DNA of 64,000 nucleotides, from positions 558,001 through 622,000 of the forward strand of contig NZ_CP049888.1 in assembly GCF_011304355.1 (NCBI RefSeq). The letters are read 5' to 3'. Under the pieces are notes generated by a model that saw nothing but the letters and a program-made list of their open reading frames with translations, had not been told where the DNA came from and ran no database searches. Position numbers and translations under genes: made by a program. The stretch comes from Weissella coleopterorum. GTDB taxonomy: Bacteria > Bacillota > Bacilli > Lactobacillales > Lactobacillaceae. Of the stretch, positions 1 to 64,000 are shown in pieces (within the stretch, counting starts at the first letter, position 1; each line of letters opens with the position of its first letter).

Positions 1-141
1 ACGGTGGAAAATTTTGCGGAAGTTATTTTTAATGATTTAAGATATCATTCCGAATTAATTGAAAATAATATTATTTTACAAAAATTGGAAGTTAGTGAGG
101 GACCCACTCGAACTTATATCATTATCAATGATGATATATAG
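1..141 (+). CDS. QueD/6-pyruvoyl-tetrahydropterin synthase-like protein, C-terminal end only
   Basis: The open frame runs in from the left edge and stops at 139-141, giving 46 residues. It contains PTVEN-like TVENFAEVIF and, near the end, LEVSEGPTRTY. This matches the last helix and strand of the 6-carboxytetrahydropterin synthase (QueD/PTPS) fold, where a Glu in an E-x-P-T-[SR] motif binds the pterin. A QueD-like variant with PTR is common in lactobacilli. The metal-binding His residues would lie outside the window, so activity cannot be judged. Confidence 0.5.
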   Translation, partial: TVENFAEVIFNDLRYHSELIENNIILQKLEVSEGPTRTYIIINDDI

Positions 142-153
142 AAGGAAGGTTTA

Positions 154-555
154 ATGAAAAAAATAATTATTTTTATTTCCACCTCGATCATTTTGATGGG
201 AATTGTATGGGGAATCGTATTATTAGTTCAAGTTGGCGGTGGATTTAAAAATAATGATGTCGCCCAAATTAGAGATACTGGTCAGGTTAGAGCTTGGACG
301 AAGTCAGATTTTCAGGTTTTAACACCACAGGATTGGGATGATAATTCGGATAGCCAATATAAAAAAATTATTAAAGTTTTTGGTCCAGGGGATTTTCGAA
401 GAAAATCTGAGGACCACGTTGGTGCTAAAAAAGATAAAGTTGTTCATTTAGTGATAACGTGGCGACAAAAAAAAGAAAATGTTTATCTTGGTTTTTATAA
501 ATATTCAGATAAAGGTCAATGGATTTTGCACGATAAAACTTGGACAGATAAGTAA
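154..555 (+). CDS. Small membrane-anchored protein of unknown function
   Basis: Encodes 133 residues. A single hydrophobic segment (about residues 3-27) follows Met-Lys-Lys and precedes a charged exported domain. There is no lipobox Cys, so this is an uncleaved anchor or signal peptide. The mature part is rich in Lys, Asp and Trp and contains a VVHLVITW strand; I recognise no family. An AAGGAAGG-type Shine-Dalgarno (SD) sequence precedes the ATG, only 12 bases after the upstream gene, so the two are probably cotranscribed. Confidence 0.65.
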   Translation: MKKIIIFISTSIILMGIVWGIVLLVQVGGGFKNNDVAQIRDTGQVRAWTKSDFQVLTPQDWDDNSDSQYKKIIKVFGPGDFRRKSEDHVGAKKDKVVHLVITWRQKKENVYLGFYKYSDKGQWILHDKTWTDK

Positions 556-584
556 CCAAGTTTTAATTTGATAAAAGCATGTTC

Positions 585-622
585 AAGAGTAGTTTTCAAA
601 ATGAAAACTACTCTTTTATTTA
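585..622 (+). terminator. Rho-independent terminator
   Basis: AAGAGTAGTTTTC pairs with GAAAACTACTCTT around a short loop, followed by a T-rich run. It ends the transcript of the first two genes. Confidence 0.75.
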
Positions 623-765
623 GATTTAAATTCCAATTTTTGTCATTTAAAAATGATATAAATGGTATGTAATTGGTGCTGTTTGTTACGTTTTAATTTC
701 AAGGCCTCGGGTATAATTAAAAACATCATGTTAAATTTTGTATCAAAATGGAGGAGTAGAACATT

Positions 766-1140
766 ATGACAATTAAATTTTCAAAAACAGTTTGGGTTTT
801 AAATATAATGCAAGCTATTATTTTTTTGGCGGGTTTCTTAAGTAACACAGCATATACAACCATTGATAAAATCAAATGGTTTGATATTTATTCACTTTCT
901 AACTTTGCGGGGATTATGTATTGGTCAGTTGTTAGCATGGTTAGCATCATCGGATTTGTGTTTAGCCTTTATATTGTCATTAATAATAAAATCGCAAAGG
1001 ATTCAATGATGGGCATGATTTTAAGTATGGTTGGATTTGCATCACCGATTCTATTTAGTTTTTTCTTGGTGATTCCTAGTACCGTACTAATCATGGCGGC
1101 TATATTTAATCGAAATATTAAGCTAATGAATTTAGAATGA
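766..1140 (+). CDS. Four-helix membrane protein of unknown function
   Basis: Encodes 124 residues, mostly hydrophobic, with about four membrane segments (near residues 8-25, 45-70, 83-105 and 107-118) and almost no soluble part. A GGAGGAG SD at about 750 supports the ATG. TATAAT at 712-717 is a plausible -10, although no good -35 is visible. It opens a run of four membrane proteins on the same strand. I cannot assign a family. Confidence 0.6.
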   Translation: MTIKFSKTVWVLNIMQAIIFLAGFLSNTAYTTIDKIKWFDIYSLSNFAGIMYWSVVSMVSIIGFVFSLYIVINNKIAKDSMMGMILSMVGFASPILFSFFLVIPSTVLIMAAIFNRNIKLMNLE

Positions 1141-1187
1141 TGATTTATTAAATTTATCGAATGGAATGATTTGAAAGTAGGGAAAAT

Positions 1188-1781
1188 ATGTGGAATGAAT
1201 ATGTGAAATTTTGGAAAAAATATGTTGATTTTAAGGGACGTTCTTCGCGAAGTGAATATTGGTTCGCCAGTTTATTTAATTCAGTTGTAATTTTGATCTT
1301 ATCAACGTTAATTTTATCAACTACCATTCAAATGCCGGTAGTTTCGGGAATCATGCCACGATTAGTTAGTATTTTTATTGTTTTATTGATTTGGGATCTA
1401 GCCACCTTATTACCAAACTTAGCTATTATTGTTCGACGTCTTAGAGATGGTGGATTCCCATGGGGATTTGTTTTCTTTTTATTGATTCCTTACGTTGGAC
1501 CATTGGTCATTTTAATTTTTATGTTCATGCCAACTAAAATTCAGACTGGTATGTCATCAGAATTGAATGAAAGGGGATTGAATCAATCTTTGGGAGCACC
1601 TGATCAATTAGGCAATAGTTTAAGAGAGAATGCTGACCATGTTAGTCAAATGAATGATGATGATACAGATAAGGAGCAAATCATCGAACTGAAATATGAT
1701 GATTTACCTTTGATGGATGATGAGCCAGCTAAATTAGTTGATGAACGCCGGATCTTGGATCAAGATGATAAGGGGTATTAG
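1188..1781 (+). CDS. DUF805 family membrane protein with acidic C-terminal tail
   Basis: Encodes 197 residues. The first about 115 match DUF805: an aromatic N-terminus with GRSSRSEYW, then hydrophobic helices, and the hallmark VRRLRDGGFPWG before a last helix pair. The function of DUF805 proteins is unknown. The remaining about 80 residues form a hydrophilic Asp/Glu-rich tail that is not part of the usual domain. The gene lies 47 bases after the previous one and 5 bases before the next, so a shared transcript is likely. Confidence 0.75.
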   Translation: MWNEYVKFWKKYVDFKGRSSRSEYWFASLFNSVVILILSTLILSTTIQMPVVSGIMPRLVSIFIVLLIWDLATLLPNLAIIVRRLRDGGFPWGFVFFLLIPYVGPLVILIFMFMPTKIQTGMSSELNERGLNQSLGAPDQLGNSLRENADHVSQMNDDDTDKEQIIELKYDDLPLMDDEPAKLVDERRILDQDDKGY

Positions 1782-1786
1782 GGTAA

Positions 1787-2503
1787 ATGAAAAAAGAAAA
1801 AAATATGTGGTTAGGAATAACGGGAATTATTGTTAGCCTTTTGGGATTAGTTGTTAGTTTTTTCCATATTTCATACTACTCAGGGCTTATCTTAATCGGG
1901 ATTGGTTTAATTTTTTCAATTATTGGAGTGGTATTAAATTGGCATCGACGCGGCTGGTTGGCCATTATTGGGCTGGTTGTATCACTGGGAATGATTAATT
2001 CAGCTTTAGTTATTCATAGTTTAGGTGGTCTGAACAACTATATTGAATCTGGTGATTCGAATTACGATCATCCTAGTTATGACGATGACGATGACGAGGA
2101 TTATGATGATGAAACTACTGCTGCTGACTTGAAGCAAGTCAAAGTGGGAGATGAAGTGACTATTGATGGTGTCCAATTAAAAATTAATTCAGTCCAAGAT
2201 ACGGATAATGATTACTTAGCGATTAATGTAACTATGAAAAATAATACTAAGCATACAGTTGATTTTGATTATAATGATTTTGAAGTTGCTGCAACTGATG
2301 ACGATGATGTGATGAGTGGTATCTATAATTCATTGGCGCAAGATGATTTAGGAGAAGATAAGTTTAACTATGTTGATTTGGATGATGTGAGTTCAGGTCA
2401 GTCAGATGATGGTGATCTGCTGTTTGATAAAAAAGATGGAAATGCAAAGTATTTGGTCTTTAGTATGGATGGTACGCGTAAGGTCGCAATGAAGTTGTAT
2501 TAA
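1787..2503 (+). CDS. Membrane protein with exported DUF4352-like domain
   Basis: Encodes 238 residues. The N-terminal about 85 carry three hydrophobic segments, as in DUF4190-type proteins. A run of about 15 acidic residues (DDDDDEDYDD) follows. The C-terminal domain has the DUF4352 pattern VGDEVTIDGVQLKINSV, then IN-V-NN-T and an F-V ending, an immunoglobulin-like exported fold often attached to anchors or lipoproteins. It lacks a lipobox. The substrate or partner is unknown. Confidence 0.65.
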   Translation: MKKEKNMWLGITGIIVSLLGLVVSFFHISYYSGLILIGIGLIFSIIGVVLNWHRRGWLAIIGLVVSLGMINSALVIHSLGGLNNYIESGDSNYDHPSYDDDDDEDYDDETTAADLKQVKVGDEVTIDGVQLKINSVQDTDNDYLAINVTMKNNTKHTVDFDYNDFEVAATDDDDVMSGIYNSLAQDDLGEDKFNYVDLDDVSSGQSDDGDLLFDKKDGNAKYLVFSMDGTRKVAMKLY

Positions 2504-2556
2504 AATAGACTTTACATATAAAATAGTTAATAAAAAAATAATAGGAGAATAATGTT

Positions 2557-2910
2557 ATGATTGAAGAAAATAGTAAGGTTACACCGACTGAAGTTAAGGG
2601 CTGGAATTGGGGTGCTTTTATGTTTAATTGGATGTGGGGCATCGGAAATAAATCTTATTTACCGCTCTTAGTTTTTATTCCCTTATTTAATATTGTTTGG
2701 ATTTTTATTGTCGGCGCCAAAGGGAATGAGTGGGCCTGGGAAAATGGTGATTACAAAGATGTAGCAACCTTTAAAGCCGTTCAGGCAACATGGAATCGTG
2801 CGGGCTTAGTGGCTTTCGTTGTTGCAATTATAGGGTCACTCTTATATTTCATGTTCATAGGCATTATTATGAGTTTAGTGGTTAATAGTCTATCGACAAG
2901 TGGTTATTAA
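2557..2910 (+). CDS. Small membrane protein with WNWGAF motif
   Basis: Encodes 117 residues. GWNWGAFMFNWMWGIGN is a recurring signature of small Firmicutes membrane proteins usually found beside DUF805 or zinc-ribbon membrane proteins. Two hydrophobic regions follow, and a WAWENGDYKDVATFKAVQ segment lies between them. Biochemical function is unknown. ATAGGAGAATAATG gives a good SD and start. A strong terminator follows, closing the run of membrane genes that begins at 766. Confidence 0.65.
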   Translation: MIEENSKVTPTEVKGWNWGAFMFNWMWGIGNKSYLPLLVFIPLFNIVWIFIVGAKGNEWAWENGDYKDVATFKAVQATWNRAGLVAFVVAIIGSLLYFMFIGIIMSLVVNSLSTSGY

Positions 2911-2946
2911 AAATAGGATTACTTCTATAAAAGATCAATTGATTTA

Positions 2947-2977
2947 AAACCCCGTAAATTCTTTTACGGGGTTTTAT
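2947..2977 (+). terminator. Rho-independent terminator
   Basis: AACCCCGTAAA pairs with TTTACGGGGTT around a short loop, followed by TTTAT. Confidence 0.9.
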
Positions 2978-2988
2978 TGATTGAAGCA

Positions 2989-2997
2989 TGCTATAAT
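2989..2997 (+). promoter_or_regulatory. Extended -10 promoter for cutC
   Basis: TGCTATAAT has the TGn extension and a perfect -10, 47 bases before the cutC start. No consensus -35 is seen at 17 bases, which fits an extended -10 promoter. Confidence 0.5.
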
Positions 2998-3044
2998 AAT
3001 TGCAATCAAATGGTTAATGTATATAATAAGAGGGAAGTGAAGTG

Positions 3045-3674
3045 ATGCTCAAAGAAATTGCAGTGGGAAACTTCGCAACCGCTAAATTGGCAGTTGCGAA
3101 GGGAATTGATCGAATTGAATTGAATCAACACCTAGAATTGGGAGGTTTGACACCAAACCGATCAACTTGGCAAGCAGTTTTAACATTGGGGTGTCCAGTA
3201 GTAGTCATGGTTAGACCGCGAGCGGGTAATTTTAACTATAATTCCGCTGAAGTTGCGGTGATGGAAGCTACTCTGAGAACTCTGAAAGAAGATGGCGTTC
3301 AGATGGTTACATTTGGAGTTTTGAATGCGCAGTTACAGCTAGATATTAAAACGATGCAACATCTTATTCAGTTGGCAGCGCCCATGCGGGTGGTGATGCA
3401 TATGGCTTTTGACGCGATTCCTGTTGACCAACAAGCAGATGCGCTGCATTGGTTGGCAAAGCATCAAGTGGAGCGTATTTTGACTCACGGTGGTCCGTTA
3501 AAACAACCCATTGATAAAAGCATTCAACATTTAAAAGAAACAATTAATCAAGCCCAAGATCAAATTGAAATTTTACCTGGTGGTGGAATTAACTTTAATA
3601 ATTATGTGCAACTTGCTCGTGAATTAGGCGTTGAGCAAGTCCATGGGAGTCAGATTATTGATTTAAATCCATAG
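3045..3674 (+). CDS. cutC: CutC family protein (putative copper homeostasis)
   Basis: Encodes about 209 residues with a TIM-barrel pattern typical of CutC: IDRIELNQHLELGGLTPN near the N-terminus, VVVMVRPRAGNF, MHMAFDAI, ILTHGG and IEILPGGGIN near the end. CutC was linked to copper tolerance in E. coli, but its biochemical role is unsettled. A GTG at 3042 is in frame. I prefer the ATG at 3045 because AGGGAAG sits at a better distance. The gene is monocistronic, between a terminator and tRNA-Pro. Confidence 0.85.
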   Translation: MLKEIAVGNFATAKLAVAKGIDRIELNQHLELGGLTPNRSTWQAVLTLGCPVVVMVRPRAGNFNYNSAEVAVMEATLRTLKEDGVQMVTFGVLNAQLQLDIKTMQHLIQLAAPMRVVMHMAFDAIPVDQQADALHWLAKHQVERILTHGGPLKQPIDKSIQHLKETINQAQDQIEILPGGGINFNNYVQLARELGVEQVHGSQIIDLNP

Positions 3675-3730
3675 TAAGATTGTATTAATGTTCATGAATT
3701 TTTAAAGAGCTAAAAAACATAAAAAAGTGA

Positions 3731-3759
3731 TTGCAATACAACTAAGAGAGCTGTATAAT
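3731..3759 (+). promoter_or_regulatory. Sigma-A promoter of tRNA-Pro
   Basis: TTGCAA, a 17-base spacer, then TATAAT preceded by TG, ending 34 bases before the tRNA. Confidence 0.8.
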
Positions 3760-3793
3760 TAACTTCTGTTGGGTTAGATAAACTAATCTTTAA

Positions 3794-3867
3794 CGGGACG
3801 TAGCTCAGCTTGGTAGAGCACCTGGTTTGGGACTAGGGGGTCGCAGGTTCGAATCCTGTCGTCCCGA
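3794..3867 (+). tRNA. tRNA-Pro (anticodon TGG)
   Basis: A cloverleaf of 74 bases. The acceptor arms are CGGGACG and CGTCCCG with discriminator A. The D arm is TAGCTC...GAGC. The anticodon stem CCTGG/CTAGG encloses the loop TTTGGGA with TGG, and the T arm contains GGTTCGAATCC. The 3' CCA is not encoded. Confidence 0.95.
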
Positions 3868-3871
3868 TGCA

Positions 3872-3906
3872 AAAGGCAATGACTTAATTAGTTATTGCTT
3901 TTTTAT
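3872..3906 (+). terminator. Rho-independent terminator after tRNA-Pro
   Basis: GCAATGAC pairs with GTTATTGC, followed by TTTTTTATTTTT. Confidence 0.75.
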
Positions 3907-3937
3907 TTTTAAAATAAAATAATGGAGGAGAACCAAG

Positions 3938-4252
3938 ATGGAGGATGAAGTGGAGATGATCAGTGCTGAAACTTTTATCGATTTGATTAATCAATTGGGG
4001 CTGAACAGTCCAATTGTGGGCGAGAAGACGCTTCATACCCAACCAGGTTTTCAAGTTCGTGATCCAAAGCATGATGTTAAATATCAGTTACCTTATTGGG
4101 ATATTCTAAGACGGGCCGATGAATCATATTGGTCGCCATTAGATGGGGACCGAAAAACCGTTTACAACGTCAGCGACTTTGAAATATTTGAGCATGATAA
4201 ATGGCTAAAAGTTAGTGATTGGTATATGCAAGATACAGATACAGAACTTTAA
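3938..4252 (+). CDS. Conserved-looking soluble protein of unknown function
   Basis: Encodes 104 residues, acidic and Trp-rich, with no signal or membrane segment. GGAGGAG seven bases upstream decides the start at 3938. The C-terminal half (PYWDILRRADESYWSPLDGD and DFEIFEHDKWLKVSDWYM) looks like a folded cytoplasmic domain, but I recognise no family. It stands alone between the tRNA-Pro terminator and a shared terminator. Confidence 0.6.
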   Translation: MEDEVEMISAETFIDLINQLGLNSPIVGEKTLHTQPGFQVRDPKHDVKYQLPYWDILRRADESYWSPLDGDRKTVYNVSDFEIFEHDKWLKVSDWYMQDTDTEL

Positions 4253-4256
4253 TGTC

Positions 4257-4300
4257 AATAAAAAGGCCCCGATCTAGTAACTAGACGGGGCCTTTTTATT
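4257..4300. terminator. Bidirectional terminator between convergent genes
   Basis: AAAAAGGCCCCG and CGGGGCCTTTTT form a strong stem with A/T tracts on both sides. It serves the gene ending at 4252 and the leftward YfhO-type gene ending at 4304. Confidence 0.9.
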
Positions 4301-4303
4301 GGC

Positions 4304-7081
4304 TTATTTATTTTTGCGTAAAATTATACATATTATTACCCCAATGAAAATTAACAGACCGATGGTACCAACTGCTAAGCTCAATTTTAAGCCAGGGGTT
4401 TGATAGCTTACCTTAATTTTATTATTACCTTTGTGTAGATGGATTCCAAGCATCCCATTGTTAACTGATTTAAGTTGATTAGTTGAGCTGGTCCACCCCT
4501 GACTCCAAGGGATGGTGCTGACTAACCATTGATCCTGCTGAACATTAATTTGAGCAGTGAATTGATTTTTTTGATATTTCACAATTGGAGCAGTCCGTTG
4601 GATTTGCTTGGCGACCTGATCAAAGCGAGCATCAATTGGCACGGCTTTAATGGTGGCTTTATAGTGATAAGTTCCTTCTTGAGAGAAGGTGAGTGGGATA
4701 AATTGATCGTGTGTATATTGTTTGGCTGGACCAAGATTAATTGTTAAAGCATTCCGATGTTGATAGAATGAAAGATTATTGGCGCCAGTTTGATAAACAT
4801 AATTGGTTTTATTCTGATAATTCACATCTAAATTATAACCGCTCATTTTTCGACCAAAATTATTCAGGTTGTTCTTGTACCAATTTAATTTAAAACCGGT
4901 GGGGTTAAAACGTAAGTCAGGTTGATTTTGCGGATTTTGTTGATTTTGTTGATTATTAAAAATATAATTGTTATATGCAAATTGCTGACGTTGCTGCCAT
5001 GTTGATGGTATGAAAGACAGTTCCGATATTTCCAGGTGTAATTCCATTCCCTTTAGTTTGGGGTTTGCTTTTAAAGTGATCCCATCGGGTAAGACGCTTG
5101 GCTGTGTTGTATAGGTGTGCTCTACGGTTGTTTGCCAATCGTTTCGACCATTTAAAGCGATGGACGCGGTCTCAACTTTTTTAGCAAAGTTAGAATTTTG
5201 ATGACCTCCGCGCATGACAACTGAATCAACTAACGTCGCTTCTTTCTCGGTTGGAGTTAATTGCTGATAGGTTTTCGGACTAACTGTATATTTTGGTAAA
5301 TATAAACGAGGGTAGGCATCTTTGGAGGTTCCCATTGATAATTGATGCGTGGTTGCCTCTTGATTTTCTAAATAGGTTTTTGGTAGATTTTTAGATTGAT
5401 CGGTCCAGATATTTTTAACTCCCAAAATATTAAAAATTAAATTTCGCTGATCCAAGTTACCAACGACATCATTTGGATTGGAACTTTGAATTTGTAGACC
5501 TTGTAAAAATTGATTTGTACTTTTATTTTGCAGCGACCAATAGCTTTCAATGTTATTTAATCCACTCACTAGAGGTAGATTACTAGCCGGAGCGATTCCT
5601 TCAATATTACCTAGCTGTTGATCAATATAAATTCGTGGTTGATCTTTATCATTAGTTCTAAATTCTTTTTGATTTTTTAGTAAAGTTTTAATCGTTTGAT
5701 GGGGAACGATACTAGTAGTTGTAGGATTATAGTCAGTGGCATGATTACGTAACATTAAGAGACTTAAACCTAAGCTCAGCATGATTAATAACCAAACTTT
5801 GGTTTTAATTTGAATTGGACGATTAAGGCTGAGAGCTAGGAGAAATAATCCGCTGAAGAAACAAGCGATGAGTAAACCAAAATTAAGATTAACGTTCAAA
5901 TTATGACTTATGAATAATGAAATAGTTGCCAATCCGCCTAACAAACCACTTATTTTTAAATCTTTCATGGTTAATTGATCAAGATGAGCTAAGAGTTCCA
6001 TTGAAATTAAAGCCACAGGAAGAGATATAAGTAATAACCAGCGATTAGAAGGTGAAGTTCCTCCGTTAAAAATTGCCGCAAAGATAGGGAAACAAAGTCC
6101 CACTATGGTAACGATCCAGATCAGATTATAAGTTTTAAATTGCCGGAAATGAGTGAAACTAAAAACGACAGCAACCACACTAATAAAGCTTAACCCACCA
6201 TTCAGCCAAAAGAGTGGGAGTGATTCGTTGCCGATGAGATTTCCAGGAAGTGCAATGTAATAGTTAATGGGATAAAATATAAGACCATTAGCGATGATGG
6301 TATTAGTACGTACGGCATTTAGAGTAGCTAAAACGGAAGGCAGAAATAGTGGAGCACTGATGAAAAAACCTAATATAATGGGTCCACAGGCTAGTAATGT
6401 TCTTTTTTTAAATTGCGGTTGGGTTAGTAAAAACCAGAGCCAAATTAAAAAAGTAGCTAGGGCAAGCATAAAAGCAAAATAGAAGTTGTTCCACAATGTC
6501 CACGCAACCATGATTGTTAAAAATTTCCAGCCGCCTTTTTTTATAAAACGGATTAGACTCCAACATAGCAGTGGAAAAATAATAAGAGGATTAATAAAGA
6601 AAGGATGTTCAAAGGCGATAAATGCGGTAAATCCAGAAAAAGTATAGATGAGTCCGCCAGCGCCTAAAATCCAATTTGGGAAACGATGATCGGTTAAACG
6701 CGGAGCTACGTAGATGAGAGCTGCACCGGCCAACCAAAGACGAATTATTATCATAATATTGTAATAAGAAACAATCTGCGTTGCTTTTATAAAAATCAGA
6801 GGATAAGTAAAGATGTCCCCCATAACATAATATGAAAAAGTCTGGAGATAGTCTTGACCTAAGCTAATATTCCAGTCCCATGCGGCAGGCATTTGATGGT
6901 CAAAGAAAACATTTTGGAGATCATGGTGCCATTGTATTAGAGCAGGTAAGTGCTGAGTAATTCCATCTGCGTTCCAAATTAGTGAATTTCCTGTCAGTAG
7001 AAATGGACCAAAAACAATTATTGCAATAATTAGAAATAACATAGTGTAGATGCTAAGAGCATGTTTAAATAAACGTTTCAT
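4304..7081 (-). CDS. yfhO: YfhO family polytopic membrane protein
   Basis: Encodes 925 residues. About eleven or twelve membrane helices occupy residues 10-445. A large exported domain rich in Asn and Gln (about 450-890) follows, then a final helix and a basic KNK end. The N-terminal GPFLLTGNSLIWNADGITQHLP is typical of YfhO (Pfam YfhO, GT-C-like). Family members in Bacillus and Listeria act with a CsbB/GtlA-type enzyme to transfer sugars onto teichoic acid outside the cell. No such partner lies next to it here. The exported region contains a Gln/Asn-Pro stretch (QQNQQNPQNQ). Length is near the family norm. Confidence 0.85.
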   Translation of the reverse strand: MKRLFKHALSIYTMLFLIIAIIVFGPFLLTGNSLIWNADGITQHLPALIQWHHDLQNVFFDHQMPAAWDWNISLGQDYLQTFSYYVMGDIFTYPLIFIKATQIVSYYNIMIIIRLWLAGAALIYVAPRLTDHRFPNWILGAGGLIYTFSGFTAFIAFEHPFFINPLIIFPLLCWSLIRFIKKGGWKFLTIMVAWTLWNNFYFAFMLALATFLIWLWFLLTQPQFKKRTLLACGPIILGFFISAPLFLPSVLATLNAVRTNTIIANGLIFYPINYYIALPGNLIGNESLPLFWLNGGLSFISVVAVVFSFTHFRQFKTYNLIWIVTIVGLCFPIFAAIFNGGTSPSNRWLLLISLPVALISMELLAHLDQLTMKDLKISGLLGGLATISLFISHNLNVNLNFGLLIACFFSGLFLLALSLNRPIQIKTKVWLLIMLSLGLSLLMLRNHATDYNPTTTSIVPHQTIKTLLKNQKEFRTNDKDQPRIYIDQQLGNIEGIAPASNLPLVSGLNNIESYWSLQNKSTNQFLQGLQIQSSNPNDVVGNLDQRNLIFNILGVKNIWTDQSKNLPKTYLENQEATTHQLSMGTSKDAYPRLYLPKYTVSPKTYQQLTPTEKEATLVDSVVMRGGHQNSNFAKKVETASIALNGRNDWQTTVEHTYTTQPSVLPDGITLKANPKLKGMELHLEISELSFIPSTWQQRQQFAYNNYIFNNQQNQQNPQNQPDLRFNPTGFKLNWYKNNLNNFGRKMSGYNLDVNYQNKTNYVYQTGANNLSFYQHRNALTINLGPAKQYTHDQFIPLTFSQEGTYHYKATIKAVPIDARFDQVAKQIQRTAPIVKYQKNQFTAQINVQQDQWLVSTIPWSQGWTSSTNQLKSVNNGMLGIHLHKGNNKIKVSYQTPGLKLSLAVGTIGLLIFIGVIICIILRKNK

Positions 7082-7122
7082 CGAAGATTGGATCCTTTAT
7101 CGTTTGGTTAAGAATTTATTTT

Positions 7123-7150
7123 ATTATACCATGAGGGAACTGATGTTTAA
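7123..7150 (-). promoter_or_regulatory. Promoter of the yfhO-type gene
   Basis: On the minus strand, TTAAAC, a 16-base spacer, then TATAAT, about 42 bases before the start codon. Confidence 0.5.
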
Positions 7151-7170
7151 GCACTAGCGAAAACCTTCGG

Positions 7171-7209
7171 ATTGATAAATTAATATATCAGAAATATATA
7201 TTTATCAAT
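7171..7209. repeat. Inverted repeat in the yfhO-man intergenic region
   Basis: ATTGATAAAT at 7171 and ATTTATCAAT at 7199 are perfect complements. ATATAT segments inside extend the symmetry. The repeat lies between the divergent yfhO and man genes and about 60 bases before the man cre site. It could be an operator. Confidence 0.5.
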
Positions 7210-7268
7210 TATTTTTCAAAAAAACATTAAAAATAGTAAAAATTTTACAATGATTGATGCTGAGCTAA

Positions 7269-7282
7269 TGAAAACGTTTACT
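7269..7282 (+). promoter_or_regulatory. cre site (CcpA) upstream of the mannose PTS operon
   Basis: TGAAAACGTTTACT matches the cre consensus TGWAANCGNTNWCA at 13 of 14 positions. It lies about 20 bases before a TATAAT (7303-7308). That placement fits CcpA control of the man operon. No sigma-54 -24/-12 element was seen. Confidence 0.65.
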
Positions 7283-7362
7283 TTTGTATCAACGTGGGTT
7301 ATTATAATAAAGTACTTAAAATATTAAGAGGGTATGAATAAATTAAAAAGGAGCTCCGCGGA

Positions 7363-8322
7363 ATGGTTAATTTTATTATTGCCAGTCACGGTGAGTTTGC
7401 TTCCGGCATCAAAATGTCTGGGCAAATGATCTTTGGTGACCAAGAAAATGTCGAAGTTGTTACCTTTATGCCAAATGAGGGTCCAGATGATTTGCATCAA
7501 AAGTTTGTGGATGCAATTAATCGCTTTGAAGGTGGGGATGATAGTCAAGTATTATTCCTCGTTGATTTATGGGGGGGATCACCATTTAATCAAGCTAATT
7601 TAATAGTAGCAGAACATCCAGATAATATGGCGATGATTGCTGGATTGAACCTGCCTATGTTGATCGAAGCATATAGTGCACGCTTTACCCAAGATAATGC
7701 CGCAGAAATTGCGAAATCATTAGTACCAATGGCACGAGAAGGGGTTAAATCAATTCCTGAAGCCGAAAATATGACTAGTTCGGCACAAAAAACTAGTGCT
7801 GATACGAATCAGGGCTTGAAGAAAGGTAAAATGAAAATTAATTTGGCTCGAATTGATACCCGTTTGTTGCACGGTCAGGTTGCAACAGCATGGACGCCTG
7901 ATTCAAAAGCCAATCGAATTATTGTGGTATCAGACAATGTTGCCAAAGATGACATGCGTAAAAATTTGATTATTCAGGCTGCGCCTAATGGAATTAATGC
8001 CAATGTTATTCCGGTTGATAAGATGATTGAAATCATGAAGGATGATCGCATGGGAGGCGTAGAAGCTTTCTTGCTCTTTGAAAATCCACAAGATGCCCTT
8101 CGAGCTGTCGAAGGGGGCGTACCTTTAGACTCAATCAATGTTGGTTCAATGGCACACTCAACTGGCAAGACAATGGTAAATAAAGTTTTGTCAATGGATC
8201 AAGCCGATGTTGCAACTTTTGAAAAGTTGAGTGGTTTAGGAGTTAAATTTGATGTTCGTAAAGTACCATCAGATTCAAAAGCCGATTTATTTAATTTGAT
8301 TCAAAAGGCGAATGTTAAGTAG
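7363..8322 (+). CDS. manX: Mannose-family PTS fused EIIA-EIIB
   Basis: Encodes 319 residues. EIIA-man (about 1-130) has the phosphoacceptor His9 in IIASHGEFASG and the VDLWGGSPFN loop. An Ala/Ser/Thr/Gln-rich linker (about 130-152) leads into EIIB-man, with the phosphoacceptor His170 in RIDTRLLHGQV. The protein relays phosphate from HPr through both domains to the sugar carried by EIIC/EIID. The order AB-C-D is standard. The SD AAGGAG lies just before the start. Confidence 0.95.
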   Translation: MVNFIIASHGEFASGIKMSGQMIFGDQENVEVVTFMPNEGPDDLHQKFVDAINRFEGGDDSQVLFLVDLWGGSPFNQANLIVAEHPDNMAMIAGLNLPMLIEAYSARFTQDNAAEIAKSLVPMAREGVKSIPEAENMTSSAQKTSADTNQGLKKGKMKINLARIDTRLLHGQVATAWTPDSKANRIIVVSDNVAKDDMRKNLIIQAAPNGINANVIPVDKMIEIMKDDRMGGVEAFLLFENPQDALRAVEGGVPLDSINVGSMAHSTGKTMVNKVLSMDQADVATFEKLSGLGVKFDVRKVPSDSKADLFNLIQKANVK

Positions 8323-8354
8323 CTATTATTTATAATGTGGAAAGGTAGAATATC

Positions 8355-9158
8355 ATGTCAATAATTTCAATGGTATTAGTGGTTGTAGTGGCATTCTTAG
8401 CTGGAATGGAAGGAATTTTGGATCAATTCGAAATTCACCAACCGCTGATTGCTTGTACGTTAATTGGTCTGGTAACAGGTCATTTGATCCCTTGTGTTAT
8501 CTTGGGAGGAACTTTACAGATGATGGCATTGGGTTGGGCGAATATCGGAGCCGCTGTGGCCCCTGACGTTGCCTTGGCTTCAGTTGCTTCATCAATTATC
8601 TTAGTTCAAAGTGGACATTTTGATTCAGCACATATCACTTTGGCATACGGAGCAGCGATTCCGTTGGCTGTTGCTGGTTTGTTCTTGACAATGATCGTTC
8701 GTACTTTGGCGGTTGCCATGGTTCACGGTGCGGATAAAGCAGCCGAGAATGGTGATATTAAGACGATGGAACGAATTCACGTCACAACTTTGATGTTACA
8801 AGGATTACGAATTGCAATTCCCGCAATTTTGTTGCTTTTGATTCCTACATCTGCCGTGCAAAGTGCTTTGAACTCTGTTCCAGTTTGGTTATCAGATGGA
8901 ATGGCTATCGGTGGTGGAATGGTTGTCGCAGTTGGTTATGCGATGGTTATTAATATGATGGCTACCAGAGAAGTTTGGCCATTTTTCGCCATTGGATTTG
9001 CTTTGGCCGCGATCACACAATTGACTTTGATCGCCATGGGAGCAATTGGAGTAGCGATTGCTTTGATTTACATCAATTTGTCAAAGATGGGTGGTTCAAA
9101 TAATGGTTCAAACGGGGGCTCAGGCGATCCGGTTGGCGATATTTTGAACGAATACTAG
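8355..9158 (+). CDS. manY: Mannose-family PTS EIIC membrane subunit
   Basis: Encodes 267 residues with about eight or nine hydrophobic segments. The family signatures GMEGILDQFEIHQPL, VTGHLIPCVILGGTLQMMALGW and PDVALASVASSI mark EIIC-man. It forms the membrane channel together with EIID. The C-terminus is a Gly/Asn/Ser-rich tail. It follows manX by 32 bases and precedes manZ by 16, within one operon. In other lactic bacteria this subunit pair is also the receptor for class IIa bacteriocins. Confidence 0.95.
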   Translation: MSIISMVLVVVVAFLAGMEGILDQFEIHQPLIACTLIGLVTGHLIPCVILGGTLQMMALGWANIGAAVAPDVALASVASSIILVQSGHFDSAHITLAYGAAIPLAVAGLFLTMIVRTLAVAMVHGADKAAENGDIKTMERIHVTTLMLQGLRIAIPAILLLLIPTSAVQSALNSVPVWLSDGMAIGGGMVVAVGYAMVINMMATREVWPFFAIGFALAAITQLTLIAMGAIGVAIALIYINLSKMGGSNNGSNGGSGDPVGDILNEY

Positions 9159-9174
9159 GAAGGGGAACGAGATT

Positions 9175-10089
9175 ATGACTGAAGAAAGAATTGCACTTAC
9201 AAAAAAGGAACGACTCTCTGTTGCCCTTCGCTCAACAATTTTACAAGGTTCATGGAACTATGAACGAATGCAGAATTTGGGGTTTGCGTATTCATTGATG
9301 CCGGCAATTAAAAAGTTGTATCCACAAAAGGCCGATCGGGCACAAGCGCTAAAGCGCCACATGGAATTTTTTAATACTCATCCATATTTAGCTTCACCTG
9401 TTTTGGGAGTAACATTAGCTTTGGAAGAAGAACGAGCTAATGGGGCTGACATCGATGATGCGGCAATTCAAGGTGTTAAGATTGGAATGATGGGACCGTT
9501 AGCTGGAGTTGGAGACCCCGTCTTCTGGTTCACGGTGCGGCCAATCTTGGGGGCTTTGGGAGCCTCACTAGCTATGAATGGGAATGTCGTTGGACCAATC
9601 TTATTCTTCATAGCTTGGAATATTATTCGTTGGTCATTTATGTGGTATACACAAGAATTTGGTTATCGGACTGGAAATGAAATCACTAAGGACTTATCAG
9701 GTGGATTGCTAAAGGATATTACTAAGGGTGCGTCAATTTTAGGAATGTTTATCCTAGCGGTCTTGGTTGAACGATGGGTAAATGTTAAATTTACGTTAGA
9801 CTTACCTGCTAAGAAATTGGCGGAAGGGGCGTATATCAATTTCCCTAAGGGAGATGTGACCGGAGCTAAGTTGCAAGAAATTTTGGGACAGCAAGCTGAT
9901 GGTGTCAGTCTAGTAAAGGAAGCACCTAACACTTTGCAAAATAATATTGATATGTTGATTCCTGGTTTGATGGGATTGCTTTTGACATTTGCCTGCATGT
10001 GGTTGCTTAAGAGAAAGGTATCACCAATCGTTTTGATTATTGGACTCTTCATCATTGGAGTTGGATTGCACGTGTTGCATGTGATGTAA
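9175..10089 (+). CDS. manZ: Mannose-family PTS EIID membrane subunit
   Basis: Encodes 304 residues. The cytoplasmic N-terminal part contains GSWNYERMQNLGFAYSLMPA. The region GVKIGMMGPLAGVGDPVFWFTVRP is the EIID-man signature, followed by hydrophobic segments. Residues about 205-245 form an inserted hydrophilic stretch where EIID proteins of lactic bacteria vary. An AAGGGG SD is present. It completes the permease with manX and manY. Confidence 0.95.
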   Translation: MTEERIALTKKERLSVALRSTILQGSWNYERMQNLGFAYSLMPAIKKLYPQKADRAQALKRHMEFFNTHPYLASPVLGVTLALEEERANGADIDDAAIQGVKIGMMGPLAGVGDPVFWFTVRPILGALGASLAMNGNVVGPILFFIAWNIIRWSFMWYTQEFGYRTGNEITKDLSGGLLKDITKGASILGMFILAVLVERWVNVKFTLDLPAKKLAEGAYINFPKGDVTGAKLQEILGQQADGVSLVKEAPNTLQNNIDMLIPGLMGLLLTFACMWLLKRKVSPIVLIIGLFIIGVGLHVLHVM

Positions 10090-10100
10090 AAAGATTGTAA

Positions 10101-10146
10101 GAGGCGGATCTGGACCAGATTGGTAGTCCTGACCGCTTTTTATTAT
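10101..10146 (+). terminator. Terminator of the man operon
   Basis: GCGG pairs with CCGC and, inside, GGAC pairs with GTCC. TTTTTATTATTT follows. Confidence 0.75.
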
Positions 10147-10158
10147 TTAACAACTAAA

Positions 10159-10175
10159 CTACAATATATTTGTAG
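10159..10175 (+). repeat. Short palindrome upstream of manO
   Basis: CTACAA-TATAT-TTGTAG is perfectly symmetric and lies about 36 bases before the manO start. It may be an operator or a small hairpin. Confidence 0.4.
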
Positions 10176-10210
10176 AGATGATGAGTAGCAAAGTGCAGGG
10201 GGCAAAACTT

Positions 10211-10588
10211 ATGGTAGAATCAATTAATACGAAAATTGAATTAAAGGCACCGGGGATTTCATATTTAGGAATTGGAGCTAAATACGGCGATTTTTTAATT
10301 GGTGATCGAGGTTTCGAGTTTTTTAATACTAATAATGTGAATGATTTTATTCAAATTCCATGGGAAGAAATTAAGATTGTTTATGCTCAATTGCATCATA
10401 ATAAAAAACTGGGACGTCGATTTAAAATTATTACCTCAGTAGGGGATCTTGATTTTTCATCTAAAGAGGTTGGGAAAGTATTGAAAGCGATTCGGCAACA
10501 CGTGGGAAATGAAAAAGTTTTACGACGACACGGTTTCTGGAAGCAGATGTTACTAACAGTTAAAGCTTTTTTGCCAAAAAATAAATAA
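10211..10588 (+). CDS. manO: DUF956 family protein ManO
   Basis: Encodes 125 residues from the ATG at 10211, chosen because GCAGGGGG lies eight bases upstream and family members begin MV-SINTK. ISYLGIG, GDRGFEFFN, IQIPWEEI and LDFSSKEVGKVLKAIRQH match DUF956, found almost only next to mannose-family PTS operons. Its function is unproven; a regulatory role in PTS expression has been suggested. A terminator separates it from manZ, so it may have its own promoter or rely on read-through. Confidence 0.85.
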   Translation: MVESINTKIELKAPGISYLGIGAKYGDFLIGDRGFEFFNTNNVNDFIQIPWEEIKIVYAQLHHNKKLGRRFKIITSVGDLDFSSKEVGKVLKAIRQHVGNEKVLRRHGFWKQMLLTVKAFLPKNK

Positions 10589-10603
10589 TATCTAAAATAG
10601 TTT

Positions 10604-10645
10604 TAGCACTTATGCCCAATAAAATGGATATGAGTGCTTTTTTCT
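10604..10645 (+). terminator. Rho-independent terminator after manO
   Basis: AGCACTTATGCCC pairs imperfectly with GGATATGAGTGCT, followed by TTTTTT. Confidence 0.8.
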
Positions 10646-10794
10646 GTCATAAATATTGGATGTTAAATCTTAAAATTAAAGTTTCAAAATATCTTCTATA
10701 ATATAGGTAGAAAAAGCAATTATTACTGTATCTTTAATAATAATGATAAATATGATAATATAGAATAACTAATTTTTTGAAAGTAGGCTCGACG

Positions 10795-13074
10795 ATGAAT
10801 GAATTTGAATTTGAACAAAAACGTCTGGATCATGTCTTAGATAAGATTGAAGAAGCTAAGCAGAATAATGATGCACAATTAGCCCGTGCTGAAGAAGGAC
10901 AAGTCGAAGTAGAAAAAGGTTGGAACGATGTACGCTTTAAATCTTCGACCTATTCTGGATTATTTGAAACAGCAATGTCCGTTCGTCAACAGCAACAAAT
11001 GCTACAAGAACGTGAATTAGCTCAGACATCAGCGCAACATCAAGCGCAAGTTTTGACACGATTAGCACATAATCCCTATTTTGCACGAATTGATGTACAA
11101 GATGACGGGTCTGACAAAGTTGAACCGATCTATATTGGGCTTGCATCATTTTCTGATCAACCAGATAACTTTTTAGTTTATGATTGGCGAGCGCCGATCT
11201 CGTCGATTTATTATGACGGTGGGTTAGGGCCTGTTACATATGATACACCGGCAGGGGCGCAACAAGCTGACGTTAGTTTAAAACGTCAATTTCAAATTGA
11301 AGATCAAAAGATCGTCACGCTCTTTGATACAGATGAGGTTGTGGGTGATCAAATGCTGTTAGATGCGGTAGCTGGTGAATCATCAACTAAGATGAAATCA
11401 ATTGTGACCACGATCCAACGTGAGCAAAATAAAATCATTCGAAATACGCATGCCGAGCTACTATTTGTTCAAGGGGCAGCAGGATCTGGAAAAACGTCTG
11501 CGGTCTTACAACGTGTTGCTTATCTACTATATCGTTATCGTGGTAATTTAACGGCTGGTCAGGTTGTTATGTTTTCGCCAAATCAGCTATTTAATGATTA
11601 CATTGATCAGGTGCTCCCAGAAATGGGTGAACAAAATATGATTCAAATGACTTTCTACCAATATGCTTCACGGCGATTACCAAAGTTGAAATTGGAGACA
11701 TTACAGGCACGGTTTGAAGAGAGTCAGCCAAATTGGCAACAAAAGATTAATCGTTTCAAGGGTTCAAAGGCATACTTTGATTTAATTAAGGTCTATACGG
11801 ATCGACTAAATCACTCGGGAATTCGTTTTAGGTCAATTAAGTTCCGTGGAAGAGAATTGATTTCGAAAGATCAAATTGCTGATATTTATTATTCATTTAA
11901 TGAAAATTATAAACTTGGGCAACGATTAGAAGTAACTAAGGAACGTCTATTAAGTAAAGTGCGTGGTTATGTTGGGAATGAGATGAAGTCTGATTGGGTG
12001 GAGGGAACAATTCAAAATCTTTCGAAAGAAGAATATGATTCCCTTCTGGGAGATCAAGTTCGCGAATTTAAAGATGAGCGTTCCGAATATCAAGCTTTGG
12101 CTAAGGTGATTGTTCAAAATGAGATGCGACCTGTTTTGCAACAAATTAGTCGAACACGATTTTTGAATATTAACGCGCAATTTGTAGATTTCTTACGAGC
12201 GGTACCGCATTTAACGCAATTAAATGCGTCAGAAATCACCGCGGACGATTGGCAAAATAATTTGACCAACACGATCAATGAGTTAAAACAAAAAGAATTG
12301 AATTTAGCTGACATGACTCCATTTATGTATTTATTTGATGTCATTAAAGGGAGCCATGGAGAACGGGATATTCGATTTGTCTTTATTGATGAAATTCAAG
12401 ATTATACCCCCTTCCAATTAGCATTTTTAAAGTTTAGCTTTCCTAAAGCTCGTTTTACGATGCTAGGCGATTTAAACCAAGCGATTTTTACCAAATCAAA
12501 TGCGATGACTCTTCAATCCGAGTTAAAGAGTCTCTTTGGAACTGAAAAAACAGAGTTTATCCAACTAACACAGACGTATCGCTCAACGCAACAAATTACT
12601 GATTTCGCGAAGGCGACCTTGATTAATGGGGTTCAAATTGATGCCTTTGAACGTGCTGGTGCAAAACCGACGATTGAAATCTTAAACGATGATACGATGA
12701 TGACACATACGGTTCTAGATCAATTAAGACTTAACGATCAAGCTAAAGAAACGACGGCGATTATTACCAAGACTTTGCAAGAGGCCGAACAAGTTTATGC
12801 ATACCTGAATGAAAACCATCCGGTTACGGTGATTCGTACCGAAAATCAGCGTTTAGTTCCCGGCACAATTATTGTTCCGGCATACTTAGCGAAGGGGCTT
12901 GAATTTGATGCGGTCATTATGTGGGATGCGTCAGCTGAAAATTATCACGGGGACGATGAGCGCCAGCTAGTTTATACAATTGCTTCACGAGCAATGCATC
13001 AATTAACGATTGTAGCTAAAAAACAACTTAGTCCACTATTGGATGTGGATTCTAATCTTTACGAAAGAAAGTAA
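10795..13074 (+). CDS. helD: HelD-type RNA polymerase recycling ATPase
   Basis: Encodes 759 residues. A long charged N-terminal coiled coil (about 1-90) precedes a UvrD-like superfamily 1 ATPase. Walker A GAAGSGKTS is near residue 227 and Walker B FIDEIQD near 530. QTYRSTQQITDF and LAKGLEFDAVI are the later helicase motifs. HelD displaces stalled RNA polymerase from DNA using ATP. I start at the ATG at 10795 (AAGTAGG upstream) rather than an in-frame TTG 18 bases earlier. It is 12 bases from coaA, suggesting one transcript. Confidence 0.9.
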   Translation: MNEFEFEQKRLDHVLDKIEEAKQNNDAQLARAEEGQVEVEKGWNDVRFKSSTYSGLFETAMSVRQQQQMLQERELAQTSAQHQAQVLTRLAHNPYFARIDVQDDGSDKVEPIYIGLASFSDQPDNFLVYDWRAPISSIYYDGGLGPVTYDTPAGAQQADVSLKRQFQIEDQKIVTLFDTDEVVGDQMLLDAVAGESSTKMKSIVTTIQREQNKIIRNTHAELLFVQGAAGSGKTSAVLQRVAYLLYRYRGNLTAGQVVMFSPNQLFNDYIDQVLPEMGEQNMIQMTFYQYASRRLPKLKLETLQARFEESQPNWQQKINRFKGSKAYFDLIKVYTDRLNHSGIRFRSIKFRGRELISKDQIADIYYSFNENYKLGQRLEVTKERLLSKVRGYVGNEMKSDWVEGTIQNLSKEEYDSLLGDQVREFKDERSEYQALAKVIVQNEMRPVLQQISRTRFLNINAQFVDFLRAVPHLTQLNASEITADDWQNNLTNTINELKQKELNLADMTPFMYLFDVIKGSHGERDIRFVFIDEIQDYTPFQLAFLKFSFPKARFTMLGDLNQAIFTKSNAMTLQSELKSLFGTEKTEFIQLTQTYRSTQQITDFAKATLINGVQIDAFERAGAKPTIEILNDDTMMTHTVLDQLRLNDQAKETTAIITKTLQEAEQVYAYLNENHPVTVIRTENQRLVPGTIIVPAYLAKGLEFDAVIMWDASAENYHGDDERQLVYTIASRAMHQLTIVAKKQLSPLLDVDSNLYERK

Positions 13075-13086
13075 GGGTTACTGATT

Positions 13087-14031
13087 ATGGATGAATATGA
13101 TAAAACATTTTTTAAATATCAACGTGAAACCTGGCAGAAATTATCATCTTCAATTGCTTTACGTTCAGGAGAACTTGTAACGCCACAATTGTTAAACCAA
13201 ATTAAGGCGTTTAACGATGAAATTTCCATGGATGATGTAATTAAGATTTATGAACCTCTGGTAAATTATATTATTTTAAGAAAAAGGCAATATGATTTAG
13301 ATTTAGTGGAACGTCAGCAATTTGCTCAACAAAGTATCAAATCAATTCCATTTATTGTGGGAATTGCTGGCTCAGTCGCGGTAGGTAAGTCAACCACCGC
13401 GCGTTTACTTCAATATATGTTACAGGTGGAGTACGGTGATAATCAGGTTGCTCTTACAACAACGGATGGCTTTTTATTTCCCAACGCGACATTGAAGCAA
13501 CGCAATTTAATGGAACGCAAAGGTTTTCCCGAATCATATAATACAGCAGCTATCATCGAATTTCTGAATACGGTGAAGGGTGGAGCTGAGGTTTTAAGGG
13601 TTCCAATCTATTCACATGAATTATCCGATGTAGTTGAAGCTGGGTATGATGAATTTCAACAACCGGGGATTCTAATTGTTGAGGGAGTAAATACGTTACA
13701 GTTTTCAGAGCAATTTTCAGTTTCATTAGCCGATTTCTTTGATCTTTCTATTTTTGTTGATGCGCCAACGCCATTAATTGAAAAATGGTACATTGATCGT
13801 TTTTTAGCCTTATTAACAAAAACTAAACAAGAACAGGATCTCAAAAACTACTTCTGGCAGTGGACTAAACTTTCGCAAAAGTCCGCAATAGCGATTGGTC
13901 ATCAAATTTGGCAAAGTGTGAATGTCCCAAATCTAGAACAATATATTTTACCAACGCGTAATCGAGCAGATTTAGTTTTGAAAAAAGATAAAGAACATCA
14001 AATTGCCGAAGTTTGGTTACGTAAATTCTAA
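13087..14031 (+). CDS. coaA: Type I pantothenate kinase
   Basis: Encodes 314 residues, the usual length for bacterial type I PanK. The P-loop GSVAVGKST is near residue 94. TTDGFLFPN, KGFPESYN, VPIYSHE and IVEGVNTLQ follow the family order. It phosphorylates pantothenate with ATP, the first step of coenzyme A synthesis, in the cytoplasm. It is probably cotranscribed with helD. Confidence 0.95.
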   Translation: MDEYDKTFFKYQRETWQKLSSSIALRSGELVTPQLLNQIKAFNDEISMDDVIKIYEPLVNYIILRKRQYDLDLVERQQFAQQSIKSIPFIVGIAGSVAVGKSTTARLLQYMLQVEYGDNQVALTTTDGFLFPNATLKQRNLMERKGFPESYNTAAIIEFLNTVKGGAEVLRVPIYSHELSDVVEAGYDEFQQPGILIVEGVNTLQFSEQFSVSLADFFDLSIFVDAPTPLIEKWYIDRFLALLTKTKQEQDLKNYFWQWTKLSQKSAIAIGHQIWQSVNVPNLEQYILPTRNRADLVLKKDKEHQIAEVWLRKF

Positions 14032-14046
14032 AATGTAACTTAACAG

Positions 14047-14064
14047 TGTTGCATTAATGTTACA
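14047..14064 (+). promoter_or_regulatory. WalR-like box 1
   Basis: TGTTGC-ATTAA-TGTTAC fits the WalR (YycF) consensus TGTWAH-N5-TGTWAH with one mismatch. A further half site TGTAAC lies at 14034-14039. WalRK controls cell-wall hydrolases in Firmicutes, consistent with the LysM gene downstream. Confidence 0.5.
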
Positions 14065-14203
14065 AAAAATTGATTCAGTCCTGTTGGTAAGCTTATTTCA
14101 AAAAAAAAAAGAACTTAAGTTACATTCTTGAAGAAAAATGAGTTGGAATTAATTTGAATTAAAATGGCTTTATATCGGATTTCAAGCGTGTAATCGAGGG
14201 GTT

Positions 14204-14221
14204 TGTTACATTAATGTGACA
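14204..14221 (+). promoter_or_regulatory. WalR-like box 2
   Basis: TGTTAC-ATTAA-TGTGAC fits the same consensus with one mismatch and shares the ATTAA spacer with box 1, 157 bases upstream. With the flanking A the site is also nearly palindromic. Confidence 0.5.
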
Positions 14222-14399
14222 CTGAGTTAGATGGATTTGGGGTGCTGGTAATAGATTGTAAAGTTAGCTTAATATAAAATCCATTCAGCTTGGTAAACTT
14301 ATATATGTTGATTACGGCGGATACGTCGTAAAGGAGCGCCCAGTAATAACGCTCGGAGCGCAGTAGATGGATTTCTGAAGTCTAGGAGAGTTTTAAATA

Positions 14400-15095
14400 A
14401 TGAATAAAGTAAAAGAAACAGCATTAACAGTTGCCGGATTGACTGCCGTCTTTGGTGCCGGTCAAACAGCTATTCACGCCGCTACAACTTATACCGTTGA
14501 AGGTGGAGATACTTTGAGCGATATTGCTACGAAGTTCAACACAACCGTTAATGATTTGGTACAAGCTAATAATTTGAAAGATGCTAACTTGATTATTAAA
14601 GATCAAGAATTAGTAGTTTCAGATGATGATACACAAGTAGCTAACTCAGCTGCCACTGCTACTGATGTTGCAGCTCAAGCAGCTAACGATGCGACAGCTT
14701 CACTTGCTGCCTCATCAGCTGCTGCTTCATCTGCCGCTGCATCAGAGGCAACTGCTTCATCATCAGAAGCTAAAGCCTCATCAGCTGCAACTACCACTAC
14801 TAAGCAAGCGACGGCTGCTCCAGCGGCTGCTGCAACAGGATCTGGCTCAGTTTATGATCAATTCATCGCTGCTGGTGGAACTGCAGCCTTGTGGCAAAGT
14901 GTGGTAATGCCTGAATCTGGTGGTAATCCTAACGCCGTTTCATCAAATGGATATCATGGTTTGGGTCAAACTAAGAATTCATGGGGATATGGATCAGTCG
15001 CTACACAAACTGCTGGAATGATCAGCTATGCTGTTTCTCGTTACGGATCAATTGATAGCGCCATTGCTTTCCGTTCATCACATGGTTGGTGGTAA
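14400..15095 (+). CDS. Secreted LysM protein with lysozyme-like C-terminal domain
   Basis: Encodes 231 residues. The signal peptide (about 1-28) ends in AIHAA. One LysM domain (TYTVEGGDTLSDIATKF to about residue 74) binds peptidoglycan. An Ala/Ser/Thr-rich linker (about 80-155) follows. The C-terminal domain starts at QSVVMPESGGNPNAVSSNG and ends HGWW, as in aggregation-promoting factors and IsaA-like transglycosylases; the Glu in PESGGN is the likely catalytic acid. It is predicted to act on the cell wall. WalR-like boxes upstream support that. Confidence 0.85.
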   Translation: MNKVKETALTVAGLTAVFGAGQTAIHAATTYTVEGGDTLSDIATKFNTTVNDLVQANNLKDANLIIKDQELVVSDDDTQVANSAATATDVAAQAANDATASLAASSAAASSAAASEATASSSEAKASSAATTTTKQATAAPAAAATGSGSVYDQFIAAGGTAALWQSVVMPESGGNPNAVSSNGYHGLGQTKNSWGYGSVATQTAGMISYAVSRYGSIDSAIAFRSSHGWW

Positions 15096-15115
15096 AATAA
15101 AATTTTCAAATTATA

Positions 15116-15149
15116 AAAAGGTTGATATCTTGATATCAACCTTTTTTAT
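15116..15149 (+). terminator. Rho-independent terminator
   Basis: AAAAAGGTTGATATC and GATATCAACCTTTTTT form a perfect stem with a very short loop. Confidence 0.9.
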
Positions 15150-15210
15150 TGACTAGATTTGATGTGTGCCAGGACTTGCTTATGATAAAATGAAAGGATA
15201 AGGAGTATAT

Positions 15211-16116
15211 ATGGCAATGAAACATGAACATGGGAATGAAATGAATAATAAAAATTATTTGATTGCAACGATTATGAATGTCATCATTACTGGGGCGGAG
15301 TTAGTAGGTGGTTTACTAGCAGGATCATTGGCTTTAGTTTCTGATGCAATCCATAATTTAACGGATGTGATTTCATTGGTGATTGCATGGACCGCTCAGA
15401 GAATTTCTAGTAAAGAGATGACGACTAAAAATACTTTTGGCTATCGCCGAGCACAAATTATCGCGGCCTTCGTTAATTCTACTTTTTTGATCATGGTTTC
15501 GTTATTTTTGATCATTGAATCAATCAGAGGCTTTTTAAATCCACATCCGATTCAGGGGGCGCTAATGTTGGTAATTGCGGTGATTGGATTGGTTGCTAAC
15601 ATAGTGACAGGTCTGGTCTTGGCCCGTAATGAGGGTAATTTAAATCAACGAGCGGCTTTACTACATGTGATTGGGGATGCTTTATCATCGGTCGGGGTCA
15701 TCTTTGCGGCAGTTATGATTACTTGGGTTAATTGGCTGTGGTTGGATCCTTTAATCACTTTACTGGTAGCGATTTATATTATGCACGAAACCTGGTCAGT
15801 TTTGAAAGAGGCAACGAATATTTTGATGGAGGCTAATCCGGATGTAGATTTGCAAGCTATTAAAAAGGTAGTGCTAAGTTGTTCCTATGTAAAGGGTGCC
15901 CACCATTTTCATGTTTGGCAGCTTGATGAAGATCGCACTTTGCTAACTTTTCATGTAACGATGGAGAATCAATCTTTAACTCAAGTTGAGAAAAGTATTC
16001 TAGAAATTCAAGAAGTTATATCTGAAAAATACCATATTGATCATGTAACAATTCAACCAGAGGTGGATCATATTGATGATCAGATCGTTGACACAAATGA
16101 ATGTCAAACAAATTAA
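15211..16116 (+). CDS. czcD: CDF family metal cation exporter (CzcD-like)
   Basis: Encodes 301 residues with six membrane helices and a cytoplasmic C-terminal domain. The metal site residues are in SDAIHNLTDV (helix 2) and HVIGDALSSVGV (helix 5). HHFHVWQLDE and an extreme C-terminal HIDDQ region may add metal ligands, as may the N-terminal KHEHGNE. Members export Zn2+ or similar ions in exchange for protons. AAGGAG supports the ATG. It is followed closely by the crcB pair. Confidence 0.9.
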   Translation: MAMKHEHGNEMNNKNYLIATIMNVIITGAELVGGLLAGSLALVSDAIHNLTDVISLVIAWTAQRISSKEMTTKNTFGYRRAQIIAAFVNSTFLIMVSLFLIIESIRGFLNPHPIQGALMLVIAVIGLVANIVTGLVLARNEGNLNQRAALLHVIGDALSSVGVIFAAVMITWVNWLWLDPLITLLVAIYIMHETWSVLKEATNILMEANPDVDLQAIKKVVLSCSYVKGAHHFHVWQLDEDRTLLTFHVTMENQSLTQVEKSILEIQEVISEKYHIDHVTIQPEVDHIDDQIVDTNECQTN

Positions 16117-16153
16117 AAGTGAAGATTAATATTCTTGTTGGAGGAAAAATCAG

Positions 16154-16552
16154 TTGATACATAATAGAGCATATCAGTGGCTTTTACGAGCAACAATGGT
16201 TGGAATTGGCGGTTTTATTGGGGGAGCCTTACGCGAAAGTATTGAACTAATCTTTAAAAATGCTAGTCCAATTGGAACGCTCATCATTAATCTCACAGGT
16301 ACTTTTATAACGGTATTATTAACCCAAATTCTAGTAAAAAAATTAAATTTATTAAGGCAAATTCAAATTGACTTTCTTTTTGTAGGAATAATTGGTGCTT
16401 ATACGACCTATTCAACCTTAATCTTGGAAATAACAGAAATGTCGGTCATACCGGCTATCATTTATATGGTAATTAGTCTGCTTGGTGGAATTTTAATGGT
16501 GTATTTGGCTCAATGGGTTGGAGAAGAGGCGATAAAAAAATGGCAGAATTAA
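16154..16552 (+). CDS. crcB: Fluoride channel subunit CrcB/FluC, first copy
   Basis: Encodes 132 residues with four membrane helices. GGFIGGALRE, INLTGTFIT and GAYTTYSTL are the CrcB/FluC signatures. The channel passes fluoride out of the cytoplasm as a dual-topology dimer. The start is TTG at 16154, chosen for GGAGGA eight bases upstream. It overlaps the second copy by 13 bases, implying tight co-expression. No fluoride riboswitch fits in the 37-base gap upstream. Confidence 0.85.
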   Translation: MIHNRAYQWLLRATMVGIGGFIGGALRESIELIFKNASPIGTLIINLTGTFITVLLTQILVKKLNLLRQIQIDFLFVGIIGAYTTYSTLILEITEMSVIPAIIYMVISLLGGILMVYLAQWVGEEAIKKWQN

Positions 16553-16908
16553 TTTTTATGGCTGGATTGGGAGCTGGAGTAGGATCGATATTACGATTCT
16601 TTATGTTAGATCAATTAACAAGAGTCAGTCAGTTATCAACTAGTTGGATGGTAGTTATTATAAATCTATTAGCAGCATTTGGAATGGGGTATTTAAGCGG
16701 GTTAAGTTTAGTTTTACCGTGGCATACGATGGTAACGACGGGAATTATGGGCGGCTTTTCTACTTTTTCAACACCGATTAATGAATTAGCACAGGTTTTG
16801 GGAAATGATGACCAATCTAAGCGAAAGTTAGTTTTATTAAAAACGGGTATTATGTTTACAATTGGAATGCCAATCTTAATATTGGGCAGGCATTTTGGGT
16901 TAAATTAG
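16540..16908 (+). CDS. crcB: Fluoride channel subunit CrcB/FluC, second copy
   Basis: Encodes 122 residues from the ATG at 16540, preceded by GAGAAGAGG. An in-frame ATG at 16513 is poorly placed. GAGVGSILRF, VIINLLAAFGMGY and GIMGGFSTFSTP are family motifs. Gram-positives often encode two CrcB genes, thought to form a heterodimeric channel. The overlap with the first copy fits. Confidence 0.85.
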   Translation: MAELIFMAGLGAGVGSILRFFMLDQLTRVSQLSTSWMVVIINLLAAFGMGYLSGLSLVLPWHTMVTTGIMGGFSTFSTPINELAQVLGNDDQSKRKLVLLKTGIMFTIGMPILILGRHFGLN

Positions 16909-16956
16909 ATAAATTTAAAGGGTTTGTAAAGAAATAGATGTAAAATTTCGACTTAT

Positions 16957-16973
16957 CGTAATATTCTTGTTAT
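16957..16973 (+). promoter_or_regulatory. WalR-like box upstream of the LysM-CAP gene
   Basis: CGTAAT-ATTCT-TGTTAT matches TGTWAH-N5-TGTWAH at 11 of 12 half-site positions. A TGG-extended -10 (TATATT at 16984-16989) lies just downstream. Confidence 0.45.
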
Positions 16974-17054
16974 GTAGTTTTGGTATATTATCTAAGGTGA
17001 AATAGAAATTAATCGATAATTAAAAATTATGTGAAGGTGAGAGAAATAATTAAT

Positions 17055-17819
17055 ATGAGTAATACTAAGAAATTTGTTGGAACTGCGATTGCTGCTGCAG
17101 CATCAGCTATCCCATTTATGGGTGGACATGCTTCTGCTGACCAAGGAGCAACAACATTCCGGGATGCCTCAGTTGATGATGTTCAAAAAAATGCTGATGA
17201 AGCTAAAAACACACCAATGTATACTGTTCAATCTGGAGATACTTTATCATCAATTTCTGATGTTACTGGTGTTTCAACGAGTGATTTACAAAAATACAAT
17301 AACTTGACTAGTTCAAGTGTGATTATTAATGGATCTCAATTGAAGTTGTCTGGGGATGATTCAGCGGAAGTTGCAACTGATACAACTGAAAGCGAAAATA
17401 GTAACCAAGCGACAAGTTCTAGTGCCAAGTCAAATGGAGCAGTAGCTAATAAAGCTACTAATGTTAATAATACAGCTTCAACAGCTGTATCTTCAAACGA
17501 TGCTACTTTAGCTGCCTTAAATGCTATGCGTGCAAGTGCGGGTTTGAGCAAATTGACGTGGGACTCAGGTTTAGCTGCTAAGGCGCAAGGACGGGCTGCT
17601 GTTGTAGCTGCTTCAGGAATTCCTTCAGATCACTTCCATACTGCAGGTGAAGTTATTGCGATTGGGTTTGAAGCTGGATCAACTGTTGTTTCAGCTTGGT
17701 ATAACGAAACTAACATGGTTGGTGCCGCTAATGGTCACCGTAATTGGGAAATGAATGCTTCATATACTCATGTTGGCTTTGGTTATGTTAATGGAGTTAT
17801 TGTTGGTGAAGCATATTAA
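17055..17819 (+). CDS. Secreted LysM-CAP (SCP-like) protein
   Basis: Encodes 254 residues from the ATG at 17055; a GTG at 17031 would put charged residues ahead of the signal peptide. The signal peptide ends near GGHASAD. One LysM domain (MYTVQSGDTLSSISDVTGV, about residues 56-98) is followed by a Ser/Asn-rich linker. A CAP domain (about 150-254) contains LNAMRASAGLSKLTWD, HFHTAGEV and GHRNWEMN-THVGFGYV. CAP proteins of this type are exported and wall-associated; their biochemical role in Firmicutes is unclear. Confidence 0.85.
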   Translation: MSNTKKFVGTAIAAAASAIPFMGGHASADQGATTFRDASVDDVQKNADEAKNTPMYTVQSGDTLSSISDVTGVSTSDLQKYNNLTSSSVIINGSQLKLSGDDSAEVATDTTESENSNQATSSSAKSNGAVANKATNVNNTASTAVSSNDATLAALNAMRASAGLSKLTWDSGLAAKAQGRAAVVAASGIPSDHFHTAGEVIAIGFEAGSTVVSAWYNETNMVGAANGHRNWEMNASYTHVGFGYVNGVIVGEAY

Positions 17820-17847
17820 TTTTTAAGATTATCAAGTGAATTTATAA

Positions 17848-17886
17848 AAAGAGTCTGAAACAATAATGTTTCGGACTTTTTTAATT
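17848..17886 (+). terminator. Rho-independent terminator
   Basis: AAGAGTCTGAAAC pairs with GTTTCGGACTTTT, followed by TTT. Confidence 0.85.
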
Positions 17887-17913
17887 AAAAAAAGAATATT
17901 TATCCAAGTGAAT

Positions 17914-17927
17914 TGGAAACGTTTGCA
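17914..17927 (+). promoter_or_regulatory. Possible cre site upstream of the DHA2 exporter
   Basis: TGGAAACGTTTGCA matches the cre consensus at 12 of 14 positions and is a near-perfect palindrome, about 100 bases before the start codon. Confidence 0.35.
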
Positions 17928-18023
17928 GAAAAAAAGTTAATAATTTCTATTGATTTATTTGTTAAGAAACTTTACAATAAGCAACATGATTAAAACATCT
18001 ATTATGATGTTAAGGAGGAAAAA

Positions 18024-19559
18024 ATGGCAACTGATCAAAAAAAAGCATTAGATATTCATGGTAAACCATATTCACGAGTCGCATTAGTAATTATTATTTT
18101 ATTTGCAACTTTTGCGGGTATGTTGAACCAAACGTCATTAGGAACAGCAATTCCAACTTTAATGAAGGATTTTGATATTTCGATGGCTACTGCACAACAA
18201 GCTACTACCTGGTTCTTATTGGTAAATGGAATTATGATTCCAGTTTCAGCTTTCTTAATGACTCGCTTTAGAACAAAATGGTTATATGAAGTTGCATATA
18301 TCTTATTGTTTGCTGGAATGTTATTGGCAGCATTGACACCGGCGAAGTCAGCTTATTGGCCAATGTTTATTGCTGGGCGCGCATTACAAGCACTTTCAGT
18401 GGGAATTACGATGCCCTTAATGCAATTGGTAATGGTCAATATTTTCCCAGAGAAGCAACGAGGAATTGCGATGGGATTAGGTGGATTGGTCATAGGAATG
18501 GCGCCTGCTATTGGTCCCACTCTTTCGGGCTGGATTTTGGAAAAAGATCACGTTATTTTAGGATTAACTTTAAATGATTCGTGGCGTTCAATTTTTGTCT
18601 TCCCAATGATTGTTTTGGGAATTTCAATTATTTTAGGATTTTTCTTATTGAAGGATGTTATTCCAAATCGTGCTGGAAAGCTTGAATGGTTCTCATTAGT
18701 TCTTTCAACAATTGGTTTCGGTTCATTCCTTTGGGGCTTCACAAATGTGGCCACTGATGGTTGGGGTGATCTGATTAATGTTATCCTACCAATTATCTTA
18801 GGAATTATTTTTATTTTGTTATTTGGTTATCGTCAATTAAAGTTAGACCGGCCATTTCTAAATGTCCGTGTCTTCAAAAATAAACAATTTACAATTACTA
18901 CGATTTTAGTTGCTCTGGCAATGATGGCAATGATGGGTGTTGAAATGATGTTACCATTATACATGCAAAATGTTCATGGACTTTCACCATTAGACTCAGG
19001 TTTGGCACTGTTACCAGGGGCATTGATGATGGGACTTATGTCACCGATTGCTGGAATTGCTTACGACAAGGTTGGGGCTAAGCGCTTATCACGTGTTGGC
19101 TTTGCGATCTTAACGATTGCAACATTCCCATTCATGTTCTTGGGAATTGATACACCAATTCATTATGTCACTGTTTTGTATGCACTCCGGATGTTTGGAA
19201 TTGCTATGGTTATGATGCCCTTAACTGCTTCAGCCATGTCAGCTTTGCCAGTTAAGGATGCTGCGGACGGAACAGCTGCAAATAATACAGCAAGACAAGT
19301 CGCATCTGCGGTGGTTGTGGCCTTGTTAACCTCAGTAACGCAAAATATTATTAATAATAATACACCAGCACATCATGTCTTAACTGAAAATCCAATTCAA
19401 TATGCATCAAAGATGGCAAATGCTTCCCTTGATGGGTTCCACGTTTCATTTGGGATTGGAATGTTGTTTGCGGTAATGGGATTAATTGTTGCTAATTTCT
19501 TAGCTGGAAAACATGAAAACAAAGATGTTGATGTAGATTATACGAAAGGGGTGAAGTAA
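18024..19559 (+). CDS. MFS drug exporter, DHA2 (EmrB/QacA) family
   Basis: Encodes 511 residues with about fourteen membrane helices. LNQTSLGTAIPTLMKDF in helix 1, FIAGRALQALSVGITMPL, and motif C in GLVIGMAPAIGPTLSGW mark the DHA2 proton antiporters. AAGGAGG precedes the ATG. It ends two bases before a DUF4811 gene, a pairing often seen in lactobacilli. The substrate is unknown; lipophilic toxins or cell-envelope compounds are possible. Confidence 0.9.
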   Translation: MATDQKKALDIHGKPYSRVALVIIILFATFAGMLNQTSLGTAIPTLMKDFDISMATAQQATTWFLLVNGIMIPVSAFLMTRFRTKWLYEVAYILLFAGMLLAALTPAKSAYWPMFIAGRALQALSVGITMPLMQLVMVNIFPEKQRGIAMGLGGLVIGMAPAIGPTLSGWILEKDHVILGLTLNDSWRSIFVFPMIVLGISIILGFFLLKDVIPNRAGKLEWFSLVLSTIGFGSFLWGFTNVATDGWGDLINVILPIILGIIFILLFGYRQLKLDRPFLNVRVFKNKQFTITTILVALAMMAMMGVEMMLPLYMQNVHGLSPLDSGLALLPGALMMGLMSPIAGIAYDKVGAKRLSRVGFAILTIATFPFMFLGIDTPIHYVTVLYALRMFGIAMVMMPLTASAMSALPVKDAADGTAANNTARQVASAVVVALLTSVTQNIINNNTPAHHVLTENPIQYASKMANASLDGFHVSFGIGMLFAVMGLIVANFLAGKHENKDVDVDYTKGVK

Positions 19560-19561
19560 TT

Positions 19562-20179
19562 ATGATGATTTTCATTTTAATTATTTTGGCAATATTTGTA
19601 TTTTATGCATTTGTTGTATTGAAGAAGCCAATGGCTCGTTGGATATTTGGCTTTATCGGAATTATTTTGTTGATGGGAGCAGTCGGATTAACAACTTTGA
19701 ATTTTCATCAACATTGGGGAATGAAGCAAGTGACTACGACTGAAACTAAGCAAATTTATTCAGCTGGACCTGCTACTTCACCAGTTAAACTCGTTTTGAC
19801 GAAGCAGATTGGAACTAAAGCGAATAATTATGTCATGATGTATCGGGATCACGAAGATGATAAAGAAGCAACGGCACACTTTGTTCCCAATAAGAAGAAA
19901 ATGAATACTTTTATTCATAGTACTGCAAAGTATCAAGTGAAAGATACGCAAAATGCCACGGTAACGCTAAAAGAAACTCGTTGGCGGTGGAATTCTGACT
20001 TAGCAAAGTTATTATTTGATTTTGCCGGGATGGATGGTAGTCTGCAAAAGAAGGAGGCCATTGTGACGGTGCCTAAGAATGGTTGGCAAGTTATGACTCC
20101 TGAAGAGGCTCAAGCAGCGGCTAAAAAAATGGCACTGATGCAACAACAGCAAGCCACTTTAGCGCAAGCTCAAAATTAA
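19562..20179 (+). CDS. DUF4811 domain membrane protein
   Basis: Encodes 205 residues. Two hydrophobic segments at the N-terminus (about 1-18 and 27-45) precede an exported domain with VTTTETKQIYSAG, MMYRDHEDDKE and KETRWRWNSDLAKLLF. This matches the DUF4811 partner of DHA2 exporters in lactic bacteria. It may be an accessory subunit, but this is unproven. ATGATG offers two starts three bases apart. Confidence 0.8.
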   Translation: MMIFILIILAIFVFYAFVVLKKPMARWIFGFIGIILLMGAVGLTTLNFHQHWGMKQVTTTETKQIYSAGPATSPVKLVLTKQIGTKANNYVMMYRDHEDDKEATAHFVPNKKKMNTFIHSTAKYQVKDTQNATVTLKETRWRWNSDLAKLLFDFAGMDGSLQKKEAIVTVPKNGWQVMTPEEAQAAAKKMALMQQQQATLAQAQN

Positions 20180-20185
20180 TCTTTT

Positions 20186-20220
20186 AAAAAAGTTTGGAAT
20201 TGATTTTCCAAACTTTTTTA
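20186..20220 (+). terminator. Rho-independent terminator
   Basis: AAAGTTTGGAA and TTCCAAACTTT form a perfect stem followed by TTTT. Confidence 0.9.
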
Positions 20221-20270
20221 TGTTTAACTAGCAAAAAAATATCTTATTGATTTGAAGATTGATTTTACTA

Positions 20271-20299
20271 TATACACAACTGGTATGAAAGCATATAAT
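20271..20299 (+). promoter_or_regulatory. Promoter of the folT riboswitch transcript
   Basis: TATACA, a 17-base spacer, then TATAAT. The riboswitch begins about 25 bases downstream. Confidence 0.55.
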
Positions 20300-20320
20300 T
20301 AATTTTTGAGTTCAGTTATT

Positions 20321-20460
20321 GAGCATCACAGGGTAGAAGTTTATGCGTCAAGGGTCACAAAAACGGAATGTGGGTTGTGATCGAAAAATACATTTATTGA
20401 TATTTTTAGAATTCATGAATGTATTTGCGATATAAACTTCGCATTCACTGACATCAGTGA
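20321..20460 (+). promoter_or_regulatory. Tetrahydrofolate (THF-I/folT) riboswitch
   Basis: In order: GGTAGA, the P2 strand AGTTTAT, GCGTCAAG, the P3 strand GGTCACAA, a loop with GGAATGTGGG, the closing strand TTGTGATC, CGAA, an AT-rich hairpin, GCGATATAAACT closing P2, and TCGCATTC. These match the conserved GGAG-AGUAGA, GCGUUAAGU, AAUGGGAUG, CGAA and UUGCAUCC blocks of the class that senses folates. CACTG-ACAT-CAGTG at 20446-20459 overlaps the 3' side of P1 and may compete with it. Confidence 0.85.
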
Positions 20461-20489
20461 AACCCTCCATTAATTAAGGAGGTGTTTTC
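20460..20489 (+). promoter_or_regulatory. Shine-Dalgarno sequestering hairpin of folT
   Basis: CCTCC at 20464-20468 can pair with the GGAGG SD at 20478-20482, with AAAC and GTTT extending the stem. This suggests translational output for the riboswitch. No intrinsic terminator is seen before folT. Confidence 0.65.
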
Positions 20490-20491
20490 AA

Positions 20492-21049
20492 ATGAAGACA
20501 TTAGAATATTTTAGAGCGCCCAAGCTGCGTACGCAGACATTGGCATTGTTAGGAGTCTTAATGGCTCTTGAGATTATTATTTCACGGTTCACCATTGGGA
20601 ATTCGTTTTTTCAAATTGGATTTACGTTTATTACCGGTGGATTGATCGCTAAATGGTATGGTCCCATGTGGGGGATTCCAGTTGCATTTTTAATTGATTT
20701 TTTAACGAATTTATTGGGAGGGCAACCATATATAATCGCCTTTGCTTTGGTTAAATTATTATCAGCGCTGATCTTTGGTTATTCTTACTATCAAAAACAA
20801 AACCTCTCATGGTGGCGTTTGATAGTTACGATTGGAGTACAGCTATTATTAGCAAATGTGATTTTAAATACCATTTTGTTGGGGATGTATAATTTTATTC
20901 CAGTCCATTCGGTACAAGCGGCGTTAACATCGCCAATTGTTTGGGCTCGTGCTCTAAAAAGTCTCATTATGTGGCCAGTTGAAGTTATTATTAGTTATTT
21001 AATTTTTAATAATAAGCAATTAATGAAATTGGCGGAACAAATTTTTTGA
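20492..21049 (+). CDS. folT: Folate-specific ECF transporter S component
   Basis: Encodes 185 residues with about six hydrophobic helices. ALEIIISRFTIGNSFFQIGFTF and LIAKWYGPMWGIPVAFLIDFLTNLLGG are typical of FolT S components. It binds folate and docks with the shared EcfA-EcfA'-EcfT module, which is not in this window. The riboswitch upstream independently supports folate specificity. A later folC (62934) acts on the imported folate. Confidence 0.9.
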   Translation: MKTLEYFRAPKLRTQTLALLGVLMALEIIISRFTIGNSFFQIGFTFITGGLIAKWYGPMWGIPVAFLIDFLTNLLGGQPYIIAFALVKLLSALIFGYSYYQKQNLSWWRLIVTIGVQLLLANVILNTILLGMYNFIPVHSVQAALTSPIVWARALKSLIMWPVEVIISYLIFNNKQLMKLAEQIF

Positions 21050-21061
21050 TAAAAGATTAAC

Positions 21062-21090
21062 TTGCGTTAGTGTATTATTTTTGCTAGAAT
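21062..21090 (+). promoter_or_regulatory. Promoter of the tryptophan transporter leader
   Basis: TTGCGT, a 17-base spacer, then TAGAAT. Transcription would start near 21097, about 25 bases before the leader peptide. Confidence 0.65.
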
Positions 21091-21121
21091 TAATTTTATT
21101 ACTTATAGATGGAGAAATAAA

Positions 21122-21166
21122 ATGCAGATTAATAATTTACAATTAAATGGTTGGTGGCGTTTCTAA
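21122..21166 (+). CDS. Tryptophan-rich leader peptide (MQINNLQLNGWWRF)
   Basis: A 14-codon reading frame with a good SD (GGAGA, six bases upstream) and adjacent TGG TGG codons at 21152-21157, followed by Arg, Phe and TAA. It lies between a promoter and an intrinsic terminator in front of a tryptophan-type ABC transporter. Those are the hallmarks of a ribosome-mediated attenuation peptide. The role is inferred; the peptide is too short for homology. Confidence 0.75.
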   Translation: MQINNLQLNGWWRF

Positions 21167-21293
21167 CGCGACCGAATTGCATTAATTTTGCAGATTCGGA
21201 CGTGCACTTTTCTAGTGCAACCGAATCTGTGGATATATTTCTCGAAAATTGGAGAAGTCTGCCTGGGTTTGTTTGCCTAGGTAGACTTTTTTT
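21149..21293 (+). promoter_or_regulatory. Candidate transcription attenuator with alternative hairpins
   Basis: The Trp-codon segment can fold on itself (GCGTT 21157-21161 with AACGC 21165-21169; GGT 21149 with ACC 21171). CCGAATTGC (21172-21180) can pair with GCAGATTCGG (21190-21199). CAGATTCGG can instead pair with CCGAATCTG (21221-21229), extended by TGCACT/AGTGCA. These last two are mutually exclusive. GCAGATT (21190-21196) also complements the 5' arm of the terminator. Which fold permits read-through is not resolved. Confidence 0.65.
21254..21293 (+). terminator. Attenuator terminator before trpX
   Basis: AGTCTGCCTGGG (21256-21267) pairs with CCTAGGTAGACT (21276-21287), a 12-base stem with two G-T pairs, followed by seven Ts. 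It lies 35 bases before the trpX start. Confidence 0.85.
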
Positions 21294-21327
21294 GTTGAAA
21301 TTCAAACTTACGAAATGGGATATTCTT

Positions 21328-22317
21328 ATGAATATAAAAATAAAATTAACAATTATCGCTATGACTCTCTTTTTAGGCGGAGCAGCCGTTAGAGCTAGTT
21401 TCACAGCTGATGCAAAGAAAGAAGTTAAAACAGTCGGTGTGCTGCAATTTATGACCCATCCGGCATTACATCAAATTTACACTGGGATTGAAGCTGGTTT
21501 GGCAGAGGAAGGATACCACGTGGGTGATAATCTCAAAATCGATTTTAAAAATGCCCAAGGAGACCAGTCAAATTTAAAAACGATGGCTACGCGATTTGAT
21601 AGTGAGAATGTGGACTTAGCAGTGGGAATTGCTACGCCAGCAGCGATTAGTTTAGCAAACACTTTACAAAAGCAACCGGTTATTTTTGCGGGTTCAACCA
21701 ATCCAATTGGATCGAAGTTAGTTACGAATTATGAACACCCGGTGGGAAATGTGACCGGAGTTTTAGATCAAGCACCACTTAAAGCACAAATAAGTATGAT
21801 GAAAGAAATGTTACCGAATTTAAAAACGGTGGGAGTTTTGTATACGTCTTCGGATGATTCCGCCACGACGGAAGCCCTTAAATTTAAAAAATTGGCCAAA
21901 CAAAATGGTTTGAAAACAAAGGTGGCTTCGGTTGCATCTTCCAATGATATTAACCAAACCGTATTGCAATTAATTAGTAATCACCAAGTCGATGCATTGT
22001 TTATTCCAACTGATAATAGTATTGCTGGAGCTATGAATACAGTGATTAAAAATACTGATGCCGCTAAAATCCCTGTTTTTCCAACCGTTGATACGATGGT
22101 TAAACAAGGTGGGCTAGCAGCAGAAGCAATTAATCAAAAGGAAATTGGGATTAAAACCGGACGAATGATGGGCCGAATTTTGTCAGGAAAAACTGTCAAA
22201 AGTCAGTCGGTTGAATTTATGCAAGAAGGGCATTTAGTTATTAATCAAGAGCAGGCGGATCGATTGGGCATTTCAGTTCCAAAAGAATTATCACAGCGTG
22301 CTAGATTTATTCATTAA
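21328..22317 (+). CDS. trpX: Tryptophan-type ABC transporter substrate-binding protein
   Basis: Encodes 329 residues from the ATG at 21328; an upstream in-frame extension would begin inside the leader and is rejected. An N-terminal hydrophobic segment (about 5-23) lacks a lipobox Cys. TVGVLQFMTHPALHQIYTGIEAGLAEEGY, VGIATPAAISLA, GNVTGVLDQAP and LFIPTDNSIAGAM match the ABC.X4 substrate-binding family, which includes streptococcal TrpX. The Trp-codon leader upstream is independent support for tryptophan as ligand. Ligand choice inside the family varies, so this remains inference. Confidence 0.8.
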   Translation: MNIKIKLTIIAMTLFLGGAAVRASFTADAKKEVKTVGVLQFMTHPALHQIYTGIEAGLAEEGYHVGDNLKIDFKNAQGDQSNLKTMATRFDSENVDLAVGIATPAAISLANTLQKQPVIFAGSTNPIGSKLVTNYEHPVGNVTGVLDQAPLKAQISMMKEMLPNLKTVGVLYTSSDDSATTEALKFKKLAKQNGLKTKVASVASSNDINQTVLQLISNHQVDALFIPTDNSIAGAMNTVIKNTDAAKIPVFPTVDTMVKQGGLAAEAINQKEIGIKTGRMMGRILSGKTVKSQSVEFMQEGHLVINQEQADRLGISVPKELSQRARFIH

Positions 22318-22330
22318 AAGGAGTCAGAAA

Positions 22331-23227
22331 ATGGGAGTTATTATATCAGCAATTGGACAGGGGATCATTTGGTCTCTACTTGGGATTGGACTATATTTAT
22401 CATTTCGAATATTAAACTTTCCGGATATGACGGTTGAAGGAACTTTTCCACTTGGTGCGGCGGTATCAGTTACCTTGGTGACTCAAGGGGTCAATCCGGT
22501 TCTAGCGATTATTATTGCCGGTATCATCGGTGGAGTAGCTGGATTGATAACTGGCTTGTTGTACACTAAGGGGCAAATTCCCATTCTGTTAGCTGGAATT
22601 TTAACGATGACCGCAACATATTCTATTAATTTAAGAATTATGGGACAGGCAAATAAGTCATTATTAGGAGTAAAAACCTTGTTTAATAACCAATTTGTTA
22701 ATTGGTTACCTGATAATTTCCCAACAATTGGGGTTGGAATTGTTATTGTAATCGTTATTGTGGCCAGTGTGGCATGGTTTTTACAAACTGAATTAGGTCA
22801 GGCGTTTATTGCTACAGGTGATAACCAGACAATGGCTTGGGCTTTGGGTATTAATTCTGATGCTATGGTGACCCTAGGTTTGATTATCTCAAATGCACTT
22901 ATTGCGCTGGGCGGGGCTTTGGTCGCTCAAAATAATGGGTTTGCAGATGTCAATATGGGAATCGGAATTATTGTAGTAGCTTTAGCTTCGATTATCATTG
23001 GAGAAGTAGTTTATACGGATAAATTAACACTAACTGAACGTTTAATTACAGTGGTGATCGGTTCAATCTTGTATCGATTTGTGCTAGTGGCAGTGTTGGC
23101 ATTTGGATTTGATGCCAACGATTTAAATCTCTTTAGTGCCGTGATTTTAGGGTTGGCCTTATTACTACCTAAGTTTCGACATTCATTAAATATTGCAAAG
23201 TTATTTCCACAGAAGGGAGCAAAGTGA
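22331..23227 (+). CDS. trpY: Tryptophan-type ABC transporter permease
   Basis: Encodes 298 residues from the ATG at 22331 (AAAGGAG seven bases upstream). It has about eight hydrophobic helices, with GLYLSFRILNFPDMTVEGTF and TKGQIPILLAGILTMTATYSINLRIMG typical of the BPD_transp_2-type permease that partners TrpX-like proteins. Its TGA overlaps the ATG of the ATPase gene (TGATG as ATGA-type junction), a sign of translational coupling. Confidence 0.85.
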   Translation: MGVIISAIGQGIIWSLLGIGLYLSFRILNFPDMTVEGTFPLGAAVSVTLVTQGVNPVLAIIIAGIIGGVAGLITGLLYTKGQIPILLAGILTMTATYSINLRIMGQANKSLLGVKTLFNNQFVNWLPDNFPTIGVGIVIVIVIVASVAWFLQTELGQAFIATGDNQTMAWALGINSDAMVTLGLIISNALIALGGALVAQNNGFADVNMGIGIIVVALASIIIGEVVYTDKLTLTERLITVVIGSILYRFVLVAVLAFGFDANDLNLFSAVILGLALLLPKFRHSLNIAKLFPQKGAK

Positions 23228-24006
23228 TGACACAAATTAAGGACCCCATTTTGGAATTGATTGATGCAACTGTAGTTGTTAATCAGGGCACTTTAAATGA
23301 AAAAATAATTTTAGACCATGTTAATTTTAAGATGCAGGCTGGTGATTTTGTCACCGTTTTAGGCTCGAATGGAGCTGGTAAATCGACGTTTTTAAATGTA
23401 ATCGCTGGTTCATTGCCACTCACTACTGGACAAATTTTGGTGAACGGTCAAGATGTAACGAAATTAAATGAAATTAAACGCACACATTTAATTGCGCGGG
23501 TTTTTCAGGATCCCAAAATGGGAACGGCACCCCGTATGACTGTTTCAGAAAATTTATTATTAGCCAAAAGGCGGGGACAAAGGCATCGACTGACTTCTCG
23601 AAAATTAACATCGCAAGTACAAAATCAGTTTAAAACTTTATTAGATCAAATGGGGAATGGATTGGGACAACGGTTGAATGTGGCGACTGGTGATCTGTCT
23701 GGTGGACAAAGACAGGCGTTAAGCTTTGTTATGGCTACTATCACTAAACCCGCGGTACTATTACTTGATGAACATACGGCCGCTTTGGATCCAAAGACTA
23801 GTGCGCAACTATTAAAAGTGACGGACGAACGAATTAAGGCGGACAAACTAACGGCATTAATGATTACTCATAATTTGGAAGATGCCCTAAGTTATGGGAA
23901 TCGTTTAATTATAATTAATGCAGGGCAAATCGAATTTGAAGCAAAAGATCAAAGCAAAAACAAATTGACGTTAAATGATCTTTTGGAGCATTTTAAACGT
24001 TACTAA
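23227..24006 (+). CDS. trpZ: Tryptophan-type ABC transporter ATP-binding protein
   Basis: Encodes 259 residues. Walker A is GSNGAGKST, the signature LSGGQRQALSF, and Walker B VLLLDEHTAALDP; the switch His lies in MITHNLED. The GTG three bases earlier is possible, but the ATG overlapping the trpY stop has the better SD distance (GGGAG). It energises the transporter and ends the three-gene operon. Confidence 0.9.
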   Translation: MTQIKDPILELIDATVVVNQGTLNEKIILDHVNFKMQAGDFVTVLGSNGAGKSTFLNVIAGSLPLTTGQILVNGQDVTKLNEIKRTHLIARVFQDPKMGTAPRMTVSENLLLAKRRGQRHRLTSRKLTSQVQNQFKTLLDQMGNGLGQRLNVATGDLSGGQRQALSFVMATITKPAVLLLDEHTAALDPKTSAQLLKVTDERIKADKLTALMITHNLEDALSYGNRLIIINAGQIEFEAKDQSKNKLTLNDLLEHFKRY

Positions 24007-24112
24007 GGGTTTGTAATGTAAATACAATACAATTGTAATATTCAATTCTTAAAAATATTAACTTGAACAATTATTGTAAAACCGTGGAGCTAAAGTGGTG
24101 GTCTAATGTAAA

Positions 24113-24126
24113 TGTAATCGCTTCCT
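24113..24126 (+). promoter_or_regulatory. Possible cre site upstream of pyk
   Basis: TGTAATCGCTTCCT matches the cre consensus at 12 of 14 positions, about 90 bases before the predicted pyk -35. That position would suit CcpA activation of glycolysis. The match is weak. Confidence 0.3.
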
Positions 24127-24179
24127 TAGAATTAAATTAAATAAAAGGGATTTGTGTTGAATGTCACATTACCGGATAA

Positions 24180-24238
24180 AACCGTTTTACTGCGAATGAT
24201 GGGATGAAATTCGTTTTACAATTAAATCTAAAACGGTT
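24180..24238. repeat. Ten-base inverted repeat around the pyk promoter
   Basis: AACCGTTTTA (24180-24189) and TAAAACGGTT (24229-24238) are perfect complements separated by 39 bases. The right arm lies in the -35/-10 spacer and start of the -10. Confidence 0.55.
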
Positions 24239-24243
24239 AAAAT
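24215..24243 (+). promoter_or_regulatory. Promoter of pyk
   Basis: TTTACA, a 17-base spacer, then TAAAAT; each hexamer differs from consensus by one base. The pyk start lies 53 bases downstream. Confidence 0.6.
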
Positions 24244-24295
24244 ATAAAGGAATTAAGTAACAGAACCTAGATATTAAAAGGAGATTTTTCTTACA

Positions 24296-25714
24296 ATGAA
24301 GAAGACTAAGATCGTTTCAACTCTTGGACCCGCCTCAAGCGACGTCGAGACAATTGCTAAATTGATTCAAGGTGGAGCAAACGTTGTGCGCTTCAACTTC
24401 TCACACGGAGACCATGAAGAACACTTGGGTCGGATGAATGCTGTTCACGAGGCTGAAAAGCTTACTGGAATTAAAGTTGGATTCTTGCTTGACACTAAGG
24501 GTGCTGAAATCCGTACGACTGTTCAATCAACAGGTAAGATCGAATTCAACATCGGTGAAGTTGTTCGTATTTCAATGGACGATTCATTAGAAGGAACTAA
24601 GGAAAAGGTTGCCGTAACTTATCCTGGTTTGTTTGATGACGTTAAGGTAGGCGGACACGTTTTGTTTGATGATGGGAAGCTTGACTTCTTGATCACTGAA
24701 AAAGATGAAGCCAACAAAGAATTGGTTACAACTGTTCAAAACCATGGTTTGTTGGGATCACGTAAGGGTGTTAACGCACCTGGTGTTTCAATCAACTTAC
24801 CTGGAATTACTGAAAAAGATGCTGATGATATTCGTTTTGGTTTGAAGAATGATATCAACTTTATTGCTGCTTCATTCGTTCGTAAGCCTGAAGACGTTAA
24901 CGATATCCGCGCTTTGTTGAAGGAAGCCGGAAAAGAAGACGTTATGATCTTCCCTAAGATCGAGTCACAAGAAGGAATCGATAACTTCGATGCTATCTTG
25001 GAAGTTTCAGATGGATTGATGGTTGCTCGTGGAGACATGGGAGTTGAAATTCCTGCTGAAAACGTCCCATTGGTACAAAAGGACTTGATCCGTAAGATGA
25101 ATGCTGTTGGTAAGCCAGTTATCACTGCTACTGATATGTTGGATTCTATGCAAGAAAACCCACGTCCTACACGCGCCGAAGCTTCTGACGTTGCCAACGC
25201 TGTCTTTGACGGTACTGATGCAACAATGCTTTCTGGAGAATCAGCTAATGGTGACTATCCAGTTGAAGCAGTTCAAACAATGGCACGTATCGATGAAAAA
25301 GCTGAAACTGCTTTAGCTTTGAATGGTCGTCATGTTAACAACTTTGCAACTGAAGAAGATAATACTGATTCAATTGCTGCTGCTGTTGCAGAAGCAACAA
25401 GCAAGTTGGATATCAAGGCGATTGTTGCTTCAACTAAATCAGGACACACTGCTAAATTGATCTCAAAGTACCGTCCAAATGCTGATATCTTGGCTTTGAC
25501 TTATGACGAACGTGTTGAACGCGCTTTGAAGATTTACTGGGGTGTACAACCAGTTATTGCTGAAACACCAGCTAATACAGATGCTATCATTGAAGCATCA
25601 AAGAAAGCTGCTGTTGAGCAAGGTTTGGCTAAGAAGGGTGACGCGATTATCGTTGTTGCTGGTGTAGCTGCTGAAGTTGGTTCAACTAACTTGATGACAA
25701 TCCAAACGATCTAA
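24296..25714 (+). CDS. pyk: Pyruvate kinase
   Basis: Encodes 472 residues. KKTKIVSTLGPAS begins the barrel, IFPKIESQEGIDNFDAI carries the catalytic Lys and Glu, MVARGDMGVEIP follows, and TMLSGESANGDYPVEAV is the signature region. It makes pyruvate and ATP from phosphoenolpyruvate and ADP. The length shows that the extra C-terminal PEP-utiliser domain of Bacillus enzymes is absent. Codon choice is strongly biased to a few codons, as expected for a highly expressed gene. No pfkA precedes it. Confidence 0.97.
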   Translation: MKKTKIVSTLGPASSDVETIAKLIQGGANVVRFNFSHGDHEEHLGRMNAVHEAEKLTGIKVGFLLDTKGAEIRTTVQSTGKIEFNIGEVVRISMDDSLEGTKEKVAVTYPGLFDDVKVGGHVLFDDGKLDFLITEKDEANKELVTTVQNHGLLGSRKGVNAPGVSINLPGITEKDADDIRFGLKNDINFIAASFVRKPEDVNDIRALLKEAGKEDVMIFPKIESQEGIDNFDAILEVSDGLMVARGDMGVEIPAENVPLVQKDLIRKMNAVGKPVITATDMLDSMQENPRPTRAEASDVANAVFDGTDATMLSGESANGDYPVEAVQTMARIDEKAETALALNGRHVNNFATEEDNTDSIAAAVAEATSKLDIKAIVASTKSGHTAKLISKYRPNADILALTYDERVERALKIYWGVQPVIAETPANTDAIIEASKKAAVEQGLAKKGDAIIVVAGVAAEVGSTNLMTIQTI

Positions 25715-25775
25715 TTTAATATTTAGATAATTATTTGCAGTAATGTTTAATAATTTTTAAAATATATAAATATAA

Positions 25776-25816
25776 GGACTATCTACGTTTCGTTGAAACT
25801 AGATAGTCTTTTTTTC
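25776..25816 (+). terminator. Terminator of pyk
   Basis: GGACTATCTA pairs with TAGATAGTC(T) around a GTTTCGTTGAAAC hairpin tip, followed by T7. Confidence 0.9.
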
Positions 25817-26046
25817 TAAAATTAATTTATTTTAACGCTGAAATGATAATATAAATTGAACAGGGGATGATTAATGGGTTCATCTATTGCCTAGATACGT
25901 GAATTGGTTAGGGTTTAATGACTTCAATTTTGAGCAAGATGAAATTCTGTTTATATATTTAATGTTGCAAAAACATTTCATTTAGTTTACGATGTAATAA
26001 ATACATTGAATATTATGCAATGCTTGAGATTGCCTGGAGGTAAAAT
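25817..26046 (+). other. Intergenic region before the DUF1002 gene
   Basis: No gene or clear structure. A plausible promoter is TTGCAA (25965-25970), 17 bases, TACGAT (25988-25993). CTGGAGG just before 26047 is the SD. Confidence 0.4.
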
Positions 26047-26994
26047 ATGAAATTTAATAGATTAACTAGGACAGTGTTTGTGGGCACATTATTGATGGGA
26101 GTTGCGACCTTACCTGTTAGTGCATCGACTCAGACACAAACAAAGCAATTATCACAACCATATGTGGTAATTGGTTCTGGAAATTCTGATAAAGCTGCGA
26201 TGTTAGATTTACTTGATCCAAATAGTAAGGCCAAACAATTAACCGTTACGGGAACTGATGGTGATCAATATTTGAATTTACAGGGTGTCAGTGATAGCGC
26301 AATGATTAGTTCAGTTTCGGTTGCACCGGCGGAACCGGGTTCTGGCACGTTAGTTAATATTGAGAAGTATGATGGGGCAAATAATATTACAAAGGTCACA
26401 TCGCAACAATATGCGATGGCGGCTACAATGGCAGGAGTCAATGATGTTATTATTACCGTTTCTTCTAATCAAACAGTTTCTGGTGAATCGGCGCTGGCAG
26501 GTGTTTATAAAGCGTTAGCTAGTGATGGTACTAATTTGGATGCAGATAATACGGCGGCAGCTAACAGTCTCTTATCGGCGACTAATCCAGCACAAGAAGA
26601 GGTTGGGGCGGATAAAGCCGGTAAACTCTCTGGGGCAGTGACTGAGACTGCCTCTGAAATTGCCAGTGCAAAGCAAGATGGCAATGAGATGAGCGGTAAT
26701 GAAATTTCCAATGCTTTAAATGACAATTTGAGTAATAATAATATTAATATTTCAGTTAGTGCGCGCCAACCAATTGTAACCGCTCTACAGAACTTTCAAA
26801 CAACCCCCATTGCTTCGAATAAAACATTTATTAAAAACGCCCAAAATCAAGCCAAAAATTTAAAACAATCGACTGGTAATATGATGGCCAAGGCAAACGA
26901 TTTTTTAAATTCTGAAGATGCAGCTAATTTACGAGCTAGCGCAGATGGATGGTGGAATAAAATTAAAAATTTCTTTACTAGTCTTTTCAATTAA
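26047..26994 (+). CDS. Secreted DUF1002 protein
   Basis: Encodes 315 residues. A signal peptide (about 1-26) ends in LPVSAS. The body matches DUF1002: YVVIGSGNSDKAAMLDLL, then VTSQQYAMAATMAGVNDVIITVSSN and GESALAGVYKAL. The function of DUF1002 is unknown. The C-terminal part is helical and Asn-rich, ending KIKNFFTSLFN. TGGAGG precedes the ATG. Confidence 0.8.
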   Translation: MKFNRLTRTVFVGTLLMGVATLPVSASTQTQTKQLSQPYVVIGSGNSDKAAMLDLLDPNSKAKQLTVTGTDGDQYLNLQGVSDSAMISSVSVAPAEPGSGTLVNIEKYDGANNITKVTSQQYAMAATMAGVNDVIITVSSNQTVSGESALAGVYKALASDGTNLDADNTAAANSLLSATNPAQEEVGADKAGKLSGAVTETASEIASAKQDGNEMSGNEISNALNDNLSNNNINISVSARQPIVTALQNFQTTPIASNKTFIKNAQNQAKNLKQSTGNMMAKANDFLNSEDAANLRASADGWWNKIKNFFTSLFN

Positions 26995-27082
26995 ACAAAG
27001 CTTAGACAAAGTGGTATATTGGAGTTAACGACATCACGCTGGGCCAATTACCTGACGTAATATAAGTCATGGAGGTGGAAAG

Positions 27083-27223
27083 ATGTCACAGAAAAATCGT
27101 TTAAAGAAGTTATTAATGAAAAAAGGTGTTGATAATATTACTGTTGATGGGACTGTGGTCCCAGTGCAAGCAGCAAAAGAATTAGACTTAATCGAGGCCG
27201 CACAAAAGCAAGGGATCATGTAA
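27083..27223 (+). CDS. 46-residue protein of unknown function
   Basis: A strong GGAGGTGG SD lies five bases before the ATG. The peptide begins MSQKNRLKKLLMKKGVDNIT, a basic N-terminal helix, and ends in an acidic-to-neutral helix (AAKELDLIEAAQKQGIM). An intrinsic terminator follows immediately, so it is probably a real short gene. No family is recognised. It is soluble, with no membrane segment. Confidence 0.65.
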   Translation: MSQKNRLKKLLMKKGVDNITVDGTVVPVQAAKELDLIEAAQKQGIM

Positions 27224-27234
27224 TTTGATTCATT

Positions 27235-27268
27235 AAGGGCTAGAAAAAATCTAGCTCTTTTTTTTGAG
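27235..27268 (+). terminator. Rho-independent terminator
   Basis: AGGGCTAGA pairs with TCTAGCTCT around AAAAA, followed by T7. Confidence 0.85.
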
Positions 27269-27392
27269 ACTAACTTAGTAGTAAATTAAAGCTTGGTATC
27301 TTTATTAAATCAAATATAATATAATAAATACTAAATACACGAATAATTAATTAATTAAATCAGCTGAATTATAGATGATTGATGGGGGAAAG

Positions 27393-28646
27393 ATGGCACA
27401 AATTTATGAAGTAGACCCACTAGCATGGAATGATTTTGAAGAAAAGCATCAAAATGGATTTGTGATGCAATCACTTGAACAATATCAATTATTAAAGGCT
27501 CGTGGGCGAAATGTTAAGATCATCGGGATGAAGCAAAATGATGAACTGGTAGCGGGAGCAGTTGTTACGGTTGATAAAATTCATGGTGGATATAAGGCAT
27601 TGATGGAACTGGGTCCGGTGTTAGACTATGAAGATGCGACATTGGTTAAAACCTTTTTAGCTGAAGTTAAAAATTATTATCAAAATCAACCCATTGTTCA
27701 GGTTGAATTTTCACCATATCTTGGGTTCCAAGATTTTAATGATCATGGTGAACCTATTACAGAAAAACGTAATGATTTATTAGATAATCTGACAAAGGCA
27801 GGAGCTATCCATCAACCGATGCGAATTGGAATGACTGATAGTGGAGCGATGGGCTGGAAGTATGAAAAGTCATTAGCAGGGATTACCAAGGAAAATCTGT
27901 TAGACCATGTTCGAAAAGATGTAAAATACTACTTAAAAAAGAATCAACAATTTGGTGTAACTCATCGTTTCCTAAAACGAGATGAATTATCAGAATTCAA
28001 ATTAATGTTAGAGGATACAGCGGCACGGCGAGGCTTTCACGATAAGGATCTAGAGTATTACCAAACGGTTCTCGATGTTTATCAAGATAAAGCTCATTTC
28101 ATTATTACTGAAATTAACTTTATGGATTACTTGAATGCTGAGCAAGCGACAATTGCCCAGTTAGACGAACGTTTGAAAGTACTGGAAGAAAGACTTGCCG
28201 CCAAGGAAACGAAACGTAATCGTGGTCAATTTAATGAATTTACGGATCAAAAAAATCAACATTTGAAGCGAATTGATAAAATTATTCAAATGTATGGTTC
28301 TCTTGCGGCGGTTCCAACTGAGCCGATTTTGATTGCTGGTGCCATGTTTTTGGGGCAGGGAAATGAAATGGATTATTATTTCTCAGGAATGTATGATAAA
28401 TATAAAGACTTCTATGGCCCATACTTAATTCAATATGAAATGATGAAAATGGCCGTAGAGCAAGGCTTTTCAACTTATAATTTCTTGGGAATTGATGGTA
28501 AATTTGACGGATCTGACGGAGTCTTAGAATTTAAAACAGAATTCGAAGGCCACGCAACGCAAATGATTGGAGAGTTTGTCTTACCAATTCATCCTTTGAA
28601 ATATCGCGCCTTGAAATTAATGAAGATGATTTTACGACGCGGGTAG
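27393..28646 (+). CDS. FemAB family peptidoglycan bridge aminoacyltransferase
   Basis: Encodes 417 residues from the ATG at 27393 (GGGGGAAAG upstream; the ATG at 27375 has no SD). It has two GNAT-like halves with a helical-hairpin arm (about residues 255-300, LDERLKVLEERLAAKETKRN) between them, typical of FemX/MurM. LLDHVRKDVKYYLKKN and YNFLGIDGKFDGSDGVLEFK are family motifs. Members add amino acids from aminoacyl-tRNA to lipid II to build the interpeptide bridge. The residue added cannot be told from sequence. Confidence 0.88.
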   Translation: MAQIYEVDPLAWNDFEEKHQNGFVMQSLEQYQLLKARGRNVKIIGMKQNDELVAGAVVTVDKIHGGYKALMELGPVLDYEDATLVKTFLAEVKNYYQNQPIVQVEFSPYLGFQDFNDHGEPITEKRNDLLDNLTKAGAIHQPMRIGMTDSGAMGWKYEKSLAGITKENLLDHVRKDVKYYLKKNQQFGVTHRFLKRDELSEFKLMLEDTAARRGFHDKDLEYYQTVLDVYQDKAHFIITEINFMDYLNAEQATIAQLDERLKVLEERLAAKETKRNRGQFNEFTDQKNQHLKRIDKIIQMYGSLAAVPTEPILIAGAMFLGQGNEMDYYFSGMYDKYKDFYGPYLIQYEMMKMAVEQGFSTYNFLGIDGKFDGSDGVLEFKTEFEGHATQMIGEFVLPIHPLKYRALKLMKMILRRG

Positions 28647-28698
28647 GGAGTACTCCGACCCATTAACCAAATTGTTTCGAGTATTTTAAAATAAATGC

Positions 28699-28727
28699 TT
28701 GCTTTTTATATCCTAACGACATATAAT
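28699..28727 (+). promoter_or_regulatory. Promoter of tRNA-Lys
   Basis: TTGCTT, a 17-base spacer, then TATAAT, 20 bases before the tRNA. Confidence 0.75.
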
Positions 28728-28747
28728 ATTATATGTTGTTAAGAAAT

Positions 28748-28820
28748 GGACAGCTAGCTCAGTTGGTAGAGCAACGGACTCTTAATCCGTAGGTCCAGGG
28801 TTCGAACCCCTGGCTGTCCA
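28748..28820 (+). tRNA. tRNA-Lys (anticodon CTT)
   Basis: A cloverleaf of 73 bases. The acceptor arms are GGACAGC and GCTGTCC with discriminator A. The anticodon stem ACGGA/TCCGT encloses CTCTTAA with CTT. The T arm is CAGGGTTCGAACCCCTG. The 3' CCA is not encoded. Confidence 0.95.
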
Positions 28821-28827
28821 CTTATGA

Positions 28828-28858
28828 AGCGCCTAGTTATTACTAGGCGTTTTTTTGT
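28828..28858 (+). terminator. Terminator after tRNA-Lys
   Basis: GCGCCTAGT and ACTAGGCGT form a perfect stem around a four-base loop, followed by T7. Confidence 0.9.
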
Positions 28859-28880
28859 TTTATACGGTTATTGAGGACTC

Positions 28881-28922
28881 AAAAAAACACTAGCCGAATT
28901 GTGTTGAGCTAGTGTTTTTGAT
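28881..28922 (-). terminator. Terminator of the GGDEF gene
   Basis: AAAAACACTAGC pairs with GCTAGTGTTTTT, just beyond the stop of the leftward gene. It is symmetric and could also act on the plus strand. Confidence 0.8.
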
Positions 28923-28927
28923 TTAAA

Positions 28928-30808
28928 TTAACTTAGAACAGGAAGTTCTGGAATACCAAAATAGAATCCTTGAATGTATGTTACACCGAATGAGCGTGCC
29001 ATTTGGATGTCTTCGTTGTTTTCAATTCCATCAATCGTAAATCTGATATTTTTATCTTGGCAAAACTTTAACCAAGGCTTCATCATTTGAATGGTATCAG
29101 CTTGTTCTACCGCTTTAGAACGAAGGTTGAGCTTAATTCCATTCATAACAACCAAATGCTGTTTTAATTCTGAAGTTAATTCGATCATATTGATATCATT
29201 GAAAACGACGCGAATATGAGCGTCATTTAACTTTTGAACGGTTGGAGCAAAGAAATCCCAATTTTTAATTTTATCAATATCGGATACTTCGACGTTTAAT
29301 TGTTCCAATTCTTGTTGTTGTTCCATGAAAGCTAAGAGGGCATCGATGACGTGTGAATTAGAAAATTGTTCTAATTCGAGATTGATACTAATTCGATTCA
29401 AGTGTTTAGAATCAATTAGTCTTTGAACTAACATTAGCTGAGTTTCGATGTTGATGTTGATATCTTCTGGAATCTTCCATTCACCGGTACTGTAATCGAA
29501 GGAACGTAATAATAGTTCAGCCGAAACTTGCTTAAAACGCCGTTGAGTAAATTGCATTAAACTTTGAGTGAAGTAAGCGTACATAGCGACTACTTGTTGA
29601 CGATGTTCACCGGAATAAATTTTCTCGCCATCAATGGTGATTTGATTTCTCCCATTTCGTTTACTCATATAAAGATATTCGTCAACGCGATCGTAAAACG
29701 TTTTAAATTTGGTATCGTTTTCTTCTAGATTTGTTCCACCCATTGAAATCGTGACTTCAATGGGTGTATCTTCATAGAAAAAATTATTTTTGCGGACGTT
29801 ATCCCAAGCTTTTTTGATTGTAGGTAAAACATCGTCAATTGAATTGTTAGGGAACATAATGGTGAATTCTTCCCCACCAGTACGAAAGAGTTTGGCTGTT
29901 GGCATTTCTTCGTTTAAAGTTTTTTGTACGATGCCAGAGGCCTCAATTAATATTTTATTTCCAGCTGAATGACCAAAGGTATCATTCACTTGCTTGAAAC
30001 GATCAATATCCCATTCGATAATACCAAGTGGTTGATTATTGTTTCGGGCGGTTTGGAAAAGCTTTTCCGACTCACTTTGAAAAAATGAAAAGGAATGTAC
30101 TTTCGTTAATGCATCATAGTCGGCAGATTTTTCAAATTGACCAGGAGTTGTGTTTTTAAATCCATTAAACCATAGATACATGACAACCATATTCATGGTC
30201 ACAAAGATTATGATCGCCTCAATTGCTGTTGTAAGATCCATAGTGATGCCCATGGAAACGGCAGGAAGTGTGCCCCAAAAGAGAATCGCAATGAGACTAA
30301 AATAGACGATACTATATTGCCAGTGGTAAAGAATTTTATCATGAACCACAGGAATTTGACTAATGACTAGAAGGATGACGGTGATCAACAAAGCCATAAT
30401 GACCGGTGGCTGATCCATATTAACACCGACAGTCATTGCGCCCATATGATGACCGATCCAGACATAACCGGCTGCCATTAATTGGAGTAGCCGTTCCATT
30501 CGGTTGTAGCCACCCAGATAGAGAAAAGGTAACACAAGTAGAAATAGCGCGATATTATGGAATACCATTGCAATTTGACCGCTAAAGTACAGCATTGTTG
30601 CTAAATGGATGTATAAGCCAATTCCACAGCCGAATAAAAAGATTTGAACCCTCTTCCATAAGAAGGTTCCATCGTTATTTTGAATAAAAATTTCATTCCA
30701 GAGCCGATTAAAGTAGCCAACATATCCGGTTGTAAAAAAACATGAAATTAATAATGTCATCAGCATAAAACTGAAAATATCTGTGGAGTTGTATAGAAGA
30801 TTAAGCAT
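28928..30808 (-). CDS. Membrane GGDEF protein with degenerate EAL domain
   Basis: Encodes 626 residues. About seven membrane helices (10-215) lead to a GGDEF domain (about 226-385) with intact GGEEF at 311-315 and WDIDRFKQVNDTFGHSAG, so diguanylate cyclase activity is plausible. No RxxD inhibitory site is visible. An EAL-like domain follows (about 395-620), but its motifs are altered: ELLLR for EALLR, VEVSD for the ExTE motif, FNDIN for DDFG, and TIDGIEN for AEGVE. It is probably catalytically dead and may bind c-di-GMP or be structural. Lactobacillales rarely encode c-di-GMP proteins. Confidence 0.9.
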   Translation of the reverse strand: MLNLLYNSTDIFSFMLMTLLISCFFTTGYVGYFNRLWNEIFIQNNDGTFLWKRVQIFLFGCGIGLYIHLATMLYFSGQIAMVFHNIALFLLVLPFLYLGGYNRMERLLQLMAAGYVWIGHHMGAMTVGVNMDQPPVIMALLITVILLVISQIPVVHDKILYHWQYSIVYFSLIAILFWGTLPAVSMGITMDLTTAIEAIIIFVTMNMVVMYLWFNGFKNTTPGQFEKSADYDALTKVHSFSFFQSESEKLFQTARNNNQPLGIIEWDIDRFKQVNDTFGHSAGNKILIEASGIVQKTLNEEMPTAKLFRTGGEEFTIMFPNNSIDDVLPTIKKAWDNVRKNNFFYEDTPIEVTISMGGTNLEENDTKFKTFYDRVDEYLYMSKRNGRNQITIDGEKIYSGEHRQQVVAMYAYFTQSLMQFTQRRFKQVSAELLLRSFDYSTGEWKIPEDININIETQLMLVQRLIDSKHLNRISINLELEQFSNSHVIDALLAFMEQQQELEQLNVEVSDIDKIKNWDFFAPTVQKLNDAHIRVVFNDINMIELTSELKQHLVVMNGIKLNLRSKAVEQADTIQMMKPWLKFCQDKNIRFTIDGIENNEDIQMARSFGVTYIQGFYFGIPELPVLS

Positions 30809-30852
30809 GCAGAGCCCCCAAAGTAGTAATAAATGTTATCAAGTTATTCAAT

Positions 30853-30878
30853 TAATATTACACCTATTGGGGTGATAT
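30853..30878. repeat. Short inverted repeat upstream of the GGDEF gene
   Basis: AATATTACACC and GGGTGATATT are near-complements around TATTG, about 45 bases before the GGDEF start codon. It might be an operator. Confidence 0.35.
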
Positions 30879-30981
30879 TACATTAAAATTGAGTGAGTAA
30901 TTGGGATCGATACATCAGAAAATGGATAATTTGATAAATTAAGGAATAAAATTGAATTCCACAACCGTAATTTCTGGTTGA

Positions 30982-30990
30982 TGGTATAAT
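30982..30990 (+). promoter_or_regulatory. Extended -10 promoter of araR
   Basis: TGGTATAAT has the TGn extension and a perfect -10, 36 bases before the start codon. Confidence 0.55.
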
Positions 30991-31026
30991 AATGGCATTA
31001 AGAGATGGATTAGAAAGAGGATGAAT

Positions 31027-32108
31027 ATGGCGGCCAAGTACGAGTTAATTAAAAATAAGATCAAAGATGAGATTGAAGCTGGTGATTATACGATTGGAGC
31101 AAAGTTACCAACGGAATCTGAATTAATGGCTCGTTTTTCGGTCTCAAGGTTTACGGTAAGAAGAGCCATTACTGATTTAGAGAATGAAAATTATGTCTAT
31201 AAGGTTCAAGGGGAGGAATGTTTGTTGACAACTGGCATGCACCGGTTGCAACTGGACCGACAAAATTAATTGGGATGATCACTACGCATATTGCTCATTA
31301 TATTTTTCCAAATATTATTAGTGGCGTGGACCGAGCGGCATCTAAGCAGGGCTATACAATGTTAGTGGCGAACACGCATAACGATCCAGCCCGCGAACGA
31401 CAAGCCTTACTATCAATGCTAGATAATAATGTGGCAGGGTTAATTATTGAACCGACACAGAGCGCTTTTAATAAAGAAAATCTAGATATTTATCGGCATA
31501 TTGATGAATTAAAAATTCCAATCGTATTTATTAATGCAATCTATGATGGATTGAATTATCCAGTGGTGAAACAATATGATGAAATTGCAGAAAAACACTT
31601 AGTTGAATATTTATTTGAAAAAGGCCATGATAAAATTCTGGGCGTCTTCCAAGTGGACGATTTACAAGGAGTTCGCAGAATGAACGGATTTATTGGTGCG
31701 TACCAACAGCAACCAGAATTAGCCTTAAATTCATCGACTATTATGTATCGATCATCTGATCCAATTAATATGGTTTTGGAAAAGGTTGAGCAGTATTTAA
31801 AAGTGAACCCTGAAATTACAGCTATCGTTGCTTATAATGATCAAATTGCCATTCAAATTTATGATCTAATTCATGAAATGGGCTTGAAAATGCCAGATGA
31901 TATTTCAATTGTGGGATTTGACGATTACCATTTAGATGAATATGTAACACCAAAGCTAACGACAATGACCCATGAAAAAGAACGGATGGGAAGTGATGCC
32001 GCCAATCTGCTTATTAAAGCGATTAATGGCGATGCGGTAGAATCATTGAATTACGAACCAGCGTTTATTGAACGTGATAGTGTTTTAGATTTAAATCAGA
32101 AACAATGA
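31027..32108 (+). pseudogene. araR: AraR-type arabinose repressor, broken by a single-base frameshift
   Basis: Residues 1-63 form a GntR winged helix (YELIKNKIKDEIEAGDY, KLPTESELMARFSVSRFTVRRAI). After YKVQG the frame leaves the homologous path and ends at 31269. The continuation (MFVDNWH, then a LacI-type effector domain with VAGLIIEPTQSA, EYLFEKGHDKILGVF and ISIVGFDDYHL) is one frame away, through 32108. One extra G in the GGGG run at 31210-31213 would restore a GntR-LacI chimera of about 360 residues, the AraR architecture. Both halves look otherwise healthy. This is a recent mutation, a sequencing error, or phase variation. The ATG at 31027 suits the SD better than 31021. Confidence 0.85.
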
Positions 32109-32127
32109 TTTTGAAAAGTTAAATATT

Positions 32128-32166
32128 AAAAAAGCTTAACTCATTATTGAGTTAAGCTTTTTTAAT
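32128..32166 (+). terminator. Terminator of araR
   Basis: AAAGCTTAACTCA and TGAGTTAAGCTTT form a perfect stem with a four-base loop, followed by Ts. Confidence 0.9.
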
Positions 32167-32194
32167 TTATTTGTGTGAAAGTGAATAACTTTTG

Positions 32195-32208
32195 TTTGTT
32201 CTAACAAA
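32195..32208 (+). promoter_or_regulatory. Palindromic operator candidate
   Basis: TTTGTT-CT-AACAAA lies directly beside the cre site, upstream of the DUF5695-like gene. It differs from the AraR-type boxes further on, so another regulator may bind. Confidence 0.45.
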
Positions 32209-32222
32209 TGTAAGCGTTATCT
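32209..32222 (+). promoter_or_regulatory. cre site upstream of the DUF5695-like operon
   Basis: TGTAAGCGTTATCT matches the cre consensus at 13 of 14 positions and overlaps the -35 position of a TAGAAT -10 at 32232-32237. CcpA binding there would repress. Confidence 0.65.
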
Positions 32223-32268
32223 CGAAGATGTTAGAATAGGCTTACAGATGAGAATTGGAGGAGCAAGC

Positions 32269-34632
32269 ATGCTTGAGAATCAATCTATAAAACTAGATGT
32301 GGCTTCAGATGGACACATCAAAAATTTAATGTTTAAGGATGATCCAAATCAAATGAATTGGGTGATCGATGATCAATATTTAAAACAAGAAGGTTATTCA
32401 GACGCGAATAAGTTATTTGGTAATTTTAAAATCACAATTAATCAAGAACCGTATAGGAGTGATGAACAAGTCCCGGTGATTTCGGAAGGTGACGAGAAAA
32501 TATCGATTTTATATCAATTAACTGCGACAATCAATCTAAAAATGCAATATCAATTGGATGAAAGGGGTCAGATAATCTGGGATATTGAATTACAAAATTT
32601 ATCTGATCAAAAAATTAATATCGATTATTTTGGGGTTTGGATTTCATTTGCGTACGTTATGTTTCGTGATAAAAATGTTTTACGTAATATCCATAATTCG
32701 GCTGCAGTATTTCCGTCTATTTCAAAAAATTATACTAAAATTAATGTCGTTCGGCGCGATAATCAGGGTGGTAATGTAGGCTTTTATCAAACAGTTGGAG
32801 AGACAAAGTCAGTCGGAACATATTGCGATTATAAAAATAAATTTTTTGAAAATATTTCGCCTTCGTTAGATGGATTATTGTTTCATCAATTGATTTTAGC
32901 CGGTGGGTACGAAAGGCAGGTCAATGAATATGATTGGGTCTATAATCGGGATGGATTAACCTTAGAATCAGGCAAAAGTCAATATTGGCGTTATGTGATG
33001 AATCGGAATCAAAATGAAGTTGATTTTAAAGAACAAGCGAAACGTGTTCAACATCCGATGATTGAATACGATCCATTAAATATTATTGGACATGATCTTC
33101 ATATTAAAATTGATGCCAATCAGAAAAAGATTGAACAAGTTCAAAGTTTTAGTGGATCTGCCGGACAACATAATCAAAATCTGCTAAAAAAATTAAAACA
33201 TAAAAATGGTGATAACTATGAGCTAGTGTTTTCTGCGCTGGACTTAGGTGAACATAAAGTTGAATTTACTTTTACTGATGGAACATCGGACTTTGTAGTT
33301 ATTAATGTGATGGAACCACTAGATCAATTGATAGAAAAACGCGTTGATTATTTATCCAAAAATTCATATCTCGGTCCAAATGGAGCGACCCCGTATGCGT
33401 TTACGCCGATTTCCAATCAGGGTGAATCATTAGGGAAGCTTAATCTGATTTTAAAGAAAAATATTTTGGGGCAGCTTGATGCCAAGCAAGTTCGGCAGGT
33501 TGAAGCTAGCGCGGTTTATTATGTTAAAAATAAGTGGTTTAAAAATGGTAATTTAAATCAACCAGCTCGCTTATATGGGGATTTTTATCGATGCATGGAC
33601 TTTGAGTATATCGGGCATTTATTCTTCCTATTATCAGAATTTGATGATGATATATTAACCATTAATTCCGCTTCAGAATATCTAAAATGGTCGGCAACCG
33701 TCTTTGAACTTAGAGTCAATCCTGATTTGCATGCAACAAAAAGAGGCAAAGAAGAAGCACAAATGTTAGGGGTCTATTTCTTATACATTGATGCATTATT
33801 GCAAAAATTAAAGGAAAAAGGTCTGCAAAAAGAATATCAGAAAATTAACGAATTATGGAATGCGGTAACCAAACGCATTGCGGCACAAAGTGATGATTAC
33901 AGTGCGGCCATAACAGAACATTATTTTGATAATGCAGGGTTTGGACCAACTGCAGGAGCTATGAGTTCAGCACATCAGACTAAGAGCGCTGAAAACTATG
34001 GGGCCTTATTGCTGGCGAATATTGGTTATTCAAACGATTTTCGAGCACAAAATCCTGACCGATGGTGGGAGGCCTTAAGTTACATGATTCACTCTTTGTG
34101 GGGCGGGATTACATCAGCTTCAGCGTACAAAGTTTTCGAAGGTAATCATAAGGAGGAGTATCTACGTGCAAGTTATCGGGCTTTGGCGGGCGTGCTTTAT
34201 TGCTATGATACTAATGCCACTGCGACAACTCCTTTAGCAACAGGTTTAGCTGCATCGACTTATTCAGTTGCAGGTCCACACCTCAACCGACCAGATTTAT
34301 CACGAGCTCGGTTTGGTCAAGCAACATTTTACCAAGATGGTGGAATTTTTGCTCGATTGTTTAGAGGAGATGAAAAAACTGATGATTGGGATATGGGGGA
34401 AGAATTAGTCGCATATTTAGATGGATTAGGACAAAAAACCTTTGTGTTGATGAAAGATAATCAGCTTCAAGTTATTAATGGGACTTACTCTCAAGATTCT
34501 AACCAAGTGACAATTTATAGTTTTGCGCCTTATCAAGCTGAAGTATATTTACTTACTGGTCAAGGGTTACAAAGATTAGGAGAAACCGATGAAAATCATG
34601 AGTATAGTATAAATTTGGATGTGTTTGAGTAG
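32269..34632 (+). CDS. Large cytoplasmic DUF5695-like protein, putative carbohydrate-active enzyme
   Basis: Encodes 787 residues from the ATG at 32269 (GGAGGAG upstream). No signal peptide. The N-terminal half (1-370) is beta-rich; the second half is helical with GPNGATPYAFTPISNQGES, ARLYGDFYRCMDFEYIGHLFFLLSEF, HYFDNAGFGPTAGAMSSAHQTKSAENYGALLLANIG and RWWEALSYMIHSLWGG. This resembles DUF5695 proteins and suggests an alpha/alpha toroid, as in several glycosidases and lyases. No catalytic residues are known. It sits in an operon with an AraC regulator and a GPH symporter, so a role in trimming an imported arabinoside is inferred. Confidence 0.65.
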   Translation: MLENQSIKLDVASDGHIKNLMFKDDPNQMNWVIDDQYLKQEGYSDANKLFGNFKITINQEPYRSDEQVPVISEGDEKISILYQLTATINLKMQYQLDERGQIIWDIELQNLSDQKINIDYFGVWISFAYVMFRDKNVLRNIHNSAAVFPSISKNYTKINVVRRDNQGGNVGFYQTVGETKSVGTYCDYKNKFFENISPSLDGLLFHQLILAGGYERQVNEYDWVYNRDGLTLESGKSQYWRYVMNRNQNEVDFKEQAKRVQHPMIEYDPLNIIGHDLHIKIDANQKKIEQVQSFSGSAGQHNQNLLKKLKHKNGDNYELVFSALDLGEHKVEFTFTDGTSDFVVINVMEPLDQLIEKRVDYLSKNSYLGPNGATPYAFTPISNQGESLGKLNLILKKNILGQLDAKQVRQVEASAVYYVKNKWFKNGNLNQPARLYGDFYRCMDFEYIGHLFFLLSEFDDDILTINSASEYLKWSATVFELRVNPDLHATKRGKEEAQMLGVYFLYIDALLQKLKEKGLQKEYQKINELWNAVTKRIAAQSDDYSAAITEHYFDNAGFGPTAGAMSSAHQTKSAENYGALLLANIGYSNDFRAQNPDRWWEALSYMIHSLWGGITSASAYKVFEGNHKEEYLRASYRALAGVLYCYDTNATATTPLATGLAASTYSVAGPHLNRPDLSRARFGQATFYQDGGIFARLFRGDEKTDDWDMGEELVAYLDGLGQKTFVLMKDNQLQVINGTYSQDSNQVTIYSFAPYQAEVYLLTGQGLQRLGETDENHEYSINLDVFE

Positions 34633-34653
34633 AGACGTTTTAAGGAGAGTCCA

Positions 34654-35517
34654 ATGGATCGAAAAATTATTTCAATAGCGTTGCCACCTTTTCCAAATTT
34701 TATTGAAGGTAACTTAGCCATATTTCAAAAAGGCCAATTGCATCCTAATCGTAAGGAATTGGGATATTTTGATTTGATTTTTGTGAAAAGTGGTCGGCTT
34801 TTTATTACAGAAGCTGGCGTAAACTATACCATTAATCCTAATGAAATGTTTATTTTATTACCTAATCAACATCATTATTCTTGGAAAGCCTGCGAAGAGC
34901 AGACGGAATTCTTTTGGATTCATATTTATACCACGGCTCAATGGGATGAAAGTGAGCACCCTAAGCACTTTACATCCATGTTGCCGATTCCTGATCTGCA
35001 TTTTCATCAGAGAAATTACACGCTACATTTGCCAAAACAAGCTGCAATTTTAGATCGAGATTTAATTTTTGAACTACTAATTCAGATTCAAACAAGTACT
35101 GAGCATGATGATGTTGATGCAATATGGCATACGGAAGATTTGTTTTTGAAATTTTTAAAATATGTTGAAAATGAGGGCTTTACAAAAGATCGTGCGACTA
35201 TTCTAGCTGAAAAAATCCATTTATTTTTAGAAAAAAACATTAATAAGAAAATAACTAATCAGGATATTTCTAATTATTTTCACTTACATATTAATTATTT
35301 AGCACGGGTTTCACGTCAAATTTATGGAAAAACGCCGCTGGAGTTGTTAGATGACTTACGAATGGAGGTTGCTAAAGAATATTTAGTAAAAAGTAATGTC
35401 TTACTTAAAAATATTGCTGAAATTATTGGATATGAGTCTTACATTTCTTTTTCAAATCATTTCAAAAAAAATATTGGCCTAGCTCCACGGGATTATCGTG
35501 AAAAGTATCGTAATTAA
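34654..35517 (+). CDS. AraC family transcriptional regulator
   Basis: Encodes 287 residues. The N-terminal cupin-like effector domain (about 1-150) contains FVKSGRLFITEAGVNYTINP and LPNQHHYSW. The C-terminal double helix-turn-helix (about 185-287) has ITNQDISNYFHLHINYLARVSRQ and IAEIIGYESYISFSNHFKKNIGLAPRDYR. It probably activates its own operon in response to an oligosaccharide or pentose. AAGGAGAG precedes the start; 21 bases separate it from the upstream gene and 21 from the symporter. Confidence 0.9.
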   Translation: MDRKIISIALPPFPNFIEGNLAIFQKGQLHPNRKELGYFDLIFVKSGRLFITEAGVNYTINPNEMFILLPNQHHYSWKACEEQTEFFWIHIYTTAQWDESEHPKHFTSMLPIPDLHFHQRNYTLHLPKQAAILDRDLIFELLIQIQTSTEHDDVDAIWHTEDLFLKFLKYVENEGFTKDRATILAEKIHLFLEKNINKKITNQDISNYFHLHINYLARVSRQIYGKTPLELLDDLRMEVAKEYLVKSNVLLKNIAEIIGYESYISFSNHFKKNIGLAPRDYREKYRN

Positions 35518-35538
35518 AATTTAAAGGGGTAGAAGATT

Positions 35539-36876
35539 ATGAATCAGACAGAAAAGTTGAATTTAAGAAATATATTAGCTTATGCCAGTACTGATACAGC
35601 TGGTAATTTATTATATTGTACGTTAACTAGTTTTATTTTATATTTTTATACTGATGTTTTTGGAATTTCAGTGGGAATGGCGGGGATGATATTATTGATT
35701 GCTCGGGTAATTGATTCATTTGATGCACCGATTTGGGGGCTAATTATAGACCACACTCATTCCAAATACGGAAAAAGTCGTCCATGGTTTCTATGGTTAG
35801 CAGTACCATTTGGACTTTTTCTAGCATTATCATTCATGACACCTGCTTTAAGTGTTAGTAATAAAATGATTTATGCATTGATCACATACTTGGTTACCGG
35901 AATTATCTATACGGGAATTTCAACGCCAATTACATCAATTTTACCAAATTTAAGTAATGATTCGGATGAACGAATCAAGTTAAATTCATATCGAATGATT
36001 GGTGGGAATATTGGTTATTTCGTAACTGCTTCATTTACATTGCCCTTAGTTGGCTATTTTGGTGGTGGAAATGATCAAAAAGGTTTTGCAATCACGGCCA
36101 TCGCATATGCAATTATCGGAGTGTTTATGTTCTTGTTTGCATTCGTTAATATAAAAGAAAACAATATTAGTACCGAAACAACACAAAGCATTCCCGTGAA
36201 AGATAGTTTTAAAGCCATAAAGGGAAATTGGCCCTGGGTGATAATTGTTTTGGCCAATATTATGTATTGGCTTGGAAATACAGTTCGAACTTCAACGGTA
36301 ATTTATTACGCTGAGTATAATTTAGGGCATTTAAATTATGCATCTATCTTAAACGGATTAGTCTTAGTGCAAGTTATTGGGGTTGCATTAATCCCATTGC
36401 TGGTTAAAAAACTATCTAAAGGAAATACTTTAATTTTAGGCTTTAGTTTAGCAGCGATTGGACAACTTTTAATGGGCGTAGTTGGATCCAATTTTATATT
36501 AATTGTTGTCATGTGGGTGGTGACCTCATTAGGGACTGGGATTGCCGTTTCAATGCCATTTGCAATGCTGTCTGATACGGTTGATTATGGTGAGTGGAAG
36601 AATGGTATTCGATCTGCAGGATTCTTAACGGCCATTGGAAGTGCATTTTGTATTAAAATGGGATCAGGATTAGGTGGCTTCTTACCTTCAATGATTATGG
36701 AAAAAACGGGCTACATTGCAAATCATACCCAAAGTCATTCTGCTTTAATGGGAATTAAAATTTCATTTATTTTAGTACCTGCAGTCTGCTTTGTGCTAGG
36801 AGCATTGATCATGCTTGCTTATCGTAAATTCGAAAAAGCTGAAACGATGATCAAAGCTGAATTGAGTGAACGTTAA
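35539..36876 (+). CDS. GPH family glycoside-pentoside-hexuronide:cation symporter
   Basis: Encodes 445 residues with twelve membrane helices. LIARVIDSFDAPIWGLIIDHTHSKYGKSRPWF is the GPH signature (D-x-x-x-D helix and the loop with RPW). MPFAMLSDTVDYGEWKNGIRSAG is the second conserved loop. It imports glycosides or pentosides with Na+ or H+. Unlike LacS-type members it lacks an EIIA tail. Its operon with the DUF5695-like protein and AraC regulator suggests an arabinose-containing oligosaccharide as substrate. Confidence 0.88.
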   Translation: MNQTEKLNLRNILAYASTDTAGNLLYCTLTSFILYFYTDVFGISVGMAGMILLIARVIDSFDAPIWGLIIDHTHSKYGKSRPWFLWLAVPFGLFLALSFMTPALSVSNKMIYALITYLVTGIIYTGISTPITSILPNLSNDSDERIKLNSYRMIGGNIGYFVTASFTLPLVGYFGGGNDQKGFAITAIAYAIIGVFMFLFAFVNIKENNISTETTQSIPVKDSFKAIKGNWPWVIIVLANIMYWLGNTVRTSTVIYYAEYNLGHLNYASILNGLVLVQVIGVALIPLLVKKLSKGNTLILGFSLAAIGQLLMGVVGSNFILIVVMWVVTSLGTGIAVSMPFAMLSDTVDYGEWKNGIRSAGFLTAIGSAFCIKMGSGLGGFLPSMIMEKTGYIANHTQSHSALMGIKISFILVPAVCFVLGALIMLAYRKFEKAETMIKAELSER

Positions 36877-36886
36877 TCATACAACT

Positions 36887-36926
36887 AAAAAACTCTGTGA
36901 TAAAAAATGAATCATAGAGTTTTTTT
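36887..36926 (+). terminator. Terminator of the DUF5695-AraC-GPH operon
   Basis: AAAAACTCTGTGAT pairs with ATCATAGAGTTTTT, followed by Ts. Confidence 0.85.
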
Positions 36927-37095
36927 TGTTGCGATAGATAAAAATTTAGGCAAATAAATATCTTGAATTATCTACGAAAGAACGTCGATTTCTAAGATAA
37001 GATTGATTAACATTGGCATAATGTGAAAATTTTAGTAAAAAAATATTTTTTTCAAAAAGCCTGAATGTAAGCCGTTTCAAAGAAAAAAATTCAAT

Positions 37096-37111
37096 ATTTA
37101 TACGGTCGCAA
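37096..37111 (+). promoter_or_regulatory. AraR-type box, divergent copy
   Basis: ATTTATACGGTCGCAA shares its left half with the box at 37126, exactly 30 bases (about three helical turns) away. Cooperative binding by one repressor is possible. Confidence 0.45.
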
Positions 37112-37125
37112 AAATAAATAACTTG

Positions 37126-37141
37126 ATTTATACGTAACAAT
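37126..37141 (+). promoter_or_regulatory. AraR-type box of the GH43 operon
   Basis: ATTTATACGTAACAAT resembles the Bacillus AraR operator ATTTGTACGTACAAAT (13 of 16). The identical 16-mer recurs before araB. It overlaps the predicted -35. Confidence 0.65.
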
Positions 37142-37158
37142 ATCTTAGTATACTTAAA

Positions 37159-37172
37159 TGTAAACGTTTGCA
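37159..37172 (+). promoter_or_regulatory. cre site of the GH43 operon
   Basis: TGTAAACGTTTGCA matches the cre consensus at 13 of 14 positions, just downstream of the predicted -10, a repressing position. Confidence 0.7.
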
Positions 37173-37222
37173 AAGTTTACTGAACTTATTTGATACATAT
37201 TTTTTATTGAAGGAGTATTTTA

Positions 37223-38191
37223 ATGGAGAATTATAACCCCCTAATTATTCAAAGAGCTGATCCATATATTTATAAACATACAGATGGTTATTATTATTTT
37301 AGTGCATCTGTACCTGCATACAATTTAATTGAGTTACGTCGATCAAAAACCATCGCTGGACTAGCACATGCGATGCCACGTACAATTTGGCGCAAGCATG
37401 CATCTGGAACTGGAGAAGAGAGTGAATTAATCTGGGCGCCTGAAATCCACTTTATTGATGGTAAATGGTATGTCTATTATGCCGCTGCGCATACAACTGA
37501 TTTTGATAGTAATGGAATGTTTCAACATCGAATGTATGTGATTGAATGCGCTGCAAGTGATCCGATGGCAACAGAGGACAATTGGGTTGAAAAAGGGCGG
37601 GTTCAAACGCCGCTTGACTCCTTTGCGCTTGATGCGACAACCTTTGAACATCAAGAAAAGTTGTATTATGTGTGGGCTCAAAAGGATCCAGAAATTTTTG
37701 GTAATACAAATATCTATATTTCTGAAATGGAAAATCCCTGGACGTTAAAGACAGCACCGGTTATGTTGACTAAACCTGAATATGATTGGGAAACACAGAT
37801 ATTTGCGGTAAATGAAGGGCCTGCTATACTACACCGGAATGGTAAGTTTTTCTTAACCTTCTCCGGAAGTGCAACAGATGAAAATTATTGCATGGGGATG
37901 TTGTACGCTGATGAGAATGCAGATCTTTTGGATCCTAATAGTTGGAAAAAATTAGATCACCCCGTCTTTACTTCGGATGTTAAAAATAATCTCTTAGGGC
38001 CTGGTCACAATTCTTTCACAGTTTCAGAGGATGGGACCAAAGATTTGCTCGTTTATCATATCCGTAATTATGCTGATATCAAAGGCGATCCCTTGTATGA
38101 CCCAAATCGACATACGATGATTCAAGCGTTTGATTACGATGAAAATGGATTCCCAGTCTTTGGTGATCCAGTTAAATTCACACAATTATAA
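37223..38191 (+). CDS. GH43 family alpha-L-arabinofuranosidase (cytoplasmic)
   Basis: Encodes 322 residues without a signal peptide. The five-bladed propeller shows the catalytic base Asp in QRADPYIYKH, the pKa-modulating Asp in SFALDATTF and the acid Glu in VNEGPAIL. LIWAPEIHFIDGKWYVYYAA is a family hallmark. The closest style is the exo-1,5-alpha-L-arabinofuranosidase group. It would release arabinose from imported arabino-oligosaccharides, feeding AraA. GAAGGAG precedes the ATG. It shares an operon with the LacY-like symporter. Confidence 0.88.
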   Translation: MENYNPLIIQRADPYIYKHTDGYYYFSASVPAYNLIELRRSKTIAGLAHAMPRTIWRKHASGTGEESELIWAPEIHFIDGKWYVYYAAAHTTDFDSNGMFQHRMYVIECAASDPMATEDNWVEKGRVQTPLDSFALDATTFEHQEKLYYVWAQKDPEIFGNTNIYISEMENPWTLKTAPVMLTKPEYDWETQIFAVNEGPAILHRNGKFFLTFSGSATDENYCMGMLYADENADLLDPNSWKKLDHPVFTSDVKNNLLGPGHNSFTVSEDGTKDLLVYHIRNYADIKGDPLYDPNRHTMIQAFDYDENGFPVFGDPVKFTQL

Positions 38192-38212
38192 AATAAAAAG
38201 GTAGATTTTATT

Positions 38213-39457
38213 ATGAATACAAAAACAGAAGAAAAGGGAATGTTTTGGTCGTTTCCTGTCTCACATTTCTCGTATTTTTTCATTTGGGCCATTGTTAATG
38301 GTTATTTAACCCTATGGCTTGAACAAGTTGCACATTTGAACGGAAGCCAAGCCGGAATTATTTTCTCAATGATGGCGGTAATGTCATTGATTTTTCAACC
38401 AATGTTTGGGTATTTTTCTGACCGTTTGGTAATGAAAAAAACTTTGGTCTTTATTATTTTATTGGCCGGAGCATTAATTGGCCCATTCTTCCAGTGGATC
38501 TTTTTGCCATTGTTAGCCTCAACAAATGCCATGGTCGTAGCAATCGCTACCGGAATTTACTTGTCATTTGTCTTGAACGGTGGGGTATCTGTAATTGAAC
38601 AATATATCCAACGGGCTTCAGTTATAAATAATTTTGAATTTGGTCACTCGCGAATTGGGGGCTCAATTGCCGGAGCTGTGGCCTCATTCCTAGGAGGACG
38701 TTTGTTCCTATGGCAACCAAGTGCAATCTTTTGGGCCGCAAGTGTATCGGCATTAATTGCATTTATCATGTTTTTATTCTTTGATAAGATTGCGGATAAT
38801 AACATTGAAAATGTGGCTGATGCTGAAAGTACCAAGGTTAATATGAAAGATGTTATGGCCCTGTTTAAGGTTCGTAATTTCTGGATTCTTGGTATCTTTT
38901 ATATGGGAGCTTCCGCTTTGTATGATGTGTTTGATCAACAATTTGTGATTTTCTTCCAGACTTTTTTCCATCATGTTTCCCAAGCTACAACTGTTTATTC
39001 GAATACAGTAACTGCGCAAATGTTTATTGAAATGATTCTAATGATTCCAATGCCTTATATCATCAATAAAATTGGGGCCAGAAATGGATTACTAATCTAC
39101 GGATTTATTACAGCATTGCGGATTATCGGAACGGCCTTAGCGCCCAACTGGATTTTTATCGTTGTCTTGCGTTTGCTTGCTGGATTTGAAATGCCATTAG
39201 TCTTAGTATCAATCATGAAGTATATTGGTATGACATTTGATAATCGTTTGTACGCTACAGTGTACGCTTTGGCAGCTAATTTTATGAAGCAAGTGTCAGT
39301 TTTCATCTTTTCGGCCCTAGCAGGATCAATGTATGATAATATCGGTTTCCAACATACGTATCTGATTATGGGAGCAGTTGTTCTGGTGATTACGATTATT
39401 GCAACAATTTTCTTGGATAAAGAACACAAAGATCCAACAACAATTTCAAAAATGTAA
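38213..39457 (+). CDS. LacY-like oligosaccharide:H+ symporter (MFS)
   Basis: Encodes 414 residues with twelve helices. FEFGHSRIGGSIAGAVASFLGG and ALYDVFDQQFVIFFQTFF align with the LacY sequences FEFGRARMFG and YDVFDQQFANFF, placing it in the oligosaccharide:H+ symporter family. Expression with GH43 suggests arabino-oligosaccharide uptake. It is thus the second oligosaccharide importer of this island beside the GPH protein. Confidence 0.85.
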   Translation: MNTKTEEKGMFWSFPVSHFSYFFIWAIVNGYLTLWLEQVAHLNGSQAGIIFSMMAVMSLIFQPMFGYFSDRLVMKKTLVFIILLAGALIGPFFQWIFLPLLASTNAMVVAIATGIYLSFVLNGGVSVIEQYIQRASVINNFEFGHSRIGGSIAGAVASFLGGRLFLWQPSAIFWAASVSALIAFIMFLFFDKIADNNIENVADAESTKVNMKDVMALFKVRNFWILGIFYMGASALYDVFDQQFVIFFQTFFHHVSQATTVYSNTVTAQMFIEMILMIPMPYIINKIGARNGLLIYGFITALRIIGTALAPNWIFIVVLRLLAGFEMPLVLVSIMKYIGMTFDNRLYATVYALAANFMKQVSVFIFSALAGSMYDNIGFQHTYLIMGAVVLVITIIATIFLDKEHKDPTTISKM

Positions 39458-39475
39458 TATATTTACGGATAAATA

Positions 39476-39512
39476 TAAAAACGTCTAGCTATCAAGTTAG
39501 GCGTTTTTATAT
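39476..39512 (+). terminator. Terminator of the GH43 operon
   Basis: AAAACGTCTAGCT pairs with AGTTAGGCGTTTT with G-T pairs, followed by T-rich DNA. Confidence 0.75.
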
Positions 39513-39563
39513 AGGATCAAACTAATATTAATAACAAAAACAAACAAATATTTAAATTAGTTG

Positions 39564-39592
39564 TTGATTTATACGTAACAATAAATTACAAT
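39564..39592 (+). promoter_or_regulatory. Promoter of the araBDA operon with AraR-type box
   Basis: TTGATT, a 17-base spacer, then TACAAT. The AraR-type box ATTTATACGTAACAAT occupies 39567-39582, so a bound repressor would block RNA polymerase. Confidence 0.7.
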
Positions 39593-39598
39593 AATACA

Positions 39599-39612
39599 TG
39601 TAAACGATTTCA
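39599..39612 (+). promoter_or_regulatory. Perfect cre site of the araBDA operon
   Basis: TGTAAACGATTTCA matches TGWAANCGNTNWCA at all 14 positions, just after the predicted -10. Confidence 0.8.
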
Positions 39613-39640
39613 TAATATAAAAATAAAGGAAGTTTGCTAA

Positions 39641-41251
39641 ATGGAAAAGGGACAAATCATTGAAGAAATTCAAGCCGGTAATACTTCATTAGGAATTGAA
39701 TTTGGCTCAACAAATATTAAAGCAGTTTTAATTGCGAGCGATTACAGTGTGATTGCAACTGGGTCACATGGATGGGAAAACCAATTAGAGAATGGAGTTT
39801 GGACCTACTCACTAGAAGATATTTGGTCTGGTGTTCAAGATGCTTATAGTAAGTTGTCTGGACAAATATCACAAACGTACGGAGTAGAATTAATTAACCT
39901 TCGTTCAATGGGAATTGCGGCAATGATGCATGGGTACATGTCGTTTAATGCACAAGGTGAATTGTTAGTTCCCTTCAGAACTTGGCGAAATGCTATGACG
40001 GAAGAAGCAGCTCTGCAACTGACACATCTATTTAATTTTAATATTCCAGAACGTTGGAGTATTGCACATCTGTACCAAGCTGTTTTGAATCAAGAGACAC
40101 ATGTTAAGGATGTCGATTTTATTACGACCTTAGCTGGATATGTTCATTGGAAACTGTCTGGTGAAAAGGTGCTGGGTGTTGGAGATGCTTCTGGAGTCTT
40201 TCCAATTGATGAACTAAGTCATGATTATAATCAAGACATGATGGATAAGTTCAATGGTCTAAAGGCAATTCATCAATATCACTGGTCATTGCCAGAAATC
40301 TTACCAGCCGTCAAGGTTGCTGGAGAACAAGCAGGGGTCTTGAGTGCTGAAGGTGCTAAGTTATTGGACGTTTCTGGTAAATTGAAGCCGGGGACTGTGA
40401 TGGCTCCGCCTGAAGGTGATGCGGGAACAGGAATGGTCTCAACTAATTCAGTTAAACAAAGGACTGGGAATGTCTCAGCGGGAACTTCAGCCTTTGCTAT
40501 GATCGTTTTGGAAAAGTCATTAAAGAAGTTGCACACTAGCATCGATATGGTCACCACACCTGATGGCTCAGCAGTTGCGATGGTTCACGCGAACAACTCC
40601 AGTTCAGATATCAATGCTTGGGCTGGATTGTTTAACGAATTTGCCCAAATGTTGGGGATTGATTTAGCCCCAGATGAACTTTACGGACATCTGTTTAACA
40701 GTATTTTGAATGCGGATCCTGATACCTCTGGAATTTTGTCATACGGATACTATTCAGGTGAGAATATCACGGGAATGAGTGAAGGACGTCCGGTGCTAGC
40801 TCGAATGCCAAATAGTAAATTTAATATTGGAAACTTGATGCGGACTAATTTGTATTCTGCATTTGGAGCGATGAAAATTGGAATGGACATCTTACACGAT
40901 GAACAAGTTGAAACTGATTCAATTGTGGCACAAGGTGGAATTTTTAAGACACCAATTGTAGGACAAAAAATGTTAGCCGCAGCGATGGAAGCTCCAGTAA
41001 CAGTGATGAAGACAGCTGGAGAAGGTGGACCATGGGGAATGGCTATCTTAGCTGCTTATGCTGCTGATGAGACTAAAAAGGATTTAGCTAGTTATCTAGA
41101 AGAAGAAGTGTTCTTTGATCAAGAACGTTCAACCATTGAGCCTGATGCTAAGGATGTGAATGGATTTAATCGCTTTATGGAACGTTATAAGGCAGGATTG
41201 CCAATCGAAGCACATGCCGTTGCGACATTGAAGGATCAAAACGAGGGATAA
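39641..41251 (+). CDS. araB: L-ribulokinase
   Basis: Encodes 536 residues of the FGGY kinase family. [15 protein letters not shown] is the N-terminal phosphate loop, [10 protein letters not shown] and FRTWRN follow, and [15 protein letters not shown] lies near the C-terminal nucleotide-binding end. It phosphorylates L-ribulose to L-ribulose-5-phosphate. AAAGGAAG precedes the ATG. araD follows after two bases. Confidence 0.95.
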
Positions 41252-41253
41252 AA

Positions 41254-41954
41254 ATGTTAGAAGAGATGAAAAAGCGGGTTTATGACGCTAATATGTTATT
41301 GCCAAAGTATGATTTAGTCACATTTACTTGGGGAAACGTTAGTGAAATTGACCGAGAAAAAGGATTGTTTGTTATCAAGCCTTCTGGGGTGGAATATGAT
41401 GAACTGAGTCCTGATGATATGGTAGTTGTTGATTTGAAGGGAAACGTGGTGGAAGGTGACTTGAATCCAAGTAGTGACACCGCAACACACATGCATTTAT
41501 ACAACGCTTTTCCTGAAATTGGTGGGGTGGTTCACACTCATTCCCCATGGGCAGTTTCTTACGCTCAAGCGGGAATGGATGTTCCGGCCATGGGGACAAC
41601 CCATGCGGATACATTCTATGGTGATGTACCAGCAGCATCGGCTTTAACACAAGAAGAAATCGAATCAGCGTATGAATTAAATACTGGTGTAGTGATCGAA
41701 CGCGAGTTTAAGACGCGTAACCTAGATCCTATGGCAGTACCAGCGGTCTTAGTTCGTCAACATGGACCATTCACCTGGGGAAGGATGCACATGATGCTGT
41801 CCACAACGCCAAGGTCCTTGAAGTAGTTGCTGAGATGGATTATCATGCGATGCAATTAAATCCACACGCTGATTTGAGTATTCCACAATACTTGCTCGAC
41901 AAGCATTATTACCGTAAGCATGGTGCTAATGCATATTATGGGCAAAAGAAATAA
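41254..41954 (+). pseudogene. araD: L-ribulose-5-phosphate 4-epimerase, broken by a single-base frameshift
   Basis: The intact first part matches class II aldolase/Ara[36 protein letters not shown] and [12 protein letters not shown] (zinc His pair). After [10 protein letters not shown] the frame runs into an early stop at 41824-41826. The expected [19 protein letters not shown] and C-terminus lie in another frame and end at 41954 ([12 protein letters not shown]). One missing base at about 41779-41784 (GGGGAAGG) explains it. A repaired gene would give about 233 residues, the family length. Loss of AraD would trap toxic L-ribulose-5-phosphate, so an error in the sequence is a serious option. 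Confidence 0.88.
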
Positions 41955-42016
41955 TGCTTATCGTTACTTTGTGAGACACAAGATGCTTTAGATTTAAAAT
42001 TATAGGAGAAAATATC

Positions 42017-43441
42017 ATGTTAGAAACTACAAATTATAAGTTTTGGTTCGTCACAGGTTCACAATTCCTTTATGGTCCTGAAGTTTTAAAGCAAGTTGAA
42101 GAAGATTCTAAAAAATTAGTGGAAGCTTTGAATGCATCAGGTAACTTGCCTTACCCCGTTGAATTTAAGACGGTGGGAGTAACAGCTGAAAACATTACTG
42201 AAACAATGAAGGAAGCTAATGCTAATGATGATGTGGCCGGAATTATTACCTGGGCCCACACCTTCTCACCTGCTAAGAACTGGATCCGTGGAACACAATT
42301 ATTGAACAAGCCATTGATGCACCTAGCAACACAGATGTTAAATAAAATTCCTTATGACACAATTGATTTTGATTACATGAACTTGAATCAATCAGCTCAC
42401 GGTGATCGTGAATATGCCTTCATCAATGCACGTTTGGGAATTAAGAACAAGGTTGTCTTTGGTCATTATGAAGATGAAGAAGTTCAAACTCAAATTGGTA
42501 AGTGGATGGATGTTGCCGTTGCTTATAACGAATCATATAAGATCAAAATTGTAACGTTTGCTGATAAGATGCGGAATGTTGCCGTTACTGATGGTGATAA
42601 GATTGAAGCCCAAATTAAATTAGGTTGGACTGTTGATTATTGGGGAGTAGCTGATTTGGTGGCATATGTTAATGCGATCGAAGATGCTGATATTGATGCT
42701 CTTTACAAAGAACTTCAAAATAAGTATGAATTTGTGCAAGGTAATAATTCAGCTGAAAATTATGAGCATAATGTTAAATATCAATTGCGTGAATACTTAG
42801 CAATTAAGCAATTCATGGATGACAAGGGCTATAGTGGATTTACTACTAACTTTGAGGACCTTGAAGGTTTGGAACAATTGCCAGGATTAGCTGCACAAAT
42901 GTTGATGGCGGATGGATATGGCTTTGCCGGTGAGGGTGACTGGAAGACGGCTGCCTTGACTCGGTTGCTTAAGATTGTGGCTCACAATGAAGGAACTGTC
43001 TTTATGGAAGACTATACATTAGATCTTCGTAAGGGCCATGAAGCTATTTTGGGATCGCACATGCTTGAAGTTGATCCAACAATTGCTTCAGACAAGCCAC
43101 GGGTTGAAGTACACCCATTGGATATTGGTGGTAAAGATGATCCTGCTCGTTTGGTCTTTACTGGTAAGGCTGGTGATGCTGTTGATGTTACAATGGCCGA
43201 TTATGGAGATGAATTTAAGTTGATTAGTTATGAAGTTTCAGGAAACAAGCCTGAAGCAGAAACACCATTCTTGCCGGTGGCTAAGCAACTATGGACACCA
43301 AAGGCTGGTTTGAAGGCCGGGGCCGAAGGTTGGCTGACAGTTGGTGGTGGACATCATACAACTTTGAGCTTCAATGTTGATACTGAACAATTGTCAGACC
43401 TTGCCAACATGTTTGATTTAACCTTTGTTGATATTAAGTAA
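42017..43441 (+). CDS. araA: L-arabinose isomerase
   Basis: Encodes 474 residues, the usual length. [16 protein letters not shown] begins the protein; [27 protein letters not shown], and [16 protein letters not shown] carry conserved residues, with metal ligands including the Glu of MEDYT and the His of LGSHMLEV. It converts L-arabinose to L-ribulose. Strong codon bias indicates high expression. Confidence 0.96.
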
Positions 43442-43479
43442 TTAATATTATAAAAATAGAAAGTTGTGAGTACGGAGAT

Positions 43480-44856
43480 ATGAGTAAAGAGACAAAAAAA
43501 ATCCCCAGTGGATTTATTTACTTCTTTGGGGCGTTTGGTGGAATTCTATTCGGGTATGATATTGGGGTGATGACGGGAGCGTTACCATTTTTGCAACACG
43601 ATTGGAATTTAACTAATGCGTCTGTGATTGGATGGATTACTTCATCATTGATGCTAGGTGCAATTTTTGGGGGAGCATTAGCAGGTCAACTGTCCGATAA
43701 ATTCGGACGTCGTAAGATGATCTTAGTGGCATCGTTTGTCTTTGCCGTTGGAGCCATAATGGCAGGTTTGTCACCGCATAATGCGGTGGCTTGGCTATTA
43801 TTTGCCCGAGTTCTCTTAGGATTAGCCGTTGGGGCTGCATCAGCCTTGGTGCCATCATATATGTCAGAAATGGCTCCAGCGCGTTCACGTGGCCGTTTAT
43901 CTGGTTTGAATCAATTAATGATTGTCTCAGGAATGTTACTTTCATATATTATTGATTTCATTCTAAAAGGTTTGGCACATGGCATGGCATGGCGTTTAAT
44001 GCTTGGATTAGCGGCGGTTCCTGCGATTATTCTCTTCTTAGGGGTACTTCGTTTGCCAGAATCACCTCGATTCTTGGTTAAATTAGGGAAAGTGGCAGAA
44101 GCGCGTCAAGTTTTGTCATATATCCGAAGTGATCAAGAAATTCAACCTGAATTAAATGACATTGAAGCAACAGTAGCTAAGGAAGCATCTGTTTCACAAA
44201 ATGTTAACTTAGGAACTTTATTCTCTGGAAAGTATCGTTATCTAGTGACAGCTGGAATTGGAGTTGCGGCCTTCCAACAATTTATGGGAGCAAATGCGAT
44301 TTTCTACTATATTCCATTGATTGTTGAAAAAGCAACTGGACAAGCTGCCTCTGAGGCATTGTTATGGCCAATTGTTCAAGGAGTTATTCTTGTGCTTGGT
44401 GCAATCTTGTACATGGTGATTGCTGAGAAGTTCCAACGTAAGACATTGCTTGTCTTAGGGGGATCAATGATGGCTTTGTCATTCTTGATGCCTTCGTTAT
44501 TAAACTTAGCCTTTGGGGCTGATAAGTTCCCGCCAATGATGATTGTAGTATTCTTATCAATCTTCGTGGCTTTCTACTCATTTACTTGGGCGCCATTGAC
44601 ATGGGTCTTAGTTGGAGAATTATTCCCACTTGCTATTCGTGGTCGGGCCTCAGGACTAGCATCATCATTTAATTGGATTGGTTCATTCTTAGTTGGATTG
44701 CTATTCCCAATTATGACGGCGACGATGTCTCAAGATATGGTTTTTGGAATCTTTGGAATTATTTCAATTATCGCCGTGTTGTTTGTTAAGTACCGTGTAC
44801 CTGAAACATTTGGACGAACATTGGAAGAAATTGAAGCTGAAGGATCAAACCATTAA
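43480..44856 (+). CDS. araE: AraE/XylE-like pentose:H+ symporter
   Basis: Encodes 458 residues with twelve helices. GGILFGYDIGVMTGALPF, DKFGRRKMIL, LPESPRFLVKLGK and the C-terminal VPETFGRTLEEIE are the sugar porter (SP family) signatures. It most likely imports L-arabinose, with D-xylose as an alternative. It ends the ara operon ahead of a terminator. Confidence 0.9.
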   Translation: MSKETKKIPSGFIYFFGAFGGILFGYDIGVMTGALPFLQHDWNLTNASVIGWITSSLMLGAIFGGALAGQLSDKFGRRKMILVASFVFAVGAIMAGLSPHNAVAWLLFARVLLGLAVGAASALVPSYMSEMAPARSRGRLSGLNQLMIVSGMLLSYIIDFILKGLAHGMAWRLMLGLAAVPAIILFLGVLRLPESPRFLVKLGKVAEARQVLSYIRSDQEIQPELNDIEATVAKEASVSQNVNLGTLFSGKYRYLVTAGIGVAAFQQFMGANAIFYYIPLIVEKATGQAASEALLWPIVQGVILVLGAILYMVIAEKFQRKTLLVLGGSMMALSFLMPSLLNLAFGADKFPPMMIVVFLSIFVAFYSFTWAPLTWVLVGELFPLAIRGRASGLASSFNWIGSFLVGLLFPIMTATMSQDMVFGIFGIISIIAVLFVKYRVPETFGRTLEEIEAEGSNH

Positions 44857-44883
44857 ATTTAATACATTTAAATTTTAATATTT

Positions 44884-44931
44884 ACAAAAAAACAACCACT
44901 AGAATTTTATTTCTGAGTGGTTGTTTTTTAT
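44884..44931 (+). terminator. Terminator of the ara operon
   Basis: AAAAACAACCACT pairs with AGTGGTTGTTTTT, followed by Ts. Confidence 0.9.
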
Positions 44932-45001
44932 ATGAAAGGACTAAACTGGAAAATGTTATAATGATTTTAATTACATTGTTGAAAATATGGGGTGAATTTT
45001 T

Positions 45002-45856
45002 ATGAAATTATCAAGTCAAGATCGTTACCATTTAGCAAACGGGCAGTACATGCCCAAACTGGGATTAGGTCTCTACAAAGTTACTGAAGAAAGTGTTATG
45101 GATCGCCTATTAAGTGGAGCCTATGAATCTGGTTATCGGCTTTTCGACACCGCGCAAATGTATCAGAATGAAGCTATGATTGGTCGGACTTTGAAAAATA
45201 GTCAAATTGAGCGGGATGAACTTTTCATTACGACTAAAATTGCTGAAGATAATCAGGGATACGATGCAACTTTGCGGTCTTTAGAAGCATCCTTAAAGGC
45301 TTTGCAATTAGATTATGTAGATTTGCTACTGGTACATTGGCCAATTCATCAACATTTTTTTGAAACATGGCGTGCATTTGAACGAGCTCAGGCGGAAGGC
45401 CTAGTACGTTCCATTGGAACTTCAAATTATGGTCAAATTCATTTAGAATATCTTGCTACTAAAGCTAATGAGATGCCGGTTGTTAATCAAGTTGAAGTTC
45501 ATCCATATCTAACACAAAAACCATTACAAGCTTTCGCTGATGATCATCAAATTGTGACTCAAGCATGGGCTCCATTAGGTCGTGGTGGTGAACTAGATGA
45601 TGCAACTGTAGTACGTTTATCTGAAAAATACCATAAAAGTCCGGCTCAAATTGTGATTCGTTGGCATCTTCAAAATCAAACGGCGTTGATTCCAAAGTCG
45701 AGTCATTTAGAGCGGGTTCAAGCAAATATTAATGTATTTGATTTTGACATTTCGCCAACCGATATGCAAATTTTGGATGAGTTAAATCAATTTAAACGCA
45801 TTAGTCAAGAACCTGAATTAGTGTATGAACGGGGCGCACAGTATCCGCATCACTAG
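45002..45856 (+). CDS. Aldo/keto reductase
   Basis: Encodes 284 residues. The catalytic tetrad is visible as Asp49 and Tyr54 (FDTAQMYQNE), Lys79 (ITTKI) and His112 (LLVHWP). GTSNYGQIHLEYL and IPKSSHLERVQANINVFDFD are later AKR motifs (NADPH site). It reduces aldehydes or ketones, in the 2,5-diketogluconate reductase-like group. The natural substrate is unknown. It is followed by a dehydrogenase gene, probably in one operon. Confidence 0.92.
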   Translation: MKLSSQDRYHLANGQYMPKLGLGLYKVTEESVMDRLLSGAYESGYRLFDTAQMYQNEAMIGRTLKNSQIERDELFITTKIAEDNQGYDATLRSLEASLKALQLDYVDLLLVHWPIHQHFFETWRAFERAQAEGLVRSIGTSNYGQIHLEYLATKANEMPVVNQVEVHPYLTQKPLQAFADDHQIVTQAWAPLGRGGELDDATVVRLSEKYHKSPAQIVIRWHLQNQTALIPKSSHLERVQANINVFDFDISPTDMQILDELNQFKRISQEPELVYERGAQYPHH

Positions 45857-45908
45857 GGGAGATCATTGATCGAATTTGAATCAATCTACCTTTCATCGGG
45901 TTTAGAAA

Positions 45909-45936
45909 AAGGAGTTAGGACAAAGGAGTTAGGACA
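45909..45936 (+). repeat. Tandem 14-base duplication carrying the Shine-Dalgarno
   Basis: AAGGAGTTAGGACA occurs twice back to back. The second copy places GGAG nine bases before the ATG at 45938, and the first is 14 bases further up. Confidence 0.85.
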
Positions 45937-45937
45937 C

Positions 45938-46807
45938 ATGAAAATTGGATTTATTGGTACGGGGGTCATGGGGACCGGGGTAATTAATAATTTATTAAAG
46001 CATGACTTTGAAGTCGAGGTTTTTAATCGCACGAAAGCTCATGCGCAAAAGGTGATTGAGCGTGGCGCTAAATGGGTTGACACACCGAAAGAATTAGCCG
46101 AACAAAATGATCTCGTGATTACCATGGTTGGTTATCCAGATGATGTTAAAGCGCAGTATTATGGTCCAGAAGGTTTGTTTGCTGGTGCTAAATCCGGACA
46201 AATTTTTATGGATATGACGACCTCAACCCCGACATTGGCGCAAGAACTGGTTAAAGAAGGTCTAAACCGGCACGTTGTGGTTCTCGATGCGCCAGTTTCA
46301 GGTGGTGACGTTGGTGCCCGTGAAGGGACATTAACGGTCATGGTCGGTGGTGACAAAGTCATTTTTGAGACGTTAACTCCAGTCTTTGATGCAATTGCTG
46401 GTCGAGTGAATTATTTTGGTGATGCTGGATGGGGTCAACATGCTAAAATGGCTAATCAAATTATGATTGCAGCAACGATGCTAGGCATGTCTGAAACATT
46501 AGTTTATGCTAAAAAAGTTGGGTTAAGTTTACCATTGGTTTTAGATACATTAAACGGTGGAAGTGCACAGAACTGGTCGCTTGAAAACTACGGACCGCGT
46601 ATTCTAAAAGGTGACTTCCAACCAGGTTTCTATGCTAAACATTTACTCAAAGACTTGCGAATTGCTTTAGATGAAGCAGAAAAAATGAACTTAGCGTTAC
46701 CAGCCACGGCTCTAGCCGAAACTTTATATGAGAAATTAGTGGATGAAAAACATTCGGGGGATGCTGGAACGCAAGCCCTAATTAAATTATGGTGGGGTCA
46801 AGCATAG
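45938..46807 (+). CDS. NAD(P)-dependent beta-hydroxyacid dehydrogenase (3-hydroxyisobutyrate dehydrogenase-like)
   Basis: Encodes 289 residues from the ATG at 45938, where the Rossmann strand starts (MKIGFIGTGVMGTGV). LDAPVSGGDVGAREGTLTVMVGG is the substrate-binding signature, and the catalytic Lys lies in GQHAKMANQIM. An in-frame extension to 45866 is rejected because the duplicated SD lies after it. The family includes 3-hydroxyisobutyrate, tartronate semialdehyde and gamma-hydroxybutyrate reductases; the substrate here is open. Confidence 0.88.
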   Translation: MKIGFIGTGVMGTGVINNLLKHDFEVEVFNRTKAHAQKVIERGAKWVDTPKELAEQNDLVITMVGYPDDVKAQYYGPEGLFAGAKSGQIFMDMTTSTPTLAQELVKEGLNRHVVVLDAPVSGGDVGAREGTLTVMVGGDKVIFETLTPVFDAIAGRVNYFGDAGWGQHAKMANQIMIAATMLGMSETLVYAKKVGLSLPLVLDTLNGGSAQNWSLENYGPRILKGDFQPGFYAKHLLKDLRIALDEAEKMNLALPATALAETLYEKLVDEKHSGDAGTQALIKLWWGQA

Positions 46808-46839
46808 TTATTCTTGACTTTACATTACGGGATCATGAA

Positions 46840-46886
46840 ACCCGCCCATATTAGGCAATTTTTACTTAATGTGAGCAGGCTTTTTG
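46840..46886 (+). terminator. Probable terminator
   Basis: GCCCATATTAG pairs imperfectly with CTTAATGTGAGC, followed by AGGCTTTTTG. The T run is short. Confidence 0.45.
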
Positions 46887-46976
46887 CTGATTTAGTGCTT
46901 TCAATAATTTGGTTACAACGATCAAAGCTGATGAATGATATAATAAGCAAAAATAAATTTTAGGGGAGCTTAGCTG

Positions 46977-47453
46977 ATGAAACATGTTTTATTCGTATGC
47001 TTGGGTAATATTGCTCGTTCAACTATGGCCGAAGCCATTTTCACACAGATGGTTGCAAATGCTGGATTGACCAGCCAAATTCAGATTGATTCAGCGGGGA
47101 CTTCTAACGAAGAGGTTGGAAATCCACCACATCCTGGAACACAAAAAATTCTACGTGCACAACAAATTCCGTTTGATTGGATTCGAGCTCGTCAGATTAA
47201 AAGTAAGGATTTAGAGTGGGCCGACTATATTATTACCATGGATCAACAAAATTTAAGAAACTTAAAAAGATTGACATCTGATCCAATGATTCAAGCTAAA
47301 ATACAACTAGCGTATGCAATTTTACCTGATCAAGCGGATAAAGAAATTCAGGATCCTTGGTATACGCATCGCTTTGACGTCACTTACCGCGAATTACAAG
47401 AAACTTTACCAGCTTGGTTAACTAAAATTAAAGCTGATTTAACTACGAATTAA
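46977..47453 (+). CDS. Low-molecular-weight protein-tyrosine phosphatase
   Basis: Encodes 158 residues. The CX5R loop is CLGNIARS with Cys8 and Arg14; the general acid is Asp126 in DPWYT. This is the full active site of LMW phosphotyrosine phosphatases. In Gram-positives they often reverse the tyrosine kinases that control capsule or stress responses, but no kinase gene is adjacent. AGGGGAGC precedes the ATG. The next gene is 15 bases away. Confidence 0.92.
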   Translation: MKHVLFVCLGNIARSTMAEAIFTQMVANAGLTSQIQIDSAGTSNEEVGNPPHPGTQKILRAQQIPFDWIRARQIKSKDLEWADYIITMDQQNLRNLKRLTSDPMIQAKIQLAYAILPDQADKEIQDPWYTHRFDVTYRELQETLPAWLTKIKADLTTN

Positions 47454-47468
47454 AGGGAGTTATGGAAG

Positions 47469-48161
47469 ATGAAACATAAATTGAAACTCATCGGAATTAT
47501 TATTGGCTTGTTGGTCGTTATCTTTGGCGGAAAAACGATTTACGCCGGAGCAGCGGCAGCTAGCAACTTAAAAGAAGCGCGCTCAGCCGTGGATGGAAGA
47601 AATTGGTCCCAAGCACAAAAAAAATATCAAAAGGTGCAAGACTTGAAGCCTTCAGTAGAGAGTCGAACTGCTTTACAGCAATTAGAATATTTAGTAGCCG
47701 GGGATAAAGATTTGGAAGCTGGCCGTTTAGAGTCAATGCAACAAAATTACCAGGCGGCGCTAGAAGTAGACGGAAGTCTCGCACGGATTAATAAGCAAAT
47801 TAACGCGACCTTAAAAGATGCATCAAATGAAGATGATGATGCCAGCGTTAAAAGTAGTCATTCAAGTAGCACTAAAGAAGTAAGCTCTTCAAAAGTGAGT
47901 TCAAGTTCGAGCGAAAAAGCATCAAATTCGAGTTGGCAATCAGCTAGTTCTAATGGTGGTATCAATTCATCTCATATTGATTTAGCGAATGCATACGATT
48001 TTTCAGATAGTGATGTGATAGCTGCTAGAAATCAATTGAAACAAAAATTCAGTAATGTTGACTTATATGATGATAATAATATTAAAAAGGTCATGGCGAT
48101 GAGTTTATTAAACCAAACTTCATTAGAAGTGGCTTATCAAACCGGAGGCTGGAATAGTTAA
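47469..48161 (+). CDS. Membrane-anchored protein with TPR-like region, unknown function
   Basis: Encodes 230 residues. One N-terminal membrane segment (about 7-30) precedes a helical region (35-115) with two TPR-like pairs (DGRNWSQAQKKYQKVQDLKP and ESMQQNYQAALEVDG). A Ser-rich linker (about 120-160) and a small C-terminal helical domain follow. It is probably displayed outside the membrane. Cotranscription with the phosphatase gene is likely. The function is unknown. Confidence 0.6.
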   Translation: MKHKLKLIGIIIGLLVVIFGGKTIYAGAAAASNLKEARSAVDGRNWSQAQKKYQKVQDLKPSVESRTALQQLEYLVAGDKDLEAGRLESMQQNYQAALEVDGSLARINKQINATLKDASNEDDDASVKSSHSSSTKEVSSSKVSSSSSEKASNSSWQSASSNGGINSSHIDLANAYDFSDSDVIAARNQLKQKFSNVDLYDDNNIKKVMAMSLLNQTSLEVAYQTGGWNS

Positions 48162-48228
48162 GATTTGTTATCAGTTTGTGATCTCAAATGGGTCATTTTT
48201 TGGTAGAATTAATTTTAAATGTAAATTA

Positions 48229-48259
48229 TCGTAAGTGGAGATAAATTGATATCTTACGA
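48229..48259 (+). repeat. Inverted repeat in the prfC leader
   Basis: TCGTAAG (48229) and CTTACGA (48253) are perfect complements with inner GATA/TATC pairing. A TGG-extended -10 (TAGAAT, 48204-48209) lies just upstream, so this would be the 5' end of the prfC message. Confidence 0.5.
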
Positions 48260-48327
48260 CTTAATTTTTGGCTTTAAATATATAAAAATATGCTAAATAA
48301 ATAGAGAAGAAGAGATGATACAACTTT

Positions 48328-49899
48328 ATGGTTAATTTAAAAGAACAAATTGATACGCGCCGAACTTTTGCGATCATTTCCCACCCGGACGCTGGGAAAA
48401 CTACCATTACAGAACAAATGTTATTGCTTGGTGGAGTGGTCCGTTCGGCCGGAACAGTAAAAGGGCGAAAAGGGAATTTTGCCAAATCTGATTGGATGGA
48501 GATTGAACAGAAACGTGGGATTTCAGTTACATCATCTGTATTACAATTTGATTACGATGGTAAGCGGATTAATATTTTGGATACACCGGGGCACGAAGAT
48601 TTTTCGGAAGACACCTATCGAACTTTGATGGCCGTCGATTCTGTGATTATGGTAGTTGATTCTGCCAAGGGAATTGAGCCACAAACGCGGAAGTTATTTG
48701 AGATTGTGAAGGAACGGCACATTCCAATCTTTACTTTCTTTAATAAGTTGGATCGTGATGGGCGTCCTGCGATGGATTTATTAGATGAATTAGAAGATAC
48801 ACTTGGTGTTGCTACGTATCCGATGAATTGGCCGATTGGTTCGGGACAAGTACTTTCTGGTCTATTTGATATATATCATCAACAAGTTGAAGTATATCGT
48901 CCAGCCAACGCTGCAGGAAGGTTCTTACCTTTGAATGCGGCTGGAAATGATTTGGTTGATGCAAATCCAATTCAACAGACTCCGGTCTGGGAAGAAGCAC
49001 GTGATGAAGTTGAATTATTGCAAGATGCGGGGAATAAATTTGATGAAAAGGCCGTGCTGGAGGGTGAATTGACACCAGTCTTCTTTGGTTCTGCTTTAGC
49101 TGGTTTTGGACTGGAGACTTTCTTGCAAACTTATCTTAAGTTTGCCCCCGCTCCAGGTGCAAAGGAAACTACGGATGATCAACTAATTGAACCTGATCAA
49201 ACTGATTTTTCAGGCTTTGTCTTCAAAATACAAGCTAATATGAATCCAAATCACCGAGATCGAATTGCGTTTGTCCGTGTTGTTTCTGGTGAATTTGAAC
49301 GTGGTATGGATGTGACTTTGAAACGAACAGGTAAAAAAATTCGTTTATCAAATGTGACGCAGTTTATGGCGGATTCACGTGAAAATGTTGAAAATGCCGT
49401 GCCAGGTGACATCATTGGGGTATACGATACCGGAAATTTCCAAATTGGTGATACTATCTATCAAGGTAAAAAGATGATTGAGTTCAAAGAGCTACCTACG
49501 TTTACTCCAGAATTGTTTATGCATGTGCGTGCTAAAAACGTTTTGAAGCAAAAATCATTCCATAAAGGCGTGACTCAATTGGTTCAAGAAGGAACAATTC
49601 AGATGTATACGGCTTGGGACTCGGGAGATTACATCTTAGGGGCCGTTGGGCAATTGCAATTTGAAGTCTTCCAATTTCGAATGGCAAATGAATATAACAG
49701 TGAAGTAATTTTAGAACCGATGGGATCTAAAATTGCACGTTGGGTTAATGAGGATGACTTAGATCCAAAAATGGCTTCATCGCGTAATTTGTTAGTTCGT
49801 GATCGAGCCGAAAATCCGGTCTTCTTGTTCGAAAACATGTTTGCTGAACGTTGGTTTAATGATAAATACCCAGATGTTCAATTAGAACAGAAATTATAA
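48328..49899 (+). CDS. prfC: Peptide chain release factor 3
   Basis: Encodes 523 residues of a translation GTPase. The G1 motif is SHPDAGKTT; the G2 region includes [10 protein letters not shown]3 is DTPGHEDF; G4 is [26 protein letters not shown] and the C-terminal [11 protein letters not shown] are RF3-specific. It recycles RF1 and RF2 from the ribosome after peptide release. Its gene stands alone with a terminator. Confidence 0.95.
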
Positions 49900-49913
49900 A
49901 AACAAATTTAGTA

Positions 49914-49956
49914 GAGCCTAGTCAAATTCTAAGACATTTAGACTTTGGCTTTTTAT
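49914..49956 (+). terminator. Terminator of prfC
   Basis: AGCCTAGTC pairs with GACTTTGGCT (one bulge), followed by TTTTATTT. Confidence 0.75.
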
Positions 49957-50185
49957 TTAGACTAAAAATTTTGTATTAGCAACGGATTTAAAGGTGAGGT
50001 CCTTTTTAGATTAATTGAATATAACTTTATTTGGTCAGGTTGACAGATTACTATAATGTAAAAGGATTCTATCAGCCAATTTATGCTAAAAATGGTATAT
50101 TAATAATTAACTTGAATTAGAATTTGAAAAGAGATTAAGTGAAGCAACAATAAGTTGATAAAAACTAAGCTAGAAGGAGATCAGA

Positions 50186-51478
50186 ATGGCACAGGAACCA
50201 TTAGCATTTCGTATGCGTCCCAAAACAATCGCAGAAGTAGTTGGGCAACAACATTTAATTGGACCGGGTAAAATTATTGAACGAATGGTAAAGGCAAAGA
50301 TGCTTTCATCAATGATTTTATATGGTCCACCTGGTACGGGTAAAACAAGTATTGCTAGTGCCATAGCTGGATCGACAAAATATGCGTTTCGGATGTTAAA
50401 TGCGGCAACCGATAGCAAAAAAGATCTGCAAATTGTGGCTGAAGAGGCTAAAATGTCGGGAACGGTAATTCTATTGTTGGATGAAATTCATCGCCTCGAT
50501 AAAACGAAACAAGATTTTTTACTACCACATTTGGAAAATGGAAGGATCATTTTAATCGGTGCGACGACCGAAAATCCGTATCTATCCATCAATCCGGCGA
50601 TCCGGTCTCGGACGCAAATTTTTGAGGTAAAACCGTTAACGAATACGGACATGTTGGTGGCAATTGATCGGGCAATTAATGATGAAATTCGTGGATTGGG
50701 ACAGTATCGGCTTACAATTGATAAACAGGCCAAAGAACATTTAGTGCAAGCAACCAATGGTGACCTGAGATCCGCTTTGAATGGTTTAGAGTTAGCGGTG
50801 AAATCAACTGACCCAAATGAAGCGGGCGTTATCGAAATTGATTTAGCTGTGGTTGAAGAGAGTGTGCAAAAAAAGGCCTTAACTGCTGATAAAGATGGGG
50901 ATGCACATTATAATGTCATTTCAGCTCTGCAAAAATCAATTCGTGGTAGTGATGCTGATGCAGCATTACATTATGCAGCACGTTTGATTGAAGCGGGCGA
51001 TTTAGTGATTTTAGCGCGACGCCTAAGAGTGATCGCGTATGAGGATGTGGGGTTAGCTAATCCGGCAGGCGTAGAACGGGCAATTGTAGCGATTGAAACA
51101 GCGGAAAAATTAGGCTTTCCAGAGGCGCGGATTCCTTTATCAAATGCGATTATTGAATTAGCAGTATCGCCAAAATCAAGCTCAGCCATTGAAGCGATTG
51201 ATGCGGCTTTGAGTGATGTTGCACGTGGCAACACTGGTGAAATTCCGGCGCATTTAAAGGATGCACATTATGCGGGTGCTGAAAAATTGGGTCACGGAGT
51301 TGACTATTTATATCCGCACAATTATCCTGGTGATTGGATTGCTCAACAGTATTTACCAGACCGTTTGAAAGGTAAGCAGTATTGGCAACCAAAGGGAAAT
51401 TCAAAGTTAGAGCTAGCCTATCAACAACAATATCAACAATTAAGGCAAGCACAAAGAAATGGATTGAAATTAAAATAA
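50186..51478 (+). CDS. rarA: Replication-associated recombination protein A (RarA/MgsA)
   Basis: Encodes 430 residues of the clamp-loader-like AAA+ family. Walker A is GPPGTGKTS, Walker B LLLDEIHRLDK, sensor 1 IGATTENPY. The C-terminal tetramerisation part has DAALHYAARLIEAGDLVILARRL and YPHNYPGDW. RarA acts at stalled replication forks. AGAAGGAG precedes the ATG. Confidence 0.93.
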   Translation: MAQEPLAFRMRPKTIAEVVGQQHLIGPGKIIERMVKAKMLSSMILYGPPGTGKTSIASAIAGSTKYAFRMLNAATDSKKDLQIVAEEAKMSGTVILLLDEIHRLDKTKQDFLLPHLENGRIILIGATTENPYLSINPAIRSRTQIFEVKPLTNTDMLVAIDRAINDEIRGLGQYRLTIDKQAKEHLVQATNGDLRSALNGLELAVKSTDPNEAGVIEIDLAVVEESVQKKALTADKDGDAHYNVISALQKSIRGSDADAALHYAARLIEAGDLVILARRLRVIAYEDVGLANPAGVERAIVAIETAEKLGFPEARIPLSNAIIELAVSPKSSSAIEAIDAALSDVARGNTGEIPAHLKDAHYAGAEKLGHGVDYLYPHNYPGDWIAQQYLPDRLKGKQYWQPKGNSKLELAYQQQYQQLRQAQRNGLKLK

Positions 51479-51490
51479 AGGTAAAATTGA

Positions 51491-52513
51491 ATGAAGAGAA
51501 TTGAATGGATTGATATTGCGAAGGGACAAACCATTTTTTTGGTCGTACTGGTTCATGTTTTAGAAGGAATTTATAAGACAAATTTATTTCCGAATCTGGA
51601 TTGGGGCCTTCAATGGACGATGAGTGGTATTTTTTTAATCATCATGCCTATTTTTTTAGCTTTGTCCGGCTATTTATATAAAGCATCCTTTGATCGAACT
51701 CATTTTGCATTGCAAATTAAAAATAAAGCTTGGAATTTACTATGGCCATCAGTACTTTTTTCCTTTATTTATGTTATTTTGCAAAATTTTGGTGGGGGAA
51801 GTGTTCATGAAGGTCATCAATGGTCAGCGCTCCTAAAAATGGGATGGGAGCCGATTGGATACCTTTGGTTTTTAGAGACCTTGTTCCTAATTTGGCTTTT
51901 AATAAGCGTTTTATTTCGTTTGAAGGTACCATTGGTTGGCCAAACTCTCATTTATATTGGGATGCTTCTGCTTGGATGGCAAATTAGAGGGCCGTTAATT
52001 TTAACTGATGTTTGTGTGTGGATATTATTTTTTTTCTTAGGATATCTAATTAGAAAATTTTCTGATCAAATGTTACAGCCTGGAATAGTAGTGATTTCCA
52101 TGATCTTGGTCTTATTTACTTGGTATATACAAACACAACAACCAGGCGAATGGTATGATGCGAATGGTCCGACACCATTAATAATGATCGGTAAATTGGC
52201 GAGTGTGTTAGTTGCATTTAAATTTTTTCAGTTGATCAAACTCAATAAAACAAAAAAATACTGGTTAGCAGCGGGTGAAAATTCGTTGATCATTTATTTG
52301 GTGCATGCGCCATTGGCTTCAATTTTAAGAATTATCTTTTTAAAATTAGGGGTAGATAATTTCTATCTCTTGATGGTTATAGTTCTATTTCTAACTTGGG
52401 AAATATCAAGATTAATTGGTCGAGCAAGTTTGAAATATCAATTCTTAAAAATGATTTTTTATCCAACTCGTTGGTGGTCTGAAACTGGTAAATTTTGGCT
52501 GAGGTCACGATAA
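51491..52513 (+). CDS. Acyltransferase 3 family membrane protein
   Basis: Encodes 340 residues with about ten membrane helices. It starts RIEWIDIAKGQTIFLVVLVHVLEG, the AT3 motif with the conserved His in helix 1, and LWFLETLFLIWL follows. Members transfer acetyl or other acyl groups to surface sugars or peptidoglycan. The acceptor is unknown. It lies 12 bases after rarA and may be cotranscribed. Confidence 0.85.
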   Translation: MKRIEWIDIAKGQTIFLVVLVHVLEGIYKTNLFPNLDWGLQWTMSGIFLIIMPIFLALSGYLYKASFDRTHFALQIKNKAWNLLWPSVLFSFIYVILQNFGGGSVHEGHQWSALLKMGWEPIGYLWFLETLFLIWLLISVLFRLKVPLVGQTLIYIGMLLLGWQIRGPLILTDVCVWILFFFLGYLIRKFSDQMLQPGIVVISMILVLFTWYIQTQQPGEWYDANGPTPLIMIGKLASVLVAFKFFQLIKLNKTKKYWLAAGENSLIIYLVHAPLASILRIIFLKLGVDNFYLLMVIVLFLTWEISRLIGRASLKYQFLKMIFYPTRWWSETGKFWLRSR

Positions 52514-52552
52514 AAAGTTCCTAAAAAATGATAAATAATTTAGAAAATAGTG

Positions 52553-52558
52553 TATAAT
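52553..52558 (+). promoter_or_regulatory. -10 element of the lacto-usp-like transcript
   Basis: TATAAT precedes the structured region by a few bases. No convincing -35 is seen. Confidence 0.45.
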
Positions 52559-52564
52559 AAAGAC

Positions 52565-52800
52565 ATAGTAAATTCCTTGGACGTACGCGTGATCTTATAT
52601 TCATTATGTTGCTTTACAACCTTTTTCTAAATCGGGAATGGCGGAAAGCCGGCGGAGCATACCTTAACACGAGGTAGCTACAAATGCTGTCTTAGTCCCC
52701 ACTTTCTTATCTTAGGAGCCAACAATGACGGATCAGCTAACGGCGTCAATCAAGTGTTTACCGCCTGCTACGGCTTTTGCCTGGCAGGCTTTTATTTTAG
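52565..52800 (+). ncRNA. Candidate lacto-usp motif RNA
   Basis: A 236-base untranslated, unusually GC-rich stretch lies between a TATAAT box and a small membrane gene followed by usp. That gene order is the one described for the lacto-usp RNA motif of lactic acid bacteria. Internal complementarity includes GGCGGAAAGCCGGC and a 3' hairpin (GCCTGC/GCAGGC, then TTTTATTTT). I matched it by context and appearance, not by a covariance model, so the class is tentative. c-di-AMP, M-box and ZTP riboswitch cores were checked by eye and do not fit. Confidence 0.5.
52763..52799 (+). terminator. Terminator at the end of the lacto-usp-like RNA
   Basis: GCCTGC and GCAGGC enclose a 15-base loop, followed by TTTTATTTT, just before the 91-residue gene. 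It could terminate a stand-alone RNA or be a switch. Confidence 0.6.
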
Positions 52801-52817
52801 AATTATGGAGAAAGAAC

Positions 52818-53093
52818 ATGATTATATTAGTAGAAATTTTATTTGCGTTATTAATTGCCGGAATTGGAGCGCTATTATTGAAAAATCAGCATGGCTTCCT
52901 TGGTATTCCAGCTGCCTCAATTCAAAAAACAGCACTTTATTTTGGTATTTGGTTATTAGTTTTAGCACTTTTGATGTTGGTTTGCATATTAATTTGGGGA
53001 AGCGCGCCTTGGCCAGTTACAGGAATTCTGATTTTAGCGATGGGATCAACAATGTTATTGGGAATAATAGTTAGTCAAAAAATGTTCCGTTAA
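52818..53093 (+). CDS. Small three-helix membrane protein
   Basis: Encodes 91 residues from the ATG at 52818 (GGAGAAAG upstream). A longer in-frame start at 52725 would lie inside the RNA and has no hydrophobic sense. Three hydrophobic segments occupy almost the whole chain. The gene is placed between the structured RNA and usp, matching the hypothetical gene of lacto-usp operons. Function unknown. Confidence 0.65.
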   Translation: MIILVEILFALLIAGIGALLLKNQHGFLGIPAASIQKTALYFGIWLLVLALLMLVCILIWGSAPWPVTGILILAMGSTMLLGIIVSQKMFR

Positions 53094-53128
53094 TTGTTTT
53101 GAAAAAATAATGAAAAGGGTTACATTCA

Positions 53129-53137
53129 TGTTATAAT
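53129..53137 (+). promoter_or_regulatory. Extended -10 promoter of usp
   Basis: TGTTATAAT has the TGn extension, 46 bases before the usp start, so usp may also be transcribed by itself. Confidence 0.5.
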
Positions 53138-53182
53138 GAACATATGAATAAACTAACGATTTAATCAAAGGGGGTTAATATT

Positions 53183-53629
53183 ATGGCAGTAGAGATGAAC
53201 TATACAAATATTTTGGTACCGGTTGATGGTTCTAAAGAGGCGGAAGCCGCTTTGAAGCAGGCTATTGAAATTGCTAAGCGTAATCATGCTGACTTGCATA
53301 TTTTACATGTGATTGATACCCGAGCTTTCCAAAACGTTGCTGATTTTAAAACTGCAATGGTGGAAGAAGTTGCTGAGACCGCCAAAAAGACGATGGATGG
53401 CTACTTAAAGCAAGCTCAGGACGCCGGGGTTGAACAGGTTGAATATACAATTGAGTATGGATCACCTAAGAACATCATTGGGCATCAAGCAGTTGAGAAG
53501 TACGGCATTGATCTTGTTATTATGGGAGCAACTGGATTAAATACGATTGAACGGTTCTTAATTGGATCTGTCACCGAATATGTGACCCGTTCAGCTAAAG
53601 TCGATACTTTGATTGTTCGTGCTAATTAA
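53183..53629 (+). CDS. Universal stress protein, UspA family
   Basis: Encodes 148 residues. NILVPVDGSKEAEAALKQAIE starts the fold, and MGATGLNTIERFLIGSVTEYV contains the G-x2-G-x9-G-S ATP-binding motif. Thus it belongs to the nucleotide-binding Usp group. It is likely induced by stress or starvation. AAAGGGGG precedes the start. Confidence 0.92.
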   Translation: MAVEMNYTNILVPVDGSKEAEAALKQAIEIAKRNHADLHILHVIDTRAFQNVADFKTAMVEEVAETAKKTMDGYLKQAQDAGVEQVEYTIEYGSPKNIIGHQAVEKYGIDLVIMGATGLNTIERFLIGSVTEYVTRSAKVDTLIVRAN

Positions 53630-53640
53630 CAAAAAATTTC

Positions 53641-53674
53641 AAATGATTATGTGAGAGCATAGTCATTTTTTTAT
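53641..53674 (+). terminator. Terminator of usp
   Basis: AAATGATTATG pairs with CATAGTCATTT, followed by Ts. Confidence 0.85.
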
Positions 53675-53976
53675 TTCAATAAAAATATAAAAGTATGACA
53701 TCAGCATGTTTCCCTTGGATAAAATAAATTTAAAAAATGTATATTTAAAAATATTACATTAGAATTACGAAAAAATAAGAGTAAAAAATTACGCGATTGA
53801 AATTGTGTTAAGATAGAACTAATATGTCTTTTATGATAAGAACATTATAAAAAAATAAGAGTGAAAACGATTACTTTGTAATGTATTTTTTTGACAGACG
53901 TCTTTTTATTACGTTAGAATTTAAGACAAGTGATTAAATAATTAGTCTATAAACTGTAAAATGCAGGAGGTAATGC
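53675..53976 (+). promoter_or_regulatory. Regulatory region of the opuA operon
   Basis: No gene. It contains a cre-like TGAAAACGATTACT (53862-53875, 13 of 14), a promoter TTGACA (53891) with 18 bases to TAGAAT (53915), and an upstream alternative TTGAAA (53797), 17 bases, TAATAT (53820). AAAAATAAGAGT occurs at 53771 and 53851, exactly 80 bases apart. Confidence 0.55.
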
Positions 53977-55179
53977 ATGCCTAAGGTAAAAATTGAACAC
54001 CTTACGAAAATATTTGGAAAAAGAGTGAAATCAGCTTTGGAATTAGTTGAAAAACATGTCGATAAGAATGAAATTTTGGCTAAAACTGGTTCAACGGTGG
54101 GAGTTTATGACGCCAACTTAACGATCGAAGAAGGTGAAATCTTCGTAATTATGGGACTTTCAGGCTCAGGAAAGTCCACGTTAATTCGATTGTTAAACCG
54201 TTTAATTGAGCCGACATCAGGTTCAATCTATTTAGATGGTAAAGATATTTCAAAAATGGAAAAGCAAGAATTATTGGAAGTCCGCCGGCATAAAATGAGT
54301 ATGGTCTTTCAAAATTTCGGACTGTTTCCCCAACGAACGGTGCTAGAAAATACGATGTATGGGCTGGAAGTCCAAGGCATTAAATATGATGAGCAAGTGA
54401 AACGCGCTGAAAAGGCGCTGGAGGATGTGAATTTACTTCCATTTAAGGACCAGTACCCAAGTCAATTGTCCGGCGGAATGCAGCAACGTGTGGGCTTAGC
54501 ACGTGCGTTGACGAATGATCCCGAAATCTTGTTGATGGATGAAGCTTTTTCGGCATTAGATCCCTTGATTCGTCGCGATATGCAAGATGAATTACTTGAT
54601 TTGCAAGATCATTTTAAAAAGACAATCATTTTCATTTCACACGATCTAAATGAAGCATTGAGAATTGGAGATCGGATCGCGATTATGAAGGATGGTGAAA
54701 TTGTCCAGATTGGAACCGGAGAAGAAATTCTAACGAACCCAGCAAATGATTATGTCCGTCAATTTACGGAGGACCTTGACCGGTCAAAGGTTTTGACTGC
54801 CGAAAAAATTATGGCAAAGCCATTTACCACTAATATTGATGTAGACGGGCCCAATGTGGCGCTTAAAAAAATGGTTACTGAAGAAGTCAGTGGTTTGGTT
54901 GCAGTTGATCGAAAACGCAAGTTCCGTGGTTTCCTTTCAACAGAGAATGCTTTACGAGCACGACAAGAACATTTGTCAGTCGCAGATGTGTTATCTGAAA
55001 TGCCAACTGTGTCAAAAGATATGCTAGTTTCTGAAATTGTTCCAATTATTTATGATGCTCCCACGCCTTTGGCTGTGGTTGAGGATGGAAAATTGTTAGG
55101 TGTCATTATTCGAGGACGTGTACTTGAAGCTTTAGCGCCAGCAACGAACAATGGGGATAAGGAGGAAAACCATGTTTAA
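53977..55179 (+). CDS. opuAA: Glycine betaine/osmoprotectant ABC transporter ATPase with CBS domains
   Basis: Encodes 400 residues. Walker A is GLSGSGKST, the signature [15 protein letters not shown], Walker [13 protein letters not shown]. The N-terminal insert with [16 protein letters not shown] is OpuA-type. Two CBS repeats (about 280-395) end the protein. In Lactococcus the equivalent OpuAA/BusAA CBS domains sense ionic strength and c-di-AMP. It powers uptake of compatible solutes under osmotic stress. GCAGGAGG precedes the ATG; it overlaps the next gene by eight bases. Confidence 0.93.
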
Positions 55180-56890
55180 TTTACTATTATTGACCTCTAA
55201 AATTCCATTAGCTGAAAATGTTGAAAAAATTGTTAGTTGGTTGACTGATAATTGGGCTGGTTTTTTTGGCGCAATTCAGGCAGGTGGCCAGGCCATCATG
55301 AATTGGTCAAACTCAGCCTTGGGTGCAATTCCGCCAGTTATCTTGATTTTTGCTTTAACAATTTTTGCAATTTTAATTAGTGGTAAAAAATGGAGCTTTC
55401 CGTTATTTACTTTCCTAGGATTATTGTTAGTTTGGAATCAAGGATTATGGTCCGATCTGATCCAAACAACGACTTTAGTACTACTTTCAAGTGTGCTGGC
55501 AATCATCATTGGGGTTCCTTTGGGAATATGGATGGCAAAAGTCAACACTGTTGACAAGATAGTTCAACCACTTCTAGATTTGATGCAAACAATGCCAGGA
55601 TTTGTTTACTTAATTCCAGCGGTTGCATTCTTTGGAATCGGTGCAGTTCCAGGGGTATTTGCCTCATTGATTTTCGCTTTGCCACCAACGGTCCGCTTTA
55701 CTAGTTTGGGGATTCGACAGGTGCCAAAAGAAATGGAAGAAGCTGCGGATTCGTTGGGCTCAACAGCATGGCAGAAGCTATTTAAAGTAGAACTTCCGCT
55801 GGCTAAGTCAACTATCTTAGCCGGTGTTAATCAGACGATTATGTTAGCTCTTTCAATGGTGGTGATGGCCTCAATGGTTGGAGCGCCTGGTTTAGGGCAA
55901 GGTGTTCTAGCAGCTGTTCAAAAAGCAGACGTTGGAAGCGGCTTTGTTAGTGGTTTTGCCTTGGTTATTTTAGCCATTGTTATTGATCGATTTGTTCAAT
56001 TTTCAAATGTGGAGCCAGCGCAACAAGAGCCTAAGAGTACCTTGAAAAAGTGGGTCGGTCTAATTACTACTGTAGTTCTGCTGATTAGTATGGTTGGTGG
56101 TTTATTTCACTCACAACAACAAAGTAAAAAATCAGTTGATTTAGTTTACGTACAATGGGACTCGGAAGTGGCCTCTAATAATGTTTTAGCGGAGGCGATG
56201 CGTCAGCATGGTTATCAAGTCAATTTAACGCCTTTGGATAATGCTGTTATGTGGCAAACCTTGGCGAATGGTCAAGCAGATGCGTCCGTTTCTGCTTGGT
56301 TGCCAAATACCCAAAAGGCCCAGTATCAAAAATATCATGATCAATTGGATATTTTAGGTCCCAATTTAAAAGGCGCGCGCGTTGGCTTGGTCGTACCTAG
56401 TTATATGGACGTGAATAGCATTGCTGATTTACAGCAAGAAGCGGATCAAACGATTACCGGAATTGAACCTGGGGCGGGTGTTGTGGCAGCAGCTCAAGAA
56501 GCGGTGAAAGATTATGCGAATTTAAGTGGTTGGCAAGTTCAAACTTCATCAACCGGATCAATGGCCGTGGCTTTAGACAAGGCTATTAAACAACATCAGC
56601 CTATTGTGATTACTGGTTGGTCACCTCATTGGATGTGGCAAAAATATGATCTTAAGTATCTGGATGATCCCAAGGGCGTAATGGGGAAATCAGAAACTTT
56701 GAATACGATGACGCGGAAAGATTTGAAGGATAGTAAACCAGATGTTTATCGGGTTATGAAAAAATTCAAATGGCAACCAGATGATATGGAAAAAGTGATG
56801 TTAGATATCAGTAAAGGTTCAACACCGCAAAAAGCGGCGCAAACCTGGATCAAGGCACATCAAAAGCAAGTCGATGCTTGGTTTGATTAG
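55172..56890 (+). CDS. opuABC: Glycine betaine ABC transporter fused permease and substrate-binding protein
   Basis: Encodes 572 residues from the ATG at 55172 (AAGGAGG upstream). The permease half (about 50-285) has [23 protein letters not shown] and the EAA loop EEAADSLGS. The fused binding domain (about 325-572) begins [22 protein letters not shown] and contains [20 protein letters not shown], with the Trp residues that form the aromatic cage. The fusion and length equal those of Lactococcus OpuABC. Confidence 0.93.
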
Positions 56891-56911
56891 ATAAAGAAGT
56901 AATATTATTTA

Positions 56912-56951
56912 GAAAAGGCTAACAATTTTATAAATTGTTAGCCTTTTTAAT
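56912..56951 (+). terminator. Terminator of the opuA operon
   Basis: AAAAGGCTAACAATTT and AAATTGTTAGCCTTTT form a long perfect stem. Confidence 0.95.
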
Positions 56952-57167
56952 TGAAAATAGGTACGATGGAAGAGTGAAGTTTGTGATGTTGTATTTATAA
57001 CTTGGTAGCTTTAGACAATTAATTTTTAATAGTAGTTAGATAGTCAAAGGTAAATATTAAATAAATATCAATTTATTATTAATATATGTGCAAAAATTTC
57101 TAATTTATCATATGATATAATTATATAAAGTTTGATGGAAAGGCTGAGTAAGCTACGAGGGAAAACT

Positions 57168-58451
57168 ATGGAATTACCATTAACAGCAACAGTTTTAAAT
57201 AAACGCAGCGGTATCACCATCATTGGATCGGTTGGTGATTACCATGCACAAGTCGATTTAACTTTGGCTGATCAATCAGTTGTTCATCCAAATGTCGATG
57301 AAAATGGTTCATTTGTGATCGATATTGATTGGGGCAAAGCACATGGTGATATTTTAGTTAAGGCAATGTTACCAGAACATCCAGAATTAACGAACGAAAC
57401 GATATTGCATGTTCAAGCGCCAGAGCCAATTGTTACGGCAGTTTTGTCAACTCAAGGTATTATGCGTAAGTTAACTGGTTCTGTCAATCAGCCAGGATTA
57501 TTCATTGAAGTACATACTCCTGAAAATACTCATCCAATTGAAGTCTTGGTAGATGATCATCTAGAATTTGAACTACAAATTCCAATCGCATTAAGGCCAG
57601 AAGATTTGCGAGTGACCGCTTTAAATCCCGTGACAGGGGCCCAAATGGAGGTTCCAGTGGAAATTGGTGTTACGACTAAGACGATGACGATTCCAATTTT
57701 AACGGATGATATGATTAATAGTTATGCTGCAGCGGCTGAAGGTCGTCGAGCGGCCTCAGAAGCCTATGATCACAGTTTAATGGAAAAAGCAGCGGCTTCA
57801 GAATCATTTGTTAATTCAATTGTGGAATCAATTACGCCAAATGAGGATAAACGTGCTAGTGCTGAAAATGACACCGCTCCAAAAGAGCCAGTATTAAATC
57901 GCCCGGAAGCGGTATTAGATCTTGATGTAGTATCAGATGATGATCAAGTTTCAATTCCTGAAGTAAATGAAGCGGAAGCTCAGGGATTAAATTCAGTAAA
58001 ACCCCCCGTTCTTGTGGAACAACTGCAACCAACCACAATGATTCAAGTTGAAGTCTTACAACCACATTATCAGGTGGAAGTTGAGTCGGTATCTGAAATG
58101 CCAATTGAAGAACCAATTGATGTAGAGGAAAGCGAAGAAGATGTAGTTGCGATAAAGGACCAAGTTGTTGCACTTGATCTTGATCCAACTGAAGCACTAG
58201 AAAATGAGTCTTCGGTTGTAACGCAGCCAAATGATGTCGAATTTTCTGATGGTGATGAGCAGGTTGCGACTGCTACTGGCGTGGCAGAAGTGATGCATAA
58301 TGGCGGAATTCAAATGGATCAAAAGATTCCAGAACCACGGCCGAAGGTAACTGAAGAACCAAATTATTCTCGAACTAGTCGAAGTCAGAAGAAACGCAAA
58401 AAAGGTGGCTTAATTGCATTTTTGAAGCGAATTTTCTTGCGTCAAGATTAA
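57168..58451 (+). CDS. Large protein with acidic low-complexity region and basic tail, unknown function
   Basis: Encodes 427 residues from the ATG at 57168 (CGAGGG upstream); ATG 57135 is an alternative. No signal peptide. Residues 1-180 are beta-rich and look like two repeated Ig-like units (LTATVLNKRSGITIIGSV and VTAVLSTQGIMRKLTGSV). Residues about 200-390 are acidic, disordered and rich in Glu, Asp and Val. The end (SQKKRKKGGLIAFLKRIFLR) is a basic amphipathic helix that could bind membrane or nucleic acid. No family is recognised. Confidence 0.6.
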   Translation: MELPLTATVLNKRSGITIIGSVGDYHAQVDLTLADQSVVHPNVDENGSFVIDIDWGKAHGDILVKAMLPEHPELTNETILHVQAPEPIVTAVLSTQGIMRKLTGSVNQPGLFIEVHTPENTHPIEVLVDDHLEFELQIPIALRPEDLRVTALNPVTGAQMEVPVEIGVTTKTMTIPILTDDMINSYAAAAEGRRAASEAYDHSLMEKAAASESFVNSIVESITPNEDKRASAENDTAPKEPVLNRPEAVLDLDVVSDDDQVSIPEVNEAEAQGLNSVKPPVLVEQLQPTTMIQVEVLQPHYQVEVESVSEMPIEEPIDVEESEEDVVAIKDQVVALDLDPTEALENESSVVTQPNDVEFSDGDEQVATATGVAEVMHNGGIQMDQKIPEPRPKVTEEPNYSRTSRSQKKRKKGGLIAFLKRIFLRQD

Positions 58452-58466
58452 TAAATTTTAAAAATA

Positions 58467-58510
58467 AACATTAACCATGGGATACTGTGGTAAGTGTTTA
58501 TTTTTTTTGT
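58467..58510 (+). terminator. Rho-independent terminator
   Basis: AAACATTAACCAT pairs imperfectly with TGTGGTAAGTGTTT, followed by T8. Confidence 0.8.
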
Positions 58511-58574
58511 AATTTGTAAAGCTTAAAGATGATTTTAAATAACTTTTATCTATGGTTTCGGGGATTTAGACAAA

Positions 58575-58616
58575 ATAAAATCCCTAATGACGGAGCATAA
58601 TCCATCGTTAGGGAAT
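58575..58616 (-). terminator. Terminator of the leftward gene at 58675
   Basis: On the minus strand TCCCTAACGATGG pairs with CCGTCATTAGGGA, followed by TTTTATTTTG. Confidence 0.75.
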
Positions 58617-58674
58617 CAATTTAATAATTTATTTTTTTATCATAGATGGAGCAACATTTAGTGATTCAATCATA

Positions 58675-59418
58675 TTAATCTTTTTTGTAGGTCGAATTAT
58701 CAAACCAAGTATTAAAGTCAGCGTTATCTTCAGCTTGACCGCTAGTAATATGGTTAGTATAGACGTTTTTTTGCTTTTGATCAAAATTTGACCAGATTGA
58801 ACCGCTAAATTCGTAACGAGATGAATTTGGGATCAAATTGTCTGCGGTAGTATCTTTGATTTTCAAATTAGCATTATTTTTAAATTGGTCCCCCGTCCAG
58901 AGAGTAGCGATTCCGAATTGAGATCCATTTTTAAGACTAATTTGACGCGCAATTTTAATGGTATTAATTTCGTGATTGGAATTTTGATCAGCAACTTTTA
59001 ATGCGATTGCAACGGTTTTGGCATAGTTATTGAGATAAGTTGAAATATCTTTTTGTTTGACATTGTCTTGTAAAATGATAGTAGCAGTTTGATCTTTAAG
59101 TAAGATGGTTTGAACTTTAATTGAAAGCTTTTCTGCATTTATTTGTTTAATGAAAATATTGCTAAAATCATTTTTTTGAATAATTTGTTTTGAAGTCGAG
59201 GCAGCTACTGAGCTTGCATCAGGGTCTTTAGCCGCTTCAGAGACAGCAATTTTTTCTTGCTTATCAGTTGCTTTTTTTTGCTTCACTTGCGTTGCAACTT
59301 GTTTTTGATGTTTTTGATCATTTTGATGCTGAACCATAAGGGTGGCTGAAATCAGGGTTACAATTACAAGCGCGACAGCACTGATTGAAATAATAATTCT
59401 TTTGGTATGTTTACGCAT
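58675..59418 (-). CDS. Membrane-anchored or secreted protein of unknown function
   Basis: Encodes 247 residues. An N-terminal RKHTKR stretch and one hydrophobic segment (about 8-28) are followed by a Lys/Gln-rich region (30-60) and an Ala/Ser spacer. The exported domain (about 85-247) contains alternating strands (LSIKVQTILLKDQTATIIL) and ends WFDNSTYKKD. No lipobox. GGAGGAAACT precedes the ATG. I recognise no family. Confidence 0.6.
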   Translation of the reverse strand: MRKHTKRIIISISAVALVIVTLISATLMVQHQNDQKHQKQVATQVKQKKATDKQEKIAVSEAAKDPDASSVAASTSKQIIQKNDFSNIFIKQINAEKLSIKVQTILLKDQTATIILQDNVKQKDISTYLNNYAKTVAIALKVADQNSNHEINTIKIARQISLKNGSQFGIATLWTGDQFKNNANLKIKDTTADNLIPNSSRYEFSGSIWSNFDQKQKNVYTNHITSGQAEDNADFNTWFDNSTYKKD

Positions 59419-59760
59419 AGTTTCCTCCGAGTGATTTTCTTTATATATAATTGTAGCAAAAAGTTAGATTAAAAGCTCATACCAAGTATTTATTAATAAT
59501 TTAGTTTTGTTTTGGTGATTGAATTGTTACTTTATTGAGAATAAAGCATAAATTAATAATATAATTGTAAGATAGTAATTCAATCACAGTGGAAATGCTT
59601 GGTTTGACGGATATGTTTCAAGAAAAACAAATAATGAGAATGATTTTTAGATGCATTCGTAGCATTTAATTTTCATAAGTTTTGGGAATATAATTAATTA
59701 TTTAATTTCTATCATTATGAATGATGATAGAAATTTATTGAAAATGGATAATTTGAGGAC
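59419..59760. other. Gene-free region with two inverted repeats
   Basis: GTGATTGAATTGTTACT (59515-59531) mirrors AGTAATTCAATCAC (59574-59587). AATTTCTATCAT (59704-59715) mirrors ATGATGATAGAAATT (59721-59735). No open reading frame with an SD is apparent. The second repeat resembles a terminator stem with a weak T run. Confidence 0.45.
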
Positions 59761-59767
59761 AAATTGC

Positions 59768-59796
59768 TTGTCAAATTTAACAATGCACAGTACAAT
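59768..59796 (+). promoter_or_regulatory. Promoter of the valS T-box transcript
   Basis: TTGTCA, a 17-base spacer, then TACAAT. Confidence 0.75.
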
Positions 59797-59802
59797 TATG
59801 AA

Positions 59803-60050
59803 ATAGTTACGTCCTGGAGGAGTAGTTTAAAATGATATGTTTAGAGAGTGATTATTTGCTGCAAAGTCACCATATCAATTAAACCAAGGTAGTCAGGGCA
59901 CTGAATTAATGAATGATTGAATGTAGTTAATTCCGTTTTCCGCGTTAAGGAACGATGAGATAGAATAAAAATTTATTCTAAATCAGGTGGTACCGTGATT
60001 ATTTCGCCCTGATGAATCAGTATTGATTCGTCGGGGCTTTTTTATTTTAA
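59803..60050 (+). promoter_or_regulatory. T-box leader specific for tRNA-Val (specifier GTA)
   Basis: Stem I closes with CCTG (59813) and CAGG (59894). Its internal loop carries GGAGTA on the 5' side and the specifier GTA (59889-59891) on the 3' side, then helices GTTTAA/TTAAAC and GATATG/CATATC. The T-box AGGTGGTACCGTG is at 59985-59997; TGGT would pair with the ACCA end of uncharged tRNA-Val. The terminator stem GCCCTGATGAATCA/TGATTCGTCGGGGC with T6 ends near 60046. Uncharged tRNA-Val should favour read-through into valS. Confidence 0.9.
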
Positions 60051-60095
60051 TGTCCGTAATTGATAAATAGCGAATAAAGAAACGGAGAAAATTAA

Positions 60096-62753
60096 ATGCG
60101 TGAAATTGAAATGCCAGGAAAATATGACCCAACGGCTGTAGAAGCGGGTCGTTATGATAAGTGGTTGCAGGATAAGCGTTTTGCACCATCTGAAAATAAG
60201 AAGGCGCGACCTTACTCAATTGTTATCCCTCCGCCAAATGTTACTGGGAAGCTGCATTTAGGACATGCATGGGACACGACTTTGCAAGACATTATCATTC
60301 GTCAAAAGCGGATGCAGGGATTTGATACAGTATGGATTCCAGGAATGGACCACGCTGGGATTGCGACCCAAGCTAAGGTTGAACAACGTTTAGCTGAGCA
60401 AAATATTTCACGCTATGATTTAGGGCGTGAGAAATTTGTGGATCAAGTTTGGGATTGGAAAAATGAATATGCAAGCACTATTAAATCACAATGGGGTAAG
60501 CTAGGTCTTTCGTTAGATTACGATCGAGAACGATTTACATTAGATGATGGGCTTTCAGCAGCAGTTAAAAAAGTCTTTGTAAAACTATATGAAAAAGATC
60601 TGATTTATCGTGGGGAATACATTATTAACTGGGATCCAAAGGCCCGCACCGCACTCTCGGATATTGAAGTGATTTATAAAGATATCGAAGGTGCTTTCTA
60701 TCATGTTAAGTATCCATTTACAGATGGAACGACTTTAAATGGTAAGGATTATATTGAAATTGCTACAACGCGTCCAGAAACTATGTTTGGGGATGTGGCT
60801 GTGGCGGTTAATCCCAAGGATGAACGTTATCAAGATATTATTGGTAAAACTATTAAAGTACCCCTAGTGGAACGCGAAATTCCAGTGATTGCTGATGAAT
60901 ATGTTGAAATGGAATTTGGAACAGGTATGGTGAAAATTACTCCTGCGCATGATCCAAATGACTTTGAAGTTGGAAATCGGCATAATTTGGAACGGATTAA
61001 CACTATGAACGAAGATGGTTCCATGAATGCCAGGGCTGGAAAGTACGATGGTATGGACCGCGATGTAGCCCGTAAGGCCATTGTAAAGGATTTGAATGTT
61101 GCGGGTTGGATGATAGAAGTGGAGCCATATACGCATTCAGTTGGGCATTCAGAACGAACGGGCGTACCTGTTGAAGCGCGACTTTCAACTCAGTGGTTTG
61201 TCAAGATGAAACCTTTAGCTGAGCAAGCTTTAGCAATGCAAAAAACTGACGATCGAGTAGATTTTTATCCACCACGTTTTGAAAATACGTTTACTAGTTG
61301 GATGGAAAATATTCATGATTGGGTCATTTCAAGACAATTATGGTGGGGACATCAAATTCCAGCTTGGTATCACAAAGAAACGGGTGAGATCTACGTTGGC
61401 GAGACTGCCCCTGCGGATGTAGAAAATTGGGAGCAAGAAACGGATGTTTTAGATACCTGGTTCTCATCTGGTTTGTGGCCATTTTCAACTATGGGGTGGC
61501 CTGATACCGAGGCCCCCGACTTCAAACGTTATTTCCCAACCAATACATTGGTAACAGGTTACGATATCATTTTCTTCTGGGTGGCGCGGATGATGTTCCA
61601 ATCCAAAGAATTTACTGGTCGACGTCCCTTCCAAAATGTCTTAATTCATGGGTTGATTCGTGATGAACAGGGGCGTAAAATGTCGAAATCATTGGGTAAT
61701 GGGATTGATCCAATGGATGTTATTGAGAAATATGGGGCCGATGCGTTGCGCTGGTTCTTAGCCAACGGTTCAACTCCAGGATTAGATGTTCGATTCTCAT
61801 ATACTAAAATGGATGCAGCTTGGAATTTTATCAATAAGATTTGGAATGCTTCTAGATATGTCATCATGAATCTAGACGATGACACAGATGTTAAATTGCC
61901 AAACGTCGAAGAGCGGACCCTCGCAGATAAATGGATTTTGTCACGTTTAAATCAAACTATTGCAACTGTAAGTCAAAACTTTGATAAATTTGAATTTGGT
62001 GAAGCTGGCCGGTCACTTTATAACTTTATCTGGAACGATTTTGCAGATTGGTATATTGAAATGACTAAAGAGACGTTAAACGGGTCTGATGTTCAAGCGA
62101 AGCAGAATGTGCAACAAGTATTAGCTTATGTTTTGGACCAAACACTGCGTTTGCTCCATCCGATCATGCCATTCGTTACGGAAGAAATTTGGTTAACGAT
62201 GCCCCACGAAGGTGAGTCATTAACTAATGCGGCTTTCCCAGTTTTCAATGCCGAATTAACTGATGCGAAAGCTGAGTCTGACTTTAAGCGGCTTGTGGAT
62301 TTGATCACTGCAGTCCGTAATATTCGTACGGAGGCCAATGCGCCAATGTCAACTATGATTGATGTCATGGTACAAACCGATGACAGTGAATTAATGCAGA
62401 TTATTGATGAAAATTCAGATTATATCAATCGATTTGTGAAACCTAAGCAATTAATCGTGAATGTAGACGTCAATGCGCCAAAATTGGCAATGACGAAAGT
62501 CATTACTGGAGCTGAGGTAATTGTGCCGCTAGCAGAACTGATTAATTTAGACGATGAGATTGTTCGTTTGGAAACTGAGGTCAAGAAATTTCAAGGTGAG
62601 GTAAAGCGAGCTCAAGGTAAGTTGAAGAATGAAAAATTCGTCAATTCGGCACCTGAAAAAGTTGTTTTGGCTGAACGTGAAAAACTGGCTGATTGGGAAC
62701 ATAAGTTTGCAACGACCAATGAACGTTTAATAGAGTTAAAAGCGGCAAAGTAA
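60096..62753 (+). CDS. valS: Valyl-tRNA synthetase
   Basis: Encodes 885 residues, a class I synthetase. The HIGH motif is in [14 protein letters not shown] (near 45-58) and KMSKS in [11 protein letters not shown] (near 527). An editing (CP1) domain carries [17 protein letters not shown]. The C-terminal coiled coil (about 820-885) binds tRNA. GGAGAAA precedes the ATG. The T-box specifier GTA agrees with the gene. Confidence 0.97.
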
Positions 62754-62778
62754 TTGCAGAATTTTATTTTAATGAGAT

Positions 62779-62828
62779 GATAGTATTTAAAAGGTTCAGG
62801 TTGAACTATTTTAAATACTATTTTTTTG
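62779..62828 (+). terminator. Terminator of valS
   Basis: ATAGTATTTAAAA pairs with TTTTAAATACTAT with inner TTCA/TGAA, followed by T7. Confidence 0.9.
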
Positions 62829-62933
62829 AAATAAGGCTGGTCAGAATTAGTTTCAGATAAGTGCCTAATAATGATTAATCGGTTTATCAATAAAAGGCGA
62901 ATCAAGGTTTGATCACAGTTAAAGGATATAAAA

Positions 62934-64000
62934 ATGATTAAAAATTATGATGATGCAATTAATTTTATTCATGGTCGCCATAAATGGAGTAAAACGAATA
63001 CTTTTGAGCGTATTACAAATTTGTTACAGGCATTGGGTAATCCGCAAGATCAATTACAATATGTGCATATTACAGGGACGAACGGTAAAGGGTCTGTTGC
63101 CCGAATGACTGAGCAATTATTGATGGAACATGGCTTAAAGGTTGGATTGTTTACATCACCATTTATTATGCGGTTTAATGAACGAATTCAAGTGGATAAT
63201 GTTCCCATTAGTGATGAAGATTTGACTAGGACGATGCAACAAATTGAGCCGATTTTGCTGGAAATGGATCGTTCTTCAGAGGTTGGAGGAGTGACTGAAT
63301 TTGAAACTTTAACTGCGTTAATGTTTGTTTATTTTGCGCAGCAAAGCTTGGATGTCGTTGTATTAGAAGTTGGAATCGGTGGAATGTGGGACACGACCAA
63401 TGTGATTCCAAATAAATTAGTTGCTGTTATTACGACGATTGGCTTAGATCATCAAAAAATATTAGGCCAAACAATGACAGAAATTGCCCAACAAAAAGCA
63501 GGAATTATTAAGCATGTTAACCAACCAACTGTGATTGGAAGGTTGCCAAAGTTAGTTCTACCTGTGATTAATCAAAAAACACATCAATTATATCAATTAG
63601 GCAAGTTTTTTAAGGCTGAACAAATTCAACAAAATCGGCAAGGAGCTTGGAATTTTGCTTGGCTGGATCAATCAGGACGACATTTTGAAGACTTAACCTT
63701 ACCGCTCCTTGGAATGTATCAATTAGATAATGCGGCAGTTGCTTTAGAAGTATCCGCTTTGACATTGCAAGCTTTGGGACGGTCAATGCAAGAAAAATCA
63801 ATTAAATCAGCCCTTAATCAGGTCCAATGGCCAGCGCGATTTGAACAAATCAGCCGGAGCCCTGAAATAATATTGGATGGGGCGCATAATTTAGCAGGAA
63901 TTCAAGCACTAGTTCAAACATTGCGTCAAAAGTATCGTAATGAATCGGTGATTGTGATTATGGGAGTTTTAGCCGATAAGAATTATCAACAAATGTTAGC
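62934..64000 (+). CDS. folC: Folylpolyglutamate synthase/dihydrofolate synthase, 3' end outside the window
   Basis: About 355 residues are visible; the frame is still open at 64000 (family length about 420-440). The P-loop GTNGKGSVARM is near residue 46. FTSPFIMRFNERIQ, LEVGIGGMWDTTN, GLDHQKILGQT and ILDGAHNLAGIQAL are MurE/FolC family motifs. The enzyme adds glutamates to folates so that they are retained in the cell, complementing the FolT importer at 20.5 kb. AAAGGA precedes the ATG. Confidence 0.95.
   Translation, partial: MIKNYDDAINFIHGRHKWSKTNTFERITNLLQALGNPQDQLQYVHITGTNGKGSVARMTEQLLMEHGLKVGLFTSPFIMRFNERIQVDNVPISDEDLTRTMQQIEPILLEMDRSSEVGGVTEFETLTALMFVYFAQQSLDVVVLEVGIGGMWDTTNVIPNKLVAVITTIGLDHQKILGQTMTEIAQQKAGIIKHVNQPTVIGRLPKLVLPVINQKTHQLYQLGKFFKAEQIQQNRQGAWNFAWLDQSGRHFEDLTLPLLGMYQLDNAAVALEVSALTLQALGRSMQEKSIKSALNQVQWPARFEQISRSPEIILDGAHNLAGIQALVQTLRQKYRNESVIVIMGVLADKNYQQML

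Follow-up and report, generated by a model that had tools for sequence, protein, structure and literature searches.

The trpXYZ operon of Weissella coleopterorum is preceded by a leader which contains a very short open reading frame (ORF) with two adjacent tryptophan codons, overlapping hairpins and a terminator. The question raised by this locus is what senses tryptophan there, and how the signal is converted into termination or read-through. The earlier note on this DNA had proposed a Trp leader-peptide attenuator and had left the read-through logic unresolved. The comparison of sequences makes it very likely that transcription of trpXYZ is attenuated by way of a ribosome that translates a Trp leader peptide, that the element is a diverged relative of the RNA family RF04312 (the trpB motif), and that RF04312 itself is a leader-peptide scaffold set by codons. 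A shortage of tryptophan is probably perceived when the ribosome stalls on the tiny ORF. The argument is based on the ORF, the mutually exclusive helices, the terminator, the covariation of helices 1:2, 2:3 and 4:5, the association with particular genes and the re-specification of the codons.

Organization of the leader and of the operon

The window is the whole stretch of DNA that was analysed, 64,000 nucleotides of a genome (labelled G000) which consists of one contig of 1.62 Mb. The segments of the leader RNA are numbered 0 to 5, and a helix is named after the two segments that pair. The features are the following.

21062..21090, + strand: putative promoter, TTGCGT-17-TAGAAT, its -10 preceded by TG; a weak match (from the sequence)
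21111..21117, + strand: Shine-Dalgarno-like GGAGAAA of the leader ORF (from the sequence)
21122..21166, + strand: leader ORF MQINNLQLNGWWRF, 14 codons and a stop, Trp codons 11 and 12 at 21152-21157 (from the sequence and genus conservation)
21151..21175, + strand: predicted helix 0:1, the Trp codons paired with bases around and after the stop codon when there is no ribosome (folding)
21167..21204, + strand: predicted helix 1:2, free to form with a ribosome at the Trp codons and hindered with a ribosome at the stop (folding; the counterpart covaries in RF04312 relatives)
21190..21230, + strand: predicted helix 2:3, P1 of the trpB motif in relatives, which leaves the terminator free (folding, genus alignment)
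21225..21268, + strand: helix 3:4, which may act as the antiterminator; its pairing is weak in the window and stronger in many relatives (folding, pair counts)
21254..21293, + strand: helix 4:5, intrinsic terminator with T-run (folding, genus alignment)
21328..22317, + strand: trpX, tryptophan ABC transporter substrate-binding protein (NF041285, 424 bits for a cut-off of 390; PF04392)
22298..23227, + strand: trpY-type permease (PF02653)
23224..24006, + strand: trpZ-type ATPase (PF00005)

The 14-codon peptide with adjacent Trp codons which had been noticed before the transporter is indeed present, together with its Shine-Dalgarno-like sequence. The pattern of Trp codons has five matches in this genome, the leader among them. 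Two mutually exclusive hairpins had also been described, and both are found: helices 1:2 and 2:3 share segment 2 (about 21190-21207). The terminator is there with its T-run (21287-21293), but its stem has 15 pairs (21254-21268 with 21275-21289) instead of the 12 given before. The promoter fared less well: the site exists, but the match is weak and the promoter scan did not list it (10 sites in the region for 11.8 expected, i.e., no excess). The terminator filter of the scan does not list the leader terminator.

The region 21100-21310 folds with an energy of -75.7 kcal/mol, compared to a mean of -42.5 for shuffled sequences (z = -8.3; none of 200 shuffles was as good). The predicted helix energies are -15.9 for 1:2, -23.6 for 2:3, -10.6 for 3:4 and -24.5 for 4:5.

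At gathering thresholds, the Rfam matches in the window are a THF riboswitch, a distant T-box and two tRNAs, and none of them falls within the trp leader itself. The absence of a T-box, which the earlier note had pointed out, is confirmed by the lack of any RF00230 match upstream of trpX. The THF riboswitch (RF01831, 63.3 bits) precedes a folate-family ECF S component, and both lie directly upstream of the trp leader (20327-21049); RF01831 is likewise found in two other loci of the genus (L003 and L005). The T-box (RF00230, 114 bits, 59800-60014) precedes a long ORF that looks by eye like a valyl-tRNA synthetase (region 59800-62753).

Conservation in the genus

TrpX is encoded in all 28 genomes of the genus, and an ORF with adjacent Trp codons (WW) is found in 27 of them. 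Among the 27 orthologous trpX loci that were read with their upstream region, 26 have this leader ORF. The exception, G020 (L007), has kept trpX and a terminator-like hairpin and has no leader ORF; the covariance model R1 described below matches it only with E = 0.0099. In the 28th genome, G007, whose contig is seemingly scrambled, the WW ORF is present and is followed by another sequence. The TrpX paralogs L030 and L031 have no WW leader. No T-box was found in the six TrpX loci of the genus that were scanned (L002, L003, L005, L007, L008 and L023). The contig search for TrpX gave two distant loci, which were left out of the analysis.

The leaders encode 21 distinct peptides. Asparagine stands two positions before the first Trp and arginine follows the second Trp in 21 of 21, and the arginine is followed by one further codon and the stop. 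All these leaders contain an ATG that allows an ORF of 14 codons up to the stop, a length which the automatic choice of the ORF tried first.

The pairs were counted in the alignment of 20 distinct leaders. For the terminator set, 94.3% of the positions are paired and 15 of 23 pairs have changed on both sides (0/500 shuffles). For the antiterminator set, the values are 81.7% and 13 of 29 pairs (8/500 shuffles). The slid controls reach at most 50.3%. Further pair types in the antiterminator set are not above the shuffles (230/500); its strands are shared with 2:3. Aligning the leaders of relatives, as had been suggested, therefore gave WW codons in 27 of 28 genomes, hairpins that covary and a terminator that is kept in the aligned leaders.

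Relatives in the family

R1, a covariance model built from the 20 distinct leaders of the genus, has matches at E <= 0.01 in 98 of 397 genomes of the family, 26 of which belong to the genus. A TrpX homologue is encoded downstream in 37 of the 40 best places outside the genus. The peptides of these relatives often end with QLN-x-R/S-W-Q-S-R. The first Trp is followed by Gln in 27 of 33 distinct non-genus peptides of this type, and by a second Trp in six. If the counting of codons is all that matters, a leader in which the Trp codons are not adjacent may respond only weakly.

The R1 matches L088 and L101 were judged to be chance matches and were not counted as Trp leaders. L090 was not counted either, because no Trp ORF was found there and it does not precede TrpX. 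This trp-leader-like element (G129 C3:290938-291081) lies before ORFs, one of which is 28% identical to TrpZ, and it is perhaps a copy that has been re-tuned inside the family.

Relation to the trpB motif

The region of the window (L002, G000) has no match to RF04312 at E <= 1, and the gathering cut-off of 59 bits is not reached. RF04312 matches the hairpin part of the relatives L084, L096, L082 and L107 below the cut-off, L084 with 52.1 of 59 bits. R1 and RF04312 coincide at the same places in four genomes (G029, G035, G102 and G300), which amounts to homology through intermediates. As a correction to the earlier note, the element is a diverged relative of RF04312, a family whose function was previously left open. 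The element of the window would work as leader-peptide attenuators do; it has RF04312 as a relative but is not a scoring member of that family.

RF04312 matches occur in 236 of 395 genomes of the order Lactobacillales at E <= 0.01, and 59 are over the cut-off. The places examined here are the best 111 by E value (<= 2.8e-6) minus the one in G029, already counted as L079, where a Trp leader is present too. At each of the 110 places, an ORF preceded by a Shine-Dalgarno sequence, with Trp near its end, terminates before the motif. Shuffles give 5.2 such cases, and 26 of 308 other places in these loci have one. A strict W pattern is found at 105 of the 110 places, for which 0.1 are expected; only 1 of the 308 comparison places has it. 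A second Trp stands three residues after the first in 81 of 101 distinct peptides. According to BLAST, the protein encoded downstream is TrpX in 99 cases, TrpB in 6 (two of which were confirmed by TIGR00263) and neither in 5. At one of these five, L109, a gene for a group II intron reverse transcriptase begins at most 450 bases after the Trp-leader element.

In the RF04312 leaders, segment 1 coincides with the stop codon or follows it closely, and its partner is segment 2 of the motif. A W-x-x-W leader is present at 87 of the 110 places; covariation was examined in the 56 of these sequences that were left after removal of near-copies. Helix 1:2, which is missing from the Rfam model, has 11 pairs; 97.7% of 610 cells are paired and five pairs have changed on both sides. 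There are 43 double-changed cells, compared to 11 in shuffled sequences (0/300 as high), and slid versions of the helix stay below 48%. Helix 4:5 also covaries (9 of 10 pairs). Helix 3:4 is mostly invariant and shows little covariation beyond the shuffles (28/300 as high). The column count returned no 2:3 pairs, probably because the segment columns misfit some rows; the support for 2:3 is the genus alignment and the covariation reported by the authors of the trpB motif. A pairing of the end of the peptide with the tail of segment 3 (0:3) was seen by eye in other genera, but the column count in RF04312 gave no 0:3 helix and this candidate was discarded.

Leaders with other codons in another class

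Searching RF04312 over the phylum gave matches in 4 of 398 genomes. Two of them (L140 and L141) are chance-like. A third one, L139 in G1077, is outside the class of the window and led to another class. In the order of G1077, RF04312 has matches at E <= 0.001 in 40 of 194 genomes, all of them below the cut-off. The sample studied consists of the best 50 of 59 listed places.

A leader which is preceded by a Shine-Dalgarno sequence and contains runs or clusters of Phe, Tyr, Leu or His codons is found at 50 of these 50 places. A fixed run pattern is present at 49 of 50, compared to 1.7 expected and to 5 of 190 other places. Eight leaders are of the His type and eight of the Leu type; the rest contain Phe, Tyr or both, some with Val. 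Trp does not occur in the last 14 codons of any of the 50.

The codons vary with the gene behind the leader. The eight His leaders all precede hisS or hisZ: seven hisS over the cut-off and one hisZ-like gene below it (L222). Another 31 leaders precede members of one protein cluster, the sodium-dependent (NSS) transporter family (12 of the 31 were tested for the family). On a quick tree of these transporters, the codon type changes 3 times, compared to 13.6 times when the labels are shuffled (0/200), and the Leu type makes up one side of a branch; near-copies favour such a result and two long branches meet in this tree. The other genes encode BrnQ-type carriers (five by cluster, two tested), BPD_transp_2 permeases (four), a TrpX-like protein below the cut-off (one) and a short ORF without a family (L260). 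In L240, L241, L242 and L250, two terminator-like hairpins in series are seen by eye after the motif.

The search for these places made no use of the way in which codon and gene agree, and this agreement is taken as the strongest argument for a translated sensor. In the main explanation proposed here, the amino-acid specificity of RF04312 is best read, from these sequences, as residing in the codons of the upstream ORF, outside the motif model. It is likely that RF04312 is a Gram-positive codon-programmable attenuator, whose input (Trp, Phe, Tyr, His or Leu) is re-specified with the gene behind it, a Leu-Asn dipeptide in the leader being perhaps a nascent-chain pause element.

A proposed mechanism

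The helices suggest a scheme of the his type, in which 0:1, 2:3 and the terminator 4:5 would alternate with 1:2 and the antiterminator 3:4. When Trp-tRNA is short, the ribosome would wait at codons 11 and 12 and cover segment 0. Segment 2 would then pair with segment 1, which directly follows the stop codon. Segment 3 would be free to pair with segment 4, the terminator would be blocked and the transporter would be made. With plenty of Trp-tRNA, the ribosome would move on to the stop codon and cover segment 1, so that 2:3 and the terminator can form. An RNA that carries no ribosome would adopt 0:1, 2:3 and 4:5, which leads to termination. The ribosome as the sensor, the direction of the regulation, the use of 3:4 and the kinetics are what we infer in this scheme. 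As far as the anatomy is concerned, the read-through logic is thereby settled through two further helices, 0:1 and 3:4.

The earlier note had remarked that segment 2 can also pair with the 5' arm of the terminator. Such a 2:4 duplex is possible (-8.9), but at most 0.7 pairs are expected in any state in the 26 leaders of the genus, and it was rejected as a read-through device.

For these 26 leaders, some of which are near-identical, the RNA as far as the 5' arm of the terminator was folded with a ribosome at different positions. Without a ribosome, the mean numbers of pairs are 7.5 for 0:1 and 13.6 for 2:3. With a ribosome at the first Trp codon, they are 9.1 for 1:2, 5.0 for 2:3 and 4.6 for 3:4, and with a ribosome at the stop codon, 13.5 for 2:3 and 1.7 for 3:4. 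The mean of the genus thus shifts as expected for the positions of the ribosome, but the window itself does not at equilibrium: in 8 of 26 leaders, that of the window included, 2:3 outweighs 1:2 even when the ribosome is at the first Trp. As long as segment 3 of the window has not been made, 1:2 has 12.9 pairs with the ribosome at Trp, 2.8 with the ribosome at the stop and 12.9 without a ribosome. Once segment 3 is out, the equilibrium prefers 2:3 in every ribosome state, and the effect of the ribosome position is only transient in the window. Read-through in the window would need a kinetically trapped 1:2, since equilibrium folding leaves the switch incomplete there. The window may hold a kinetics-dependent or weakly inducible version of the device, which is a real weakness of the scheme.

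The same idea was examined by walking the ribosome along each leader and following the sequestration of the terminator arm; the terminators were chosen automatically, and for L027 at least the choice fell on a second hairpin that lies beyond the first. In the 110 RF04312 leaders, a ribosome at the first Trp gives a clearly higher sequestration (0.77) than one at the stop (0.38) or the RNA without a ribosome (0.42; 103 up, 3 down, 4 ties). The change is modest in the genus (0.65 vs 0.55; 17 up, 5 down, 4 ties). The R1 relatives give 23 up, 7 down and 7 ties, and the leaders of the other class 35 up, 8 down and 7 ties. In the control, which covers RF04312, the other class and the genus, the stretch from the stop to the terminator was shuffled three times in every second locus. 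It gives 49 up and 69 down for RF04312 and 16 up and 8 down for the genus; the mean differences become -0.016 (RF04312), -0.007 (other class) and 0.014 (genus).

The initial reading as a Trp leader-peptide attenuator is hence supported by the WW codons, the covarying hairpins, the terminator, the TrpX equivalog and the mean shift in folding.

Other explanations

Narunsky et al. have presented the trpB motif as a strong riboswitch candidate with more than 900 representatives in Firmicutes and Fusobacteria; the main text of the paper does not contain the phrase "leader peptide", and in it the authors state that a classic attenuator cannot be ruled out (Narunsky et al. 2024, PMC11109978). A true riboswitch, with hairpins that are themselves the binding site of a metabolite and short ORFs that play no part, would agree with the conserved sequence of the hairpins. 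The ORFs seem too regular for that, however: one with the expected codons, preceded by a Shine-Dalgarno sequence, is found at 110 of 110 and 49 of 50 places (5.2 and 1.7 in shuffles), and its codons vary with the downstream gene. The published reading now appears very improbable.

An arrest of the TnaC kind is given the same low chance. The nascent peptide would sense free tryptophan and stall the ribosome near the stop codon, and termination would occur at high Trp. The peptides do contain a recurrent feature which could serve such a purpose. A dipeptide [LVIMF]-N is found at most six residues upstream of the first regulatory codon, mostly 3-4 before it, in 19 of 21 distinct peptides of the genus, 32 of 33 of the R1 relatives, 56 of 101 of RF04312 and 35 of 49 of the other class. 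Its first codon varies, and adjacent Trp codons are missing from many leaders, both of which suit an arrest peptide. On the other hand, Asn is AAT in 139 of 142 cases, which may indicate a constraint on the RNA or on the codon, and by eye the dipeptide is missing from that position in 6 of 8 His leaders. The runs of Phe, Tyr, His or Leu that replace Trp in relatives fit codon starvation.

Control of trpXYZ by a T-box or by a protein, the ORF being a by-product, is the least plausible of all: a T-box is known on trpX of Streptococcus suis (available text of PMC9382623) and the window has a real one elsewhere, but none is found in its trpX leader or in those of the six scanned loci, and the WW ORF is conserved.

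Significance

The codon-set attenuator remains the preferred reading. If it is true, it provides a mechanism for a widespread riboswitch candidate that has no ligand (more than 900 representatives according to the text of PMC11109978), and a hunt for a ligand with the bare RF04312 RNA would consequently be misdirected. A textbook enteric system would govern tryptophan uptake in many lactic acid bacteria, and one RNA scaffold would have been re-tuned to at least five amino acids. Exchanging the codons alone should then switch the amino acid which is sensed, a prediction that is directly testable. The leader codons would also help to predict the substrates of poorly assigned amino-acid transporters.

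Among the open PMC papers listed by the searches, none was seen, by title and abstract, to describe a Trp leader peptide as the regulator of trpXYZ in lactic acid bacteria or to assign a leader ORF to the trpB motif, although either may have been noticed elsewhere. Within these listed papers, the phrase "trpB motif" was seen only in PMC11109978. Leader-peptide attenuation as such is already known, Firmicutes included, as the available texts of PMC5864092, PMC2965389 and PMC9413887 attest. The layout of the leader is that of ribosome-mediated trp attenuation, as the earlier note had claimed, but its statement that this layout is known mainly from Gram-negative bacteria has to be amended in view of these precedents.

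Comparison with known systems

The textbook trp attenuator is a four-segment scheme. The enteric his attenuator has a six-segment logic with alternating helices, and leaders bound by TRAP contain repeated GAG/UAG triplets. The E. coli leader trpL (NC_000913; L271 339-383) and the ORF of the window (21122-21166) both have 14 codons and a Trp pair within a common GWWR core, which is found in trpL and in MQINNLQLNGWWRF. This likeness may have arisen by convergence, given that R/S-W-Q-S-R is what many relatives from other genera have. The E. coli attenuator controls biosynthesis whereas a transporter is controlled here, and the number of alternative helices is larger here. The order of six segments with alternating helices is that of the enteric his attenuator, from which the element of the window differs by its Trp codons and its transporter.

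Among Firmicutes, His leader attenuators have been predicted before hisS/hisZ or his operons (available texts of PMC2965389 and PMC9413887). They would also be cases of Gram-positive leader-peptide attenuation, with His codons as in part of the leaders described here. Listeria rli60 is an experimentally tested ribosome-mediated attenuator in a Firmicute (available text of PMC5864092); it differs by its branched-chain amino-acid codons and its biosynthetic operon. The trpXYZ operon of S. suis is the same type of target, but it is controlled by a Trp T-box, a tRNA-binding riboswitch, and induced by low Trp; "leader peptide" does not occur in the available text of PMC9382623.

The trpB motif itself is also among the closest known systems. 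RF04312 has in common with the element of the window segments 2-3 (its P1), segments 4-5 (the terminator) and the context of a TrpX-type transporter or of TrpB. Its model starts after the ORF; the present description extends it by the leader ORF, by segment 1 and by helix 1:2.
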